A stretch of 64,000 nucleotides of DNA, from the NCBI RefSeq assembly GCF_021533835.1, contig NZ_JAKFYQ010000001.1, forward strand, positions 1,708,079-1,772,078. The letters run 5' to 3'. The notes beneath the pieces are model-generated. The model saw nothing but the letters and a program-made list of their open reading frames with translations, had not been told where the DNA came from and did not search any database. Positions 1 to 64,000 of the stretch are shown here, one piece after another; position 1 is the first letter of the stretch; each line of letters opens with the position of its first letter. This DNA comes from Synechococcus sp. Nb3U1. Its GTDB lineage: Bacteria > Cyanobacteriota > Cyanobacteriia > Thermostichales > Thermostichaceae. A program made the translations under genes and the position numbers.

Positions 1-14
1 TAGGGGGAGGCAAC

Positions 15-236
15 ATGATATACGAACAGGAAGAGGAGTTAGAACGCATTCACCGGACGCACCTATGGAACCGCCTCAAAAAACGGGTGGCACACGCCCA
101 GTCGGATCCGACGCTGCTGGCTTTGCTGGCACGAGAGGCTCTTGAGCTGGGCTTTGCTTTGCCTGCTTCCTCCTGCCAATCGATGTTGGATCCCCGTGCT
201 GAGCCACCCCATGGGGATCCTCACCATGCCCAGTGA
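15..236 (+). CDS. small hypothetical protein
   Basis: This encodes 73 residues. The first 45 are charged and probably helical (acidic EQEEELE, then the basic stretch WNRLKKRV). The tail is rich in proline and histidine and looks disordered. The start is well supported, because a GGGGGAGG ribosome site lies five bases before the ATG. I do not recognise a family. Proteins of similar composition and size are common as lineage-specific genes in cyanobacteria. The last 25 residues include products of GGATCC palindromes (LDP, GDP), so the tail may have been lengthened by these repeats. The gene to its left is outside the window. Confidence 0.5.
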   Translation: MIYEQEEELERIHRTHLWNRLKKRVAHAQSDPTLLALLAREALELGFALPASSCQSMLDPRAEPPHGDPHHAQ

Positions 237-401
237 AGCTTGCCCCTCTATGCCAAAATGGGGGACAAAGGCCAGCAAAAAACCTAAAACGGTCGAATAC
301 CCGAAAGAATTCCTCCCTCAGGGTTCCTAGAGCGGTTAGTCTAGGCCATGATTCTGAATAGTCCATGCTATTGAGATCAAAGCTGAGATCAGAGCTTGTT
401 A

Positions 402-956
402 ATGAACACTGCCGAAGCCCTTGAAATGCTCAATCTTCCTGCGGGTGCGAGCGAACGGGAGATCCGAGGGCGACTATTTCAGGAATATCAAACCCTCAGC
501 ACCGCCCTGACAGAATTGGAAGATGAGCGGCAACGGCTCCTGTTTGAGGTGCAACTGGCGCGGCTGAATGAGGCTCGGGATGTGCTGCTCAGGGCGGCCC
601 AACCTCGGGGATCCCAGCCGGAGAACGTATTGTCATTGGTCAGCCCCGAAGACCTACCCGCGCAGGTGATCGTGCTGCTTTACCAGACAAACGGACAGGA
701 AGGGATCTGTACGCGCCAAGTCGGGGGACAGGATATCGTCCTTGCCTTTGAAAGTTCATTTGGGGCACGAAAATATGCCCAGAGATTGGCCCAGCAGGGA
801 TTGTCTAAGCCTGTGCCAGAGCGCTTTGATACAGAGGAGATCGTCGATTTTTGTCGCGGGGGAGGATATGGCTTAATGGTCGTTCCGGCCAATGAAGCGC
901 TAGAGCCCCTAGAGGAAAGCACAGAATCTGCTCAAGATTGGCAAGGTAGGCCCTGA
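402..956 (+). CDS. J-domain-like / DUF3110 protein
   Basis: This is a cyanobacterial two-part protein of 184 residues. Residues 1-65 resemble a helical J-domain (ALEMLNLPAGASEREIRG, then LNEARDVLL) but lack the HPD tripeptide, so they should not stimulate DnaK. Residues 85-165 match the DUF3110 pattern: VIVLLYQTNGQEGI, DIVLAFESSFGARKYA and EIVDFCRGGGYGLMVV. The function of DUF3110 is not known; it occurs in cyanobacteria and plastids. The ATG at 402 is preferred over an in-frame TTG at 396. The next gene begins 42 bases downstream on the same strand, so the two may be co-transcribed. Confidence 0.75.
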   Translation: MNTAEALEMLNLPAGASEREIRGRLFQEYQTLSTALTELEDERQRLLFEVQLARLNEARDVLLRAAQPRGSQPENVLSLVSPEDLPAQVIVLLYQTNGQEGICTRQVGGQDIVLAFESSFGARKYAQRLAQQGLSKPVPERFDTEEIVDFCRGGGYGLMVVPANEALEPLEESTESAQDWQGRP

Positions 957-998
957 TGCGACTCAACCCACATCCACTTGTGTTCACTGGTGCGCTCA

Positions 999-1724
999 AT
1001 GATTGGGGCTGAACAGATCTCCGTGAACGAGTTTCGCCAGCTCATGGCTGCCGATCTGGAGGCCTGCTGTGAGGCATTTGATCTGCGGGTAGAGTACCTG
1101 CGTTTGAAACAACAACGGCTACGGTTTTGGGGTGCGGCGGTCTTTTGTCTGTTGGCAATCGCTCTGACGGTGTTCTTGGTGATTCGGGATCCCGCCCTTT
1201 GGATACTTTACATTGGGGCTACCGGGATCCTATTGATTGTCTTGCTGGTGATCCTGCGGGCCAATCTGCGGTTGGAGCGAGATCTGCATCGCATTCGTCA
1301 GCGCTGGCAGGAGGCCAATCTGCTCAATAGCGATCCCGAGATGATGAAGTTTGCCACCGACTTGGCCCGCAAGGTGAAAGACTACAACCATTGGGTGGAG
1401 GAGCTGCAGCAGTCTATGCAGGGGGGACAGTATTGGCGAGATTTTCGACAACTCAACGCTGGGGAGCAAAAGTATATTCAAACAGTGTTTCTACAAGTGC
1501 GGGCTCAGCTGGTGATTGCTTTGCAACTATGCAGACGGTTGATCGAGAACCCTCGTGCTCCGATAGAGCACCACTTCAAGCAATTGGTCTCACGGGATCA
1601 ACAGTTGCTGAGTCAATTTACCGCCAAAAATATGACGGCCAACCGCTACGTCATCATGGTGCGGGAACTCTCCAACTTAGAAGCAGACCTGCAAACCCAG
1701 CTTCAGGCTTTAGGATCCCGGTGA
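999..1724 (+). CDS. two-helix membrane protein, hypothetical
   Basis: This encodes 241 residues from the ATG at 999; an in-frame TTG at 978 would add seven. A cytoplasmic N-terminal helix of about 45 residues is followed by two hydrophobic segments at roughly residues 43-65 (FWGAAVFCLLAIALTVFLVI) and 68-92. A long amphipathic and probably coiled-coil C-terminal region of about 150 residues follows. That topology suggests an inner-membrane hairpin with its soluble part in the cytoplasm. I do not recognise the family. The gene sits between the DUF3110 gene and a lipoprotein gene, all on the plus strand with short gaps. Confidence 0.6.
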   Translation: MIGAEQISVNEFRQLMAADLEACCEAFDLRVEYLRLKQQRLRFWGAAVFCLLAIALTVFLVIRDPALWILYIGATGILLIVLLVILRANLRLERDLHRIRQRWQEANLLNSDPEMMKFATDLARKVKDYNHWVEELQQSMQGGQYWRDFRQLNAGEQKYIQTVFLQVRAQLVIALQLCRRLIENPRAPIEHHFKQLVSRDQQLLSQFTAKNMTANRYVIMVRELSNLEADLQTQLQALGSR

Positions 1725-1737
1725 TACCCTGTTAGGG

Positions 1738-2139
1738 ATGTTCAGTTGTAGGTTCATGGGACATAGGGGAATGGGAAGACTGTGGCTCCTGCTGCTCTTC
1801 GGAGGACTGGGACTAATGGGATGCGGGGATCCGAACGTGCCCTTAACCCAACCACCCCAGGATGCCTTCCGAGTCAGCACCCCCCGTCCACCGCGTACTG
1901 ACCTTTACCCGACTCCCACGCCACCGCCTACCCCAACCCCAACACCCGCCCCCACTTTGCTGGAGTTGAGTGCCCGTTGGCTACAAATCCCTTGGCCCCC
2001 TCAACGGCAGGAAACTAGCCTTGTCGGTCTCAGCGCCCGTTTTCTACAAATCTCCTTGCCAGAGCGACCCCGCTCCTCTGAGAGTCAACGACCTCAGCCC
2101 TCCCCCAGTGGCACCACCGAAGAGGAGAAAGAAAGCTAA
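1738..2139 (+). CDS. small lipoprotein with proline-threonine linker
   Basis: This is a predicted lipoprotein of up to 133 residues. A hydrophobic signal (GRLWLLLLFGGLGLMGC) ends in the lipobox LMGC, after which the lipidated cysteine would begin the mature protein. A proline-threonine linker follows (PTPTPPPTPTPTPAPT). The same motif then occurs twice, as LELSARWLQIPWP and GLSARFLQISLP, each followed by a charged tail. The ATG at 1738 is the longest start; the ATG at 1771 would give a tidier signal peptide. The gene begins 13 bases after the preceding stop. The function is unknown. The duplicated LSAR-LQI motif may be a short docking sequence, which is inference. Confidence 0.6.
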   Translation: MFSCRFMGHRGMGRLWLLLLFGGLGLMGCGDPNVPLTQPPQDAFRVSTPRPPRTDLYPTPTPPPTPTPTPAPTLLELSARWLQIPWPPQRQETSLVGLSARFLQISLPERPRSSESQRPQPSPSGTTEEEKES

Positions 2140-2150
2140 ACCAAGCCGAC

Positions 2151-2432
2151 CTAGGCTACCACAGTTACAGACTCGGTTTCTCGCACACGCAGTTTTTCAC
2201 AGGGGATTGTATCCGCCAGAATGGAACTGGCCATCATGCCCGTATGTATTTCTAGCTTGGCTTCGGGCACCGCCTCAAACATCAATCGCTGGCCTGGAAA
2301 AACCACTCGTTCAAAATACCAATTTTCAATATTGGTGATGCGAGCCACTTGAATCGAGCTGGTCGCATTGATGTAGCTACAGGTTAATCGCTCTAACCGT
2401 TTTTTATCAGGGATCGCATCCAGTGTTTGCAT
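2151..2432 (-). CDS. DUF1830 family protein
   Basis: This encodes a conserved cyanobacterial protein of 93 residues. The characteristic core is CSYINATSSIQVARITNI, followed by NWYFERVVFPGQRLMFEA, LEIHTGMMASSILADTIPC and a short C-terminus. This matches DUF1830, whose function is unknown and which is confined largely to cyanobacteria. The gene converges on the lipoprotein gene with only 11 bases between stops. A GTAN8TAC palindrome of NtcA type lies about 125 bases upstream of the start, so nitrogen control is possible. Confidence 0.85.
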   Translation of the reverse strand: MQTLDAIPDKKRLERLTCSYINATSSIQVARITNIENWYFERVVFPGQRLMFEAVPEAKLEIHTGMMASSILADTIPCEKLRVRETESVTVVA

Positions 2433-2556
2433 AATCGGGTCACCAGCCCACTTTGCTCAGCCTATCATCTACCCTAACACCGGCTGGGGATCACTGTGGT
2501 AGTCTGCGATACGACGATCCCGATTGACAAAAATAAATTCCAAAAAATCTGATTTT

Positions 2557-2570
2557 GTATTCTAACTTAC
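2557..2570. promoter_or_regulatory. possible NtcA site (GTAN8TAC)
   Basis: GTA TTCTAACT TAC reads GTAN8TAC, the consensus for the nitrogen regulator NtcA. On the minus strand a TATTTT box (TAN3T form) begins 21 bases further on, at 2535 down to 2530. This is close to the 22-base spacing usual for NtcA-activated promoters, and it points at the DUF1830 gene starting at 2432. The rest of the 2433-2728 gap is AT-rich, with a direct repeat of GCATCC close to 2700. Only six bases are fixed in this site, so a chance match is quite possible. Confidence 0.3.
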
Positions 2571-2728
2571 CATTCCATCGTTTTCGATAATTTCCCTGCT
2601 TAGAGAGCCAGAATTAGGTTGGGATCCGATGGTCAACTGCCCCAATTTGTTGCTGTAGAAATTCTTGGTAAACCGTAAGCAAAATCACACTTTTTTGCAT
2701 CCTTTCGCATCCCTTTTAGATGTAAGGT

Positions 2729-4603
2729 TCAAGGGTCGCCGAGGCCCGTTCCCGATGGAGGTCTTTCCTCTGAGGGGGTGGAACCGGGATCCCAGTTCAG
2801 ACCCTCCACCCGCAGCTCCAAAGCCCCCGACTGACGCACGGGATTGTACTGTAGGCTGAAGCCATAAGTGCGCCGGTCATAGCCTAAGCGATAGGTAGTA
2901 TCGACCTGCTGGCCGGATTGCAAATCAACGGTGGTTTCCGCCCCCACCCGCACCGGCCCGTACAGTTGTTGCAAAAAGCCCAGGATCAATTGCTCTCGTG
3001 TGGTGATGCGATCGAACAGAAAAGGTGAGGCCCCTGCCAAAAAACCATTGGAGTAGGTCACGCTCAAGTTGGTGTAGTCGAACGTATCGGCCACAAAAGC
3101 CCCGATCACTGCATCAATACCGACACTGCCGGCGGTATAGCTCTGGGCGCGGCCATTGGAGTAAAGGGACTGGCTGCTGCTGACGCCAGTATTGAGCCAT
3201 ACCCCTTGCTCAATCGGTAAAGCAGAAAAGCGGGGGGGCGGATGATCCCCTTCGGTCGAGGGGGGACTCCATAGGGCAAAGGAGCGATTCAGGGTGGCTC
3301 CTAGTTGCAGTCGGGCCAGCTGGATGCGTTCGGTGGCATTTTGCAGAGCCAAGTCAGGATCCGTATCGATTTCATCAGGCTGTCCTAGGGCATCAATGTA
3401 GTCGGTGGCCAAGCGGTAGCTGAGATCCAACCCCGTACTGCCCAAGCGAATCGTCGGTGAGCTGTAGCTGGCTCCAAGGCGATTTTCCACAATCTGAAAG
3501 CCCAACCGCCCACTGAAGAAGCGTTCCCGGTAGGCGTAGGTATACGTGACTTGGCCCCCATCGCCAGTGGTAACCCGGTGCTCCACCTGTGCCCGCAGCC
3601 GTCTGGCAAACTCTTCGAAGACGATCCCCCGCAACTCCACAAACAGGGAGGTTTGCGCCCTCTGCTCCGGTTGTAGCCAGCGAAAATCGGTGCGCAGCCC
3701 GATCCCATCCAACACCCCCTGATCACTCCCCCAGAGGCGTTGCGGATAAAGCTGGGGGGAAAGCACCAAGCTGAGATTGGGATCCCGCAGCAGCTCAAAA
3801 TTGGGTTGCAGGATCAGACCGCGCCGCAACTCTTCTCGGTCGAAGTCATCGTAGAAGATGCTGACCGGAGGTTGACGGTTGAATTGATCGAAGCGCAGCC
3901 GAATCGGCAGGGGCAGGAAAAAGGCCTGGTCGAAGACCAACTGGCCAGACTCAGCAATCAGCAGGCTGGAACCATCCGCTTGCAGGTTGGAGGTGACCCG
4001 TGGACTGCGGATCTCCAGCTCGGGCGGATCCAGAGGATCGTTGGTCAGCCGAACGTTATCCCCTTCCCAATTGTTGGCATCAAAACGAATCTGATCGGCC
4101 CGAAACCGTACCAACCGCTCCGGGCCAAGAGCGGCTGCTCCCTGCCGTTGGGAGCTGGATGCACCCAGAGTGCGAATATCCACCTGTCCGAAGGCCTCTG
4201 ACAGGGATCCCTGCTCTTGCTCAAAGTCATATTCCAGCCGGGATCCCTGAATGCGCTGCTGATCCAGCTCAATCGAGACATTGCCCTCCGCCACCGCTCG
4301 CCGTTGCCGCAGCTCGATCCGCATCCGATCCGCCCGCAGAATGGAACGGCCCAAGCGCATCTCCACATTGCCTTCTGCCTCAAAAATCTCGGCCCGTTGG
4401 TCAAAGGTTTGGCGGTCAGAGCGCAGTTGCAAGGTGCGCGCGGAAAGGGCACTCAGAGTGGCGGAGTCAAGGGATCCCGGAGAAGGCACAACCGAATTGG
4501 GTATTTGGGAGATCTCTGGAGGCACAACGGCTTCATCGGCGGCTGCCCATAACCCCAGCGACAGCGACCACAAACCAAGCGATAACAACAGAACGCCTTT
4601 CAT
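2729..4603 (-). CDS. lptD: LptD-like outer-membrane beta-barrel (DUF3769)
   Basis: This is a cyanobacterial LptD/OstA relative of 624 residues from the chosen start, and probably moves lipopolysaccharide to the outer leaflet. A signal peptide (MKGVLLLSLGLWSLSLGLWA) is followed by an OstA/LptA-like region at about residues 53-160, with the periodic motifs AEIFEAEGNVEMRLG, ADRMRIELRQRRAVAEGNV and LEYDFEQEQG. The remaining 400 residues carry alternating barrel strands of the cyanobacterial DUF3769 type. An upstream ATG-like start at 4690 would overlap larE by 35 bases and bury the signal peptide under a cysteine-rich leader, so I prefer the ATG at 4603. The protein does not end in phenylalanine, as many barrels do. 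Confidence is high for the family and lower for the exact substrate. Confidence 0.75.
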   Translation of the reverse strand: MKGVLLLSLGLWSLSLGLWAAADEAVVPPEISQIPNSVVPSPGSLDSATLSALSARTLQLRSDRQTFDQRAEIFEAEGNVEMRLGRSILRADRMRIELRQRRAVAEGNVSIELDQQRIQGSRLEYDFEQEQGSLSEAFGQVDIRTLGASSSQRQGAAALGPERLVRFRADQIRFDANNWEGDNVRLTNDPLDPPELEIRSPRVTSNLQADGSSLLIAESGQLVFDQAFFLPLPIRLRFDQFNRQPPVSIFYDDFDREELRRGLILQPNFELLRDPNLSLVLSPQLYPQRLWGSDQGVLDGIGLRTDFRWLQPEQRAQTSLFVELRGIVFEEFARRLRAQVEHRVTTGDGGQVTYTYAYRERFFSGRLGFQIVENRLGASYSSPTIRLGSTGLDLSYRLATDYIDALGQPDEIDTDPDLALQNATERIQLARLQLGATLNRSFALWSPPSTEGDHPPPRFSALPIEQGVWLNTGVSSSQSLYSNGRAQSYTAGSVGIDAVIGAFVADTFDYTNLSVTYSNGFLAGASPFLFDRITTREQLILGFLQQLYGPVRVGAETTVDLQSGQQVDTTYRLGYDRRTYGFSLQYNPVRQSGALELRVEGLNWDPGSTPSEERPPSGTGLGDP

Positions 4604-4655
4604 ACCCACACAGCACCCACACCCCAGCACCCTTTTGGTCTTGGCCCGCCGTTGC

Positions 4656-5525
4656 TTAAACCTGATTGAGCACCCGGTTGAGCTTGCCACTTTGGTAACC
4701 TTCCAGATCCAGGCTGACGTAGAGATAACCCGCTGCTTGAAAGGCTTTTACCAGTGCCTCTAAGTCTGTTTTCAGGATAAATTCCTGGATGTGCTGGGGG
4801 GGCAATTCAATACGGGCGGTATCTTTTTCGGAGCGTACCCGCACCTGTCGCCAACCCAAACTCCGCAAATAGCGTTCAGCTGCTCCCACCCGACGCAATT
4901 TCTCAGCCGTAATCCCCTCTCCATAGGGAAACCGGGAACTAAGACAGGGCTGAGCTGGTTTGTCCCACCAGGGCAAACCCAGATGGCGAGATAACTGCCG
5001 TACCTCTAGCTTGCTGATCCCCACCTCCGCCAAGGGAGAGCGTACCCCCCGCTCCAAAGCTGCCTGTACCCCCGGTCGATAATCCGACAGATCATCGGCA
5101 TTGAGGCCATCCACCACGTAGCCATACCCCCGACTCTGGGCCAATGGGCGCAGCGTATCGTGCAGTTCGCTCTTGCAGAAATAGCAGCGGTTGATGGGGT
5201 TGGCGGCGTAGTTGGGATCCTCCAACTCGTGGGTTTGCACAATCTCATGACGGATCCCCATTTGTTGAGCTTGCTCGATGGCCTCCTCCAAATCCTCCGG
5301 CAGCAGCGAAGGAGAGGCCGCCGTCACCGCTAAAGCCCGCTCTCCCAGCTGATCCCAAGCCAACTTGGCCACCAACGTACTATCAATTCCTCCGGAATAG
5401 GCCACCAACACCTGCTCCATCTCGGCGAAGATCTGGGTAGCCTGCTCAAGCTTTTTCCCCAAAGCGGGATCCAACGAATCCAAAGAGGGGGCGAATGGGG
5501 CTTGGGGACTGTTCATTGGGGCCAA
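4656..5525 (-). CDS. larE: LarE, ATP-dependent sacrificial sulfur transferase
   Basis: LarE belongs to the PP-loop ATPases and supplies sulfur to the nickel-pincer cofactor of lactate racemase-type enzymes, sacrificing its own cysteine. The PP-loop SGGIDST lies at residues 44-50. A cysteine pair sits at 114 and 117 (CYFCKSELH), and Cys194 in QPCLSSRFP aligns with the sulfur-donating cysteine of characterised LarE. The length of 289 residues is usual. The TTG at 5525 has an AAGGA site five bases upstream, whereas the ATG three codons later has none, so TTG may be the true start. LarB and LarC are not in the window, so the target racemase, if any, is elsewhere. Confidence 0.85.
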   Translation of the reverse strand: MAPMNSPQAPFAPSLDSLDPALGKKLEQATQIFAEMEQVLVAYSGGIDSTLVAKLAWDQLGERALAVTAASPSLLPEDLEEAIEQAQQMGIRHEIVQTHELEDPNYAANPINRCYFCKSELHDTLRPLAQSRGYGYVVDGLNADDLSDYRPGVQAALERGVRSPLAEVGISKLEVRQLSRHLGLPWWDKPAQPCLSSRFPYGEGITAEKLRRVGAAERYLRSLGWRQVRVRSEKDTARIELPPQHIQEFILKTDLEALVKAFQAAGYLYVSLDLEGYQSGKLNRVLNQV

Positions 5526-5859
5526 GGATTCCTTAAGTCTTAAAGTCTTGGGGACTAGGAGGGTGGTTAAGCTCGTTGATCGCGATCCAGATGGGGCGTG
5601 CAGCCTACCCCATCTCTCTCCTATTGTTTCCTAGAGTTCCCTGACTTTCCAACGGTTCCCCCCAGCTTTGGATGCGGGATCCCTCATCTCCAGGCGAGGT
5701 TGGCCAATTTGGATCCCGGAACATAGCCAATCGGGCAACCTACCCATAGGCCTCTGATCCGCTGGCGCAATAGGCTGGAACCAGTAAGAATGGGATAACG
5801 TCTTGCTTCGGCCCTGTCGCTTTTCAGCTTATATTGACTTTCCCTGGTCTTGGCACCCT
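5526..5859. other. divergent intergenic region larE / 5860 gene
   Basis: This gap of about 330 bases must hold the promoters for larE (leftward) and for the small gene at 5860 (rightward). I see GGATCC palindromes near 5680 and 5713 and a short AAGTCTTAAAGTCTT direct repeat close to the larE start. I find no hairpin followed by a T-run, no RNA gene and no convincing ORF. An in-frame TTG at 5803 would extend the downstream gene, but the extra 19 residues look unlike protein. Confidence 0.4.
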
Positions 5860-6231
5860 ATGGCCCTTCAACTTGAACCCGCAAGTCTTCCGGAAGTCGC
5901 CGTCTATCAGCCCTACTACGCGGTTGCGCGCCGACAATACTTGGCTCTCGCCGTCGGTCTGTATAAAAAAGCTAGCCTAGAAGGACAGCGAGCTGTTGAG
6001 GGAGAGGAGCCAATCCAGTTCTTGGCCAGTTGGCGCATGTCCCCATTGCCTTCTGACCTGACGGTGGTTCAAGTGATTTTTGCCCAGGATGCTGATCTGA
6101 CCTACCAGCTCTCGATTGCCAACTACGAGTTTGTGGATCACCTAATCGATGTGGTCGCCCTGGTGCAGCGGGGACAGCCCCCAGACTTTACCACTGCCTT
6201 TTATAAAAAACTGATGCGACATGAAGAGTGA
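5860..6231 (+). CDS. conserved hypothetical protein next to cimA
   Basis: This encodes 123 residues from the ATG at 5860. The protein is soluble, with no signal peptide or membrane segment. Recognisable stretches are YQPYYAVARRQYLALAVGLY and VIFAQDADLTYQLSIANYEF, suggesting mixed alpha/beta structure, but I cannot name a family. The stop codon overlaps the start of cimA by 11 bases, which implies translational coupling. Whether it has a role in the same pathway is not shown by the sequence. The two genes are likely to be one transcript. Confidence 0.6.
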   Translation: MALQLEPASLPEVAVYQPYYAVARRQYLALAVGLYKKASLEGQRAVEGEEPIQFLASWRMSPLPSDLTVVQVIFAQDADLTYQLSIANYEFVDHLIDVVALVQRGQPPDFTTAFYKKLMRHEE

Positions 6232-7909
6232 GCCAGGTTGCCCAAGCGGGGTTACCCTCTACGACACCACCCTGCGGGATGGGGCACAGCGGGAGGGACT
6301 ATCGCTATCGGTGCAGGATAAATTGCAGATCGCCAAGCTGCTGGATCGGCTCGGGATCCCCTTCATTGAAGGGGGATGGCCGGGAGCAAATCCTAAGGAT
6401 GTGCAGTTTTTCTGGCAACTGCGGGAAGAACCCCTGACGCAGGCGGAGTTGGTGGCCTTTTGCGCCACCCGCAAGCCCGGCCGCAGAGCCGCCGAAGATC
6501 CGATACTGCAAGCCATTTTGGCGGCGGGCACCCGCTATGTGACGGTATTTGGCAAATCCTGGGATCTACACGTCACACAGGGGTTGGGCACTAGCCTGGA
6601 AGAAAATCTGGCCATGATCCGAGATACCATCACCTATCTGGGATCCCAGCAGCGGCGGGTGATCTACGATGCCGAACACTGGTTCGATGCCTACCGCCAC
6701 AACCCCGACTACGCTCTGCAAACCCTGGTGGCCGCTGCCGAGGCCGGAGCGGAGTGGCTGGTTCTTTGTGATACCAATGGCGGATCCTTACCCCATGAGA
6801 TCGCCCAGAGCACGGCAGCAGTTTTGGCGGAATCCCACCACCTACGGCATCTGCCCTTAGGCATTCACACCCACAACGATTCCGGCACTGCTGTCGCCAA
6901 TGCCCTTGCCTCGGTGCAGGCGGGCTCCCGCATGGTGCAGGGGACGATCAACGGCTACGGCGAACGCTGCGGCAATGCCGACCTGTGTAGCCTAATCCCC
7001 AACTTGCAACTGAAGCTGGGCTACCCCTGCCTACCGGAAGAGAAGCTGCAATACCTGACGGAGATCTCCCGTTCCATCAGCGAGGTGGTCAACTTGGCCC
7101 CCGATGATCATGCTCCATTTGTGGGTCTCTCGGCCTTTGCCCACAAGGGCGGGATCCACGTCAGTGCCGTCCAGAAGAACCCCCTCACCTACGAGCACAT
7201 TGCGCCAGAACGGGTGGGCAACCGCCGCCGGGTGGTGGTTTCCGAGCAAGCGGGCCTGAGCAACATCCTCAGTAAAATGGCTGGATTTGGGATCCCACTG
7301 GATAAATCGGATCCGCAAGCACGCTCGATTTTGGAACGGCTGAAAACCCTAGAGCTAGAGGGCTATCAGTTTGAAGCTGCCGAGGCCAGCTTTGAACTGC
7401 TGGTACGGGGGCTATTGGGGCAGCGTTCCCATCCTTTTGAGGTGCTTAGTTTTAACATCAGCACCACCACCCGGTCGGGGTGGAGCAGCAAAGATTGGGA
7501 TCCCACCGGGGAAGAAGCAGATGTGCAATCCTTGGCGGCGGTGAAAATTGCCGTGCAGGGGCAGACACGGGTCAGCGCGGCGGAAGGCAACGGGCCTGTA
7601 GCGGCTCTAGATGGGGCCTTGCGCAAAGCTTTGCAGGAGTTTTATCCCCAGATTGAACAGATTCACCTATCGGATTACAAAGTACGGATCTTGGATGGAC
7701 GGGCGGGCACTTCGGCCAAAACCCGGGTGCTGGTGGAGTTTAGCGACGGTCACCACCGCTGGACGACGGTAGGGGTTTCCACCAATATCATCGAGGCTTC
7801 CTGTCGAGCCTTGGTGGAGGGACTGGAGTATAGCCTGCTGCCCCCGAGCTCCCCCTTGCCAACCTCTGCCGATTATCGTTCCTCGGCGACTGCAGCGAGG
7901 GTTTCCTGA
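6221..7909 (+). CDS. cimA: (R)-citramalate synthase
   Basis: This enzyme of the LeuA/CimA family (562 residues) condenses pyruvate with acetyl-CoA to citramalate, the first step of the threonine-independent route to isoleucine. The DTTLRDG motif at residues 15-21 supplies catalytic arginine and metal-binding aspartate. The IEGGWPGANPKD segment is typical of CimA rather than LeuA. A GIHTHNDSG motif carries the metal-binding histidines and NGYGERCGNADL follows. The last 150 residues form the LeuA-type regulatory dimerisation domain, so isoleucine feedback is expected. Homologues can also be annotated as 2-isopropylmalate synthase, but the diagnostic motif favours citramalate synthase. The start overlaps the preceding small gene. 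Confidence 0.9.
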   Translation: MKSEPGCPSGVTLYDTTLRDGAQREGLSLSVQDKLQIAKLLDRLGIPFIEGGWPGANPKDVQFFWQLREEPLTQAELVAFCATRKPGRRAAEDPILQAILAAGTRYVTVFGKSWDLHVTQGLGTSLEENLAMIRDTITYLGSQQRRVIYDAEHWFDAYRHNPDYALQTLVAAAEAGAEWLVLCDTNGGSLPHEIAQSTAAVLAESHHLRHLPLGIHTHNDSGTAVANALASVQAGSRMVQGTINGYGERCGNADLCSLIPNLQLKLGYPCLPEEKLQYLTEISRSISEVVNLAPDDHAPFVGLSAFAHKGGIHVSAVQKNPLTYEHIAPERVGNRRRVVVSEQAGLSNILSKMAGFGIPLDKSDPQARSILERLKTLELEGYQFEAAEASFELLVRGLLGQRSHPFEVLSFNISTTTRSGWSSKDWDPTGEEADVQSLAAVKIAVQGQTRVSAAEGNGPVAALDGALRKALQEFYPQIEQIHLSDYKVRILDGRAGTSAKTRVLVEFSDGHHRWTTVGVSTNIIEASCRALVEGLEYSLLPPSSPLPTSADYRSSATAARVS

Positions 7910-8022
7910 GGATCCCCAGGCTTAGTTAACCCTCAACTTTCCCGAACGACTGGGCTGTCGACTGCAGAATGGGATGCCATTCTAGACATAGGTCGGGCTG
8001 GTCTTGTGGTGCGAGGCAAGCG

Positions 8023-8742
8023 ATGGCTAGCATAGACTTCTCCTTTTGGTTGGATCCCCCAAGCCCTATGTCGATATCTGATTTTGCGCAACTCCTACCC
8101 CATCTCAGTCAAAATCCTATGGGGATTGTCGTGCCGACGGTGATTGAGCAGTCTTCCCGTGGCGAAAAGGCCTTTGACATCTACTCTCGGCTTTTGCGGG
8201 ATCGGATTGTCTTTCTGGGTCGGGCGATTGATGATAGTGCCGCTAACTTGGCGATCGCCCAGATGCTGTTTTTGGAAGCGGAGGATCCCACCCGCGATAT
8301 TTATCTTTACATCAACAGCCCCGGTGGCTCCGTCTATTCCGGCATGGGCATATACGACACGATGGAATACATTCAGCCGGATGTGTGCACCATCTGCATG
8401 GGGGTAGCAGCCAGTATGGCAGCCTTTTTGCTCTGTGCTGGGGCTCCTGGCAAACGTATGGCCCTACCCAATGCCCGCATCATGACCCACCAAAGTTCTG
8501 GACGGGCGGCAGGCCAAGCGACGGATATTGAAATTCAAGCCAAAGAGCTGTTGTTTATTGATGAACAGATCAACAAAATCATGGCGGAGCGCACCGGCCA
8601 ACCTTACGAGAAGATCAAAGCCGACAATGACCGCGACTTTTACATGAGCGCTGCTGAAGCCAAAGCTTATGGCCTAGTGGATAAGGTACTGGAGCGGCAG
8701 TTTTTGCCCACCGATAAGCGAACCCAAGCGGTTGACTCGTAA
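8023..8742 (+). CDS. clpP: ATP-dependent Clp protease proteolytic subunit
   Basis: This is the serine protease barrel subunit that degrades proteins unfolded by ClpC or ClpX. From the chosen start the catalytic triad is Ser131 (GVAASMAAF), His156 (RIMTHQ) and Asp201 (DNDRDF), so this paralogue should be active, unlike cyanobacterial ClpR. The [20 protein letters not shown] signature is intact. I chose the ATG at 8023 because GAGG lies six bases upstream. That gives 239 residues, about 40 more at the N-terminus than E. coli ClpP, so a propeptide is likely. ATGs at 8068 and 8119 are alternatives. The sequence resembles the E. coli type ([19 protein letters not shown]). The coaE gene follows at once. 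Confidence 0.93.
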
Positions 8743-8762
8743 GCTGGTTGGACGATGGCCTC

Positions 8763-9362
8763 ATGAGGATCATTGGCCTCACCGGGGGAATGGGCACAGG
8801 CAAGTCCACCGTTGCCCAAATCTTGCAACAGCACGGGATCCCAGTGGCGGATGCGGATCAGTTGGCCCGACAAGCCCTTGTGCCAGGGTCCCCAGTTCGA
8901 GCAAGGGTATTGCATCGCTTTGGAGCTAGCATTCAAACCCAGGAGGGCGAGCTGGATCGTGTTCGGCTGGGGCAAATTGTGTTTGCAGATCCCAGCGAAA
9001 GGGTGTGGTTGGAAGAGCAGATTCACCCGTTTGTGAAAACGGAATTGCATCATTTTCTAGAGGCTCAGCAGGGATCCCCTACCGTTTGCTTGATGATTCC
9101 TCTTTTGTTTGAGGCAGGCATGGAAGACTGGGTGAGCGAAATTTGGGTGGTTACCTGTACCCCCGAACAACAACGACAACGCCTCTCGCACCGGGATCCC
9201 CTGATCGTCGATCAAATGGAGGCACGCATTGCCAGCCAGTGGCCCTTGACTGAAAAAATACAACGGGCTCATGTCGTGCTGGATAATTCCGGATCCCTAT
9301 CTGATCTGCAAAGACAGGTGCAGCAAGCTCTGACGATTGCCCCGCCCCACTGGGTCGGATAG
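8763..9362 (+). CDS. coaE: dephospho-CoA kinase
   Basis: CoaE phosphorylates the 3' hydroxyl of dephospho-CoA, the last step of coenzyme A synthesis. The P-loop GGMGTGKST lies at the N-terminus. It is followed by VADADQLARQAL, the substrate-binding region found in this family, and by LEEQIHPFV and a lid-like region around QRQRLSHRD. The length of 199 residues is normal. The ATG at 8763 lies 20 bases after the clpP stop; an in-frame TTG at 8748 would add five residues. Co-transcription with clpP is likely. Confidence 0.92.
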   Translation: MRIIGLTGGMGTGKSTVAQILQQHGIPVADADQLARQALVPGSPVRARVLHRFGASIQTQEGELDRVRLGQIVFADPSERVWLEEQIHPFVKTELHHFLEAQQGSPTVCLMIPLLFEAGMEDWVSEIWVVTCTPEQQRQRLSHRDPLIVDQMEARIASQWPLTEKIQRAHVVLDNSGSLSDLQRQVQQALTIAPPHWVG

Positions 9363-9417
9363 AGTGACGGATAAGGGATCCCCTCCCTTTTGCGCTATCT
9401 GTGGGTGGGTTGAGAAA

Positions 9418-10026
9418 ATGATTATGCAAACTGAGCGGATACAGGCTAGATCCGAATCCGTGGATCAGAACCTTGAGGTTCTTGTCCAGAAAATAGCCGC
9501 CGAAGTTCTCAGGCAGCTGGATCCCTACCTACAGGAACAGTTGAGGATACGCGAACCCCAATCAATCCAGCCAGATCCGAAAATGGTCGAGCAAGCCCAA
9601 GCGCTAGCCACAGAACGGGAACGCAACCGCATTTTGCAAGGCCAACTCGACCTGATGCAACTGCGGCAAGAGAAACAACACCAGCAAATTCGCAGCTATG
9701 AGGCGGAGATCGAGCAGCTTTACCAAGAGAAACAGGTGTTGGAGCAAATGATGCAGGAGTTGCCGGAGATGTATCGCCGTCAGGTTCAGGCCCGCATTCA
9801 ACCGATTCGTGAGCGCATTGCCGCCATTCAAGCGGAAAACCGTCAACTACGGGTGGATCTCTATCACCTCAGCTACCATCTACACCACATGGATCAAATG
9901 GATTCCCCCGGATGGAAAGTGAAACTCCCCCAATTTGCTGCACCACGCCGCCGGGATCCCTTGGCTTTGCCTGCTGTACAGACCCATGGCACAGAGGCAA
10001 CGGTGGAGTTGCAGCCTCATTCCTGA
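9418..10026 (+). CDS. coiled-coil hypothetical protein
   Basis: This encodes 202 residues from the ATG at 9418; a second ATG two codons on is possible. Residues 50-150 are dense in glutamine, glutamate and arginine and show heptad-like spacing (RILQGQLDLMQLRQEKQHQQ, then EAEIEQLYQEKQVLEQMMQE). They therefore form a coiled coil. The flanks are less ordered, and the tail includes a PQFAAPRRRDPLALP segment. I do not recognise a family. It lies between coaE and dnaX on the same strand. A longer reading from 9337 would overlap coaE and is unlikely. Confidence 0.6.
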   Translation: MIMQTERIQARSESVDQNLEVLVQKIAAEVLRQLDPYLQEQLRIREPQSIQPDPKMVEQAQALATERERNRILQGQLDLMQLRQEKQHQQIRSYEAEIEQLYQEKQVLEQMMQELPEMYRRQVQARIQPIRERIAAIQAENRQLRVDLYHLSYHLHHMDQMDSPGWKVKLPQFAAPRRRDPLALPAVQTHGTEATVELQPHS

Positions 10027-10093
10027 GTTTGGGTTGGGCCACAATTGGCACAATTGGATAGACCGGCTCACCATCATGGGATGGAGTTCTTGA

Positions 10094-12055
10094 ATGGCTG
10101 GGAGCAACGCCTACGAACCCCTCCATCTAAAATATCGCCCGCAGCGCTTTGCAGATGTGGTCGGCCAGGCGGCGGTGGTACAAACCCTGGCCAATGCCAT
10201 CCGCTTGGGTCGCATTGCTCCCGCCTATCTGTTTTGTGGGCCGCGCGGTACAGGCAAAACCTCCAGTGCTCGCATTTTGGCTAAGTCTTTGAATTGTGAA
10301 CGGGGGCCAACAGCGGATCCCTGTCAGGTCTGTAGTCAGTGCCGCGCCATCACGGGTGGATCTTCTCTGGATGTGATTGAGATCGACGCCGCGAGCAATA
10401 CCGGTGTAGACAACATCCGCGAGTTGATCGAACGGGCGCAGTTTGCCCCGGTGAACAGCCGCTACAAGGTCTATGTCATTGATGAATGCCACATGCTCAG
10501 CAATGCGGCCTTTAATGCTTTGCTGAAAACGCTTGAAGAGCCACCCGCCCATGTGGTGTTCGTATTGGCGACCACCGATCCTCAGCGGGTGCTGCCCACC
10601 GTCATTTCTCGATGTCAGCGCTTCGATTATCGGCGTATTCCCCTCAGCGATATGGTGGCGCATCTGGGAGAAATTGCCGCCAAAGAAGGGATCCTGATCA
10701 CCCCTACAGCTCTGCAACTGGTGGCCCAACTGTCTCAAGGGGGGCTGCGGGATGCGGAAAGTTTATTGGATCAACTCAGCCTATTGGAAGGAACCATCAC
10801 ACCGGAGGCGGTTTGGGATTTGGTAGGGGCGATCCCCGAACGCCACCTGCTGGATTTGATCGATGCGCTAGCAGCTCAGGATGCTCAAGGGGTGCTGACT
10901 CAAGCTCGGCAACTGTTGGAACATGGCAAAGAGCCTCTGGTTTTGGTGCAAAACTTGGTGGCCTTTTATCGGGATCTGCTGCTGATCAAAACCGCACCGC
11001 AACAGCGAGAATTGGTCACCCTGACAGATCCCACCTGGGAAGCTTTGCGACAGCGTGCCCCCAACTACTCGGTGGAGATGCTCCTGTCGGCCCAGAGCCA
11101 TCTGCGCCAGTGTGAGCCGCAAATTCGCCAGAGTGGACAACCGCGTCTATGGCTGGAAATTGCCCTGATGGATCTGTTGTGCCTGCGGCAGGGTCACCTG
11201 AGCATGAGGGGCGGAGAAGCGGCTTCTGTTAGTCTGCCGATCTCTAAATCCGAAGCTGTCCCCGCCTCGATTGCAACTCCACCAATTGTCAAAGAGTCGG
11301 TATCCGCACCACCTGTTGTTACACCCCCTCTTCCAGAGCCACCCCCTCCAAAAGGGGATCCGACAGCACCCCCTGAACCAAGACCACTGGAAAGCCCGGT
11401 GAATCTGCTGCGGCCCCGTTGGGATGAGTTTTTGAAGCGGCTCTCTCCCATTACCAAAGCCCTGCTGGGATCCGGCCATTTACACCAAGAGACTCCAGAA
11501 GAAATCACACTAGCCTTTCCCAGCAAAGGACTGGCAGAAAAAATCCGGGGCAAAGAATCGGAACTGCACTCCGTGTTGCAAAGCCTGTTACAGCGTTCTG
11601 TACGACTCCATTTGATCGTGCAACGGTCTAGCGAAGCCATCCACACCACATCCAGTCGTGATGCAGCCCCGGCATCTTCTACCCAGGGAGCCCCACCTGT
11701 CTCTAGCTCAGAACATCCAGAACGGGTGGATCATCCCCCATCTGAGCGTCCCTCACCCTCACAAAACTCGCCCCAGCCGGATCCCTTGCCCACCCCCCCT
11801 CGTGCCGCTCTAACCGAAATGGATGAGCTAGAAGAGGTGGCCCGCCGCTTTGCTGAACACTTCAACGGCAGCTTGGTGGATTTGGAGGGGGTGCTGCGAT
11901 CCCCAAACCTTCAGCCCCTGGAAGCTGTGGAAGCAGAGGGATCCCCAACTGAGTTCACTGAAGAGGTAGCCGAACCGCCATTGGCTCCTGTTGTACCCCC
12001 CTTATCAAGGGTGCAAGTCCCTACAGCAGAAGAGGGGGAGGATCTCCCTTTTTGA
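10094..12055 (+). CDS. dnaX: DNA polymerase III gamma/tau subunit
   Basis: This is the clamp-loader ATPase of the replicative polymerase, 653 residues long. The Walker A motif GPRGTGKT is at residues 49-56 and the Walker B motif DECH at 130-133. The zinc-binding cysteines are 68, 77, 80 and 83, and the AAA core ends near residue 370. A proline- and serine-rich linker and a conserved tau-like domain (WDEFLKRLSPITKALLG) follow. Some cyanobacterial dnaX genes, such as that of Synechocystis, carry an intein near the ATPase core. Here the coding sequence is uninterrupted. The gene converges on rarA. Confidence 0.95.
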   Translation: MAGSNAYEPLHLKYRPQRFADVVGQAAVVQTLANAIRLGRIAPAYLFCGPRGTGKTSSARILAKSLNCERGPTADPCQVCSQCRAITGGSSLDVIEIDAASNTGVDNIRELIERAQFAPVNSRYKVYVIDECHMLSNAAFNALLKTLEEPPAHVVFVLATTDPQRVLPTVISRCQRFDYRRIPLSDMVAHLGEIAAKEGILITPTALQLVAQLSQGGLRDAESLLDQLSLLEGTITPEAVWDLVGAIPERHLLDLIDALAAQDAQGVLTQARQLLEHGKEPLVLVQNLVAFYRDLLLIKTAPQQRELVTLTDPTWEALRQRAPNYSVEMLLSAQSHLRQCEPQIRQSGQPRLWLEIALMDLLCLRQGHLSMRGGEAASVSLPISKSEAVPASIATPPIVKESVSAPPVVTPPLPEPPPPKGDPTAPPEPRPLESPVNLLRPRWDEFLKRLSPITKALLGSGHLHQETPEEITLAFPSKGLAEKIRGKESELHSVLQSLLQRSVRLHLIVQRSSEAIHTTSSRDAAPASSTQGAPPVSSSEHPERVDHPPSERPSPSQNSPQPDPLPTPPRAALTEMDELEEVARRFAEHFNGSLVDLEGVLRSPNLQPLEAVEAEGSPTEFTEEVAEPPLAPVVPPLSRVQVPTAEEGEDLPF

Positions 12056-12119
12056 TATTTTGTTTTGGGTTTTTGAGATATGGCTTTTCCCGAGTTTATG
12101 GAGGAGCTGAGGTGGCCTA

Positions 12120-12150
12120 GAATCCTAATCGAATCCTGATCTGATCAGGA
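12120..12150. repeat. tandem and inverted repeat between dnaX and rarA
   Basis: The 11-base units GAATCCTAATC (12120-12130) and GAATCCTGATC (12131-12141) stand in tandem. The second also forms a perfect 8-base inverted repeat with the following DNA: TCCTGATC, one spacer T, then GATCAGGA (12134-12150). There is no T-run after it, so it is not a standard terminator. The convergent position leaves open a bidirectional terminator or a protein-binding site. Confidence 0.4.
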
Positions 12151-12230
12151 ATTAGCCCATATGGACTTAGTCGATAAAGAAAGGACTCCGTCCCGCTACG
12201 CGAGGTACTAGAAAAAGCCGTAAAAAGAGA

Positions 12231-13553
12231 CTATTCAGACTGAACTTCTCGTCGCTTCAACACCTGATCCCGAAGTTTGCCTTCGTAACCCTGATCGGAA
12301 GGTTGATAAAAATGGGATCCCTGTAAATTGTCCGGCAGGTATTGTTGAGGCACCCAGTGCTCTCGAAAAGCATGCGGGTAGCGGTACCCCGCCCCATGGC
12401 CTAAGCCTTTTTTGTCGCGGTTGCCATCTTTCAGGTGATGGGGCACTTCATCAGAATAGTTCTGTTCGGCCGCCCGCAGCGCTTCGAAAAAGCCCAATAC
12501 ACTATTGGATTTCGGGGCAGTGGCCAGGTAGAGAGCCGCATGAGCCAAGGCATAATGCCCCTCCGGCAAACCGACCCGATCAAACGTAGCCGCGCAGGCA
12601 TTCACCACCACAATCGCCTGTGGATCGGCTAACCCTATATCTTCACTGGCCAAAATCCCCATACGACGGAACAAAAAGCGAGGATCTTCTCCCGCATGAA
12701 TCATTCGCGCCAGCCAGTACAAAGCTGCATCAGGATCCGATCCGCGCACACTTTTGATGAAGGCGCTGATGCTATCAAAATGGGTATCTCCATCACGGTC
12801 GTATAATAAGGCCCGTTGTTGGATGGAATCTTCCGCTACCGCCAAAGTGATGTGAACCACGCCTTCGGAGTCAGGATCCGTGGTTTCTACCGCGAGCTCT
12901 AGGGCATTGAGCAAAGCACGGGCATCTCCATTGGCAACATTCACCCAATGCTCTAGGGCCGGAGATTCCACCCGTACTTTACGTGCGCCATAACCCCGTT
13001 CCGGATCCCGGAGAGCCTGTTGGGCAATGAGAGCCAGATCCTGGGGGGTGAGGGTTTTCAGTTGAAACAATCGGGAGCGACTCACCAAAGCAGCATTGAC
13101 TTCAAAATAAGGATTCTCGGTAGTCGCTCCAATTAAAATGACCGTACCGTTTTCCACCCAAGGCAACAGAGCATCCTGCTGCGAGGTATTGAAGCGGTGC
13201 ACCTCATCCACAAACAAAATGGTGCGCTGACCATACAACCGCAGTCGTTCTTGGGCTTCATCGATGGCAGCTCGAATGTCTTTGATCCCGGCCAAGACAG
13301 CGTTGATGGTGATGAAGTGAGCGCGAGTTTGGTTAGCGATGATCTGAGCTAGAGTCGTTTTTCCAGTTCCGGGCGGGCCAAAGAAAATCAGGGATGAAAG
13401 TTGATCCGCCTGGATGGCGCGTCGCAATAACCGCCCTTCTCCCAAAATAGCTTCCTGACCAACAAATTCATCCAGGGTACAGGGGCGCATACGCGCGGCT
13501 AGAGGGGCTTGCTTTTCCCGCTGCTGAGCAGCTTGATACTCGAACAAATCCAT
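12231..13553 (-). CDS. rarA: replication-associated recombination protein A (RarA/MgsA)
   Basis: This AAA+ ATPase of the RarA/MgsA/WRNIP1 family acts at stalled replication forks. The chosen ATG at 13553 gives 440 residues starting [20 protein letters not shown], which is the usual family N-terminus; a longer reading from 13670 adds an unlikely leader. The Walker A motif GPPGTGKTT, the Walker B motif [10 protein letters not shown] and sensor 1 ATTENPYF are all present. The C-terminal oligomerisation region contains [12 protein letters not shown] and YRYPHAF. It converges on dnaX and is probably transcribed alone. Confidence 0.93.
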
Positions 13554-13835
13554 AATGTCTCTACAGCCTTTTCCAGCGATATATACTACAGCCGATGCAG
13601 ACCAACCCTTTGTCCGACAAGAATCTCTTCTTAACTTTGTGTCGTCCATGAAGTCGGAAAAGGCTGTCACGCAAACTTAATGTGAAACCTTCATTTTTGA
13701 GGTTACAAAGGTAGTTGATATTTTCGATCTTGAAATGAATGCTCCTCAGTTTCTAATGACAAGATATCGAGGAGAGATTTGAGGGGCCTAGCCAAGGTTC
13801 TTGAGCGCTTTGGGCTGCAACTTGAGTGGCTAAAT

Positions 13836-14525
13836 TCACTCAAGCAATTCCCGCAAATCGTTATCTTCCAATAGCTCATCCAGTAGGTGCTCGCTGGCTG
13901 CATCCCACTCCTCCTGGATGGAGTAGCCATCTACTTTTACACCGGAGAAGAAGGTTTCTTTGGGTTTGGCTTGAAATGGAGTGGGAGGGGGAAATTGAGT
14001 GGGAGGAGCTGTCCGGCGGAAGGGATTCAACCAGTTGCGGGTACGGCGCTCAGAATGGGGAGGGATGGCTGCTGGAGGCCGTTGCACTGAGGGGGCGTTG
14101 GCACGGACAGGTACGGAAGGGATCCGCCCCGAACGGGTGACATAGCGGGATAAATCCTCATCGGACGGGGTAGGAGGTTCTGTTGCCGAGGTGAGAGGTT
14201 CAGGCACAGCGGCGGGATCCCCTGGGGAGGGGTTGGGCTGAAAGTCTATCGGTGGAGTGACGGGAGGGATTGTATTGGGGGAGCGCCCTTCACCGGTACG
14301 CGGCAAGATCAAGTGATCGAGAAAAAAGGTGATGGTTTCTGGTTTAATCCACCCCCGAGCCACCAAGATCTCACCAAACAAAAGCCCAGAATAACTTTGA
14401 TCCATCAGCGCCACCTGGATCTGTCCCTCACTCAAAAGACCTGCTTGTTTTAAAACTTGCCCGATCGGTTGATTTTCAGGCTCTTTGGGGGTTGGGCTGG
14501 GTTCACTGGTCTGATCAGCGCTCAT
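13836..14525 (-). CDS. MshEN-like domain protein with disordered middle
   Basis: This encodes 229 residues. Residues 20-70 (IGQVLKQAGLLSEGQIQVAL, then GLLFGEILVARGWI) resemble the N-terminal domain of type II secretion and pilus ATPases (GspE/MshE), which can bind cyclic di-GMP. No ATPase follows. Instead there is a proline-rich, probably disordered stretch of about 100 residues, a basic patch (HSERRTRNWLNPFRRT) and an acidic tail (LLDELLEDNDLRELLE). That suggests an adaptor with a sensor head and a docking tail, which is inference. Cyclic di-GMP binding is not certain without checking the RLGxx-type residues. The gene is isolated by gaps of 165 bases or more. Confidence 0.55.
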   Translation of the reverse strand: MSADQTSEPSPTPKEPENQPIGQVLKQAGLLSEGQIQVALMDQSYSGLLFGEILVARGWIKPETITFFLDHLILPRTGEGRSPNTIPPVTPPIDFQPNPSPGDPAAVPEPLTSATEPPTPSDEDLSRYVTRSGRIPSVPVRANAPSVQRPPAAIPPHSERRTRNWLNPFRRTAPPTQFPPPTPFQAKPKETFFSGVKVDGYSIQEEWDAASEHLLDELLEDNDLRELLE

Positions 14526-14777
14526 GATTCAGGATTCCTCCGAAAATCGAGATACAACAACAACCTGTCTCTTACTCTATGTACAACATTGGTGTCGAGG
14601 GTGCCGGTTGCCAAATGAGCCAATTGTTGATATTTTGCACCTCAGGTTCAAATTGAAACGGCAAGTTTGTTGCTCCTTGTGAAATACAAACCTAGAGATG
14701 CTCTTCATCTTGAGGCAGTGAAACGTTGCGGCAGCAAAGTTTTGCCAAATTTTAACCCTGAGTGAGGAGTGGTTCTA

Positions 14778-16778
14778 ATGATTTTCTCTGCGGGCAGGCC
14801 AGCCCTGTCTCACCGGCGACAGCCAGCCGGATGGTGGAAAATGTTGCTCCTGCTTGGATCCCCGCTGGCGACACTGGCACTGTGGGCAGGAGCAGCAGAG
14901 GCGGCAACGATTACGGTGAACAGCCTGGATCAAGGCTCTGTAGCCGGGCAGTGTACGCTGCGGGATGCCATCGAAGCGGCCAATACCAATGCCGCAGTGC
15001 AAGGCTGCACAGCAGGGGATTCTCTTCCTACTGTTGACACCATCGATTTCAGCGTCACAGGAATCATTACCCTGGTCACTGCCTTACCGACGATTACTGA
15101 AGATGTGGTGATTGACGGGCCAGGAGCAACCGACCTAGAGGTAAGTGGGAATAATTTAGTTCGGGTGTTTGATATTGGGAATAACCTCAGTGTAGAGATT
15201 GAGGGACTGACCATCAGCAATGGAAACACTGCTGGCGACGGTGGTGGCATCCGGGCAGGTAGCGGCACCACCCTGACGGTGAGCAACAGCACCCTGAGTG
15301 GCAATAGCGCAGGAACTCGGGGCGGCGGGATCCGTGCCGTTACCGCAACGGTGAGCAACAGCACCCTGAGTGGCAATAGCGCAAACTTTGGCGGCGGCGG
15401 GATCTTTGCCAGTACCACCGCAACGGTGAGCAACAGCACCCTGAGTGGCAATAGCGCAGGCAGTGATGGCGGCGGGATCTATGCCGTTAACACCGCAACG
15501 GTGAGCAACAGCACCCTGAGTGGCAATAGCGCAAACTTTGGCGGCGGCGGGATCCGTGCCGTTACCGCAACGGTGAGCAACAGCACCCTGAGTGGCAATA
15601 GCGCAAACTTTGGCGGCGGCGGGATCCGTGCCGTTACCGCAACGGTGAGCAACAGCACCCTGAGTGGCAATAGCGCAGGAACTCGGGGCGGCGGGATCTT
15701 TGCCAGTACCGCGACGGTGAGCAACAGCACCCTGAGTGGCAATAGCGCAAACTTCGATGGCGGCGGGATCCGTGCCGTTACCGCAGCAACGGTGAACAAC
15801 AGTATTATCGCTGGCAACACGGGTTCTGCCGGCAATGAAGAATGTTCCGGCAGCATCAGCGGCAGCAAGAATGTCTTTGGCGTCAGTGGCAATGCTGGTG
15901 GTTGCCCCGTGGCAGGGAACATTGTGCCAACTGGGGCTATTTCCACGGTTCTGCAGACCACCCTAGCTGCCAATGGCACCACGATCTTTGCTGGGGTTCT
16001 GCCGGGAACACCGGTTCTGACCCTGGCCTTGGTAGCCAATAGCCCCGCCCTAGAGGCCGCAGACCCTGGTATCTGTGCAGCAGCCCCTATCAATAACCTC
16101 GACCAAAGAGGGGTGACTCGTCCCCAGCCGGCTAGCACCACCTGCGATATCGGGGCCTTTGAAAGTGCTCTGACAGAACCCGAGCCGACACCGACGCCCA
16201 CAGCTACCCCGACCCCTGAACCAACTCCCACCCCGACACCCGAGCCCACACCCACGCCAATCCCGACACCGACGCCCACAGCTACCCCGACCCCTGAACC
16301 AACTCCCACCCCGACACCCACAGCTACCCCGACCCCTGAACCAACTCCCACCCCGACCCCAGAATCCCCCAACCGTCCCCCGGCGGGTCGTTTGGTTTGG
16401 GATCCTGCCCGGTTGATTGTGCAAGAAACCCGGCAAGAGGGGATCCCGACTTTGGAGGTGCAGGCCAACCAGTTGCGGGGGGTAGTCTTTGATTTTCGCA
16501 ACTTGGGTGGGCCAATTCGGGTTCCGGTGCAAGTGTGTGTGCTGGTGCCGGAGGGACTGGCCTTCAGCTCACCGCAACTGCCGCTGCAGGCGAGTACCCA
16601 AGTGATAATCGCTGGGGTGGCCAGCCGAGATTTCACAACACAGTTCATCCCGGCTGGGCAACCCGTTCCTGCCGCTTGTCAGGGAACCAATCGCAACGGA
16701 GCGGTGGTGGTGACTCTGCCCGATGGGATCCCGGCGGGGGTGAGTGGGTCAATCGGTTTTCAAGTCGTGTTGGAGTGA
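14778..16778 (+). CDS. secreted right-handed beta-helix repeat protein
   Basis: This is a predicted exported protein of 666 residues. The ATG at 14778 has a GAGGAG site eight bases upstream. The signal peptide ends near [10 protein letters not shown], and a CSLREA-like motif ([14 protein letters not shown]) follows, as in polymorphic outer-membrane and beta-helix proteins. Residues 155-350 contain seven near-identical units ([13 protein letters not shown], then a variable GGGI segment) plus one or two degenerate coils, which would stack into a right-handed helix. A PT/PEPTP linker then leads to a C-terminal domain of about 110 residues ([20 protein letters not shown]) that I do not recognise. 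A surface adhesin or cell-wall role is likely but unproven. The small lipoprotein gene starts 17 bases on. Confidence 0.75.
15279..15791 (+). repeat. seven in-frame tandem repeats of 72 or 75 bases
   Basis: Copies of GTGAGCAACAGCACCCTGAG start at 15279, 15351, 15426, 15501, 15573, 15645 and 15717, with a degenerate unit at 15792. The spacings are 72 or 75 bases. Each unit joins one of several middle modules ([24 protein letters not shown] or ANFDGGGI) to one of several ends (RAVT, FAST or YAVNT). The near-identity at DNA level indicates recent duplication or gene conversion. Confidence 0.9.
16183..16374 (+). repeat. proline-threonine-glutamate linker repeat
   Basis: This is a run of [17 protein letters not shown]-type codons within the beta-helix gene, made of repeated 12- to 60-base blocks (for example CCGACCCCTGAACCAACTCC, three times). 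It codes for a rigid, probably extended spacer between the helix and the C-terminal domain. Such tracts change length easily by slippage. It is coding, not a CRISPR or satellite. Confidence 0.8.
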
Positions 16779-16795
16779 AGTTAATAGTGAGGCTA

Positions 16796-17014
16796 ATGAT
16801 GAGTAAGCTCGCAATTGGGTTAGGATTAGGCCTGATTTTGGCTGGCTGTGGGTCGAGCAGTAGCAACGGTGTCAGTCTTCTGCCGCAGGAGCCCACTCAG
16901 CAGCCGAGTTTGCCTGCTTCCTTCACGGTTTTTTTGCAGGTAGGCAGCAGCTATAGCAATCCGCCTGTGGTAAGTCTGTCGGAGCCCGTACGGGTGGTGG
17001 TGCGCACCAATTAG
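16796..17014 (+). CDS. small lipoprotein after the beta-helix gene
   Basis: This encodes a lipoprotein precursor of 72 residues. The signal MMSKLAIGLGLGLILAGC ends in the lipobox LAGC. The mature part is short and rich in serine, proline and valine (FTVFLQVGSSYSNPPVVSLS), possibly one small beta domain. A GTGAGG site precedes tandem ATGs. It starts 17 bases after the beta-helix gene, so the pair may be one transcript and functionally linked. The last bases overlap ureD: the stop TAG (17012-17014) and the ureD stop (TAA on the other strand, 17011-17013) share bases. Confidence 0.65.
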   Translation: MMSKLAIGLGLGLILAGCGSSSSNGVSLLPQEPTQQPSLPASFTVFLQVGSSYSNPPVVSLSEPVRVVVRTN

Positions 17015-17796
17015 GGGGAAAGGTGCACTGGAGGGGATCCCAACCGTTGAAAGGTCTGCCAAAGGGTTTCTGCTCGCTGGCCAACCTGACGCAAAATCCA
17101 TCCTTGACAGACTGGATCCGGCGATTTCACCAACCAGTGTTCTGAATCAGAGGGCCAATCTGGTTCTGGCCAATCCCCCAGTAAATACAGGGATCCCCAG
17201 CAGGTATAGGATCCGAGTACGGATCCAGAAGCAATTTGCTCGTGGGGAAAGCGGAGATCCATCTGTTCTTGTAGCCACAGGATTTTGTCTTGTGGCGAGG
17301 CAAGGGAGGTGACCCAAACTTGTAGGTAATTGTGCAGCCGCTCAAATTGCCAGCATTCGCCCATGGCCAGTCGTCCTGCCGTCCAAATCTCGGCATAGGC
17401 CAAACGGGCACTTGGGGCTAAGTGAATCTGAACTTGCTGGCGAAAGTCGGCTCCAGCACCGGGGATGAGAGGGTGGGGGATCCAGATCAGCTCGCTTTCG
17501 GGAGCTAGGTCTATGCTCACCTGCTGCTCAATCAAGCCCGGGTGCAGACGTGTTGCCCCTTGGGTGCGAATTTCCAGGGCAGAGGCAGCCCCAATTTCAA
17601 GATGAATTTGGTGTTGATCCCCTCCTAGCAAGCCGCCGTTGGGGTTGCGTAAATAGTAAACTGGCGGATCCCCAGGGGATCCCCGCGGGCCAAGACCTAG
17701 CCCACCTAGCCATTGCAAAGGGGCCTGAGAATATTCCCAGACTCGGGTGTAGTCGCCCTGCCGAGTCGTTTTTAGGGTGGCGCTGCCGAAGTTCAC
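17011..17796 (-). CDS. ureD: urease accessory protein UreD
   Basis: UreD forms the UreD-UreF-UreG complex that loads nickel into urease. The 261 residues carry [19 protein letters not shown], matching the GGxxxGD core of the family, and [14 protein letters not shown], matching the usual PxPxIPF region. The start overlaps the ureG stop by four bases (17793-17796), so the two are translationally coupled. UreA, UreB, UreC, UreE and UreF are not in the window; scattered urease genes are common in cyanobacteria. The 3' end overlaps the convergent lipoprotein stop. Confidence 0.9.
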
Positions 17797-18455
17797 AGCA
17801 GGCTAAAAGAAGGGGATCCAGCAGCGACGGAGCGAAACAACACTTCGCGCTCTAGCCAACTTATGATCTGCTCCAGTCCCTCCCCGGTACGCAAATTGGT
17901 GAATACAAACGGTTTATCTCCCCGCATCCGGCGTGCATCCCGTTCCATTACCCCCAAGTCTGCACCCACATAGGGAGCCAGATCAATTTTGTTAATCACC
18001 AGCAGATCCGAGCGGGTAATCCCCGGCCCCCCCTTGCGGGGGATTTTGTCTCCTTCGGCCACGTCAATGACGTAAATGCAGGCATCCACCAGCTCTGGGC
18101 TAAAGGTAGCCGCCAGATTGTCTCCCCCCGATTCCACCAGGATTAAATCCAGCCCGCAAAAGCGCCGCTCCAGTTCCTGAATGGCATCTAGGTTCAAAGA
18201 GGCATCCTCGCGAATGGCAGTATGGGGACAGCCGCCGGTCTCCACACCAATGATCCGCTCTGTTTCTAGAGCCTTGGCCCGCACCAAAAACTCGGCATCC
18301 TCGCGGGTATAAATATCGTTGGTGACCACCGCCAAAGATAAGCGATCCCGCAGCGCCAAACAGAGCTTTTCCACCAGGGCAGTTTTCCCGGATCCCACTG
18401 GGCCCCCAATGCCAACCCGCACCGGCTGTAAAGGCTGCACAATTTCACCCGACAT
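17793..18455 (-). CDS. ureG: urease accessory GTPase UreG
   Basis: UreG is the GTPase that delivers nickel during urease maturation. The P-loop GGPVGSGKT is at residues 17-25. The nickel-binding CPH motif is at 76-78 ([15 protein letters not shown]), and [18 protein letters not shown] and [15 protein letters not shown] are also typical. The length of 220 residues is normal and the protein looks intact. It is the first gene of a two-gene unit with ureD. A short gap separates it from a divergent small membrane-protein gene at 18516. Confidence 0.96.
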
Positions 18456-18515
18456 CTGACACCTGAAGCTCTTTCAGGGCATTCTAGAACCAGATGGTCG
18501 CAAGGGATCCCCACT

Positions 18516-18770
18516 ATGGTCAGGCTTTTGGTGGTAACTGCAGTGGTATTGGTCGGTTTTGTGGTGGTGAATCGCCTTTATCGCAACCCCTTTAGTTCCG
18601 AACCAAGGCCAGAGCAAATCAGCCCGGAAGCCGCTCAACAAGGGATCCCGCAGGGTGCGCCGATGGAGATCTATCAATCTCGTGAACAGCTACAGCAAAA
18701 CCTGAACCAGAGCGTCAGTGGCACCCAGCAGCAGGTGGAAGCCATTGAGCAATCCCTCGGCAATCCTTGA
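18516..18770 (+). CDS. small single-span membrane protein
   Basis: This encodes 84 residues. One hydrophobic segment (VRLLVVTAVVLVGFVVV) at the N-terminus is followed by a glutamine-rich, hydrophilic, probably helical tail (SREQLQQNLNQSVSGTQQQV). The first segment could be an anchor or an uncleaved signal. I do not recognise a family. It starts 60 bases from ureG on the opposite strand, and the shared gap contains GGGATCCC at 18505. No functional link to urease is visible. Confidence 0.5.
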   Translation: MVRLLVVTAVVLVGFVVVNRLYRNPFSSEPRPEQISPEAAQQGIPQGAPMEIYQSREQLQQNLNQSVSGTQQQVEAIEQSLGNP

Positions 18771-18909
18771 CCCATAGCCTTTATCTGAGTTTCGGGCCAG
18801 TGTGGCAGCTTTCGTAATGAAGTCCAGAAGATCCTGTTCAACTGGGCTTGGGTGGATCCCCCAAACGCGCTAAAGTCAAGGATGCCTGAATCGATTGTGT
18901 TGATTGCTC

Positions 18910-19467
18910 ATGCGGATCCCTCCTGTCACCCCAGCAGATGCTGATAAGCAGCTCCAAAAAGTTTACGAAAGCCTAGAAAAAGTCTATGGCACAGCCCTCA
19001 ACCCCCTGCAGGTGATGGCCCACAAGCCGCAACTGATGCGGGCGGTAATGACCCTATATGGGGCGCTCCATGCAGAAAACCCAAACCTACCAGAAGAGCT
19101 CAAAGAGCTGGTCAGTATTCGCATCTCTCAAATCAATGGCTGTCGGCACTACTGCCTGCCCTACCACACGCTACAGGCACAAAAATACGGCGCTACCCCT
19201 GCCAAAATTGCGGCGGTTGCCCAGTCCCGCACTAGCACTCTCTACACTGAGGCAGAAAAACTGGCGATCGAGTACGCCGAACGGATGACGGTGCCCAGCA
19301 TGGTGGTAACCGACAGCTTCTTTGCCCAATTAAAAGCTATTTGGTCAGAGGCGGATCTAGTGGAGTTGTCGGCGCTGATCGGGTTTATGAACTTTTGGAC
19401 CAAGGTGATCGCTGCCTTGGATGTGCCTTTGGATCCGATTTTTGCCGAGCAGTTGCATAGTTCTTAG
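18910..19467 (+). CDS. AhpD-like / carboxymuconolactone decarboxylase family protein
   Basis: This encodes 185 all-helical residues from the ATG at 18910. The family includes AhpD-type alkylhydroperoxidases, which reduce peroxides through a CxxC pair and a nearby histidine. Here the region reads LVSIRISQINGCRHYCLPYH, so the two cysteines are separated by three residues instead of two. Peroxidase activity is therefore uncertain. Several relatives are unassigned. It may instead act in another thiol or lactone reaction. An in-frame TTG lies two codons upstream. It stands alone, 130 bases after the small membrane gene. Confidence 0.75.
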   Translation: MRIPPVTPADADKQLQKVYESLEKVYGTALNPLQVMAHKPQLMRAVMTLYGALHAENPNLPEELKELVSIRISQINGCRHYCLPYHTLQAQKYGATPAKIAAVAQSRTSTLYTEAEKLAIEYAERMTVPSMVVTDSFFAQLKAIWSEADLVELSALIGFMNFWTKVIAALDVPLDPIFAEQLHSS

Positions 19468-19507
19468 TAAGTCTTAGTACGCAGCAGGGATCCCCTTGTT
19501 GAGTCTC

Positions 19508-19837
19508 CTAGGCCCAGTCATCTCGTTTGCTAAAGCTGCGGTCATACACCTGTCCCCGCTCATGAATTTTGCGAGTTTGAGCAAACAGGTCTTCTTCGCT
19601 CATGCCCCACTGCTGCAGGATCTCATCTAGATCCCGTTGCAGATCCCGTGCCCCCGGAAAGCCTTGGTAACGGATGCGCAAACGGGCCACCTCCGCTAGT
19701 ACCCAATCGGAAGGGGGCTGCTCCTGCGCACGAGCCATCACTTGATTGAGCAAATCGCGGTCGGTGGCATATTGCGGGTGCTGTTGGTCGCGCAGGGAGG
19801 GGCTGCTGCTTCCCGACGACGAACTGGATGCGGCCAT
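19508..19837 (-). CDS. DUF3288 family protein
   Basis: This is a conserved cyanobacterial protein of 109 residues, of unknown function. The diagnostic stretches are DQQHPQYATDRDLLNQV, ARLRIRYQGFPGARDLQRD and WGMSEEDLFAQTRKIH. The first dozen residues are a low-complexity serine run, likely disordered and perhaps a short extension specific to this strain. The gene is divergent from ndhH, leaving 179 bases for both promoters, with GGATCC copies near 19896 and 19918. Confidence 0.88.
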   Translation of the reverse strand: MAASSSSSGSSSPSLRDQQHPQYATDRDLLNQVMARAQEQPPSDWVLAEVARLRIRYQGFPGARDLQRDLDEILQQWGMSEEDLFAQTRKIHERGQVYDRSFSKRDDWA

Positions 19838-20016
19838 AAGTAGCTGTAGGTAGCTGTGTTTTCGCTTTGCCCAACCACGTTAGCCCAAGCCAGGTGGATC
19901 CCTGATACCAAGGATTGGGATCCCTGATGCCTGCGGATGTCAGTGGAGTGAAGCCAAAGCCGTTATACTACAGATGTTGCGGATCATGAACTTTCTCAGT
20001 TGCGGAGGCGGCGGCT

Positions 20017-21207
20017 ATGCACATGCCCATGATCGAGACTCGTGCCGACCGGATGTTGCTTAACTTTGGGCCGCATCATCCCTCCATGCACGGGGTCTTG
20101 CGGTTGCTGGTTACCCTCGATGGCGAAAACATTGTCGATTGCGAACCTGTCATCGGCTACCTGCATCGGGGTATGGAGAAAATCGCCGAGAACCGGACGG
20201 TGGTGCAATATCTGCCCTATGTCTCCCGTTGGGACTACGGCGCAGGCATGTTCAACGAGGCGATCACCGTCAATGCCACCGAGAAACTGGCCGGGGTGAG
20301 TGTACCGAAGCGGGCTAGCTACCTGCGGGTTATCCTCTTAGAGCTGACTCGCATCACCAACCACCTGCTTTGGTTCGGCCCCTTTTTGGCGGATTTGGGC
20401 GCGCAAACGCCCTTTCTCTATGCAATGCGGGAACGGGAGTGGATTCTTGACCTATTTGAAGCCGTCACCGGCATGCGCCTGATCAACAACAACTATTTCC
20501 GAGTTGGCGGTGTGGCGGTGGATCTGCCCTACGGTTGGACAGAAAAATGTCTAGATTTTTGTGAGTATTTCCTGCCCAAGGTGGATGAGTACGAGCGGCT
20601 GGTCACTAACAACCCCATCTTCCGCAAGCGCCTGGAAGGGGTAGGGGTCATTTCCAAGCAAGATGCGATCAACTGGGGGCTGTCGGGCCCGATGCTACGG
20701 GGATCCGGCGTGAACTGGGATCTGCGCAAGGTGGATCACTACGAGTGCTACGACGACTTCGACTGGGAGGTAGCGGTTTCGCCGGAAGGGGACTGCCTCT
20801 CTCGCTACCGGGTACGCATGAAAGAAATGCGCGAGTCCTGCAAGATTGTGCAGCAGGCGGTGCGATCTCTGCCGGGTGGCCCGTTTGAAAACCTAGAAGC
20901 GAAGCGGATGATGGAGGGGCCCAAATCCGAGTGGAACAAGGGCGACTACCAGTTCATCAGCAAAAAGCCCTCCGCCAACTTCAAGATTCCTAAGGGGGAG
21001 ACTTATGTGCGGGTAGAGAGTGCCAAGGGGGAGCTAGGCATTTATATGGTCGGGGATGACAATCCCTGCCCTTGGCGCTGGAAAATTCGCCCGCCCGGTT
21101 TTATCAATTTGCAGGTATTGCCGCAGCTGATCCGTGGGATGAAGGTGGCGGATATGATCGCGATTCTGGGCAGTATCGACATTATTATGGGCGAGGTGGA
21201 TCGCTAA
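20017..21207 (+). CDS. ndhH: NAD(P)H-quinone oxidoreductase subunit H
   Basis: NdhH is the 49-kDa-type subunit of the cyanobacterial NDH-1 complex, which passes electrons from ferredoxin to plastoquinone in respiration and cyclic flow. The 396 residues contain the conserved [16 protein letters not shown] near the N-terminus, [15 protein letters not shown], and the C-terminal IILGS-like [18 protein letters not shown]. The quinone-cavity histidine and tyrosine pair is retained in the first 70 residues. A GGAGG site lies upstream of the ATG. The next gene follows after 30 bases on the same strand. Confidence 0.97.
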
Positions 21208-21237
21208 GATCAGTCCAGGAAAGCGAGGATAAGCGCG

Positions 21238-21441
21238 ATGGTCTGGGCGCTCTTGGTTTTGCCACTACTAATTGTGGCTGCTGCGGTAGTCATTATCGGC
21301 CCGAAGCAATGGGCCAAGCACCAAGAGGAAAGACGCCGCCGTGCTGAACAGCTTTCTGATGCTCGTCTTAATGCCATCATTCAGCAGGAGCTACGCCGCC
21401 AAAGTCGTCCCCCAAACTCGGAGCCGGAAGGGAAAAGATGA
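21238..21441 (+). CDS. small membrane protein between ndhH and ndhA
   Basis: This encodes 67 residues. A hydrophobic span (WALLVLPLLIVAAAVVIIG) is followed by a highly charged tail (KHQEERRRRAEQLSDARLN). A GAGGA site precedes the ATG by about a dozen bases. It lies in the same direction between ndhH and ndhA, so it is probably co-transcribed with NDH-1 genes and could be a small accessory subunit. The known small subunits NdhL, NdhP and NdhQ do not obviously match it, but such short proteins are hard to assign by eye. Confidence 0.55.
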   Translation: MVWALLVLPLLIVAAAVVIIGPKQWAKHQEERRRRAEQLSDARLNAIIQQELRRQSRPPNSEPEGKR

Positions 21442-21511
21442 CCTCCTGAAGGGATCCTAACCTCTCCTCTGCAACTGCTATTTTCTATTTTCCAGGGAGC
21501 AACCCAACCGC

Positions 21512-22633
21512 ATGATGAACACTGGTATTGACCTACAACTTGGCTTTGAGACCGCCCTTCAGAACTTGGGCTTGGGAGCCGGTGTGGCCCATGCTCTCTG
21601 GATGCCCTTGCCGATGTTGCTGCTGATCCTCGCCGCCACCTTAGGGGTGATGGTGATGACTTGGCTGGAGAGGAAAATCTCAGCAGCAGCCCAACAGCGC
21701 ATTGGCCCGAACATGGCCGGCCCTCAGGGGGTGCTGATCCCGATTGCCGATGGCCTGAAGCTGCTCGCCAAAGAGGATGTTCTGCCGATTTTGGCAGATC
21801 CGATCCTATTTACCCTAGGGCCGGTGCTGGTATTCCTGCCGGTCTTTTTGTGTTACTTGGTGGTTCCCTTTGGCCAAAACCTGTTGATCTCTAACATTGC
21901 CATCGGCGTGTTTTTCTTGATCGCCATCTCCAGCGTGCAGCCGATTGGCTTGCTCATGTCGGGGTATGGCTCCAATAATAAGTACTCGCTGTTGGGAGGG
22001 TTGCGGGCGGCGGCCCAGTCGATTAGCTATGAGCTACCGCTGGCTTTGTCAGTGCTAGCGGTGGTGCTGATGAGCAACGGCCTCGATACGGTAGGGATTG
22101 TCGAGCAACAGAGTGGGTTGGGCATTCTCAGCTGGAACGTTTGGCGGCAACCGATTGGCTTTGTGATTTTCTTGATCTCTGCTCTGGCGGAAACGGAGCG
22201 GATCCCGTTTGATTTGCCGGAGGCTGAAGAAGAATTGGTGGCCGGCTACCAAACCGAGTATTCCGGCATGAAATTCGCCCTCTTTTACCTGGGATCCTAT
22301 GCCAACTTGCTGCTGGGGGCCTTGATTGCAGCGGTGTTGTATCTGGGGGGCTGGTCATTTGTGGTGCCGGTGGAAACCCTTGCTGGAGTTGCAGGGATCC
22401 CTTTGGATAACCCTTTTCTACAGATTGGCGCGGCGGCCCTGGGCATTGTCATGACGATGGTGAAAGCGTTTATCTTCGTGTTTCTGGCCATCTTAGTGCG
22501 TTGGACGTTGCCACGGGTGCGGATTGACCAACTGCTGGATTTGGGTTGGAAATTCTTGCTGCCGATTTCGTTTGTCAACTTGCTGTTGACAGCAGGGCTG
22601 AAGCTGGCTTTCCCAGCCTTTTTCGGTGGTTGA
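21512..22633 (+). CDS. ndhA: NAD(P)H-quinone oxidoreductase subunit 1
   Basis: NdhA is the membrane subunit that holds the base of the quinone channel (complex I ND1/NuoH). The 373 residues contain about eight hydrophobic helices, the conserved [19 protein letters not shown] and the acidic loop [20 protein letters not shown], both signatures of the family. Tandem ATGs at 21512 and 21515 are both possible. The ndhI gene follows closely, as in other cyanobacteria. Confidence 0.97.
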
Positions 22634-22675
22634 ATGAAGGGTGAGAGAGGCAAGAGAGAGAAGGAGAACAGGGCT

Positions 22676-23302
22676 ATGACTTTTTTGAAGCGCGTCAGTG
22701 ACTATGTGGGCGATGCAGTGAATGCCGCCAAATACATTGGCCAGGGTATGGGGGTGGTTTTTGACCATATGGGTCGGCGCCCGGTGGCGGTGCAGTATCC
22801 CTTCGAGAAGCTGATCCCGTCCGAGCGCTTCCGGGGGCGTATTCACTTCGAGTTTGACAAATGTATCGCCTGCGAAATCTGCGTGCGGGTGTGCCCGATC
22901 GATCTGCCCGTGGTGGACTGGGCCTTTAACCCGGAGCTGAAAAAGAAAGAGCTCTACAGCTACAGCATCGACTTTGGGGTGTGCATTTTCTGTGCCAACT
23001 GTGTAGAATTTTGCCCCACCAACTGTCTCTCGGTGACAGAAGATTACGAGCTGGCTGCCTACGACCGCCACGACCTCAACTATCACCAGGCGGCGATGGG
23101 CCGGCTGCCCTCTAAGGTGACGGAAGACCCGATGGTCACGCCACTACGCGAGTTTGCCTATCTGCCCAAAGGGGTGATCGATCCGCACGAGTTACCCGCC
23201 GGATCCCAGCGGGCAGGCAGACGACCTGAAGAGATTTTGGCCGAAATGCGAGCCGCCAAAGCAGCAAAAGAAAAGGAAGCCAAGCCTGCTGCTGTCAAAT
23301 AG
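22676..23302 (+). CDS. ndhI: NAD(P)H-quinone oxidoreductase subunit I
   Basis: NdhI carries two 4Fe-4S clusters that link the ferredoxin side to the quinone site. The motifs are [14 protein letters not shown] and [15 protein letters not shown] chose the ATG at 22676 ([14 protein letters not shown]), which has an AAGGAG site upstream; an in-frame ATG at 22634 would add 14 hydrophilic residues. The length of 208 residues is normal. In many cyanobacteria ndhG and ndhE come next. Here the DNA downstream is an insertion element on the opposite strand, and neither gene is in the window. Confidence 0.96.
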
Positions 23303-23324
23303 TGCTGGAGACAGGTGTGAAGTA

Positions 23325-23413
23325 CCCGACGCTATGGCTTGCTTCCCGCAGGGTTGCTCTGCCTACAGCGCGGGCTTCTCTGATCAACCGCGACAGCCTC
23401 GGAGAGGGTAGAC
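23325..23413 (-). other. right end of tnpB element, possible reRNA scaffold
   Basis: Read on the minus strand, this follows the tnpB stop. A stem forms between AGCGCGGG (23367-23374) and CCCGACGCT (23325-23333), with one unpaired A, and encloses a second smaller foldback. In the IS605 family the right end is transcribed as the guide (omega or reRNA) scaffold of TnpB. The same stem sequence recurs in two solo elements in this window. Whether RNA is made is not shown. Confidence 0.45.
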
Positions 23414-24556
23414 TTACGCCTTAGGTCTTACATCGCGTCCTAGAGCAGCAGCCCCACCTCCTGAGGCCGAAATCCGCAAGCCTTCATTTCTTCTGATATT
23501 AATCTCTGCGTTGATGTCCCTATCATGCCGTTCTTGGCAGTGAGGGCAGACAAACGAGCGCATCGATAAATCCATATTTTCTAGCGGTAGCAGCGTATTT
23601 GAGCAAAGATGAGAGCTTGGGAAGAATCGCCCAACCTCCAGGTACACTTTACCTTCAAACTCTGCTTTGTATCTGAGCATGGTGCAGAACTGCCCCCAGC
23701 CAACATCCTTGATTGACTTGGCCAGGTTGTGATTCTTGACCCTATTCTTAACCGCTAGATCTTCCACCACAATCACTTGGTTTTCGTTCACTATCTTGCG
23801 GGATAGCTTGTGATGAAAGTCTTCTCTCGCTCTGGCAATTTTGGCATGAACCTTAGCAACTCTGATTCGTGCTTTGTTTAGATTTTGACTACCTTTCTTT
23901 TTTCTAGACAGCTTGCGCTGCTTCCGTTTCAGGTTGCACTCATGCTTCTTGAGATGCCTTGGATTGGCAAACTTAGAACCATCAGAAGTAACAGCAAAGT
24001 CTGTCAACCCCAAGTCAATCCCAATCGCTTTTCCCTCACTGGAAGATTCAGACTTTTCTATGCCGTCCTCTACCAGTAGCGATGCAAAGTATTTTCCATC
24101 TGGCATCTTTGACACCGTGACAGTCTTCAATACTCCCTCAATCGGTCGGTGAATCTTGGCTGCAACAACCCCCAGAGAACCAGGGAACTTAATCGCAGAC
24201 TCAGAAGTTACTGTGACGTTTTGGGGAAACTGAACAGACTGGCGATGATGCTTCGATTTGAAATTGGGATACTTCGCCCTACCTGCAAAGAAGTTCTGGA
24301 ATGCCTGAGACAGATTCAGTACCGATCACTGTAAACACTGTGAATAAGATTCTTTCAGCCATTCATGCTCAACTTTCAGCACTGAGATTTGTTTCTTCAT
24401 GTTGAAAGCAGAGATTCCCTTACCTGTCGTTTTTTACGTTTCCGTCATGATAGACAAGCAATGATTCCACAGCCATCGCGTACAACCAAAATGCTTGGCT
24501 AGCGTGATGGACTGCTCATCAGTGGGATAAATTCTGACCTTAATTGCTTTCAGCAT
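23414..24556 (-). pseudogene. tnpB: TnpB (RuvC-like nuclease), two in-frame stops
   Basis: The reading frame from the ATG at 24556 encodes a whole TnpB (MLKAIKVRIYPTDEQ to the C-terminus) but is broken by TAA at codon 41 (24434-24436) and TGA at codon 77 (24326-24328). The remaining open part begins at a TTG at 24130. RuvC residues survive: Asp in GIDLGL, Glu in VIVVEDLAV and Asp in RHDRDINAEIN. The zinc finger is also damaged: the first pair reads LCSNT where LCSxC is expected, while CPHC is intact. TnpB cuts DNA guided by its right-end RNA and helps the element persist; this copy should be inactive. Confidence 0.9.
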
Positions 24557-24567
24557 ACCTCTATATC

Positions 24568-24589
24568 ATCACAAACCTAGCATTGTGAT
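24568..24589. repeat. left-end hairpin of the tnpB element
   Basis: ATCACAA (24568-24574) and TTGTGAT (24583-24589) are perfect inverted repeats around an eight-base loop, about a dozen bases upstream of the tnpB start codon. IS200/IS605 transposases recognise subterminal hairpins of this kind rather than terminal inverted repeats. The left border of the element should lie slightly further right, near 24590-24610. Confidence 0.6.
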
Positions 24590-24656
24590 AAAGAATCATC
24601 TGTTGAGAGGCAGGGATAGTTTGTTCCTTCGCTTCGCTCAGTCATGCGGCTCTCAT

Positions 24657-24724
24657 CCCGACGCTGACCTTTCAGGTACAGTGCGGGGCTAGGAACGACC
24701 TGCGGTCTACCCGCTTAATAGCTA
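24657..24724 (-). repeat. solo right-end-like element A
   Basis: CCCGACGCT (24657-24665) pairs with AGTGCGGG (24680-24687) around an inner ACCT-TTC-AGGT hairpin. The next 40 bases (GGGCTAGGAACGACCTGC, then GTCTACCCG) are nearly identical to element B near 46 kb. No coding sequence is attached. It begins 50 bases past the glutamate synthase stop and is oriented so that read-through from that gene would transcribe it as stem plus downstream sequence. Confidence 0.55.
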
Positions 24725-24775
24725 AATAGGCCTCTTGGTCTTTTCCTCTGATTTGGAAAAGGCTGCCACAGGCAC

Positions 24776-27700
24776 TCAAGAGGATACGGCTACCGTCTTG
24801 GCTTGGGTCAAATTCGTCAATTCTGTACCCTCTTCTGAAGGCGGGATCACTTGCCAGAACTGAGGTAGATAAGTTTCCCAATCTTGCAGGATCCGTTCCG
24901 CTTTCGGGGAATTGGTGAGGCGATAGTGCTCTTGAATGAGTCCCTTCAGTTGGGCCTCTGCCGCTGCCGTCTGCACCCGTTGGATCCGTACAATCTCCCC
25001 ATTCACCTTGGCAGGGAAGTTGCCCTGTTCATCCAGCACATAGGCCAAGCCCCCCGTCATGCCAGCCCCCAGGTTGCGACCCACCCGGCCCAGCACCACC
25101 ACCACGCCGCCGGTCATGTACTCGCAGCAATGATCGCCGGATCCCTCGATCACCGCCTGGGCACCCGAGTTGCGCACTCCAAAGCGTTCCCCTGCTTGCC
25201 CGTTGGCAAACAGATAGCCCCCCGTCGCCCCGTACAAACAGGTATTGCCCAAAATCACGTTTTGCGAGGGATCCCGTTGCGCGGCGGCGGGGGCTAGGAG
25301 GACGATCTCACCCCCACACATGCTCTTGCCTACGTAGTCGTTGGCTTCCCCCGTCAGGGTAAGACGCATTCCCGCTAGAGTAAAGGCCCCAAAGCTCTGC
25401 CCAGCGCTGCCGACAAAGCGCAGATCCAACTGCCCTCCCTGCTGGGCAAAGCCTGTATCGCCATGCAGGCGGGCTATGGCTCCGGCAATTCGTCCGCCCA
25501 CACAGCGATCCGTGTTGACGATCGGGGTTTCCAGAGTCGCCGTACCACAGGTTTCTAAAGCCTTTTGGGTCTCCGGTTTTGCCAGGAGCTCGTCATCCAG
25601 CACTGGGCCGTTGGAATGTACCGGCTCATGTTCCAACCAATCCGGTAGGGTTTTGGCCTCGGTGACAGGGATCCCAAGCAAACAATCCAAATTCAAGGAA
25701 TTCGTTTTTTCCAGCCGCGCATCGGCCCGAGGGCACAGCAGCTCCACCCGCCCGATCACCTCTTTCAGGGAGCGATAGCCCAGTTGGGCCAAAATTTGGC
25801 GCACCTCATCGGCAACAAAGGCAAAGAAGGTCACCACATGCTCTGGGGTGCCGGGGAAGCGCTTGCGCAACTCTTCTTTCTGGCTGGTCACCCCGACGGG
25901 GCAATTGTTGGTGTGGCAGACTCGCGCCATAATGCAACCTTCGGCGATCATGGCCACGGTGCCAAAGCCAAACTCCTCCGCCCCCAGCATGGCCGCCATC
26001 ACCACTTCCCAGCCGGTGCGAATGCCGCCATCCACCCGCAAAATCGAACGATGCCGCAGGCCATTTTCTAGGAGCGCACTGTGAACCTCTGCCAGACCCA
26101 GCTCCCAGGGCACCCCGGCATGCTTGATGGAACTCAAGGGTGAAGCGCCTGTCCCCCCTTCATGCCCAGAGATTTGGATGATATCGGCGTTGGCTTTGGC
26201 CACCCCAGCAGCCACCGTACCGATGCCAATTTCCGAGACCAGCTTCACCGAAACTTTAGCCTGGGGATTCACTTGGTGTAGATCAAAAATCAGTTGGGCC
26301 AAATCCTCGATCGAATAAATATCGTGGTGGGGTGGCGGCGAGATCAAGGTCACCCCCGGTTTGGAGCGCCGCAGCTTGGCGATGTAGGGGCTAACCTTTT
26401 TGCCCGGCAGTTGCCCCCCTTCCCCCGGTTTAGCCCCCTGAGCCACTTTGATTTCAATCTGCTGGGCATTGATCAGATATTCTGGCGTCACCCCGAAGCG
26501 ACCGGAAGCCACCTGCTTGATGGCCGAACTGGCGTTGTCCCCTGCCTTCAGGCCCTTCAGATGGGGAAAGCGAATGGAAGTTCCGTCGGCAACGACATCC
26601 GTGATGGTGAGATACCGCTCCGGATCCTCGCCGCCCTCGCCGGAGTTGGATTTACCACCGATGCGGTTCATGGCAATAGCCAAGGTTTCGTGGGCCTCGC
26701 GGCTGAGGGCACCCAAAGACATACCCCCTGTAGCGAAGCGTTTGAAAATTTCAGAAGCGGGCTCCACCTCCTCCAGAGGAATGGGATCCCGGTCGCTCTT
26801 AAAGTCCAACAGATCCCGCAGGGCGGTGGGGGTGCGGCTCCGCAAATGGGCCTTGTAGGTTTCGTAGTGGGCGGGCTGACCGGATTCGATGGCTTTGTGC
26901 AGCAGCTTGGCCATTTCCGGGCTGTTGATATGGTATTCCCCTTTGGGTCGGGCTTGAATGAAGCCAAAGTTTTCCAGCTTCTTCTGGCTCAACTCCGGGA
27001 AAGCCCGCTGGTGGTTGAGCATCCCTTCTCGGGCTAAATCCGCCAGGGTCATGCCCCCCACCCGCGACACTGTACCTCGGAAAGCGATATCAATCACCTC
27101 TTGGCTAAGGCCGATGGCTTCAAAGATCTGCGCCCCGTGATAGCTAGACAGCAGGGAAATGCCCATTTTGGAGAGAATCTTGAGCAACCCCGCCTCGATC
27201 CCAGCTCGGTACTTCAGTTGCACCTCCGGTAAAGAAAGCCGGGGCAACTTGCCGGATCCCATCTGGGTTTGGGTTTTAGGTTTGTGCCACCACTGCCGCA
27301 CCGATTCATAGGCCAAATAGGGGCAAATGGCACTGGCCCCGTAGCCGATCAAACAGGCAAAGTGATGGGTACTCCAGCATTGGGCGGTTTCCACCACCAG
27401 CGAGGTTTTTAGACGCAGGCCCTGCTGGATGAGATGATGATGGATCGCTCCTACCGCCAATAAGGGCGGGATCAAAGCCTGCTCGGCATTCAAACCTCGG
27501 TCAGAGAGAATCAGAATTTCTGCCCCGGACTGTACAGCCGCTACGGCTTCCTCACACAGGGATCCAAGGCGAGCTCTTGAGCCTTGTGGGCCATCGGCAA
27601 CTGGGTAGAGAATCCCCAGGGTTTCACAGGGGAAAGGTGTGTGCTTGAGGGCTTCTAGCTCAGCTTCGTTGAGCACCGGGCTACGCAACTGTAGCAGGCG

Positions 27701-29371
27701 GGCATTTTCTGGGCGGATCTCCAGCAGGTTGCCCTTAGCCCCTAGATAGACATCCAAGGACATCACCAAACTTTCCCGCAGTGGGTCAATAGCCGGGTTG
27801 GTGACCTGGGCAAAGCGTTGTTTGAAGTAGTCGTAGAGAGGATGAGGTTGGGTGGAGAGCACCGCCAGGGGCGCATCATCTCCCATGCTGAAGGTGGGCT
27901 CCTTGCCCGTGGCCGCCATATCTTCGATGATCATCTCCACATCTTCTAGGGAGTAACCGAAGGCGGTTTGGGCCTGTAGCAGTTGTTCCTCCAAGAGGTG
28001 GGGGGTATTTTCAAACCCTTGGGCACTGAGCTCGACGCGATGGGCCTTTAGCCAGTCGCCGTAGGGATATTGGGCCGCCACTTGCGTTTTAATTCCCCAG
28101 TTCTTGCACAGCTGCCCGCTCTGCAGATCCACCGTCAGCATTTGCCCCGGGCCTAGCCGCCCTTTTTCCAGGATCTCCGCTTCTGGAAAATCCACCACCC
28201 CTGCTTCCGAGCCAACGGCGATGACCCCATCCCGGGTCACCGCATAGCGAGCCGGGCGCAGACCATTGCGATCCAAGGTGGCCCCGATTGTTTTGCCATC
28301 GCAAAACACCACCATCGCCGGGCCATCCCAAGGTTCCTGCAGCCCCCCAAAGAACTCGTAGAAATCCACCACTTCCGGGTGATCCTGCAGTTCTGGCTGA
28401 TGGCGGTAGGCTTCCGGGATCAGCACCATCATCGCCTGCTGGGTGGAGTAGCCCGATTCGATCAACAGCTCAAACACCGCATCCAGCCCTGCCGAGTCGC
28501 TGGTGCCGGGGTCAATAATCGGCTTCAGATCCTCCACCTCCTCCCCCCAAATCGGGTGGGAAAGGGTTTGCTGACGGGCCGCCATCCAGTTGACATTGCC
28601 CAGGTAGGTGTTGATCTCGCCGTTGTGACAGAGGTAGCGAAAAGGTTGGGCCAAGGGCCAGCGGGGTAGGGTATTGGTGCTAAAGCGGCGATGATAAGTG
28701 GCGTAGGCGGTGGTGTAGAGGGGGTTTTGCAGATCCCGATAAAACTGCCCCAAGACCGCCGATTGCACCATGCCCTTGTAGACGATCACCCGGCAGGATA
28801 AAGAGGCAAAGTAGAGGGAGTAGAAGCCAAACTGCGCCTCCACCTGTCGCCGAATGCGCCGCCGCAACAGATACAGTTGGTGCTCCAGAGCATCTCCCCT
28901 CAAGCTGGGGTGGGTGAGGATCAGCTGCCAAATCGAGGGCATGGTCTGCCGGGCCATTGGCCCCAACCGGGCGGGATCCACCGGCACCGGTCGCCAAGCC
29001 ACCTGTCGCCATTCGGTGTTGGCCAAATAGCCATCGATCAGATCCTGAACTGCCCGGGATTCCCCCTCCTCTTGGGGCAAAAATACCATGCCCACCGCAC
29101 TGTGGGCGGGATCCAGGGATCCCACTTCCGCCTGAATCAAGGGCCAGGGGATCGCCGTTGTAATGCCTGCCCCATCCCCGGTTTCGTTATCACCGCCACA
29201 GCCGCCCCGATGTTCCATGCAGGTGAGGGCCGTCAGAGTTTTCTGCAACAGCTCATGGCTGGCTCTTCCCTGCTGATCCACCAAAAAACCCACCCCACAG
29301 GCATCCCGCTCTTGAAAGTGCCAGCTTTCGTTCAGGATGGGAACTGTAATCTGGGAATGATGAGGATTCAT
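24776..29371 (-). CDS. gltB: glutamate synthase, ferredoxin-dependent type
   Basis: This makes two glutamates from glutamine and 2-oxoglutarate, completing the GS-GOGAT cycle. The chosen ATG at 29371 gives 1531 residues. Cys25 (ERDACGVGFL) becomes the N-terminal nucleophile after removal of a 24-residue propeptide. The glutaminase region (MEHRGGCGGDNETGDGAG) resembles plant Fd-GOGAT. FMN-site residues and the 3Fe-4S cysteines (CHTNNCPVGV) follow, and then the C-terminal beta-helix. No small subunit (gltD) is adjacent, which supports the ferredoxin form (also called glsF or gltS), but I cannot exclude NADPH use. A longer reading to 29497 is improbable. Confidence 0.93.
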   Translation of the reverse strand: MNPHHSQITVPILNESWHFQERDACGVGFLVDQQGRASHELLQKTLTALTCMEHRGGCGGDNETGDGAGITTAIPWPLIQAEVGSLDPAHSAVGMVFLPQEEGESRAVQDLIDGYLANTEWRQVAWRPVPVDPARLGPMARQTMPSIWQLILTHPSLRGDALEHQLYLLRRRIRRQVEAQFGFYSLYFASLSCRVIVYKGMVQSAVLGQFYRDLQNPLYTTAYATYHRRFSTNTLPRWPLAQPFRYLCHNGEINTYLGNVNWMAARQQTLSHPIWGEEVEDLKPIIDPGTSDSAGLDAVFELLIESGYSTQQAMMVLIPEAYRHQPELQDHPEVVDFYEFFGGLQEPWDGPAMVVFCDGKTIGATLDRNGLRPARYAVTRDGVIAVGSEAGVVDFPEAEILEKGRLGPGQMLTVDLQSGQLCKNWGIKTQVAAQYPYGDWLKAHRVELSAQGFENTPHLLEEQLLQAQTAFGYSLEDVEMIIEDMAATGKEPTFSMGDDAPLAVLSTQPHPLYDYFKQRFAQVTNPAIDPLRESLVMSLDVYLGAKGNLLEIRPENARLLQLRSPVLNEAELEALKHTPFPCETLGILYPVADGPQGSRARLGSLCEEAVAAVQSGAEILILSDRGLNAEQALIPPLLAVGAIHHHLIQQGLRLKTSLVVETAQCWSTHHFACLIGYGASAICPYLAYESVRQWWHKPKTQTQMGSGKLPRLSLPEVQLKYRAGIEAGLLKILSKMGISLLSSYHGAQIFEAIGLSQEVIDIAFRGTVSRVGGMTLADLAREGMLNHQRAFPELSQKKLENFGFIQARPKGEYHINSPEMAKLLHKAIESGQPAHYETYKAHLRSRTPTALRDLLDFKSDRDPIPLEEVEPASEIFKRFATGGMSLGALSREAHETLAIAMNRIGGKSNSGEGGEDPERYLTITDVVADGTSIRFPHLKGLKAGDNASSAIKQVASGRFGVTPEYLINAQQIEIKVAQGAKPGEGGQLPGKKVSPYIAKLRRSKPGVTLISPPPHHDIYSIEDLAQLIFDLHQVNPQAKVSVKLVSEIGIGTVAAGVAKANADIIQISGHEGGTGASPLSSIKHAGVPWELGLAEVHSALLENGLRHRSILRVDGGIRTGWEVVMAAMLGAEEFGFGTVAMIAEGCIMARVCHTNNCPVGVTSQKEELRKRFPGTPEHVVTFFAFVADEVRQILAQLGYRSLKEVIGRVELLCPRADARLEKTNSLNLDCLLGIPVTEAKTLPDWLEHEPVHSNGPVLDDELLAKPETQKALETCGTATLETPIVNTDRCVGGRIAGAIARLHGDTGFAQQGGQLDLRFVGSAGQSFGAFTLAGMRLTLTGEANDYVGKSMCGGEIVLLAPAAAQRDPSQNVILGNTCLYGATGGYLFANGQAGERFGVRNSGAQAVIEGSGDHCCEYMTGGVVVVLGRVGRNLGAGMTGGLAYVLDEQGNFPAKVNGEIVRIQRVQTAAAEAQLKGLIQEHYRLTNSPKAERILQDWETYLPQFWQVIPPSEEGTELTNLTQAKTVAVSS

Positions 29372-29584
29372 AGGGGTAGAAGCAGTCTGGAATAAACCCA
29401 CACGTTTAGATGTGGAAAACCAGCATATCTCAATCCAATCCGACAGGAAAAGGGGACAACCCCAAGTCAGGGCTGGACTTCGCCGATATTGCAACAAAAT
29501 GTTTCAGGATGTCCAGACAACCAAAGAAAGGCAAGGAAATGCTCGTTATGAACAGATTTTTTGAGTTTTTCTTCCTCGCCTTAC

Positions 29585-30667
29585 TCAGAAGAAGTTGGAA
29601 AAGGTGTCTTGTAAATCCGAGAGCAGATCGTTAAAGCAGGTGAGTCGATCTCCTGTGGAGTCCACCATCGTCAGGTCGGCTCGCCCCGTTGCGCCTTCTG
29701 CTCCGAGGAGGGGTACGCTCAGACGGTTCGGGTCAGCCGGATTGCGGGAAACGCGAATCACAGAGCGATCCCGATTGAATTGATAGGCTTCTGCCACATA
29801 GCGGATCGGGCCGCTTAAGCCGGGAGTCACCTGTAGCCCAGGAGCCGGCAACAAATCCACTAGCTCTGTGAAACTGCCACTTCTGAGGCCAACCACAGCC
29901 GCAGCTCCTAGTTGATTGCAAATGGCGATGAGGACAGGTTCTTGTTCACTGGCCGTGAGGTTGGCTAAGGTCACCGTAACACTGGCCCGGCTACCGGCAG
30001 GAGGATAGGTGACTTCAAAGGTGGAACCAAGGGCATTGCCCAGTTCATCGCGGGCACGGAAGCGAAGCCGGCCGGTATAAGGCAGGATCGAGGAGAAATA
30101 AAGACCAAAGCGATCGCTGGGGCCGCGTCCAGGAATATTGGTTTGATCAGGTACATAGGCCAGGGCAGCGCGGGCTTGCCAATTGTTGGGTGGAGCATAG
30201 GGCAGCAGGGAGCCACTTTCAAAGCTGGGAGGTTCTTTGGGGGGCAGATCTGGCTGGCCGTCCCCGTTCAGGTCGAGGCCATTGCCCAAAAAGGCGACCG
30301 AGCGCTGCAGCAGGATAGGACGGTTCTGATTGTCCAGGAGGGGATCCTGTTCTTCTGCCAGACCAAGATTATCCACATAGACATTGAAGGGACGATTCAG
30401 GATTTGATTGTCTCGTTGCCGGCGGATGTTGAACTCCAGGTAGGCTCCCACTGCGCCTGCTGCTGTAGATCCGCCAGTAATCTGAAAATCATCTGCCCGC
30501 AAAAAGACATTTTCCAGGGGGGCCAGGGGAGTGGTTCCCTCACCACACCCTGCCAAACCCAAAACTAAGGTTGCCAAAGCCGCGAACGGCTGCCACTGCT
30601 TGATGCCATTGCCTGCGCCGTCACAGCATAGAAACACGGGCCGGAAGGCACGCTTTTGCTTCACCAT
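29585..30667 (-). CDS. lipoprotein of unknown function
   Basis: This encodes 360 residues. The ATG at 30667 has a GAGGAG site five bases upstream, so the start is well supported. The long N-region of about 25 residues is followed by a hydrophobic segment and the lipobox LGLAGC. The mature protein is rich in beta-forming sequence and contains DLNGDGQPDL, a calcium-binding EF-hand or dockerin-like loop, plus RLRFRARDELGNALGS and a late cysteine pair candidate. I do not recognise the family. The gene has no GGATCC over about 750 of its 1080 bases, slightly unlike its neighbours. A role in the cell envelope is likely from the lipobox. Confidence 0.65.
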   Translation of the reverse strand: MVKQKRAFRPVFLCCDGAGNGIKQWQPFAALATLVLGLAGCGEGTTPLAPLENVFLRADDFQITGGSTAAGAVGAYLEFNIRRQRDNQILNRPFNVYVDNLGLAEEQDPLLDNQNRPILLQRSVAFLGNGLDLNGDGQPDLPPKEPPSFESGSLLPYAPPNNWQARAALAYVPDQTNIPGRGPSDRFGLYFSSILPYTGRLRFRARDELGNALGSTFEVTYPPAGSRASVTVTLANLTASEQEPVLIAICNQLGAAAVVGLRSGSFTELVDLLPAPGLQVTPGLSGPIRYVAEAYQFNRDRSVIRVSRNPADPNRLSVPLLGAEGATGRADLTMVDSTGDRLTCFNDLLSDLQDTFSNFF

Positions 30668-30839
30668 TCATCTCCTCTCCACAACAGACACTCTGGTGAC
30701 GGTCTGACCCGACAGATTGCTTTTAAGGAGGGTTGAGAACCCACCCGCGACCCCACCTGACCCACTATATCGTGAGCCTAAGTCTGGCTCCCATCGCTTC
30801 CCTAACCGCCTAGGATGAGAGTGAATTTGGGCTGCCCCT

Positions 30840-32150
30840 ATGATTAAGCTGCTGCACCTTTCCGATATTCATCTGGGCAGTGGCCTAGCCCACGGCTACA
30901 TTAACCCGGCTACCGGCCTAAATACCCGTTTGGAAGATTTTGTGGGTTCCCTGAGTCGTTGCATCGATCATGCCCTTGAGCGGGCGGTGGATCTGGTGCT
31001 GTTTGGCGGAGATGCCTTTCCCGATGCCACCCCCCCACCCCTCCATCAAGAACTCTTTGCCCAACAATTTCGCCGCTTGGCCGACGCCGGGATCCCGACG
31101 GTGCTTTTGGTGGGTAACCATGACCAGTACGGGCAGGGACAGGAGGGTACCAGTCTGGCCATCTACCGGGCTTTGGGGGTGTCTGGGTTTATTGTGGGCG
31201 ACCGGCTGCAAACCCATCTGATCGAGACTCGCAGCGGCCCCGTCCAGGTGACCACTCTGCCCTGGCTGAACCGCTCCACCCTACTCACCCAACAGGAGAG
31301 CCTGGGGCTTAATGCCGAGATCCTTGCCCATCAACTGCTACAGCGCCTGCATCTAGCTCTGGAAGGGGAGATCCGCACCCTGCAGCCCGGGATCCCGGCG
31401 ATTTTGTTGGCCCATGTGATGGTGGAAACGGCTCGTTATGGGGCCGAACGACATCTTTCCGTGGGTAAGGGGTTTACGGTGCCCCTCTCGCTGCTGGCCC
31501 GCCCTGCTTTTCAATACGTGGCCTTGGGACATGTGCATCGCCATCAGGTGGTGTGTCGGGATCCCTTGATGATCTATCCGGGCAGCATTGACCGGGTGGA
31601 TTTCGGCGAGGAAAAGGAAGAAAAAGGCTGTGTATTGGTGGAGGTCACCGCCGCCGGGGCTAGCTACGAGTTCTTGCCCCTGCCCACCCGCACCTTTCAC
31701 ACCATTCGTTTGGATTTGAGCGCGGAGTCCCCAGAAAGCAGAGATATTCAAGCCAAAATTTTGGCAGCCATCGCCAAAGCTCCGGTGACAGGATCCATTT
31801 TGCGATTGATTTATCGCCTCCGTCCGAACCAACTGGAGCTCATCGATGAGCGTGCCCTCCACAACGCTCTTGCCCCCGCCTTCAGCTACACCATTGCCCC
31901 AGAGGTGATTGGCCCCCAGCGCCCCCGCCTGCCGGGGTTAGATCCCAACCAACTGGAACCCCTGACCACCCTGGAGCAATACTTAGCTAGCCGCAGCGAC
32001 TTAGCCCCTTTGCGCAGTGATCTGCTGGCCGCCGCCCGTCAATTGTTGGAAGAATCGGCGGATCCTTTACAAGAATGGGATTGGGATCCCAGCTCGGAGA
32101 GGTTGGAAGAAAAGACTCAACCGGAAGGGCAACAGTTGCGGTTGTTGTGA
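30840..32150 (+). CDS. sbcD: SbcD-like DNA repair exonuclease
   Basis: This is the nuclease partner of SbcC, a member of the Mre11 family that trims DNA ends and hairpins. Metal-binding motifs are Asp9 and His11 (HLSDIHLG), Asp58 in FGGD, GNHD at 92-95, a histidine in LLAHVMVE and the GHVH motif in VALGHVHRH. The C-terminal 150 residues form the SbcD capping region. With 436 residues it is within the family range. SbcC is not in the window, so the pair is not in one operon here. The start at 30840 is an ATG shortly downstream of a divergent gap. Confidence 0.9.
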   Translation: MIKLLHLSDIHLGSGLAHGYINPATGLNTRLEDFVGSLSRCIDHALERAVDLVLFGGDAFPDATPPPLHQELFAQQFRRLADAGIPTVLLVGNHDQYGQGQEGTSLAIYRALGVSGFIVGDRLQTHLIETRSGPVQVTTLPWLNRSTLLTQQESLGLNAEILAHQLLQRLHLALEGEIRTLQPGIPAILLAHVMVETARYGAERHLSVGKGFTVPLSLLARPAFQYVALGHVHRHQVVCRDPLMIYPGSIDRVDFGEEKEEKGCVLVEVTAAGASYEFLPLPTRTFHTIRLDLSAESPESRDIQAKILAAIAKAPVTGSILRLIYRLRPNQLELIDERALHNALAPAFSYTIAPEVIGPQRPRLPGLDPNQLEPLTTLEQYLASRSDLAPLRSDLLAAARQLLEESADPLQEWDWDPSSERLEEKTQPEGQQLRLL

Positions 32151-32477
32151 AGGGATCCCGATAGAGTATCCTTGACCATCCCAACTCCAGCTTATGCCGT
32201 CGACCCCAAGTGATCCGGGTCACTTCAAAGGAAAGAGGATCCACAGAAACTGAAATTGGGTTGAAGACGTTGACAACGACGGTATCAGCTCACTTACAGG
32301 GAACCATTCGGGCTGGTAGACCTCACACTGCCAGTCCTTTTTTTGGCTATACAGCTGCCTGCTATCAGGAATCCTTAGTCATTCACGAGATTTTCACCTT
32401 CTTTTTTTAGCTTGTTTACAGAAGACAAGTGACCGATTGCTATGGGCAAAGGTGACTGACTTGTACAGGAGGAACTT
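32151..32477. other. intergenic region before frameshifted coiled-coil gene
   Basis: This stretch of about 330 bases follows sbcD. A 66-codon ORF (32210-32410) has unconvincing composition and I do not accept it. AT-rich runs (TTCACCTTCTTTTTTTAGC) near 32390 could act as a T-rich terminator for sbcD, but I see no strong stem. The last bases hold the AGGAGGAAC ribosome site of the next gene. Confidence 0.4.
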
Positions 32478-32692
32478 ATGCAAGAGCAGCTAGCCTATCA
32501 AAACAAAATGCGCTCTCAATTGAATGAGATCATCGCACAGATCGAGAATTAGAAGCCTCTGTGAAACAAACTGAGGATGAGGCCAAAAATAAGCATCTTG
32601 AGGCTCTGAAGCTCAAGTGTGAAGACTTTGAACAGAAATTGCGCTCTCTCCAAAACAGTACTGGCGAAGCTAAGGCTTGGGGGGTGGTGTAG
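32478..32692 (+). pseudogene. frameshifted coiled-coil protein
   Basis: The ATG at 32478 has a near-perfect AGGAGGA ribosome site five bases upstream. The frame MQEQLAYQNKMRSQLNEIIA ends at TAG (32550-32552) after 24 residues. One base out of frame, the helical sequence continues: LEASVKQTEDEAKNKHLEAL, then FEQKLRSLQNSTGEAKAWGVV, to TAG at 32690. Adding one base near 32546 restores a single coiled coil. It resembles cyanobacterial stress-linked coiled-coil proteins whose C-terminus contains SSGEAW and more helix, so the end is also shortened. This is a gene broken recently, or a sequencing error. Confidence 0.65.
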
Positions 32693-32713
32693 ACCTCCGA
32701 ACCCCCATTCCAA

Positions 32714-32748
32714 AAAAAGGGATCCCGGCCTAGGGTCGAGATCCTTTT
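32714..32748 (+). terminator. hairpin terminator after frameshifted gene
   Basis: AAAAAGGGATC and GATCCTTTTC pair with one bulged G around a GC-rich loop, and the right arm ends in a T-run. The element incorporates a GGGATCCC copy. It lies 22 bases after the second stop of the frameshifted gene and about 60 bases before the end of convergent speA. Confidence 0.6.
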
Positions 32749-32807
32749 CTAGTTTTGGTTGTTGGCTCCAGATTGTCTCTCAGGAGTTGGCCTAAGCAGT
32801 CTGGGCT

Positions 32808-34754
32808 TCAGTGCAAGTAGGTATAGGCCCGCAGATTGTCTTCAAAGTGCTGCTGCAAAGAGCGCGCCTCCGACAGGCTAATCTGCCCCTGTTGCAGGGC
32901 GGCTTCGGTGGCGTGATGGAGGGTTTCCGCCAGATCTTCACTGTTGTATTGCACCCAGCTCAGCACCTCGCTGATCGTGTCCCCTTTGATCACCTGAGAA
33001 ACATGGTATCCTCCCGGACGGGAGCGGATATGGACAGCGTTGGTATCGCCGAACAGGTTGTGCAGATCCCCCAAGATCTCTTGGTAAGCGCCCCCCAGAA
33101 AAACCCCCAACAGGTAGGGATCCCCATCCGGATCGTGCAGAGGTAGGACGGAGGTGATCTGCCCATCATCTCCGAAAAAGCGGTTGATCTTGCCGTCGCT
33201 GTCACAGGTGAGATCCGCTAAGGTAGCCCACTGGCGTGGCTCCTGATCAAGACGGTGGATCGGCATGATCGGGAACACCTGATCGATGGCCCAGCTATCT
33301 GGCAAAGATTGGAACAACGAGAAATTGCCGTAGTAGATGCTGGCCAACATCTCGTCAAGATCCAACAGATCGACCGAGACCGGATAGCCCGCTTGGTGTT
33401 GTTCGTAGGCGAGGGTGCAGATCTTGTCGGAGCAATTCCAGAACAGCCGCTCCACTTGTGCCCGCTCTTGCAAGCTCAGGGATCCTTCCGTGAACTGGCG
33501 CAGGGCAGCATCCTTGAGTTCCTGGCAGCGGCGGTAATCGGCAGTCAGGCTGTCCGGCTGGATCTCGTAGTAGAGCTGGTTCAGCTTTTGGATCACCTCT
33601 GCAGAGGACTCCGTCCCGCTTGCGCGGTCGGAGGTGATCTCCGTGGGCATCGGGTAGGGGCTGGCGGCGTTGATATCCTGCACATCGAACACCAACACCG
33701 ACTGATGGGACATCAAAGCCCGCCCACTTTCAGTCACCAAAACTGGCGGCTGGAGCCCGTGGGGTTCTAGGGTGGTCAACACCGTCTGTACCACGGTAGC
33801 GGCGTAGTCTTCCAGGCTGTAGCTCTGGGAAGAGTGATTGGTGGACTGGGTTCCGTCGTAATCAATGCCCAAGCCGCCACCAATATCTAGGTAGCCCATC
33901 GGGGCACCCAATTTGGCCAGTTCGATATAGATTTGGCTGGCTTCCCGTACCGCCCGCCCATGCACACTGACCGTCGAGATCTGGGAACCGATGTGGTAGT
34001 GCAACAGCCGCAAGCAATGCAGCTTACCCGCTCCCCGCAGACGCTCCACCACCTGCAAAATATCCGTAGCCGTAAGGCCGAACTTGGCCCGATCCCCGGC
34101 GGAGGTACCCCAGCGCCCAATTCCTTGCGCCGAGAGCTTAGCCCGCACTCCCAGAATGGGATCGATGCCCAACTTGTCGGCAGCCTCCAATACCAGCTCC
34201 AGTTCCTGCAGCCGCTCCAGGACGATGATCGGGGTGCGCCCCAATCGCTGCGCCAATAGGGCTGTTTCCATAAAGTCACGGTCTTTGTAGCCGTTGCAAA
34301 CCAGCAAAGCCTCGGGAGTATCCAAAAGTGCCAGCGCGATCAGCAGTTCCGGCTTGGATCCGGCTTCGAGTCCAAAGTGGTAGGCCCGCCCATGGCTCAC
34401 CACTTCCTCGACGAGGTGGCGCTGCTGGTTCACCTTGACGGGATAAACCCCGCGGTAAACATTCGGGTAACCGAAGCGCTCGATTGCCTGCTGAAAACTG
34501 CCACAAATGCGCCCGATCCGATCCGCCACAATTTCCGGGAATCGGATTAACAAAGGCAACTGCAAGCCGCGTGCCACCAAGTCTGTTACCAGTTTGTGCA
34601 GGTCAATACCTGACTCCTGCTGCTGCATGCCTTGTGGGGTAACCTCCACATGACCGGCGGCGTTGATACGAAAGTAGGGATCCCCCCAACCTGAGATGCG
34701 ATAGAGCTTTTCGCTGTCTCGCAGTGTCCAGGGAGAACGAGTCAAAGTCGGCAT
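32808..34754 (-). CDS. speA: biosynthetic arginine decarboxylase
   Basis: This PLP enzyme converts arginine to agmatine, the first step of polyamine synthesis in cyanobacteria. The length of 648 residues is close to E. coli SpeA. Lys107 (VYPVKVNQQ) forms the Schiff base. A glycine-rich phosphate-binding loop (YLDIGGGLGIDYDGT) and the histidine in LRLLHYHIGSQ are present. The C-terminal part contains the ILGDLHNLFGDTN signature of the family. It is not in an obvious operon. Its start faces a 445-base gap. Confidence 0.95.
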   Translation of the reverse strand: MPTLTRSPWTLRDSEKLYRISGWGDPYFRINAAGHVEVTPQGMQQQESGIDLHKLVTDLVARGLQLPLLIRFPEIVADRIGRICGSFQQAIERFGYPNVYRGVYPVKVNQQRHLVEEVVSHGRAYHFGLEAGSKPELLIALALLDTPEALLVCNGYKDRDFMETALLAQRLGRTPIIVLERLQELELVLEAADKLGIDPILGVRAKLSAQGIGRWGTSAGDRAKFGLTATDILQVVERLRGAGKLHCLRLLHYHIGSQISTVSVHGRAVREASQIYIELAKLGAPMGYLDIGGGLGIDYDGTQSTNHSSQSYSLEDYAATVVQTVLTTLEPHGLQPPVLVTESGRALMSHQSVLVFDVQDINAASPYPMPTEITSDRASGTESSAEVIQKLNQLYYEIQPDSLTADYRRCQELKDAALRQFTEGSLSLQERAQVERLFWNCSDKICTLAYEQHQAGYPVSVDLLDLDEMLASIYYGNFSLFQSLPDSWAIDQVFPIMPIHRLDQEPRQWATLADLTCDSDGKINRFFGDDGQITSVLPLHDPDGDPYLLGVFLGGAYQEILGDLHNLFGDTNAVHIRSRPGGYHVSQVIKGDTISEVLSWVQYNSEDLAETLHHATEAALQQGQISLSEARSLQQHFEDNLRAYTYLH

Positions 34755-35199
34755 AGTAGTCCCCCAGATACCGAGATGTGAACAGCGCAGGATTTCTGCA
34801 CAGAAACTACAATCTATTGCCTTTTTCTGGAATATGTCAAGATTTTTCCTGAGAAGAACTGCTCAGGATCAAAACCGGCTAAGCCTTGCTAGGCAAGGAC
34901 TTGGCTTAGGGATCCCCGTTCACTTGCTTGCCCATCAAACTCCTTCGTACTCGCTAAAGCTCTGTTTTACGTTGATTTGCTCGCAAAAACTCTATTTTTC
35001 GCGTTATCACCAGAGGATTGATTTGGATCCCAACATTCACCCAAAACCGCAGCGTATGGCGGGAGCATCCGAAAGATGGGGAGGAGATCTAGAGCAACCG
35101 CGATTTCCATCTGGCTGGCAGAGGCAGGTTAACCGACGCTTAATGTGACGGGCGTAAAGTAGCAAAGTCAACCAAAACTACTGAAGGAGTCTCTGGGCA
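34755..35199. other. divergent intergenic region speA / propeller gene
   Basis: This gap of 445 bases holds promoters for speA and for the propeller gene at 35200. A perfect short hairpin (CCTGAG at 34848, CTCAGG at 34862) lies near the speA side without a T-run in the useful direction. A Pho-box-like pair of repeats lies at 35128-35146. A 104-codon ORF (34834-35148) has no ribosome site and poor composition; I do not accept it. Confidence 0.4.
35128..35146 (+). promoter_or_regulatory. Pho-box-like tandem repeat
   Basis: GTTAACCG, three bases, then CTTAATGT: two octamers 11 bases apart, each resembling the PyTTAAPyPyT/A unit bound by PhoB/SphR in cyanobacteria, with some mismatches. It lies about 54 bases before the propeller gene at 35200, and a candidate -10 (TAAAGT) follows at 35155-35160. 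Its position in front of a secreted protein next to pstS supports phosphate control. Confidence 0.4.
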
Positions 35200-36603
35200 A
35201 TGCTAAGGCGGATGATTGCAGGATCCCTGTTGCTGAGCTTGGGTCTGGGGAGTCTGGTCACAGCTCAGACCAGTGCTGCGGTTAAGGGAGAATTGATCGA
35301 TACTCTCGAAGATCTGGGTGGAGCAGAGATGCTGGCAGTCTCCAAAGATGGCACCTTCACTGTGGTGGTTGGGGGGAGTACGGTGACACTGGTGAACATC
35401 GGTGAAGACAGCCTTTCTGTGCAAGGCACCTATGAGTTGGTAGATGCGTTTCTCCCTGAAAACTCCACCGCAGCCGAACTCACCGGCCTCTCCATCAGCC
35501 CGGATGGAACCTTTGTGCTGGTTGCCGTTAAAGATGATGACGAGGCAAACCTAGAAACCTTTGATGAAGTCTCTGGCAAAGTCTTGGCCTTATCTTTGCC
35601 AGACCTAGAGGTGATCGGTCAAATACAGGTGGGGCGCGGCCCGGATTCAGTTGCCATTGCGCCCAATGGCCAGTTTGCGGTGGTTGCCAACGAAGACGAG
35701 GAAAACGAAGAGGATCTCACCAATCTGGAGAACCGCCCTGGAACCCTCTCGATCATCGACCTGCGCAATGGGCCGAGGCTGATGAGCCAAGTAGAAATTC
35801 CCATCCCACCCGAAGGGATCCCGTTTTTCTCCCATGACCCGCAGCCTGAAACTGTGCGCATCCCTGCCGATAGTTCCTTTATTGTTGCCACCCTGCAGGA
35901 AAATAATGCTATTGCTCGCGTTGATGTTCCCGCCGAATTGCCAATCCCTTTGCGAGCGGATGCCTTTACGGTTACCACTTTCGATGCCGGGATCCGCACC
36001 GGCCTGGGGCTCACTGAAGACAAAGTTGGAGAAGGGAAGTGTCGCTCCAGCGCCTACAATCTGGATGATCGTACCGAATTCACCTCCGCCCGCGAACCCG
36101 ACGGCATTGCCATTACTCCCGATGGCCGTTACCTAGTCACGGCTGATGAGGATAATCTGACTGCGGTCAACGGGCAAACCCACGCGGGTGAACCCATCAG
36201 TCCTCACGGCACTCGCAGCATCAGCGTTTACGATGCCCAAACGGGAACCTTTTTGGGAGACAGCGGCAACAGCATTGAAGAAGCCATCATCGCGGCTCAA
36301 CTGCCGATGCGTTGCAACAGCAAAGGCCCTGAACCGGAAGTGGTGAGCGTCGGCGTCGTGGGAGATCGTACCCTGGCTTTTGTGGCTATCGAACGCTCTG
36401 ATGCCCTCACCATTCACGACGTCACCGACCCAAACAAGATTGAGCTGTTGGATACTGTGCTCCTCAACCCCAGCCTTGTCGGGCAAGATAAGTCCGCCGA
36501 GCTAGAGCCAGAAGGGATCGAGGTCATTTCGGGGCGCAACTTGGTGGTGGTGTCCAACCCTGAGGGTGGCAGCCTCAGCTTGGTGCGGATCACAGCCGAG
36601 TAA
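35200..36603 (+). CDS. secreted beta-propeller protein
   Basis: This encodes an exported protein of 467 residues. A signal peptide (AGSLLLSLGLGSLVTAQTSA) is followed by repeated beta blades with motifs such as LTGLSISPDGTFVLVAV, PDSVAIAPNGQFAVVAN and PDGIAITPDGRYLVTAD. This is the choice-of-anchor/LVIVD-like propeller type found in secreted cyanobacterial proteins, including parts of some alkaline phosphatases. No phosphatase active-site residues can be seen. An AAGGAG site precedes the ATG. The Pho-box-like site upstream and pstS 80 bases downstream suggest phosphate-starvation expression, possibly as a surface phosphate-related protein; that is inference. Confidence 0.7.
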   Translation: MLRRMIAGSLLLSLGLGSLVTAQTSAAVKGELIDTLEDLGGAEMLAVSKDGTFTVVVGGSTVTLVNIGEDSLSVQGTYELVDAFLPENSTAAELTGLSISPDGTFVLVAVKDDDEANLETFDEVSGKVLALSLPDLEVIGQIQVGRGPDSVAIAPNGQFAVVANEDEENEEDLTNLENRPGTLSIIDLRNGPRLMSQVEIPIPPEGIPFFSHDPQPETVRIPADSSFIVATLQENNAIARVDVPAELPIPLRADAFTVTTFDAGIRTGLGLTEDKVGEGKCRSSAYNLDDRTEFTSAREPDGIAITPDGRYLVTADEDNLTAVNGQTHAGEPISPHGTRSISVYDAQTGTFLGDSGNSIEEAIIAAQLPMRCNSKGPEPEVVSVGVVGDRTLAFVAIERSDALTIHDVTDPNKIELLDTVLLNPSLVGQDKSAELEPEGIEVISGRNLVVVSNPEGGSLSLVRITAE

Positions 36604-36683
36604 CTGCAACGGATTTCCTGAAATTTCTTGACATCTCCAACAACCCCAGACAAAGATCGGGGCGGTGACACCGGAGATCGACG

Positions 36684-37781
36684 ATGGCCCAACTGCCCCG
36701 TTTCCGTCGCCGTGAAGTGGTCTTGTCTTTGTTGGCCGCGACCGCCAGCTTAAGTGCCTGTCAAAGGGGATCCCGTTCTAGCCCACCCACCCATAGCAGT
36801 GGGGATCCCATTGTTCGCTCTAGCCGCGACTTTCTGTTGATCAATGGGGCAGGGGCCACCTTCCCCGCTCCCCTTTACCTGCGCTGGTTTTCCGACTACC
36901 GCCAGGTGGATCCGCAACTGGAGATTAACTTTCAACCGGTAGGCAGTGCCGCCGGGATCCGCCAATTCATCGATACCACCCTGGATTTTGCCGCCAGCGA
37001 CGTGGCCATGACCGACGCCGAAATTGCCGAAGTGGCGCGGGGAGTGGTGATGATCCCGATGACGGCCGGTAGCATTGCCGTGGGCTACAACCTGCCTGGG
37101 ATCCCCTCTGGGCTGAAGCTCTCCCGGTCGGTTTTGGTGGATATCTTCCGGGGTCGCATCACAGCGTGGCGGGATCCGCAACTTGTGGCTCTTAACCCCG
37201 ACCTAGAGATTCCCGACTTGCCAATCGAAGTGTGCTATCGCTCCGATGGCAGCGGCACCACCGATACCTTTACCCGCCACTTGGCTGCCATTGATCCCAC
37301 CTGGGAATCCGCAATTGGCGTGGGCATGTCCTTGGAGTGGCCGGTGGGCATTGGGGTGAAAGGCAATGAGGGCATGAGCGCCCAAATGCTCCTCAGCGAA
37401 GGGGTGATTGGCTACGTAGAATCGGTTTATGCCCGTGACCTGGATCTATCGGTGGCAGCCCTAGAGAACCAGTCTGGCCAATTTATTCTGCCTACCCCCG
37501 AGTCTTCAGCCTTGGCTCTCCAAGAAGTGAACCTGCCAGAAAACCTGCGGGCCTTTATTCCGGATCCGGTTGGGACAGAAGCCTACCCGATCGTTACCTA
37601 CACCTGGGTTTTGGCCTATCGCCAGTACCCGGATCCCGCCATGGCCGAAGGCCTGCGAGCGGTGCTGAGCTGGGGTCTCACCGAAGGGCAAGCGCTGGCC
37701 CAAGAGTTGGGCTATCTTCCCCTGGCTGAGTCGGTGGTGGAGCGGGGGCTAGCAGCACTCCAGCAGATTCAAGGCTCCTAA
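36684..37781 (+). CDS. pstS: phosphate ABC transporter substrate-binding protein PstS
   Basis: PstS captures phosphate outside the membrane for the PstCAB transporter. The 365 residues carry the motifs LINGAGATFPAPLYLRWF near the N-terminus and CYRSDGSGTTDTFT, both family signatures. The signal FRRREVVLSLLAATASLSAC combines a twin-arginine-like stretch with the lipobox LSAC (Cys26), so this may be a lipoprotein. The pstC, pstA and pstB genes are absent from the window, so this could be an extra, separately placed PstS. A TTGACA-like box at 36628 lies upstream. Confidence 0.88.
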   Translation: MAQLPRFRRREVVLSLLAATASLSACQRGSRSSPPTHSSGDPIVRSSRDFLLINGAGATFPAPLYLRWFSDYRQVDPQLEINFQPVGSAAGIRQFIDTTLDFAASDVAMTDAEIAEVARGVVMIPMTAGSIAVGYNLPGIPSGLKLSRSVLVDIFRGRITAWRDPQLVALNPDLEIPDLPIEVCYRSDGSGTTDTFTRHLAAIDPTWESAIGVGMSLEWPVGIGVKGNEGMSAQMLLSEGVIGYVESVYARDLDLSVAALENQSGQFILPTPESSALALQEVNLPENLRAFIPDPVGTEAYPIVTYTWVLAYRQYPDPAMAEGLRAVLSWGLTEGQALAQELGYLPLAESVVERGLAALQQIQGS

Positions 37782-38038
37782 TAGGCATCCGTAGAGGTTG
37801 GGATCCCTTAGTCCAGCAGCCGAGACCCCTTTTGCGCAGGTACGGAGATCCGTAACTGGCGCGAAACCAACACGCCCGAAATGGGCGGCATTCTCGCCCT
37901 GGAGGGGATCCCTGGCTGGCTAGGATCGACCCAGAAAACGGTTAAACATTCATGGATTAGCTGCCCAAGCTACTTCACACACCGGATGAGCTGGCGGCGG
38001 TAACCGGAGCGATGCATTAAGAGGAGAACAGAAAGCTG

Positions 38039-39940
38039 ATGGGGAAAGTCGTAGGAATTGACTTGGGCACAACCAACTCGGTTGTCGCCGTGATGGAAGG
38101 TGGTGTCCCCACCGTAATTGCCAATGCTGAGGGCACCCGTACCACACCCTCGGTGGTCGCCTTCACCAAAGACGGGGAGCGGCTGGTGGGTCAGATGGCC
38201 CGTCGCCAGGCGGTGCTCAACCCCGAAAACACCTTTTACTCAGTCAAACGGTTCATCGGGCGCAAATACGATGAGCTGAATGCCGACTCCAAGCGCGTCG
38301 CCTATCGCGTATTGCGGGATGAGCGGGGCAATGTGAAAGTATCTGCCCCGCGCCTGAATAAAGAGTTTGCCCCGGAAGAAATTTCGGCCATGGTGCTGCG
38401 CAAGTTGGTGGATGAAGCCAGCCGCTACCTGGGCCAGACGGTAACTCAAGCGGTGATCACGGTACCTGCCTACTTCAACGACTCCCAACGGCAGGCCACC
38501 AAAGATGCCGGGAAAATCGCTGGATTGGAAGTGCTGCGGATCATCAACGAGCCCACTGCTGCCTCCTTGGCCTATGGTCTGGACAAACGCAACAACGAAA
38601 CCATCCTCGTGTTCGACTTAGGGGGTGGCACCTTTGATGTGTCTGTGCTGGAGGTGGGGGACGGCGTATTCGAAGTAAAATCCACCAGCGGCGATACCCA
38701 GTTGGGTGGGGACGACTTCGACAAGAAGATCGTGGACTGGATGGCCGACCAGTTCAAGCAACTGGAGGGGATTGACCTGCGCAACGATCGTCAGGCCCTC
38801 CAACGGCTGACGGAAGCGGCCGAAAAAGCCAAGATTGAGCTCTCCAGCGTTTCCGAAACCACCATCAACCTGCCCTTCATCACTGCCACTGCTGACGGGC
38901 CGAAGCACCTGGAGTTGAAACTCTCCCGTGCCCAGTTTGAAAACATCTGTGCCGACCTGTTCGAGCGCTGCAAAGGCCCGGTCGAACAAGCTCTGCGGGA
39001 TGCCAAGCTGACCAAGTCCGACATCAATGAAGTGGTACTGGTGGGCGGATCCACCCGCATTCCGGCGGTGAAGCAGTTGGTCAAAGATCTGCTCGGTAAA
39101 GAACCGAACGAGACCGTTAACCCCGACGAAGTGGTGGCTGTGGGTGCTGCTATTCAGGCGGGCGTGCTGGCAGGGGAAGTTAAGGATGTGCTGCTGCTGG
39201 ATGTCACCCCCTTGTCTTTGGGTGTAGAGACCCTGGGCGGTGTGGCCACCAAGCTGATCCCCCGCAATACCACTGTGCCCACTCGCAAGTCCGAAACCTT
39301 CTCCACCGCTGAAGACGGGCAAACCTCCGTGGAAATTCATGTGGTGCAAGGGGAACGGGAAATGGCCCGCGACAACAAATCCCTGGGCCGCTTCAAACTG
39401 GATGGGATCCCACCTGCCCCTCGCGGTGTGCCGCAAATCGAGGTCACCTTCGATATCGACGCCAACGGGATTCTGAAGGTGACTGCCAAAGATAAGGGCA
39501 GCGGCAAAGAGCAGAGCATCTCCATTACCGGAGCCTCTACTTTGGATAGCAAAGAAGTGGAGCGCATGGTTTCAGAAGCGGAGAAATTCGCCTCAGAAGA
39601 CCGCGAACGTCGGGAGAAAATCGAGCGGCGCAACAAAGCCGATTCTCTGGCCTACCAAGCGGAGCGTCAGTTGAAGGAGCTAGGAGACAAGATCTCCACC
39701 GACAAGCGCACCAACCTGGAAACTCTAATCCGGGAGTTACGGGATGCCATTCAGCGGGAAGACGACAGTGCCATCCGCACCAAGGAAACTGCCCTGCAAG
39801 AGGCCCTTTACGCCATGAGCAGCGAGCTCTATCAGCAGCCTGGTAGCTCTGGCGCCGGCCCCGACGGTGGTTTCAGCGGTACTGCTAGCCCCGGGGGGAG
39901 CGACGATGTGATCGATGCCGACTTCACTGAAACCAAGTAG
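38039..39940 (+). CDS. dnaK: chaperone DnaK (DnaK2-like)
   Basis: This Hsp70 chaperone (633 residues) binds unfolded proteins in an ATP-driven cycle with DnaJ and GrpE. The N-terminal [19 protein letters not shown], the phosphate loop [16 protein letters not shown] and [10 protein letters not shown] are intact. The C-terminus ends in [13 protein letters not shown], as in DnaK2, the essential housekeeping form in cyanobacteria, which have several dnaK genes. A GAGGAG site precedes the ATG. No CIRCE element is visible upstream. A J-protein gene follows 214 bases later. The gene contains no GGATCC for its first kilobase, perhaps because of codon selection. Confidence 0.96.
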
Positions 39941-39951
39941 GTAGACCCCAA

Positions 39952-39986
39952 GGGATCCATCCACGGCCTCAGTCGGGGTGGATCCC
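39952..39986. terminator. hairpin built from two GGATCC palindromes
   Basis: GGGATCCA (39952-39959) and TGGATCCC (39979-39986) are exact inverted repeats around a 19-base loop, a dozen bases after the dnaK stop. There is no T-run, so it is a weak terminator candidate; it could stabilise the dnaK mRNA end. The loop is GC-rich. Confidence 0.35.
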
Positions 39987-40154
39987 GTCCCTAGCCTGAT
40001 AATGGGAAGAGACGGGATAGGCGATGGGGTCTAACCCGCCTTCTGCTCTTTCTTCATCTCAGTTGCCCGCTAGCTTGAGGGATCCTGTTCCCTTGACAAA
40101 CGCAGCAGATCCTAAAGATCTCTTCTCTACGCTGACTAACCTGCGAACGCCTCC

Positions 40155-41123
40155 ATGCAAAACTTCAAGGACTACTACAAGATTTTGGGGGTCAGCAAAA
40201 CGGCCACAGCCGATGAGGTGAAACAAGCCTTTCGCCGCTTAGCCCGGAAATATCACCCAGACGTCAACCCCGAGGATAAAACGGCAGAGGAGAAATTCAA
40301 AGACATCAACGAAGCCTACGAAGTTCTCTCTGACCCAGGCAAGCGCAAACAGTACGACCAATTCGGCCAATACTATCAGCAGGGGGGGTTTCGCTCCAGC
40401 CGGGATGTCTATGGTGGCAGCCCCTTTAGCAGTAGCCCTTTTAGCCCTGAAGACTTCGGGGTGGGCGGATTTGGAGGTGGCGTTGACTTTAGCCAATTTG
40501 ATGATTTTCAAGATTTTATCGATCAGTTGCTGGGTCGCGTACAAAATCAAGCTGCAGGCCGCAGTGGCGGCTTTTCGGGATCCGCGAGCAATACCAGCTA
40601 CGATGCCGAAGCCACCATCCAGATCACGATCCCAGAAGCCTATGAGGGAGGGAGACGCCGCTTACGAGTGGGTGGAGATCGCACCCTAGAAGTCAACCTG
40701 CCGGCGGGCATTACCCCTGGCAAACGGATTCGGCTACGCGGGCAAGGACACCCCAACCCCAATGGCGGTGCGGGCGACCTGTACTTGAAAATTGAGTTCA
40801 AAGACCATCCTTTCTATCGTCTAGAGGGATACGATATCTATTGCGACCTGCCGATTAGCCCCAGCGAAGCCGTTTTGGGAGCCCAAGTCGAAGTTCCCAC
40901 CCTCGATGGTGTGGTTAAATTGCGGATCCCGGCAGGCATTTCATCGGGCCGTAAATTGCGCTTAGCCGAGAAGGGTTTTCCCAAGGGGAAGGGGGAGAGG
41001 GGGGATTTTTACGTGGTGATACAAATCCATCTCCCCAGCCAGATATCAGAGCAAGAGCGAGAACTCTACGAGAAGCTACAACAAGCCCAATCCTACGATC
41101 CCCGCGCGGCCTTGAAGCTTTAA
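40155..41123 (+). CDS. dnaJ: DnaJ/CbpA-type co-chaperone
   Basis: This J-domain protein (322 residues) delivers substrates to DnaK and stimulates its ATPase. The J-domain occupies residues 6-70 with HPD at 34-36 (ARKYHPDVNPED). A glycine/serine/phenylalanine-rich linker follows, then the two C-terminal substrate-binding barrels (ITPGKRIRLRGQGHPNPNGG, IPAGISSGRKLRLAEKGFP). The zinc-finger domain of class I DnaJ is absent, so this is a class II (CbpA-like) protein. It is the likely partner of the upstream DnaK. The stop lies 16 bases before menG. Confidence 0.93.
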   Translation: MQNFKDYYKILGVSKTATADEVKQAFRRLARKYHPDVNPEDKTAEEKFKDINEAYEVLSDPGKRKQYDQFGQYYQQGGFRSSRDVYGGSPFSSSPFSPEDFGVGGFGGGVDFSQFDDFQDFIDQLLGRVQNQAAGRSGGFSGSASNTSYDAEATIQITIPEAYEGGRRRLRVGGDRTLEVNLPAGITPGKRIRLRGQGHPNPNGGAGDLYLKIEFKDHPFYRLEGYDIYCDLPISPSEAVLGAQVEVPTLDGVVKLRIPAGISSGRKLRLAEKGFPKGKGERGDFYVVIQIHLPSQISEQERELYEKLQQAQSYDPRAALKL

Positions 41124-41138
41124 GGAGCTTGATATCCT

Positions 41139-41858
41139 GTGCCTAGTCCAACTGCTGAACAGCCTGAGCAAATCCGGGAACTGTTTAACCGAATTGCCCC
41201 CCATTATGACGACCTCAATCAAAAGCTCAGCCTAGGGCTGCATCGGGTTTGGAAGCAAATGACTGTGCGCTGGGCCAATGTGCCACGGGGGGGGCAGGCT
41301 CTAGATCTCTGCTGTGGTAGTGGGGATTTGGCTGTGTTTCTGGCGCGTCGGGTGGGTCGGCAGGGGCATGTCATCGGCCTGGATTTTTCTCCGGCAATGT
41401 TGTCGATTGCCGGATCCCGCTCTCGGCGGATGCTGCCGGGGTATTCCTTAGAGTGGGTCTTGGGAGATGCCTTGGCCTTGCCTTTTGCCGATCACCGCTT
41501 TGATGGGATCACCATGGGCTATGGTTTGCGCAATGTTACGGATATTCCGCAGGCGCTACGGGAGATCAAGCGGGTACTTAAGCCAGGCTGTCGGGCGGCA
41601 ATTTTGGACTTTCATCGACCTACAGGGATCCCTCTCCTCGAGCAATTCCAGCGTTGGTATTTGAACACCCAGGTTGTCTCCCAGGCGCAGATATTGGGAT
41701 TGGGCCCAGAATATGCCTACATCGACCCCAGTTTGGATCGTTTCCCCTCTGGGGAAGCGCAACGACAGATGGCTTTGAGGGTGGGGTTTGCCAGGGCCAA
41801 GTTCTACTCCCTAGTCTGGGGCATGATGGGGGTGCTGGTGCTCGAAAAATCATCCTGA
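41139..41858 (+). CDS. menG: demethylnaphthoquinone methyltransferase MenG/UbiE
   Basis: This SAM-dependent methyltransferase (239 residues) adds the last methyl group to the quinone ring; in cyanobacteria this makes phylloquinone, the photosystem I cofactor. UbiE family motifs are present: FNRIAPHYDDLNQKLSLGLH, LDLCCGSGDLAVFLARRV (SAM site) and ITMGYGLRNVTDIPQALREI. The start is GTG at 41139, 16 bases after the dnaJ stop, so co-transcription is likely. Ubiquinone is not made in cyanobacteria, which favours the MenG role. Confidence 0.92.
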   Translation: MPSPTAEQPEQIRELFNRIAPHYDDLNQKLSLGLHRVWKQMTVRWANVPRGGQALDLCCGSGDLAVFLARRVGRQGHVIGLDFSPAMLSIAGSRSRRMLPGYSLEWVLGDALALPFADHRFDGITMGYGLRNVTDIPQALREIKRVLKPGCRAAILDFHRPTGIPLLEQFQRWYLNTQVVSQAQILGLGPEYAYIDPSLDRFPSGEAQRQMALRVGFARAKFYSLVWGMMGVLVLEKSS

Positions 41859-41877
41859 CCCAGATCCAGAGGGATCC

Positions 41878-43248
41878 CTAGCCCACAACGGGGGTGAGAG
41901 TGGCTTTGAAAGGATCCCGGCGGCGCAGCAGATCTTCGGTTTGGGCCTGAATTTCCGCCAGGGCTTTGGCTTCCGAAAGTTGCGTACTTTGTCCGGCCTC
42001 AATCACAGGGATCCCGTCCACAAATACGGTGTGGACATTACTGGCCCGTGCCGCATAGACCAGATTCCACAAAATATTGGTTTCTTCAATGCCATTGGGG
42101 CTGCAATCCCACACTAGGGGCATCAGGTTTGGCCCCGACAGATCCACCAGTACCAAATCAGCTTTTTTCCCGGTTTCGATGGAGCCAATTTCTTGTTCTA
42201 AACCCAGCACCTTTGCCCCTTCTATCGTGGCCATTCGCAGCATGGTGGAGGCGGGCAAAGCAGCGGCATCGTAGTGTTTGACCTTCTGTAGCAAAGAGGC
42301 TAATTTCATCTCCTCAAACATATCCAGGTTGTTGTTGGAGATATTGCCATCAGTGCCCAGGCCAACTCGGATCCCGGCTTGCAGCAGCTCTGGAATGGGG
42401 GCGATCCCTCCGGCTAGCTTGGCGTTGCTGATCGGGCAGTGACAAACCGCAGTCCCCGTATCTTTGAGGAGCTGAATTTCCGATTCATCCAACCAGACAC
42501 AGTGGGCAATGGCGGTTTGTGGCCCCAAGATGCCGTATTGCTGGAATAAGTGGATCGGCTTGCGGCCAAAGTGTTGCTCCACAGCTTCCACCTCTTCTTT
42601 TTGTTCGCTGCTGTGGGTGTGAATGCCAACTCCGTAGTGGCGCGAATACTCGATGGCCGTTTGATAGGCCTGGGGCGAGCAATAAAATAAATGCTCCAGA
42701 CCTACCCAAACCCGTACCCGTCCTCCTTGGGATCCATGCTGACTTTCAATCAGTTGGCGTGTACTTTCCATCGTTTCAAAAAAGTCTTTGCCAGGGGCAT
42801 CGGCGGTGTAGGGTACCAAATTGACCCGCAGGCCCAAATCTCCGGCAGCCTCTGCACAGCGGTGCATAAAGCGGTACATGTCCATCACACAGGTGGTACC
42901 CCCTTTCAGAGCTTCCAAGTAGCTGAGGAGGGCCGCGTAGTAGGCATCCGCTTCCGTGAGGGCACGATGTTCCAGCTGGTAACGGGGCAGCCAATCCAGG
43001 AGCTGATAATTTTCGGTGACCCCTCGCAATAGGCTGGAGTGGCTGTGGGTATCGATCAATCCGGGGATCAAGGCCATTTTGTGCCCACCCTCGATAACCC
43101 GACTGGCATCAGCCGGGATCCCCACCTGGTCGGAAGGGCCAACAGCGGCAATTCGATCCCCTCGCACTACTACGGTGCCATCCCGATAAACCCGATCCTG
43201 CCCATCAATGGTGAAGAGCACCACATTCCGGATCACGGTGCAGCTCAT
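41878..43248 (-). CDS. mtaD: 5-methylthioadenosine/S-adenosylhomocysteine deaminase-type amidohydrolase
   Basis: This metal-dependent amidohydrolase of the TrzA/AtzA/MtaD family has 456 residues. The metal-binding HxH is in LIDTHSHSSLLRG. A third histidine is in GVGIHTHSSEQKE, a fourth in TAIAHCVWLDE, and the catalytic aspartate in VGLGTDGNISNN. MtaD deaminates methylthioadenosine and S-adenosylhomocysteine; related enzymes act on guanine or triazines, so the substrate is not certain. An MTA nucleosidase (mtnN) lies elsewhere in the window and could compete for the same substrate. The gene converges on menG. Confidence 0.8.
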   Translation of the reverse strand: MSCTVIRNVVLFTIDGQDRVYRDGTVVVRGDRIAAVGPSDQVGIPADASRVIEGGHKMALIPGLIDTHSHSSLLRGVTENYQLLDWLPRYQLEHRALTEADAYYAALLSYLEALKGGTTCVMDMYRFMHRCAEAAGDLGLRVNLVPYTADAPGKDFFETMESTRQLIESQHGSQGGRVRVWVGLEHLFYCSPQAYQTAIEYSRHYGVGIHTHSSEQKEEVEAVEQHFGRKPIHLFQQYGILGPQTAIAHCVWLDESEIQLLKDTGTAVCHCPISNAKLAGGIAPIPELLQAGIRVGLGTDGNISNNNLDMFEEMKLASLLQKVKHYDAAALPASTMLRMATIEGAKVLGLEQEIGSIETGKKADLVLVDLSGPNLMPLVWDCSPNGIEETNILWNLVYAARASNVHTVFVDGIPVIEAGQSTQLSEAKALAEIQAQTEDLLRRRDPFKATLTPVVG

Positions 43249-43323
43249 GTTCTTGCCCTCTCACAGGATTCTCAAGGGATCCTAACCCCGGCGGGACTTG
43301 TCGAGATCGATCTAGGCAGTTAA

Positions 43324-44346
43324 CTAGGCAGTTACGGGCTGAGGCACTGACAGTAGCTCAGCAATTTGAATGGCATTCAGGGCTGCACCTTTGCGGATCT
43401 GATCCCCACAGAGCCATAGATCGAGGGCATTGGGCTCTGAAATATCTTGCCGGATGCGACCTACTGCCACCTCGTCTTTCCCGCTGACATCGATCGGCAT
43501 CGGGAAACGATTCTGTTGCCAGTCTTCCAGGAGGAGCACCCCAGGTGCATGGGCCAAGATTTGACGGGCCTGTGCCACCGGGAAAGGCCGCTCAAACTCC
43601 AGGTTCAGGGCTTCAGCATGGGTGCGCATCAGAGGTACCCGCACACAGGTAGCGGTCAGGCGGAGATTCGGGGATCCCATAATCTTGCGGGATTCATTCA
43701 CCATCTTCATTTCTTCTTGGCAATAGCCGTTCTCCTGCAGGGGGCTATTGTGGGGGAAAAGGTTAAATGCAATCGGATAGGGGAACACCTGTGGTTCTAG
43801 AGGCCTGCCCTCCAAATAGGCGCGGGATTGCTCTTCCAGCTCCTGCATGGCACGGGCTCCCGCTCCACTGGCAGATTGATAGGTGGCGGCCACCACCCGA
43901 CGAATCGGGATGTGTCGGTGCAGAGGATAAATGGCTACACACATCAAAATCGTGGTGCAGTTGGGGTTGGCAATAATGCCCTGATGGCGAAAGGCATCCT
44001 GTGGGTTCACTTCCGGCACCACCAAGGGCACTCCCGGATCCATCCGAAAGGCGCTGGAGTTATCCACCATCACTGCCCCAGCCTCAACCACTGCCTTGGC
44101 CCAGGTTTTGGAGACCGTGGCACCTGCTGAGGCCAAGACTAAATCAACTTCCTGGAAAGCCGTTTCCGAGACGGGTTCCACCGGGATCCGCTCCCCTTTG
44201 AAACTCAAATAAGTGCCTGCGGAGCGTGGAGAAGCCAACAGCCTGAGACTGGCCAAAGGAAAGCAACGCTCGTCGAGTAAAGTGAGCAATTCTGCCCCCA
44301 CTGCCCCCGTCGCCCCCAAAATAGCTACCCGCTGTTCCCGTCCCAT
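43324..44346 (-). CDS. asd: aspartate-semialdehyde dehydrogenase
   Basis: Asd reduces aspartyl phosphate to the semialdehyde used for lysine, methionine, threonine and peptidoglycan precursor synthesis. The 340 residues have the NADP-binding GATGAVGAELL at the N-terminus, the catalytic Cys130 (IIANPNCTTI), the general base region SASGAGARAM and the late VRVPLMRTHAEAL. The protein looks complete. In many cyanobacteria dapA is next to asd; here the downstream neighbour is mtaD on the same strand. Upstream is a divergent sugar kinase. Confidence 0.95.
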   Translation of the reverse strand: MGREQRVAILGATGAVGAELLTLLDERCFPLASLRLLASPRSAGTYLSFKGERIPVEPVSETAFQEVDLVLASAGATVSKTWAKAVVEAGAVMVDNSSAFRMDPGVPLVVPEVNPQDAFRHQGIIANPNCTTILMCVAIYPLHRHIPIRRVVAATYQSASGAGARAMQELEEQSRAYLEGRPLEPQVFPYPIAFNLFPHNSPLQENGYCQEEMKMVNESRKIMGSPNLRLTATCVRVPLMRTHAEALNLEFERPFPVAQARQILAHAPGVLLLEDWQQNRFPMPIDVSGKDEVAVGRIRQDISEPNALDLWLCGDQIRKGAALNAIQIAELLSVPQPVTA

Positions 44347-44378
44347 GTCTGTTCCCCAGCTGTACGTTCCTGAACGGC

Positions 44379-44407
44379 GTCGGGTGGGTTCAAATCCACC
44401 CCGCGAC
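44379..44407. other. hairpin between asd and sugar kinase
   Basis: GTCG and GGTGG pair with CCACC and CGAC (three bases bulged) around the loop GTTCAAAT. The loop looks like the T-loop of a tRNA, but it has eight bases rather than seven, and no matching acceptor or anticodon arm exists upstream. It may be a tRNA-derived remnant or an unrelated regulatory hairpin in the leader of the divergent genes. Confidence 0.35.
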
Positions 44408-44454
44408 GATCTGCAAGCCTTCTATTTTAGGATGAACTCAAGGAGCAAAGACGG

Positions 44455-45825
44455 ATGCAGACGGTTTTTTTAGGAATTGATTTGGGTACTTCCGGGATGC
44501 GGCTGGTGGCGCTCTCGGAGTTAGGGGAGGTCGTGGGCAAAGCCGAACGCCCATGGGAACGCCCATGGGATCCCCCTGAGACCAATCCAGGTCGCTGGTT
44601 ACGCACCCTTAAAGCGCTATTGGGGCAACTGAAAACAGAACTGGGCCATGCTTATTCGATAGTGGCCCTTAGTGCCTGTAGTACCTCGGGGACTGTGCTG
44701 GCTGTGGATGGTCGTGGGATCCCGATGGAACAGGCGTGGCTCTATTCTGATGGGCGGGGACAAGCCCAGGCTAAGCGCTTGGGGATCCCCAGCAGTTGGG
44801 GGCTAAGTCGGTGGTTGTGGTGGGCAGAATCCTATCCTGAGCGATATCAAGAGAGTTATTTAGCCCATCCAGCAGATTTCTTGCTGGGCCAGTTGGGGGG
44901 GCGCAAGCAGGTTACGGATCACACCCATGCCTTGAAAAGTGGCTTTGATCTAGAAACCTACACTTGGCCAAGAGAGTGGCTATCCCAGCAGGGCCTAAAT
45001 CCGAAACGCTTCCCTGAGGTGGTCGCGCCAGGAGCAGTATTGGGGACGGTGGGATCCGAGTGGGGCTTGGGGCAAGAGGTGCTGATCGCCGCCGGGATCA
45101 CCGATGGCTGTGCCGGACAACTGGCGACGGGGGCTAGTCAAATGGGGCAGGTATCCACCAGTTTGGGCACAACCCTCATTTTCAAAGCCAATAGTGCCGA
45201 GAGCATCCAAACCCAAAGCATCTACTCCCATTTGCACCCCGATAAAACCAGCTGGTGGCCGGGGGCAGCATCTTTTTGTGGGGGTGGGATTTTGCCCCAT
45301 TACTTCCCAGGGGGCAACTTCCAAGCTCTGGATCAACAGGCCCAGGCCAACATTCCCACCGGCTTAGTCAGTTACCCGCTTGGGCAGCCGGGGGAGCGTT
45401 TTCCCATCGTCGATCCAAACTTTGCCGGGTTCTTGCCCGAAGAGGAGAAGGGATCCCCCCGTTTTTACGCTGCCTTGCTAGAAGGGGTAGCAATGGTGGA
45501 ACGGTTAGGCCTAGAAACTCTGTCTGCACAAGGGATCCCGGTACAAGAGCCGATTCTGACTACAGGGGGGGGCAGCCGAAGCCGGCTTTGGCTTAGCATT
45601 CGAGCCAGTATGCTCAATCGCCCCTTCGCTTTGGTCAAACATCCAGAACCGGCCGTTGGGGCTGCCATTTTGGCCGCATCTGCCCATTGGTGTTGTTCCG
45701 TACAGCAAGCTGTAGAACGATTGGTGCAAGTAAAACACTACATCCAACCTCAGCCGGCATGGGTGGATCCCTACGCAGAAGCCTACCAGGCCTTTCAGGC
45801 TCGCTTGAGCCACTTCAGTTCTTAA
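44455..45825 (+). CDS. FGGY-family sugar kinase (ribulokinase-like)
   Basis: This encodes 456 residues of the FGGY kinase family. LGIDLGTSGMRLVAL starts the N-terminal ATPase-fold half, and CSTSGTVLAVDGRG, GQVSTSLGTTLIFK and PILTTGGGSRSRLWLSI are typical motifs. A similar short kinase of cyanobacteria and plants has been characterised as D-ribulose kinase, although it is often annotated as xylulose kinase. The exact sugar is uncertain here. A short tandem repeat codes for ERPWERPWDPP near the N-terminus, partly made by a GGGATCC copy. The gene stands alone between asd and a repeat element. Confidence 0.8.
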   Translation: MQTVFLGIDLGTSGMRLVALSELGEVVGKAERPWERPWDPPETNPGRWLRTLKALLGQLKTELGHAYSIVALSACSTSGTVLAVDGRGIPMEQAWLYSDGRGQAQAKRLGIPSSWGLSRWLWWAESYPERYQESYLAHPADFLLGQLGGRKQVTDHTHALKSGFDLETYTWPREWLSQQGLNPKRFPEVVAPGAVLGTVGSEWGLGQEVLIAAGITDGCAGQLATGASQMGQVSTSLGTTLIFKANSAESIQTQSIYSHLHPDKTSWWPGAASFCGGGILPHYFPGGNFQALDQQAQANIPTGLVSYPLGQPGERFPIVDPNFAGFLPEEEKGSPRFYAALLEGVAMVERLGLETLSAQGIPVQEPILTTGGGSRSRLWLSIRASMLNRPFALVKHPEPAVGAAILAASAHWCCSVQQAVERLVQVKHYIQPQPAWVDPYAEAYQAFQARLSHFSS

Positions 45826-45912
45826 CCTTGACCACTCTCGAACCAGCTTTTTCAGCTTTGAAAGTGAGTATGTCAATGAATTGACTCTACAGATAGTGTG
45901 TTTGTCCCTCCT

Positions 45913-46021
45913 CCCGACGCTATGCCTACGGCAGGCTACGCCAACACCTTACCCTTCGGCAAGCAAGCTACAGGGAGAGCGCGGGGCTAGGAACGACCTG
46001 CAGTCTACCCGTCTAACAGCT
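45913..46021 (-). repeat. solo right-end-like element B
   Basis: CCCGACGCT (45913-45921) pairs with AGCGCGGG (45978-45985), enclosing foldbacks such as TGCCTACGGCA. The following 40 bases (GGGGCTAGGAACGACCTGC, then GTCTACCCG) match element A at 24.7 kb with few changes. The end of the element overlaps the stop codon of the VOC gene. No transposase is attached. It may be a MITE-like remnant of an IS605 element or a tnpB-free RNA scaffold; see findings. Confidence 0.6.
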
Positions 46022-46460
46022 AACCTTGGGGATCCAAGTTCATAGCCTGCCAAAAAGCCGGGGACGGTTGGTGCAACACAATGTGGTTGCCATCCGGGTC
46101 GGGAAAGTCCACCTCCTGCCCATGAAAGTCCTGTCGAACCGGAGAAGCTGCGATCCGATAGTCTTCTAGCACCGCCTGGATTTCCGACAGGGATCCCTGT
46201 AAATCCTCCACCTGCAAACAGAGGCTCATGGCGCTGGGCCGGGCCACAAAATCCGGATGATGGCTGTGATGGCGCTCCGCGCCGTGCGAGGCACGATAGA
46301 GGCCCAACCGCAATCCCAACAGTCGAAACTCCACGTACACCGGCTCCCCATCGGTTGGGATTTGTGCTTGCGCAGGGATCCCCAGCAAAGACTGATAGAA
46401 GTGCTGCAAGCGGGGCAAATCGGGGGTGGCCAGGCTGATCAAAACCGCAGGGATCCGCAT
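46020..46460 (-). CDS. VOC (glyoxalase/bleomycin-resistance) family protein
   Basis: This is a small protein of the vicinal oxygen chelate fold, 146 residues from the ATG at 46460; an in-frame TTG two codons earlier is possible. Both beta-alpha-beta units are visible: LISLATPDLPRLQHFYQSLL and SLCLQVEDLQGSLSEIQAVL. The ending VDFPDPDGNHIVLHQ is the usual metal-ligand strand. A histidine-rich loop (GAERHHSHHPDFVARP) is unusual and may bind metal. The substrate is unknown. The stop codon is inside solo element B. Confidence 0.8.
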   Translation of the reverse strand: MRIPAVLISLATPDLPRLQHFYQSLLGIPAQAQIPTDGEPVYVEFRLLGLRLGLYRASHGAERHHSHHPDFVARPSAMSLCLQVEDLQGSLSEIQAVLEDYRIAASPVRQDFHGQEVDFPDPDGNHIVLHQPSPAFWQAMNLDPQG

Positions 46461-46888
46461 CGCCAAGAGGAAATCAGTGCCCCGATCCTAGCCCCAATAG
46501 CTCGGGCTCGTGTGACCTTAATCCGGTGGCTACTGTTCGGCGCAAATCAATATGTATTGGATACTTATTGGAATGTATTGGAAATGCCTCTCAATACTGT
46601 TGCAGTCTTGTTACACACAGCTTGCCTTTGCCCCAAGACCGATGTAGACTGCGAGAACTAAGCTCTAAAAGCCGATAGATTTACCGTAGAATAGAGGCTC
46701 AAGTACGAATGCTTATATCCGCCCGGATCCCTGCTGCTCAGCCATCTCATTGGGTCTCATCTCGGCCTGCTGCCGCTTTGGCTCCCCGGTCTCTCTACGG
46801 GATCCCTGGATTGCGACAGCAGCTTTCCTTTCGGTCTTTGCTCTGTTGTTTGTTGGTTTGTCTGTAATACGTTTGCGAGGTTGATCTG
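46461..46888. other. divergent intergenic region with phased ATTGGA repeats
   Basis: This gap of 428 bases lies between the VOC gene and the exported rhodanese. Three copies of ATTGGA start at 46556, 46567 and 46577, spaced 11 and 10 bases, so they face the same side of the helix. They lie within an AT-rich stretch about 96 bases upstream of the VOC gene. GGATCC copies occur at 46726 and 46800. No accepted ORF or RNA gene is seen. Confidence 0.4.
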
Positions 46889-47875
46889 ATGTTTCCTTTA
46901 GTGCTGCGCACCGCTACGGGATCGGTGCGCTCCTGGGTGACCCGTCACCTGCGCCAGCTTCAGGTGGTGCTCCTGGTTTTGCCTGTAGCTGTGCTGGGTC
47001 TTTCTTTAATTCATGCGCCTTCTCAGCCGGCCAAAGCTGCCAGCGGGGCAGGGATCCAGTTTGTCTCCACCGACTGGGCCAGTGCTCATGCGGATGACGC
47101 CAACCTACGAATTTTGGATGTACGCATTGCGCCTTTCGCCTACTTTAGCGGCCATATTCCTGGCGCAGTTCACATTCCCGACAACGCTTTCCGGGGCCCC
47201 AATGGCAAGCTGCCGGTGCAGTACTGGCCCAATGACAAACTGCAAAGCCTTTTCCAACAGGTGGGGGTAACCGACGACAGCCAGGTGTTGATCTACTCCG
47301 ATGGCAACGATGTCTTGGGGGCAACGATGGTGGCTTACCTGCTGGAGCGTGCCGGACATCCGGGGGCGGCGGTGTTGAATGGCGGCTTTAAGGGCTATCA
47401 AGCGGCAGGCTTGCCCGTGACCAAGGAATTCCCGGCTTACGAACCGGGACGCTTTACTCTTAAAGATGATCCCTCTGTGCGGGTGAGCCTGGAAGAGGTG
47501 AAGGAGTTAATCGGCAAAGAGGGCGTTACCTTCGTGGATCCCCGTCCGGCGGATCTGTTCGCGGGGGAAGTAGATATTTGGGCTCGCAACGGCCACATTC
47601 CTGGCGCCAAAAACATTCCCTGGCCCACCTTCACCATCGGCGAAGAGAACTTTCACCAGCTCAAGCCCCTAACAGAAATTCAAGCCCTTTTGGATGAACG
47701 GGGCGTGAAAAAAGACGATCAAATCATCGTCACCTGCTCCACCGGACGGGAAGCGACCTTGCAATATGCAGTGCTGAAACATCAGCTTGGCTACCCGAAT
47801 GTGCGGGTTTACGAGGGATCCTGGACGGAGTATCAACAGTCCGGCTTGCCTGTGGAGACAGGGCCAGGTGCCTAA
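46889..47875 (+). CDS. exported tandem rhodanese sulfurtransferase
   Basis: This encodes 328 residues with an N-terminal signal or anchor (LQVVLLVLPVAVLGLSLIHA), so it acts outside the cytoplasmic membrane. Two rhodanese domains follow. The first (FVSTDWASAHADDANLRILD) has YSDGNDVLG where a catalytic cysteine would be, so it is inactive. The second has CSTGREAT with Cys283, the sulfur-carrying residue. Such proteins transfer sulfane sulfur from thiosulfate or 3-mercaptopyruvate. A GAGG site precedes the ATG. A small exported protein and a YeeE/YedE transporter follow on the same strand. Confidence 0.88.
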   Translation: MFPLVLRTATGSVRSWVTRHLRQLQVVLLVLPVAVLGLSLIHAPSQPAKAASGAGIQFVSTDWASAHADDANLRILDVRIAPFAYFSGHIPGAVHIPDNAFRGPNGKLPVQYWPNDKLQSLFQQVGVTDDSQVLIYSDGNDVLGATMVAYLLERAGHPGAAVLNGGFKGYQAAGLPVTKEFPAYEPGRFTLKDDPSVRVSLEEVKELIGKEGVTFVDPRPADLFAGEVDIWARNGHIPGAKNIPWPTFTIGEENFHQLKPLTEIQALLDERGVKKDDQIIVTCSTGREATLQYAVLKHQLGYPNVRVYEGSWTEYQQSGLPVETGPGA

Positions 47876-48041
47876 GGTGCTCGAATAGCCCATGCAAACT
47901 CCGTACCAAACGGATTGAGCCGAACAAGTGATCTAAACAGATCTAAACAAATGAATGATCTAAACTGAACCGGAATCGAGCAGCCAGGCTGGAGGGATCC
48001 CTTCCACCTGGCTTTGGTTCAGTGCTTTCTGAGGATGAAGG

Positions 48042-48407
48042 ATGAGGAAACCAGTGGCGATGCGTTCTGATGCCCGCCCCAGGGTTGAGACCCCCACCCT
48101 GGTGGGAAGGGCGGCCCGTGGAGCAGGGATGTGGGCAGCCCTGTTGCTGGCGGTGTTGGCCTTGAGTTGGGGGATCCCGGCCCAGGCCAGTTGTAGCTAC
48201 ATACCCGACTACAGCACTCAAGAGTATCGCCCTATCCCTACCGTCACACCCACCCCCAGCGACCTGGATCCCAGCCCGGATGGTTCCTCCATCTCGGAAG
48301 ATCAAGTCTCAGAAAGTCAAGCCTCAGAAAGCGAGGACTCCGTCCCGCTGACGCGATCGGAGCAGGGCAATTGGCTACAGCGACTTTGGCGCAACCTATT
48401 CGGCTAA
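48042..48407 (+). CDS. small exported protein between rhodanese and YeeE genes
   Basis: This encodes 121 residues. A signal peptide (MWAALLLAVLALSWGIPAQA) follows a basic N-region of 29 residues. The mature part starts SCSYIPDYST, is rich in serine, proline and glutamate, and ends in NWLQRLWRNLFG, an amphipathic tail. One cysteine in the mature N-terminus might carry sulfur or form a disulfide, but this is guesswork. A GGATGAAGG site lies upstream. No family is recognised. Its place between two sulfur genes suggests a shared role. Confidence 0.55.
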   Translation: MRKPVAMRSDARPRVETPTLVGRAARGAGMWAALLLAVLALSWGIPAQASCSYIPDYSTQEYRPIPTVTPTPSDLDPSPDGSSISEDQVSESQASESEDSVPLTRSEQGNWLQRLWRNLFG

Positions 48408-48509
48408 CCCGGCTTTGGGTTTCTCAGCCTCTTCTCAGGGGTATCCGGCAAGCTAGAGCCAGTTGTGTCTCTTCATCCTGTACCTTCCTTTTGCATCAAG
48501 TTAGCAACC

Positions 48510-49721
48510 ATGGTTTCTCTACAACTGGGATCCTCAGAAGGCTCTTTTCAGCAACCCCGGCCTCAGCGACGCGGCATCATGCTGTTGCTGGGGGTGATGG
48601 TGGCTTTGAGTTTGGGCTTAGCCTCCTTTTACACTTGGCGACAGGGAAGCCTCTTTGCGATTGGCTGCCTGTTTGGCCTGACGCTTTATCACGCCAGTTT
48701 TGGCTTTGCCTCCTCCTATCGCAAATGGATCGTCCGAGGAGACGTGAATGGGGTGCTGGCCCAACTGTTGATGTTGGCTGTGGCCACAGTGTTATTCGCC
48801 CCCTTTTTGCTGACCCGATCCGCCCAGGGGGCCGTGGCTCCGGTGGGGTTGCAGGGGGTTGTTGGGGCTTTCCTGTTCGGTATTGGCATGCAGTTGGGCA
48901 GTGGCTGCGCCTGTGGCACCCTCTACACGATTGGGGCCGGCAGCAGCATGATGCTCTTTACCCTGATTAGCTTTTGTCTGGGCTCTTTTTGGGCTTCTTT
49001 AGTGGATAGCTGGTGGAGCGGTTGGCCGCGGTTACAACCCCACTCATTTTTGGGCGATTGGGGCCTGCTGGGGTTGCTGAGTCAACTGCTGCTGTTGGGA
49101 GGACTGGCCTGGGCCATTAGACAGTGGGGCCGACAAGCCGTACCTGAACCCGAGAGGGCATCCCTGCCGGAAGCGCAGTTTGGAGCAGAACCTCGCCCAC
49201 CCCGGTGGCAACAGTGGGTGTTCGGCCCCTGGTCATTGGCAGCGGGGGGAGTGGTGCTGGCGGTGTTGAATACCCTCACCCTCTGGATTGCCGGGCGGCC
49301 CTGGGGAGTGACCTGGGGCTTCACCCTCTGGACGGCGAAATTGGCCCAGGTGTTGGGCTGGGATCCCAGTTCAACCCCCTTCTGGAGTCAGGGGTTTCCA
49401 GCTGAGGCCCTGCAACAAAACCTGTTTGCTGATATCACCTCTGTCATGAATCTAGGCATCATCCTCGGCTCCGCTTTGGCAGCCACGCTGGCGGGACGGA
49501 TGGGGGTGCGTAAACCTCCCTCCCGCTTGGGGGTGATCGGCGCTTTGTTGGGCGGGATCCTGATGGGCTTTGGGGCTCGGATGGCCTTTGGCTGCAACGT
49601 TGGGGCCTACTTTAGCGGCATTGCTTCCACCAGTTGGCACGGCTGGTTGTGGATTGGCTTTGCCCTGTTGGGAACCTTGCTCGGGATCCGGCTGCGACCC
49701 TGGTTCCGCTTGCCCAGTTAA
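48510..49721 (+). CDS. YeeE/YedE (TsuA-type) sulfur transporter
   Basis: This membrane protein of 403 residues has about nine or ten hydrophobic segments. The two conserved cysteine sites of the family are clear: GMQLGSGCACGTLYTIG and FGARMAFGCNVGAYFSGI. In the characterised member TsuA these cysteines pass thiosulfate through the membrane. Thiosulfate is therefore the likely cargo here, though other small sulfur compounds are possible. The start at 48510 is chosen over 48465, which would add a non-hydrophobic leader. The exported rhodanese lies 600 bases upstream. Confidence 0.85.
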   Translation: MVSLQLGSSEGSFQQPRPQRRGIMLLLGVMVALSLGLASFYTWRQGSLFAIGCLFGLTLYHASFGFASSYRKWIVRGDVNGVLAQLLMLAVATVLFAPFLLTRSAQGAVAPVGLQGVVGAFLFGIGMQLGSGCACGTLYTIGAGSSMMLFTLISFCLGSFWASLVDSWWSGWPRLQPHSFLGDWGLLGLLSQLLLLGGLAWAIRQWGRQAVPEPERASLPEAQFGAEPRPPRWQQWVFGPWSLAAGGVVLAVLNTLTLWIAGRPWGVTWGFTLWTAKLAQVLGWDPSSTPFWSQGFPAEALQQNLFADITSVMNLGIILGSALAATLAGRMGVRKPPSRLGVIGALLGGILMGFGARMAFGCNVGAYFSGIASTSWHGWLWIGFALLGTLLGIRLRPWFRLPS

Positions 49722-49776
49722 CCTTGGATTGACGCAGACATGAATGCAGACGAGGGGAGGATATCTCTAGACCTCT

Positions 49777-50487
49777 TTAGCTCGGCATAGCCACCGGTTC
49801 TGGCAGCGAAACCCGCAGGGCACTGAGAAAGTCTTCACTACTGCATACCCAGCCGAAAAACTTTTCGATATTGGTCAAGGCCGTCTCTTTGAGAAGGGAT
49901 GGCCCCACTTGCGTGGTGGCATCCGACAACAGCAAGCAGAAGTACTCGCGGTGGAAAGCTTCTCGTAGGGTGGATTCCACACAGACATTGGTGGCGATGC
50001 CCGTAAAGATAAGGTTGCGGATCTGCCGTTGCCGCAGCAACATATCGAAGTCGGTGCCCGCAAAGGCGCTATAGCGGGTTTTCTGGAGAATGATATCCCC
50101 AGGTTGAGGTCTTAATGCCTCGACAAAATCGTAATCCCAGGTGCCCTTGATCAATAATTTTCCCGATAGCTCAGAGTTCTGACGCATCAGCCTTAGGGCG
50201 TTGGATTTGTACCAATTGGGGGATCCCGGCCCTCCTGCTTCCCGAAGTTGGGGATCCCAGCCATTTTGGGTAAAGAAGATCGGTAGATTCAGGGGGCGAA
50301 CGGCTTCGAGCACGCGAGCGATGACCTGAATAACCGCCGGAGCTTCGCTGAGGTCGCTACCCAAAATATCCACATAGCCGCCCCTACTGGCGTAAGCATT
50401 TTGCATGTCCACCACAATCAAGGCGGTTTCTTCTAGATCGAAGGTGACGGGATCCGGTCGGCTAGGGATCACAATCGGGATGGGCAT
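49777..50487 (-). CDS. rutB: RutB-like ureidoacrylate amidohydrolase
   Basis: This isochorismatase-fold hydrolase has 236 residues from the ATG at 50487 (GGAGC upstream). It closely matches RutB, the second enzyme of the Rut pathway for pyrimidine ring opening: ALIVVDMQNAYASRGGYVDI, FFTQNGWDPQLREAGGPGSP, KGTWDYDFVEAL and LIFTGIATNVCVESTLREAF, the last containing the nucleophilic cysteine. It hydrolyses ureidoacrylate peracid to amino acrylate. It begins 37 bases after rutC on the same strand. RutA, D, E and F are not in the window. Confidence 0.88.
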   Translation of the reverse strand: MPIPIVIPSRPDPVTFDLEETALIVVDMQNAYASRGGYVDILGSDLSEAPAVIQVIARVLEAVRPLNLPIFFTQNGWDPQLREAGGPGSPNWYKSNALRLMRQNSELSGKLLIKGTWDYDFVEALRPQPGDIILQKTRYSAFAGTDFDMLLRQRQIRNLIFTGIATNVCVESTLREAFHREYFCLLLSDATTQVGPSLLKETALTNIEKFFGWVCSSEDFLSALRVSLPEPVAMPS

Positions 50488-50524
50488 AGTAAAGCTCCAA
50501 CTGGGCTCAACAATCAAGCGCCGA

Positions 50525-50905
50525 TCAAGCCTCGATATGGGCAACAGCAGCAATTTCCACCAGCAGATCGGAGCGCACCAGGTCTGCTTTCACGACAAAT
50601 CGGGCCGGCAATACCCCTGGGAAATACTCTTTGTAGACGGCGTTCATGCCGGGGTAGTTCGCGTAGTCGGTCAAGAAAATATTACAGAAAGCGATGTCCT
50701 CCATCGTTCCCCCTGCTTCTGTGACCACACTCTTGATCAGCTCCATCACCAGGCGAGTCTGGGCGGTGATATCGGATCCCACGGTTTTGCCCTCCGGATC
50801 CAGGGCCAAGGTGCCGGAGATGTAGAGGGTATTGCCTACCTTGACCCCCGGAGAATAGGGAGCAATGGCCGGATATCCGGCAGGAGCAATGGCAACCTTA
50901 GGCAT
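50525..50905 (-). CDS. rutC: RutC-like RidA family protein
   Basis: This is a member of the RidA/YjgF/RutC family, with 126 residues from the ATG at 50905. GNTLYISGTLALDPEGKTVG, AGGTMEDIAFCNIFLTDYAN and PARFVVKADLV match RutC better than ordinary RidA. RutC hydrolyses reactive aminoacrylate in pyrimidine breakdown, and RidA deaminates related imines. Adjacency to rutB supports the Rut role. Divergent from mreB across a 221-base gap. Confidence 0.85.
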   Translation of the reverse strand: MPKVAIAPAGYPAIAPYSPGVKVGNTLYISGTLALDPEGKTVGSDITAQTRLVMELIKSVVTEAGGTMEDIAFCNIFLTDYANYPGMNAVYKEYFPGVLPARFVVKADLVRSDLLVEIAAVAHIEA

Positions 50906-51126
50906 AGGGGATCCCGAATCACAACAGGATCGCACTTTAGCGGGGCTTGGCATCTTCTACCGTTGGCTGGGATACAACTGCTATCGATTTCGGGTGATCC
51001 GTTTCTCGCCGCAGATTCGGCAACTGGGTGGGGCGATTTCGCTCTCGGTGTTGGACTATAGTAGGTACCAAGACTTACCGCTTCTTCACCAAACAACTTC
51101 ACAAACAAAGATTGGAGTGACAGACT

Positions 51127-52155
51127 GTGGGGCTATTCAGCCGATTCTCCCGTGACATGGGCATCGATTTGGGCACGGCCAACACGCTGGTCTATGTGGC
51201 TGGCCGGGGTATTGTCCTACAGGAGCCCTCCGTGGTGGCCATCGATCAGAACACCAAGCAACCCCTTGCTGTGGGGGAAGATGCCAAGAAGATGTTGGGT
51301 CGTACCCCCGGCAACATTGTGGCGGTTCGTCCCTTGCGGGATGGGGTGATTGCCGACTTTGACACGGCTGAGATGATGCTGAAACACTTCATCCACCGCG
51401 TTCACGAGGGCCGGTATTTAATCGCCCCGCGCATCGTCATCGGCATCCCGAGTGGGGTGACCGGGGTGGAACGACGGGCTGTGATGGAGGCCGCTCTGCA
51501 AGCGGGATCCCGGGAAGTGTATTTGGTGGATGAGCCTGTGGCGGCGGCCATTGGGGCGGGACTACCCGTGCAAGAGGCTACCGGCAATATGATCATCGAT
51601 ATCGGTGGGGGTACCACCGAGGTGGCCGTCCTCAGTTTGCAGGGTATTGTGCTAAGCGAGTCAGTGCGGGTGGCCGGAGATGAGCTGAGTGAGGCCATTG
51701 CTCAGTACATGAAAAAAGTTCATAACCTCACGATCGGGGAGCGCACCGCTGAGGAGATCAAAATTCAAATCGGTTCCGCCTACCCGATTCAAGAAGAGCT
51801 GACCATGGAAGTGCGGGGGTTGCATCTCCTCTCGGGCTTGCCCCGTACTGTTACGGTGAAAAGCACCGAAATTCGTGAGAGTATGGCGGAGCCCCTCTCG
51901 GTGATCGTGGAGGCCATCAAGCGGACCCTGGAGCGTACCCCGCCAGAATTGGCGGCAGATATCATCGATCGGGGCATTATGCTGGCAGGGGGAGGGGCGT
52001 TGCTCAAGGGCCTGGATGCGCTGATCAGCCATGAAACCGGGATTTTGGTGCATATTGCCGCGGATCCCCTCAGTTGTGTGGTGCTGGGTACGGGTCGGGT
52101 ATTGGAGGATTTCAAAACCTTGGGTCGGGTACTGAGCAGCAGCTTCAAAGGTTAG
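51127..52155 (+). CDS. mreB: rod-shape-determining protein MreB
   Basis: This bacterial actin guides side-wall synthesis and rod shape. The 342 residues carry the actin-fold phosphate loops [18 protein letters not shown] and [18 protein letters not shown] and the adenosine motif [18 protein letters not shown]. The N-terminus [12 protein letters not shown] is the usual amphipathic membrane tether. The start is GTG at 51127. It heads mreB-mreC-mreD. Confidence 0.96.
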
Positions 52156-52234
52156 AAGCCGTTGTCTGTCACTTCCCCAAGTTGACGGGGATCCCTGTTT
52201 TGAGTGTGAGTCGAGTGGATCAAAGGGGTATCGC

Positions 52235-52993
52235 TTGAATCGGCTACGCCAGTGGTGGATGCACTATGGCCTGGGGCTGCTTTTGTCTGCCCTGGCGCTG
52301 GGGGTGGCTTTGGGGTTACGCCAAACTCAGGGATCCCTGCTGGTGGAGCTGTACAGTTGGATCACCACCCCGGCCCGCCCGCCCGTAGATCCGGCTGTGG
52401 TGCTCAATCAAGCCGCCACCCGTGAGTTACAGGCTCTGGTTGCCGAGTTGCAGTATCAAAACCGCGAGTTGAAGCAACTGCTGCAATTCACCGAGCAAAT
52501 GCCCCAGGGAGGGATCCCGGCAGCGGTGGTGGGTCGTAGCGCCGATCATTGGTGGCAACAGCTCACCCTTAGTCGCGGCAGCCAGCAGGGTGTCAAAGTG
52601 GGGGATGTGGTGATGGCTCCCGGCGGGTTGATCGGACGGGTTGAGTCGGTCACCCCCAATACCAGCCGGGTGCTGTTGATCAGCGATCCCACCAGCCGCG
52701 TCGGGGTGATGCTGAGTCGCAGCCGTCATATGGGGGTCATGCGCGGCACCGGCACCCAAAACGCCATTCTGGAGTTTTTCGATAAAGATCCCAAAGTAGA
52801 AGTCGGGGATGTGGTCGTCACCTCGGGCCTGAGCAGCTTTTATCCCGCGGGCGTGGTGGTGGGAACCATCCGGGCTGTGAACTTGGATGCCAGCCCTGCC
52901 CCGCAAGCCACTATCGAACTGTCGGCGCCACTGGGCCTCTTGGAATGGGGTCTGATCTACAGCTATGCTCAAGCACCTACCCCTCAACCTTAA
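52235..52993 (+). CDS. mreC: rod-shape-determining protein MreC
   Basis: MreC is the bitopic scaffold joining MreB to the periplasmic wall synthases. The 252 residues have one N-terminal transmembrane helix (GLGLLLSALALGVALGL), a coiled coil (ELQALVAELQYQNRELKQLL) and the beta-rich C-terminal domain (AVVGRSADHWWQQLTLSRGS, GGLIGRVESVTPNTSRVLLI). The TTG start at 52235 has an AAAGGGG site upstream. Its 3' end overlaps mreD by 29 bases. Confidence 0.93.
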   Translation: MNRLRQWWMHYGLGLLLSALALGVALGLRQTQGSLLVELYSWITTPARPPVDPAVVLNQAATRELQALVAELQYQNRELKQLLQFTEQMPQGGIPAAVVGRSADHWWQQLTLSRGSQQGVKVGDVVMAPGGLIGRVESVTPNTSRVLLISDPTSRVGVMLSRSRHMGVMRGTGTQNAILEFFDKDPKVEVGDVVVTSGLSSFYPAGVVVGTIRAVNLDASPAPQATIELSAPLGLLEWGLIYSYAQAPTPQP

Positions 52994-53615
52994 ATATCAC
53001 CTCAATGGGGTGGTAACAGCCTTAACAGGGCTGTTGGCCGTTGTCGCTCCTTGGTGGCGGGGGCCAGGGCTAGAGCTGGCGGGCTTAACCCCTGATTGGC
53101 CTCTGATTTGGGTAGTGTGTTGGAGTGTGCGGCGCAATTCTTGGCAGGGAGCAGTGGCCGGGATCACCCTCGGATTTCTCCAGGATGCCCTCACCAGCCC
53201 TCGCCCTACCCATGCCCTGGGATTGGCGGTAGTCGGGATCCTGACGGCCCGATTGCAAAAACAACGCTACATGCAGGAAGACTTTATCTCCGTTGCTTTG
53301 ATCGTCTTCGGCATGGTGGTGATTGCCGAAACCTTGATGGCGTTGCAATGGATGCTGCTGACCACCTCCGTTTGGCAGGGATCCGATGGCATGAACCTGA
53401 CAGGAATGGAAACCTTTCTGGATGGGTTGTGGAGCCAAATTCAGCCTTCCGGCACCATCAGTGGCGACGGCCCCCGTTCTCTAGAGAGCATTTGGTGGAA
53501 TCACCAACGCAATACCCTGACGTCGGCCATTTTAAGTAGCCTGTGGGCACCAGCTCTTTACCTGCCCCTCAGCCATTGGTGGCAGGCTCAGGAACGGGAG
53601 CCCAGAGAGGTTTGA
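52965..53615 (+). CDS. mreD: rod-shape-determining protein MreD
   Basis: MreD is the polytopic membrane partner of MreC. The 216 residues contain five or six hydrophobic spans, including GVVTALTGLLAVVAPWW and ISVALIVFGMVVIAETLMAL, with the conserved W-x-V-x-R-x-S-W-Q-G-A-x-A-G region (WSVRRNSWQGAVAGITLGFL). The sequence is weakly conserved in general, as is usual for MreD, but gene order makes the assignment firm. The ATG lies within the end of mreC, indicating translational coupling. Confidence 0.88.
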   Translation: MLKHLPLNLKYHLNGVVTALTGLLAVVAPWWRGPGLELAGLTPDWPLIWVVCWSVRRNSWQGAVAGITLGFLQDALTSPRPTHALGLAVVGILTARLQKQRYMQEDFISVALIVFGMVVIAETLMALQWMLLTTSVWQGSDGMNLTGMETFLDGLWSQIQPSGTISGDGPRSLESIWWNHQRNTLTSAILSSLWAPALYLPLSHWWQAQEREPREV

Positions 53616-53668
53616 GCCACACATATCCACACATATCTTCAGTGTCAGGAGAGCCAACCCATCAACCT

Positions 53669-55057
53669 TCAACTTTGCTGGCCACCCAAGATGGCACGAC
53701 AACGAATGTAGGGGCCGCCCGCATCAACCTTGGCCGGTTGTCCTTTGCCACAATGGCCGGATCCCAAATCCCACAAAAAGTCTTGGGAAACCGCATCCAC
53801 AGAGCGCAGCACATCAAAAGCATTGCCCGTAATCGTCACCCCCCGCACCAGTTCCGCCAACTTGCCCTGGCGAATGCGGTAGGCGCGCTCCACCCCAAAC
53901 ATAAACTCGCCCGTGGAGTCCGCCTGACCATTTCTGGCCCCATCCAAAAAGTAACCATCGGCAGTACTTGCGATGATCTCCTCTAAAGCTTGGGATCCCG
54001 GTTGAATGTAGGTGTTACGCATGCGAATCAGAGGTTCATCGGCATATTCCCAAGCACGGGCATTGCCAGTGGGTTCCACTCCAAAGTGAGCCGCGGTTTC
54101 GCGGTTGTGCAGGTAGCTCACCAGGATGCCGTCTTGAATGAGAGTGGTGTTTTGGGTGGGGATCCCTTCGTCATCCACGGGGATGGTGCCCCCGGCTCCC
54201 GGGGCAAATTCGGAATGGCCAGAATCCCGCAAAGTCACCCATTCGCTCGCCACCCGTTGCCCCAGCTTGCCCGCCGCCACAGAGCCGGACAACACAAAAT
54301 CTGCTTCGACCGTGTGGCCAATCGCCTCATGCACCAGCAGCCCGACAATGGAAGGAGACAAAATCACCGTCCCCCAGCCCCCCTCGGCATAACCTGCCGA
54401 CAACAAATCCACCGCAGTGGAAGCAGCTTTTTCCGCCATCCGTAAAGGTTCTTCCCGGAAGAGGCAATCCCACCCCCCCGTCACCCCGATCGACTCCGAG
54501 CCGCTGCTCAGTTGTCCAGAGGCTGCTGCCACCGCCTGAACCCGAAACTCAGGGCGCACCAAGCGAAAGGCAACATCTGCCCCATCGCTAGTGACGATCG
54601 CTTTTTCTTCGTAGATTTCGTTGTAGGTACAACTGGCAGAGCTGATTTGCCTAGAAGCTTGTCGGGTTTGCGCTTCGGTCTCCAGAGCCAGCTGAATCTT
54701 TTCTTCCAGGGGCTTGTTCAACACCTCATCCACACCAGGCTCCGAGAACTCCCCCCGGGCCAGCTGCACTTGGGGCAGGGATCCCAGCTTATGTTTGCGG
54801 TAGCTAGCACTGGCCTGGGCAGCACGACGAGCCTCTTCAATTGCACCCCGGATCGCGGCGGGTGAGGGATCCCCAGTGGAGGCAAACCCCCAGGTTCCAG
54901 CCTCAAGTACCCGCACCCCCACCCCAGAACGGCGGCGGATGGCTGTCCGCTCAATGCGCCCCTTTTCAGCGGTCACACTACGGAATACCTTGCCGTGGTA
55001 CCGGAGTTCCACAAAGCCGGAGTAATCCTGAATGATATCGTGCAGCAGATCTCGCAT
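53669..55057 (-). CDS. tldD: metalloprotease TldD
   Basis: TldD is the catalytic half of the TldD-TldE protease, which processes small peptides and modified precursors. The zinc motif HEAIGH is at residues 243-248 (LVHEAIGHTVEADFVLSGS). The protein has 462 residues and the flanking DDEGIPTQNTTLIQDGIL and GNARAWEYADEPLIRMRNTY are typical. A TldE partner is not in the window; in cyanobacteria the two genes are usually apart. It converges on mreD. Confidence 0.93.
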   Translation of the reverse strand: MRDLLHDIIQDYSGFVELRYHGKVFRSVTAEKGRIERTAIRRRSGVGVRVLEAGTWGFASTGDPSPAAIRGAIEEARRAAQASASYRKHKLGSLPQVQLARGEFSEPGVDEVLNKPLEEKIQLALETEAQTRQASRQISSASCTYNEIYEEKAIVTSDGADVAFRLVRPEFRVQAVAAASGQLSSGSESIGVTGGWDCLFREEPLRMAEKAASTAVDLLSAGYAEGGWGTVILSPSIVGLLVHEAIGHTVEADFVLSGSVAAGKLGQRVASEWVTLRDSGHSEFAPGAGGTIPVDDEGIPTQNTTLIQDGILVSYLHNRETAAHFGVEPTGNARAWEYADEPLIRMRNTYIQPGSQALEEIIASTADGYFLDGARNGQADSTGEFMFGVERAYRIRQGKLAELVRGVTITGNAFDVLRSVDAVSQDFLWDLGSGHCGKGQPAKVDAGGPYIRCRAILGGQQS

Positions 55058-55221
55058 GGCGGGCAGGAAAGGTTGAGGATGTCATCCAGCATAACCTTGC
55101 CGCTCCAGCGCGAGCGCCAGTTACCTCGCATCGGAGGATTCCCATGAGCATTGGCCTATAATCCGTCAGGAACACGAGCATTGTTGTAGAAAACCCGCAG
55201 AAGGGCTAGAGAGGGGATGGG

Positions 55222-56724
55222 GTGAATTTCCGCGATAAGTTGGCGGCCATGAGCCAGCAGAACCAAAGTTGTCTATGGCTGGGGCTGGATCCCAATCCAG
55301 AGCTGTTGCCCTCCGCCTTTGCCTCCGCACCAGAACGTCGGCAGACTGGAAGTCAATCGGTTACTCCCCAGGTGATGGCGGATTTATCGGACTGGCTGGA
55401 GTGGGTGATCGAGCAAACCCAAAATCAGGTGTGTGCCTACAAACCGACGCTGGGATTTTATTGGGCTCTGGGCACCCGCGGCTTGGAATTGTTGGAGTGG
55501 GTATTTCGTCGCGTGCCAAAAGGGATCCCGGTTATTCTCGATGCTAAGTATGGCGATTTGAATAGTGCCACCGCCTTGGCTCAGCAAGCGTTTGAGGTTT
55601 GGCAGGTGGATGCTCTCACCTTAAACCCTTACGCCGGACAGGATTTGGTTGCTCCCTTTTTGCTCTACCCCCACAAGGCGGTTTTTTTGCTCTGTCACAC
55701 CAGCAATCCTGGGGCCAGTGCCATTCAAGATTATCCCGCTGATGCCGCAGCCATGCGGCAAGGGGGAACTGAGGTGGTGGATCCGCTGTACCTGAACTTG
55801 GTGCGGCAATGTCGCAGTTGGGGTACCCCAGAGCAGGTGGCCTTGGAGGTGGGATCCCCGGATCCCTGGGTGATGCGGCGCATCCGGGCCATTGCCCCTG
55901 AACGGTTGATTTTGGCCCGCAGCCTTTGGGGAGAAGGGGTGGATTGGCAGGCTTGTTTGGGGGCAGGGGTGGATGAGCATGGAGAAGGAGTATTGCTACC
56001 CGTGCCGCAAGATTGGCTATCCCGCCAGGATCTGAAAGAATCCGTGACCCACTTACGAGAAACGGTAGAAAAAGCTCGTTCTCAGGTGGGGCGACAAAAT
56101 GCCGAGTCTGTGTGTGACCTGTGGACACCAGACGTCTGTTTGTTACAACCGGATCCTCATACCGATTTAATCCTGGAGTTGTATGATCTGGGCTGCATTT
56201 TATTTGGAGATTATGTGCAAGCCTCCGGCCAAATCTTGCCCTACTACATTGACCTGCGCACCATTATTTCCAGACCCCAGATCTTCCATCACATTCTCAG
56301 CGCCTACGCAGAGATTTTAGAAACTCTTTCTTTTGATCGCATTGCTGGGATCCCTTATGGGTCATTACCTACAGCTACAGGTCTGTCGCTGCGCATGAAC
56401 AAGCCGATGATCTATCCCCGCAAAGAGGTCAAAGCCCACGGCACCCGCCGCCAAATTGAGGGATCCTACCAGCCCGGAGAGACGGTCGTTGTTGTGGATG
56501 ACATTTTGATTACGGGCCGCAGCGCCGTGGAGGGCGCGGAGAAATTACGCTCGGCAGGACTCAAGGTAGAAGATATTGTGGTGTTTATCGATCACGAACA
56601 GGGGGTACGGGAACGACTGCAAGAACAGGGCTATCGGGGTCATGCTGTGCTCACCCTTTCTGAAATTAAGAACACTCTTTTCCGAGCCGGTCGCATTGAT
56701 GAGGTTCAGTTTAACCTCCTATAA
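55222..56724 (+). CDS. pyrFE: fused OMP decarboxylase / orotate phosphoribosyltransferase
   Basis: This 500-residue fusion catalyses the last two steps of UMP synthesis. The N-terminal half is PyrF: the catalytic charge pairs are in LDAKYGDLNSA (residues 107-112) and LGLDPNPE opens the domain. The C-terminal half, from about residue 300, is PyrE, with the PRPP-binding motif VVVVDDILITGRSAVEGAE. This order (F then E) is known in cyanobacteria and some protists, opposite to the animal fusion. The start is GTG at 55222. Pyrimidine synthesis here contrasts with the RutBC breakdown genes nearby. Confidence 0.95.
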   Translation: MNFRDKLAAMSQQNQSCLWLGLDPNPELLPSAFASAPERRQTGSQSVTPQVMADLSDWLEWVIEQTQNQVCAYKPTLGFYWALGTRGLELLEWVFRRVPKGIPVILDAKYGDLNSATALAQQAFEVWQVDALTLNPYAGQDLVAPFLLYPHKAVFLLCHTSNPGASAIQDYPADAAAMRQGGTEVVDPLYLNLVRQCRSWGTPEQVALEVGSPDPWVMRRIRAIAPERLILARSLWGEGVDWQACLGAGVDEHGEGVLLPVPQDWLSRQDLKESVTHLRETVEKARSQVGRQNAESVCDLWTPDVCLLQPDPHTDLILELYDLGCILFGDYVQASGQILPYYIDLRTIISRPQIFHHILSAYAEILETLSFDRIAGIPYGSLPTATGLSLRMNKPMIYPRKEVKAHGTRRQIEGSYQPGETVVVVDDILITGRSAVEGAEKLRSAGLKVEDIVVFIDHEQGVRERLQEQGYRGHAVLTLSEIKNTLFRAGRIDEVQFNLL

Positions 56725-56873
56725 ACTTGAAAACTTGCGGCTCTCCCGGAAACGTGGTGGAGCAGGAGCCTTCTGTGCCCTGAGATCCTTACTCCGTAAG
56801 GCGTTGACATTTGGGACACCTAGTGTTGTCACCATAGAGTCAGGAGAACCAAACTTGCAAGCCTAAAATAGGG

Positions 56874-57611
56874 CTAGTTTTTTGGGCAATTTTCCTGCCT
56901 TTGCCAATCTACCGAAAAACACTGCCCTGCCACCCGCAAGAAATGCTCGATTAAACCAGGGATCCCCGGCGACTGGGGGCAAATGTCGTGAATGCCCACC
57001 ACTGTCGAACCGGAGAGATGGCGCTCCCACAATGCCCGGTTGGGCCTTAGCAAAATGGATCCCTGTTGTAGGATCCCCCAGGGTTGCCACAGTTGGGCAC
57101 TGCCGATGAGTTTTTGGCCCCGCCAGCTCAGGTCAGCCCGGGTACGTGCCGCAAAACAACTGATCTTGTTGGGATAGAGACGTTCTTGGATACCACATTC
57201 ATCCGGGCTGGGGGCATCCACTGCAATGCCCAGTTCCGCCAACCCCTGCACTAAAAAACGGCAGCAGTAATCGTATACACAGGCTCGCTTCAAGTTGGGC
57301 AGGGTCTCCCGTAAATATAGCAAAGGGATCCCCAAGCTGTAGGTCAGCTCGGCTTGATCGGCGGCAGCCTGGTGCAGTACCGCCCGCCCCCCTGTCGGTC
57401 GCCGCACGGTCGGGATCCCTGAAGAAACCCCCATCAGACTATCGGGCCAAACTTGATGGCGACCGAGGGATAGGGTCAGTTGATCCCAGCCATAAAAACG
57501 CAACACCAAGCGGGGATCCCGACGCATCCCATCCAGAAGCTGGCGATCCTGCTGCATCTGCCACGCACCAGAGGCCACCCGATAGGGCAGCCAGTACCCC
57601 TGGGATCCCAT
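56874..57611 (-). CDS. lipoate-protein ligase A family protein
   Basis: This encodes 245 residues of the biotin/lipoate ligase fold. The motif RRPTGGRAVLHQ matches the family RRxTGG loop. DLSWRGQKLIGSAQLWQPWG carries the conserved catalytic lysine, and NKISCFAARTRADLSW is typical. It may be LplA (lipoate attached directly) or LipM-like octanoyl transferase; sequence alone does not decide. The ATG at 57611 is preferred; an in-frame TTG four codons earlier is possible. It is followed closely by the YbjN-like gene in the same direction. Confidence 0.8.
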   Translation of the reverse strand: MGSQGYWLPYRVASGAWQMQQDRQLLDGMRRDPRLVLRFYGWDQLTLSLGRHQVWPDSLMGVSSGIPTVRRPTGGRAVLHQAAADQAELTYSLGIPLLYLRETLPNLKRACVYDYCCRFLVQGLAELGIAVDAPSPDECGIQERLYPNKISCFAARTRADLSWRGQKLIGSAQLWQPWGILQQGSILLRPNRALWERHLSGSTVVGIHDICPQSPGIPGLIEHFLRVAGQCFSVDWQRQENCPKN

Positions 57612-57632
57612 GCTTGTCAACAACCTCGGGGC

Positions 57633-58085
57633 TTAAGCCTTCGGAAACTCCGTTTGTAGGGGCTCATCGTACTCATCCGCCAAACTGGCCACGATGGTGA
57701 TGGCACGAGAAATCTCGCCAGCGGTGATGCCCTCCAGGGTGCGGTAGTGGTTGAGCACCACTTGATCGTTCCAAATGCAAAAACGGGCTTCTAGGGTGTC
57801 GCTCCAGTTTTTTTCCAGCAGTTTCTGCATCAGTTTGGCCGGCTCTGCCACCGGTAGGGTTAAGACTGGTGACCACACCGAAAGGGTATCTTCAACCGAT
57901 TCACCGCTCAAATGGACAAAAACTTCCACTGTGCCGTAGGTGAACTTCCAGGTGTGCCCCTGCTCATGGTTTTCGTAGGCAGCATCTTCCTTGAGGCTGG
58001 AGACCACCGCCGAGACGATCTCGGCATAATGGATCGGTTCTTGCGATTCCAGAAAGGCATCTGGAGAACGGTCAAAGGTGCTCAT
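57633..58085 (-). CDS. YbjN / secretion-chaperone-like protein
   Basis: This encodes 150 residues from the ATG at 58085; another ATG at 58106 would add seven. It has the alternating beta-alpha pattern of the YbjN / CesT-like fold (SVWSPVLTLPVAEPAKLM, ARFCIWNDQVVLNHYRTLEG, GEISRAITIVASLADEYDEP), which is common in cyanobacteria as a conserved protein of unknown role. Its gene precedes the lipoate ligase-like gene by 22 bases on the same strand, so they are probably co-transcribed. The start faces a ferredoxin remnant. Confidence 0.75.
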   Translation of the reverse strand: MSTFDRSPDAFLESQEPIHYAEIVSAVVSSLKEDAAYENHEQGHTWKFTYGTVEVFVHLSGESVEDTLSVWSPVLTLPVAEPAKLMQKLLEKNWSDTLEARFCIWNDQVVLNHYRTLEGITAGEISRAITIVASLADEYDEPLQTEFPKA

Positions 58086-58248
58086 GAGCGGCTCACTGTA
58101 GACCATGGTCTTGTTCCCTACTCCCTATCCAACCACCTCAACTATACCGCTTGGGGATCCGACCCGTCCGATCACCCGTGTTGGGGCCATTCTCAAGCCA
58201 GAGTAGAGCTGTTCCCAGTTCGGTGTTTTCAGCCTCAGAGGTTCGCCG

Positions 58249-58451
58249 ATGCCGCAGATTCAAGTTCAGGAGCGTACCCTTTCCTGTGGGTGCACCAGGT
58301 GCTGCTCCAGGAAGGGATCCCGCTCTACAATCCGCCCGCTCACATCGTCAATTGCCACGGTCTGGGCACCTGTGGTACCTGTGCGGTACAGATCGAAGGA
58401 AATGATCTAAGCATCTTATGCCCTCCCAATCCTTGCTACTGGATCCCCTAG
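58249..58451 (+). pseudogene. 2Fe-2S ferredoxin remnant
   Basis: The ATG at 58249 starts MPQIQVQERTLSC, the N-terminus of a short cyanobacterial 2Fe-2S ferredoxin. The reading then shifts by one base near 58288, and continues as HQVLLQEGIPLYNPPAHIVN, then CHGLGTCGTCAVQIEG. The three clustered cysteines are kept, but the C-terminal part with the fourth cysteine is gone and an unrelated tail (SILCPPNPCYWIP) ends at TAG (58449). Its end overlaps the start of mtnN. Both the frameshift and the truncation mark it as broken. Confidence 0.7.
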
Positions 58452-59185
58452 AGAAAAGTGCCGACTCGTCTACCCTGGGCATTCTCGGAGCCCTGCCGGA
58501 AGAGGTGGCCATGTTCACCGAAGCCATGGAAACCGTCTCCACCCAAACTTATTTGGGGCGGCAATTCCATCAGGGATCCCTGGCTGGGCAGTCGGTGGTG
58601 GTGGTGCAGGGGGGTGTGGGCAAGGTACGGGCGGCAACCACAGCAGCTCTGTTGGTGGCCCATTTCCCGTTGCGAGGCATCATTTTCACTGGGGTGGCGG
58701 GAGCTTTGGCGGATCATCTGCAAATGGGGGATGTGGTGCTAGCCCATGCGGCGATCGAGCACGATTTCGGCACGGGGCGAGAAGAGGGCTTTGTCTTGGG
58801 CATCGATTTTATTCCCGAGTTGCGGCATCCCTTGGCCCAAGCGGATAGCACCCTCTACGATCTGATCCTGGCCCACCCCGAGAAGATTCCTCTTCAGCCG
58901 CTGCAGGGCCGGGATCCCGTCATTCATCAGGGCTTGGTGGCCACTGGGGATGTGTTTGTCGCCCATGCGGGGTTGCGGCAAGAGATCCAGAAACGCACAG
59001 GCGCTTTGGTGGTGGAAATGGAAGGGGCGGCAGTGGTGCGGGTGGCCCAAGAGGCCGGGATCCCTTGTTTGTTGGTGCGCTCCGTCAGCGATGCTGGGGA
59101 TGACACGGATTTCTTGAGCTTTTTTCAGACCGCAGCCCTCAATTCGGCGGCAGTGGTACACACCGTGCTGCAAAACCTGCCCTAG
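58418..59185 (+). CDS. mtnN: 5'-methylthioadenosine/S-adenosylhomocysteine nucleosidase
   Basis: MtnN (Pfs) cleaves adenine from methylthioadenosine and S-adenosylhomocysteine. The 255 residues contain GILGALPEEVAMFTEAM, the catalytic glutamate in VVEMEGAAVVRVAQEAG and the catalytic aspartate in VRSVSDAGDDTDFL. The start lies in the end of the ferredoxin remnant, and the first 17 residues are variable, so a slightly later start is possible. The stop TAG shares the palindrome CTAG with the stop of the convergent kinase gene. Confidence 0.92.
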   Translation: MPSQSLLLDPLEKSADSSTLGILGALPEEVAMFTEAMETVSTQTYLGRQFHQGSLAGQSVVVVQGGVGKVRAATTAALLVAHFPLRGIIFTGVAGALADHLQMGDVVLAHAAIEHDFGTGREEGFVLGIDFIPELRHPLAQADSTLYDLILAHPEKIPLQPLQGRDPVIHQGLVATGDVFVAHAGLRQEIQKRTGALVVEMEGAAVVRVAQEAGIPCLLVRSVSDAGDDTDFLSFFQTAALNSAAVVHTVLQNLP

Positions 59186-60984
59186 CCCTTGAGCCAATCT
59201 TGAATTTCCTGGGCCAACCAGCGGCATTCCACCCAACTGAGGGGATGCCCCCCCAAGCGGTAACTTTTAATGCCTACCTGCAGGGTTACCCAGTGGCTGT
59301 TCACCGCCCAAGGCACCCGCTGCCCCTGTTCATGGAACGCTCCCAAAATGGCGGCGGTAGGTTCTCGTCGGCGCAGATAAATGCCCAAAAACCGCCGTTC
59401 CATCTGAACGTAATCCCGGCGCAGGGTGAGCCGGGTACAACCCAAAGCCACCTGGGATCCCCAAACGGCCATCCCCCACAAGATCAGGGCAAAGGGCCAG
59501 GATCCCAGAGATAAAATGACCGCTGCAAAGACCGCCCAAAGCCCCACCGGAAACAGATCCCCCCAGTACAAGCCCCGACGGGGCAGCCCAATTCGCAACT
59601 CTCCCGGAGCCGAATCTAGGCGTATCCGGCAACCATAGGGTTTCGGGATCCGCTGCGGAATGGGGCTCACGCAAGAGAGGAGTTGGCCAGAGAAGCTGCG
59701 CTGGTGGTAGTACTGAATCTGCCGCAGATGGGCCAGGAGGTGACCTGCCGTGAGCTGGGTGAGATCCTGAGGGATAGGGGGGATCCCGTCTGAGCGATCT
59801 GAGCCAGAGAGCTTGGGTTCTGGGGGTGGCTCATCGGGTTGTAAACTTTGCAAAGCCTGCAGTGCGGACAAAGCGGTTCGATAGCGATTTTCCGGAGCCG
59901 GTTCGATCAAACGGTCGATCCAACGGGCCAAGGCCGGGGCAATGCTAATCCGTCCGGCAAATTGGATTTTCAGCTGCTGCTGCGGCAAATCGGCAGGCGG
60001 TGTGCCCGTCAGCAGATGGATTAAAGTCGCCCCCAGCGCGTACAAGTCGGAAGCGGGCACGGCCCGTCCGCCGAACTGCTCCACCGGGGCATAGCCGTAG
60101 GATCCCACCACTGTGAAGCTCTGGCCAGGTGTGGGGGTGTGATCTTGTACCGAACCAAAATCCACCACATGGGTGCGGCCCTGCGCATCGGCAATCAGGT
60201 TGCTGGGTTTAATATCCCGATGCAACAGAGGAGGGCTGAGTTGGTGTAGATAGACCAAAACTGACAATACATCCGCCGCGATTCGCCTGACTTCAGCTTC
60301 TGTAAAGCGATGCCCTACCTCCAACAACTTTTTTAGCGACTGCCCCGGCACATAGGTTTGCGCCAATCCAAACCAGGTGGTGTGGTCGGGGGTGGTGAAC
60401 TCAAAAGAGTCACAATACTTAGGAACCAAGGGATGATCCAGGTGCTGCAAGACCCGCACCTCCCGCTGGAACAACTTAAAATCCGCCCATTGCAAGCCCC
60501 GCTCGAAGGGCAACAGTTTTAGCACCACCGTTCGAGGGTGAGCCAGAGATTGAGCACCTTCCCGCAACGGCTCGGCCAGCCAAGTCCGACGGCGGTCGTT
60601 TTGGGCCAGTTCCCGCAACAGCCGATACCTTCCAGCTAGGAGAGCCCCCAACTGCAATAGGTTCACTGGGGGATCCGGATCCCCACTCCCTTCAGATCCT
60701 TGCAACACACACACCTGCTGCCATTCGGGTTCCACCCCCTGACCAGCTGAGATCTCTAACCTGTCAAGGCCCGGGATCCCTAGGCGCAGAAAGCCCGCTT
60801 TCAGGGAAGGGATCACCGCTGTTGCCGCGATACCCTGCTCCGCTTGCAACCAGATGTGCAGGGTGGAGGCGCTCCGACTCAGGTGAGGTTGGATCCCTTT
60901 CGAACCCAAAGTGCGTTGCAGCAGCTGGGTCAGGGCGGTCAGATCCCCCTGTCGTGCCTGTTGCATTAGGTCAGAGTGGTTCAT
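59182..60984 (-). CDS. membrane-anchored serine/threonine protein kinase
   Basis: This encodes 600 residues with a Hanks-type kinase. Residues 1-95 form a small domain seen at the N-terminus of other cyanobacterial proteins (ARQGDLTALTQLLQRTLGSK). The kinase spans about 118-385: Lys156 (VVLKLLPF), the HRDIKPSN loop at 255-262 and DFG at 275-277. The glycine loop (LRELAQNDRRRTW) lacks the usual GxGxxG, yet the catalytic residues remain. Two hydrophobic segments near 478-520 form a hairpin, and the C-terminus resembles a PH-like domain. It probably signals at the membrane. The gene may be co-transcribed with pepA. Confidence 0.9.
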   Translation of the reverse strand: MNHSDLMQQARQGDLTALTQLLQRTLGSKGIQPHLSRSASTLHIWLQAEQGIAATAVIPSLKAGFLRLGIPGLDRLEISAGQGVEPEWQQVCVLQGSEGSGDPDPPVNLLQLGALLAGRYRLLRELAQNDRRRTWLAEPLREGAQSLAHPRTVVLKLLPFERGLQWADFKLFQREVRVLQHLDHPLVPKYCDSFEFTTPDHTTWFGLAQTYVPGQSLKKLLEVGHRFTEAEVRRIAADVLSVLVYLHQLSPPLLHRDIKPSNLIADAQGRTHVVDFGSVQDHTPTPGQSFTVVGSYGYAPVEQFGGRAVPASDLYALGATLIHLLTGTPPADLPQQQLKIQFAGRISIAPALARWIDRLIEPAPENRYRTALSALQALQSLQPDEPPPEPKLSGSDRSDGIPPIPQDLTQLTAGHLLAHLRQIQYYHQRSFSGQLLSCVSPIPQRIPKPYGCRIRLDSAPGELRIGLPRRGLYWGDLFPVGLWAVFAAVILSLGSWPFALILWGMAVWGSQVALGCTRLTLRRDYVQMERRFLGIYLRRREPTAAILGAFHEQGQRVPWAVNSHWVTLQVGIKSYRLGGHPLSWVECRWLAQEIQDWLKG

Positions 60985-61085
60985 TCGCTGTACCCAAGCC
61001 TGATCTCTACTAGGGTAGGCTGACGACGAACCGTGAGAAGAACAATTTTAGGGTTCGCCCAATCCCTACGGGGATCCTGGCTGCA

Positions 61086-62618
61086 TTAGGATTGCACCCC
61101 CGCGGCCTGCCGTGCCAGAACCCACTCCACCAAGGTTCGTACCCCGTAGCCGGTCGCCCCCTTGTTGTTGTAGCCAGAATCCCGCTCTGTCCAGACGGGG
61201 CCGGCCACATCCAAATGTGCCCAGGGGGTTTTCTCCACAAACTGCTTCAGGAACAAAGAAGCGGTGATCGAGCCGCCCGGACGGGGGCCGGTATTTTTCA
61301 TATCCGCCACAATGGAGCTGAGGCCCTCGAAGTAACTCTCCTCCATCGGCATCCGCCAAATTTTCTCCCCCGAGAGGTTGGCCGCCTGCTGCAGCTCCTG
61401 GGCCAGCGTCTCATCCTGGGTGAACAATCCGGCAATTTCTTCCCCAAGGGCGATCACACAAGCGCCGGTCAGGGTTGCCAAGTCGAGAATGGCATCCACA
61501 CCCAACTTTTCGGCAAACACCAGCGCATCCGCCAAGGTGAGGCGCCCTTCCGCGTCGGTGTTGTTGATCTCGATGGTTTTTTGGTTGGAGGCGGTGAGGA
61601 TATCCCCTGGGTGCATGCCATGGCCGCTGATCATGTTTTCGGTGGCAGCGACAATGAAGTGTAGTTCCGCCTGAGGCTTCAGGGCTGCCAAGGTACGGGC
61701 TGCTCCCAAGACCGCCGCGGATCCCCCCATATCGGTCTTCATCATGGCGATGCTGCGGGAGTCGGTTTTAATGTTCAAACCGCCAGAGTCGAAGGTGAGG
61801 CCTTTACCCACCAACGCCAACTTGGTGACGGGATCCCCTTGCTCGGGTTTGTAGGTGAGGTGGATAAACTGCGGCGGCAGATCCGAGGCTTTGGCCACCC
61901 CCAAGAAGGCTCCCATACCCAGGGCCTCACATTCCTCTTGGCCCAAAATCTCCGCCTCTAGGCCGTACTCCTGGGCAAGCTGACGCGCAGTATCAGCCAA
62001 GGTGAGAGGAGTCACAATGTTGGCGGGGGCAGCCACCAGTTCCCGCGCCAAGATGGTGCCCGCCGCCAGTTCTGTAGCCCGGTGCAGAGCAGCTTCGTAA
62101 TCGGGGCGAGATTGTTCTAACCCCGGCACCAGCAGCGTCACCTCCTGTACTGAAAAGCCGGTTTCTCCTTCCGTTTTGGCCTGGGATTTGAAACGGTTAT
62201 CCTGGTGCGCCACCAACAAAGCGGCTTCAGCTACCGCCTGCACCACCCGCACCCGATCCAAACCGGTTTCCGGCAAAGACAGCATCACCTGCTTAGCTTT
62301 AAGGCTATGGGCCTGGCGCAATCCATGGGCGGTAGCTCGTCTCAGGGCTTCCAAGGTGAGGGCGGCGGGATCCCCCAACCCCACCAACACCAACTTGCGG
62401 AGTTCTCCCGTCAGGTGCAGCGCGACGCTGCTATTGGGCTTCCCCTGAAACCCCTGCTCCCGCACCACCTCGGCCACCAGCCCCGACCACACCTTTTCGT
62501 CCCAGGGGGCGATTTCACCGGGCAGAGAGAAGCTACTATTCCCCTCCGAGGGGGCAAAGCAGTAAACCAGGGCACATTCCCCTTGGGTGAGTGGTGGATT
62601 GCTGAGATGGAGCTGCAT
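61086..62618 (-). CDS. pepA: leucyl aminopeptidase
   Basis: This M17 aminopeptidase (510 residues) removes N-terminal residues and in some bacteria also binds DNA. The metal and catalytic motif NTDAEGRL is intact, along with [20 protein letters not shown] (first metal lysine-aspartate region) and [14 protein letters not shown]. The variable N-terminal third is normal. It lies between metF and the kinase, all on the minus strand. Confidence 0.96.
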
Positions 62619-62728
62619 GAGAACCCTTTGGCCAAGCTGTCAAGACAAGATTCTCAGTCTATCCAATTCCACCGGCTCGTTGCGCAGGTTAACCGCTTGT
62701 TTGCTGTCGTGCGGCTAGGCTTTTGGGG

Positions 62729-63655
62729 TTAGCTCAAGGCTGGGATCCCGGCCTCATCCAAAATGCGGGGGATCAAATGCTCAGCTTTGACTGCCATCAA
62801 ATGTACCCCCTGACAAATCTGCCGGGCTTGCTTCACCTGCTCGGCAGCGATGCGGATCCCCTCCTCCAGCGGATGGTCGGCTTCAGCAAGGCGTTGGATG
62901 ATTGCTTCTGGGATCTGGACCCCCGGCAGGTTGCGGTTGATGAATTGGGCATTTTTGGCCGATTTGAGCAGAAAGATCCCCGCCAGAATCGGCTTACCCC
63001 CGGGACGGCCCAGCTTGTCCATGAACCGCTCCAGTTGCTCAAAATCGGTTACCATCTGGCTTTGGAAAAATTCCGCCCCATTCTCCAGCTTGCGGTTAAA
63101 ACGCCGTTCCAACCCGGAAAAGCTACCACATTGAGGCTCTACAGCCGCCCCCGCCAACCAATGGGTACCCCCATCCGGCAGGGGTTTGCCATTGCAGTCC
63201 AGTCCATTGTTCAGCCGTTGAATGAGCTGCAACAACCGTACCGATTCCAGGTCAAAGACGGCGCGGGCATCGGCACAATCCCCCACTTTGATCGGATCCC
63301 CGGTTAAAGCCAGCACATTGCGAAGGCCGAGAGCTGCCCCCCCCAGCAAGTCTCCCTGGAGAGCCAGACGGTTGCGATCCCGACAGGCCAGCTGAAAAAT
63401 CGGCTCTATCCCCGCTTGATGCAACAGCACAGAAGCCGCCAATGGGCTCATGCGGGCCATGGCTCGATTGGAGTCTGTCAGGTTGATGGCATGAACCCGA
63501 CCCTTCAGCTGTTGGGCCAGTGCTAGCATCGCGCTGGTGTCGGATCCCTTGGGTGGGGTGATCTCTGCAGTGAGCAAAAAGTCCCCCTGCTGAATCGCCT
63601 GGCCAAACCGGGAAGAGGACAGTGATCTGGGTAGGGTCACAATTTGGAAGAACAA
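62729..63655 (-). CDS. metF: methylenetetrahydrofolate reductase family protein
   Basis: MetF reduces methylene-THF to methyl-THF for methionine synthesis. The 308 residues form the expected flavin barrel: FLLTAEITPPKGSDTSAML with the catalytic glutamate, VHAINLTDSNRAMARMSPLA, NVLALTGDPIKVGDCADARA and EFFQSQMVTDFEQLERFMDK. The start is a TTG at 63655 or a GTG at 63640; no ATG fits. The sequence is of the short bacterial form and could be a paralogue with a slightly different electron donor. Confidence 0.88.
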   Translation of the reverse strand: MFFQIVTLPRSLSSSRFGQAIQQGDFLLTAEITPPKGSDTSAMLALAQQLKGRVHAINLTDSNRAMARMSPLAASVLLHQAGIEPIFQLACRDRNRLALQGDLLGGAALGLRNVLALTGDPIKVGDCADARAVFDLESVRLLQLIQRLNNGLDCNGKPLPDGGTHWLAGAAVEPQCGSFSGLERRFNRKLENGAEFFQSQMVTDFEQLERFMDKLGRPGGKPILAGIFLLKSAKNAQFINRNLPGVQIPEAIIQRLAEADHPLEEGIRIAAEQVKQARQICQGVHLMAVKAEHLIPRILDEAGIPALS

Positions 63656-63736
63656 AGTAAAACAGGCTGGCCCATTATCGACTTTTCCTAGGGGTTTTTC
63701 CAGCCAAGGGTGTTGGCTCCTTGTGGGATCCTTACC

Positions 63737-64000
63737 TCAGGGGGTGGGCGATGCGGTAGGACTTGGAGAAGAAGGAGAGGGCTGAGAGGGCTGCACGCGA
63801 ACTTCTCCCAGCCAAACCTGAGGGTCAGGCTGTTGCAGATGCTGGCGCCAGTCTTGTGCCGCTTGGGATGGGATCCCTTCTGAGTTCAAAGACCAGCTCC
63901 AGCCGATCACCTGTGGCCACTGCTGGGTTTCTAGCCCCTCCAGCCAGGCTTCCGATTCTTCTGCGCTGGGATCCAGTCCCCCGACCAGCACAGGTACCTG
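63737..64000 (-). CDS. C-terminal part of an unidentified gene, cut by window edge
   Basis: This minus-strand frame is open to the last base of the window and ends at 63737. The visible 87 residues include PVLVGGLDPSAEESEAWLEG, WSWSLNSEGIPSQAAQDWRQ and a proline/serine tail (QPSQPSPSSPSPTASPTP). The start lies beyond the window. The tail contains GGATCC-derived residues. I cannot assign a family from this fragment. Confidence 0.45.
   Translation of the reverse strand, partial: QVPVLVGGLDPSAEESEAWLEGLETQQWPQVIGWSWSLNSEGIPSQAAQDWRQHLQQPDPQVWLGEVRVQPSQPSPSSPSPTASPTP

Follow-up and report, generated by a model that had tools for sequence, protein, structure and literature searches.

In the 64-kb stretch of DNA analyzed here (the window), an IS200/IS605-family element of 1.4 kb lies between gltB and ndhI on the minus strand, from 24726 to 23317 and 3' of TTTAG. 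It is of the tnpB-only form, with no Y1 (HUH) TnpA gene within its limits. Its tnpB is a pseudogene (23414 to 24556, minus strand) with HTH_OrfB, OrfB_IS605, and TNB/zinc-ribbon domains (matches to PF12323, PF01385, PF07282, and NF038281/NF040570), all in one frame that is broken by two in-frame stops (24434 to 24436 and 24326 to 24328). The right end (RE; 23317 to 23374, minus strand) has a GAAG foot just before a hairpin, CCCGCGCTG...TAGCGTCGGG, and the tip TACTTCAC. The same layout is seen in the REs of two related elements, L058 in the source genome and an intact one in genome G005, and this end is expected to be the 3' part of a reRNA/omega-RNA scaffold. Judging from ISDra2, the reRNA of which consists of about 150 nt from the tnpB 3' end plus the RE and is guided by about 16 nt of the flank (PMC8612924), the adjoining flank ACCTGTCTCCAGCACT (23301 to 23316, minus strand) would be the 16-nt guide of the element's reRNA.

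Element A, which the first-pass annotation took for a solo guide-RNA-like element, is located about 90 bp before the tnpB start codon (24556) and inside the same element. Read on the minus strand (24726 to 24647), it starts with TTTAG, followed by a tip, a hairpin, and GGGATGAGAGCCG; the full order is TTTAG-CTATTAAGCGGG-TAGACCGCAGGTCGTTCC-TAGC-hairpin-GGGATGAGAGCCGCATGACTGAGCGAAGCGAAGG. The TTTAG (24722 to 24726) is a conserved left boundary and presumably the site that TnpA targets and cleaves on the left (consensus NTTAG): three IS605 copies start there, and NTTAG stands to the left of nearly all others, i.e., insertion is 3' of a fixed tetra- or pentanucleotide. The left end proper (LE; 24647 to 24721, minus strand) contains the tip, the hairpin, and the start of a conserved LE interior, and the tip carries an 18-nt insert, TAGACCGCAGGTCGTTCC (24692 to 24709, minus strand), that is evident from an alignment with a sister genome (G002) and from pattern counts in the genus. 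The presumed TnpA-binding hairpin, CCCGCACTG...CAGCG-T-CGGG (24657 to 24687, minus strand), has an invariant unpaired T in its 3' arm. Its outer stem is formed by CCCGACGCT (24657 to 24665) and AGTGCGGG (24680 to 24687) around a small inner hairpin and includes one mismatched pair (A-C), which is what decay would give.

As claimed at first reading, the same outer stem (CCCGACGCT...AGCGCGGG) recurs at the tnpB right end (23325 to 23374), and it is the end hairpin of the IS200/IS605 family. Within the window, the two-arm pattern matches at A and at the RE only, and 100 shuffles give no match; thus, the hairpin of A is real and not a chance pairing. Thermodynamic folding alone does not discriminate it (z of about -0.6 to -2.1). 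The LE and RE hairpins are alike in sequence and orientation and are subterminal at both ends, as would be expected if a trans-acting Y1 transposase bound both ends of the cut strand.

About 20 stretches related to A were found in the source genome. A plasmid search gave no match. A relative in G002 aligns with the window element end to end, from TTAG to TACTTCAC via LE, tnpB, and RE; its LE and RE hairpins are 1,333 bp apart (1,332 bp in the window element), and its single tnpB frame reads through both stop positions. The source genome also holds three near-identical 1,920-bp IS605 copies (L058, L059, and L060) with tnpA and a 443-amino-acid TnpB ORF. All three begin exactly at TTTAG (TTTAGCTTGATTGGCGGG...), with an A-like hairpin 40 nt in (TTTAGCT...hairpin...GGGATGAAAG), and their right part reads GAAGCCCGCGCT...GTCGGGAGTAGTTCAC, also given as GAAGCCCGCGCT...GAGCGTCGGGAGTAGTTCAC; the flanks are unrelated immediately beyond these limits, and there is no target duplication. 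Their intact relative in G005 (137-amino-acid TnpA and 426-amino-acid TnpB) has the same LE hairpin and the same LE interior (GGGATGAGAGCCGCG), and another copy in the source genome keeps LE, tnpB fragments, and RE within 698 bp. Taken together, the G002 alignment, the hairpin spacing, and these further copies make it almost certain that A is the left end of the 1.4-kb element. A is therefore not solo, since the element used for comparison is the very one it belongs to, and it is neither a remnant of the miniature inverted-repeat transposable element (MITE) kind nor a free-standing scaffold, but an ordinary transposon end, the left tip of a broken IS605-type element. No empty site was found on the ndhI side, where synteny is broken in all five relatives.

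The window element agrees with the tnpB-only form of IS200/IS605 elements such as IS608 and ISDra2, whose general mechanism is summarized in PMC7290912, in its TnpB, in the similar and like-oriented hairpins near both ends, in insertion 3' of a short fixed target (NTTAG), in the right tip TCAC, and in the lack of target duplication; full copies related to it carry the Y1 TnpA domain (PF01797) as well as the TnpB domains. It differs in that its tnpB is broken by stops, in that tnpA is missing from this copy, and in the 18-nt insert that separates tip from hairpin in LEs of the source genome. The stem of IS608 likewise has an unpaired T. All three tnpA copies detected in the source genome (e.g., L058, 957 to 1247) share one amber stop, at a position where the G005 TnpA has W, before a C-terminal helix that we take to be the holder of the catalytic tyrosine. 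Because the same amber occurs in copies at different sites, the mutation probably preceded the spread of L058, L059, and L060, which would then have been mobilized in trans or multiplied by another route. A fourth element is apparently divided between the ends of contigs C3 and C4, so that its tnpA is out of view. With its tnpB reduced to a pseudogene and no intact TnpA detected in the source genome, the window element is probably immobile.

Element B (45911 to 46023, minus strand), the other candidate of the first-pass annotation, is of a different kind. It has the same arms as A (45913 to 45985) around a longer loop and, in accordance with the initial description, neither tnpA nor tnpB in its 113 bp. 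B sits between unrelated genes and joins an LE tip to an RE arm, with no terminal inverted repeats; five more gene-free copies (L007, L009, L011, L013, and L016) likewise consist of an LE tip, a single hairpin, and an RE-like tip. Hence, of the proposal that A and B are MITE-like remnants, the part on B stands, as an LE-RE fusion, while A has its place in a tnpB element. B is a nonautonomous derivative, its LE and RE presumably having been joined at a single hairpin when the core was lost. It resembles palindrome-associated transposable elements (PATEs; PMC3119063, PMC7290912), which arise from IS605 elements by end fusion (PMC3119063): B, L007, L009, and L011 are similarly short, lack transposase and terminal inverted repeats, and have IS605-type ends, apparently through core loss. 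PATEs, however, keep two near-terminal palindromes, whereas in B and the L007-type copies the ends are fused around a single hairpin. By description only, they are also comparable to the ISSoc2-derived MITEs of hot-spring Synechococcus (Nelson et al. 2012, as cited in PMC10969869), which are miniature derivatives of an insertion sequence too; the source genome appears to resemble thermophilic Synechococcus. The joined flanks of six miniature copies are adjacent in no relative, synteny being broken in each of them, and no empty site was found. L014 resembles the miniature copies at first sight, but it is followed by letters that look like the remains of a tnpB, which makes a left end the likelier identity. 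The hairpin loops of B, L007, L010, L074, and others contain GGCGTAGCCTGCCGTAGGCATAG-like repeats that also occur in distant cyanobacteria and are possibly small dispersed repeats inserted into the hairpin.

The search for further genomic copies that had been proposed as a check was carried out by BLAST and by pattern, with the reversed pattern as control. A relaxed hairpin pattern gives 18 matches in the source genome and 78 across six genomes of the genus; the reversed pattern gives none. For the covariation analysis, the arms alone were aligned, since loops differ among copies. The unpaired T of the 3' arm is invariant, and base pair 6 alternates between G-C and A-T (30 G-C, 8 A-T, 2 G-T, and 3 A-C among 43 unique hairpins), so that the expected covariation is present as a compensatory change that keeps the stem (Fisher p = 4e-5, with kinship ignored). 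In a set of 21 arm pairs, the observed number of both-side changes is reached by 31 of 500 shuffles, a weak signal, and slid registers score far worse. Covariation indicates that the paired form matters, and it fits RNA and single-stranded DNA alike. Because the hairpin is as common to left ends and miniature copies as it is to right ends, binding by a Y1 transposase is the simplest reading. From what is established for the family, a DNA hairpin bound by TnpA is the best-supported role, and the hairpin of A was most likely recognized as DNA by the transposase.

The competing proposal held A to be a TnpB guide-RNA (reRNA) scaffold that stands by itself, is transcribed by read-through from gltB, and works in trans. 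It draws on the identity of the A stem with the RE hairpin stem and on the position of A downstream of gltB on the same strand. A reRNA, by comparison, is placed at the RE and overlaps the tnpB 3' end (PMC8612924); the RE of the window element has this position, while A lies at the opposite end, upstream of tnpB. What follows the A stem is not a site-specific flank that could provide a guide but conserved element interior (ATGAGAGCCG..., ATGAGAGCCGC-TGACTGAG) that recurs in copies elsewhere, and A lacks the scaffold body, a stretch of roughly 100 nt that three right ends conserve ahead of the hairpin. With element interior after the stem and no scaffold body before it, A is not a guide RNA, and we consider this proposal extremely unlikely; the 3' part of the TnpB guide RNA would have come from the RE and not from A. 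A shows no promoter-like site, and Rfam, HEARO included, gave no match in the window at the gathering score and none in the copies at an E value of 0.1, the HEARO model having matched in 0 of 14 control genomes and thus being without a positive control. Transcripts of gltB (minus strand, stop at 24776) may run on into A, but this would not turn A into a guide RNA. Two other identities suggested by sequence motifs were rejected: a HEARO/IscB guide RNA, to which the GGGATGA behind the stem had pointed (Rfam gave no match, and the neighbors are TnpB and Y1 TnpA), and a GTAG/CGTC-tagged REP (CGTC is here within the stem arm, with no unpaired tag outside the palindrome). That A drops out as a candidate for an independent guide RNA illustrates that a copy of the RE stem close to tnpB can be merely the other end of the element. 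The exact limits obtained here for an IS605 family in this genus allow its true reRNAs, guides, and miniature derivatives to be annotated.

An RNA function might be sought in the single-hairpin copies such as L007, in which an RE-like tip TTCAC and a unique flank could make short RNAs loadable by a related TnpB. L007, L009, and L011 do end in GTAGTTCAC or GTATTTCAC before unrelated flanks, but an LE tip instead of the RE scaffold body precedes the hairpin in copies of this type, B also lacks the conserved stretch of roughly 100 nt that forms this body, and the RE-like tip of B is degenerate (GGGAGGAGGGAC); on balance, such RNAs are highly improbable. The left-end stem-loop of IS200 has been reported to block incoming transcription. 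With this precedent, and with several copies lying directly behind stop codons, the hairpin could have its main role at the RNA level, terminating transcription of the preceding gene or stabilizing its mRNA, and be retained for that. Yet there is no T-run after the stem on either strand, a terminator scan passes over the hairpin, the copies are decayed to varying degrees, and the order of parts in the element accounts for the placement, all of which leaves this role very unlikely beside recognition of the hairpin by TnpA.

The proximity to stop codons is an excess: an open frame of at least 150 codons terminates at the left TAG in 6 of 17 copies, compared with 2 of the 57 TTTAG sites that the window contains (p = 0.001). 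It would be accounted for if the insertions that survived were the harmless ones. In B, the TTAG at 46020 to 46023 provides the stop codon of an upstream glyoxalase-like ORF, and L005, L006, L018, L019, and L060 also begin exactly at the TAG stop of the preceding gene. In L006 (1501 to 1578), a truncated left end takes up the entire space from a stop codon to the ATG that opens a DppA-like gene (M55 peptidase-like, as judged by eye), and the left-end ATGAAAG may serve as the start of this gene.

In the source genome, all 19 LE tips of the A type carry TAGACCGCAGGTCGTTCC, intact or slightly decayed. The insert is absent at this position in the sister species, according to the G002 alignment and the genus pattern counts, and no true uninserted copy was found in the source genome, the lone match with one mismatch (L143) having neither an NTTAG tip nor a hairpin arm. 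It occupies one exact place in the LEs of two diverged tnpB types (31% identical). It is conceivable, if doubtful, that the 18 nt are a small mobile repeat that entered the LEs of two TnpB types and of miniatures, with CTAG replacing the GAAG hairpin foot. Such a repeat could have spread by repeated targeted insertion or by LE exchange and altered which TnpA can use the ends; it would then parasitize or silence IS605 elements, as a small repeat comparable to SMR-A of Haloquadratum. Stretches resembling the 18 nt occur in other contexts in G002 (L153, L156, and L159) and G005 (L154 and L157). Genomes G004 and G001 contain many near-identical 31-nt hairpins (e.g., L111, L116, L110, and L115) whose left tip differs (TCAGCTAGAAATCGCAGGAGC) and whose downstream sequence is common to them; they probably represent another IS605-type family at high copy number.
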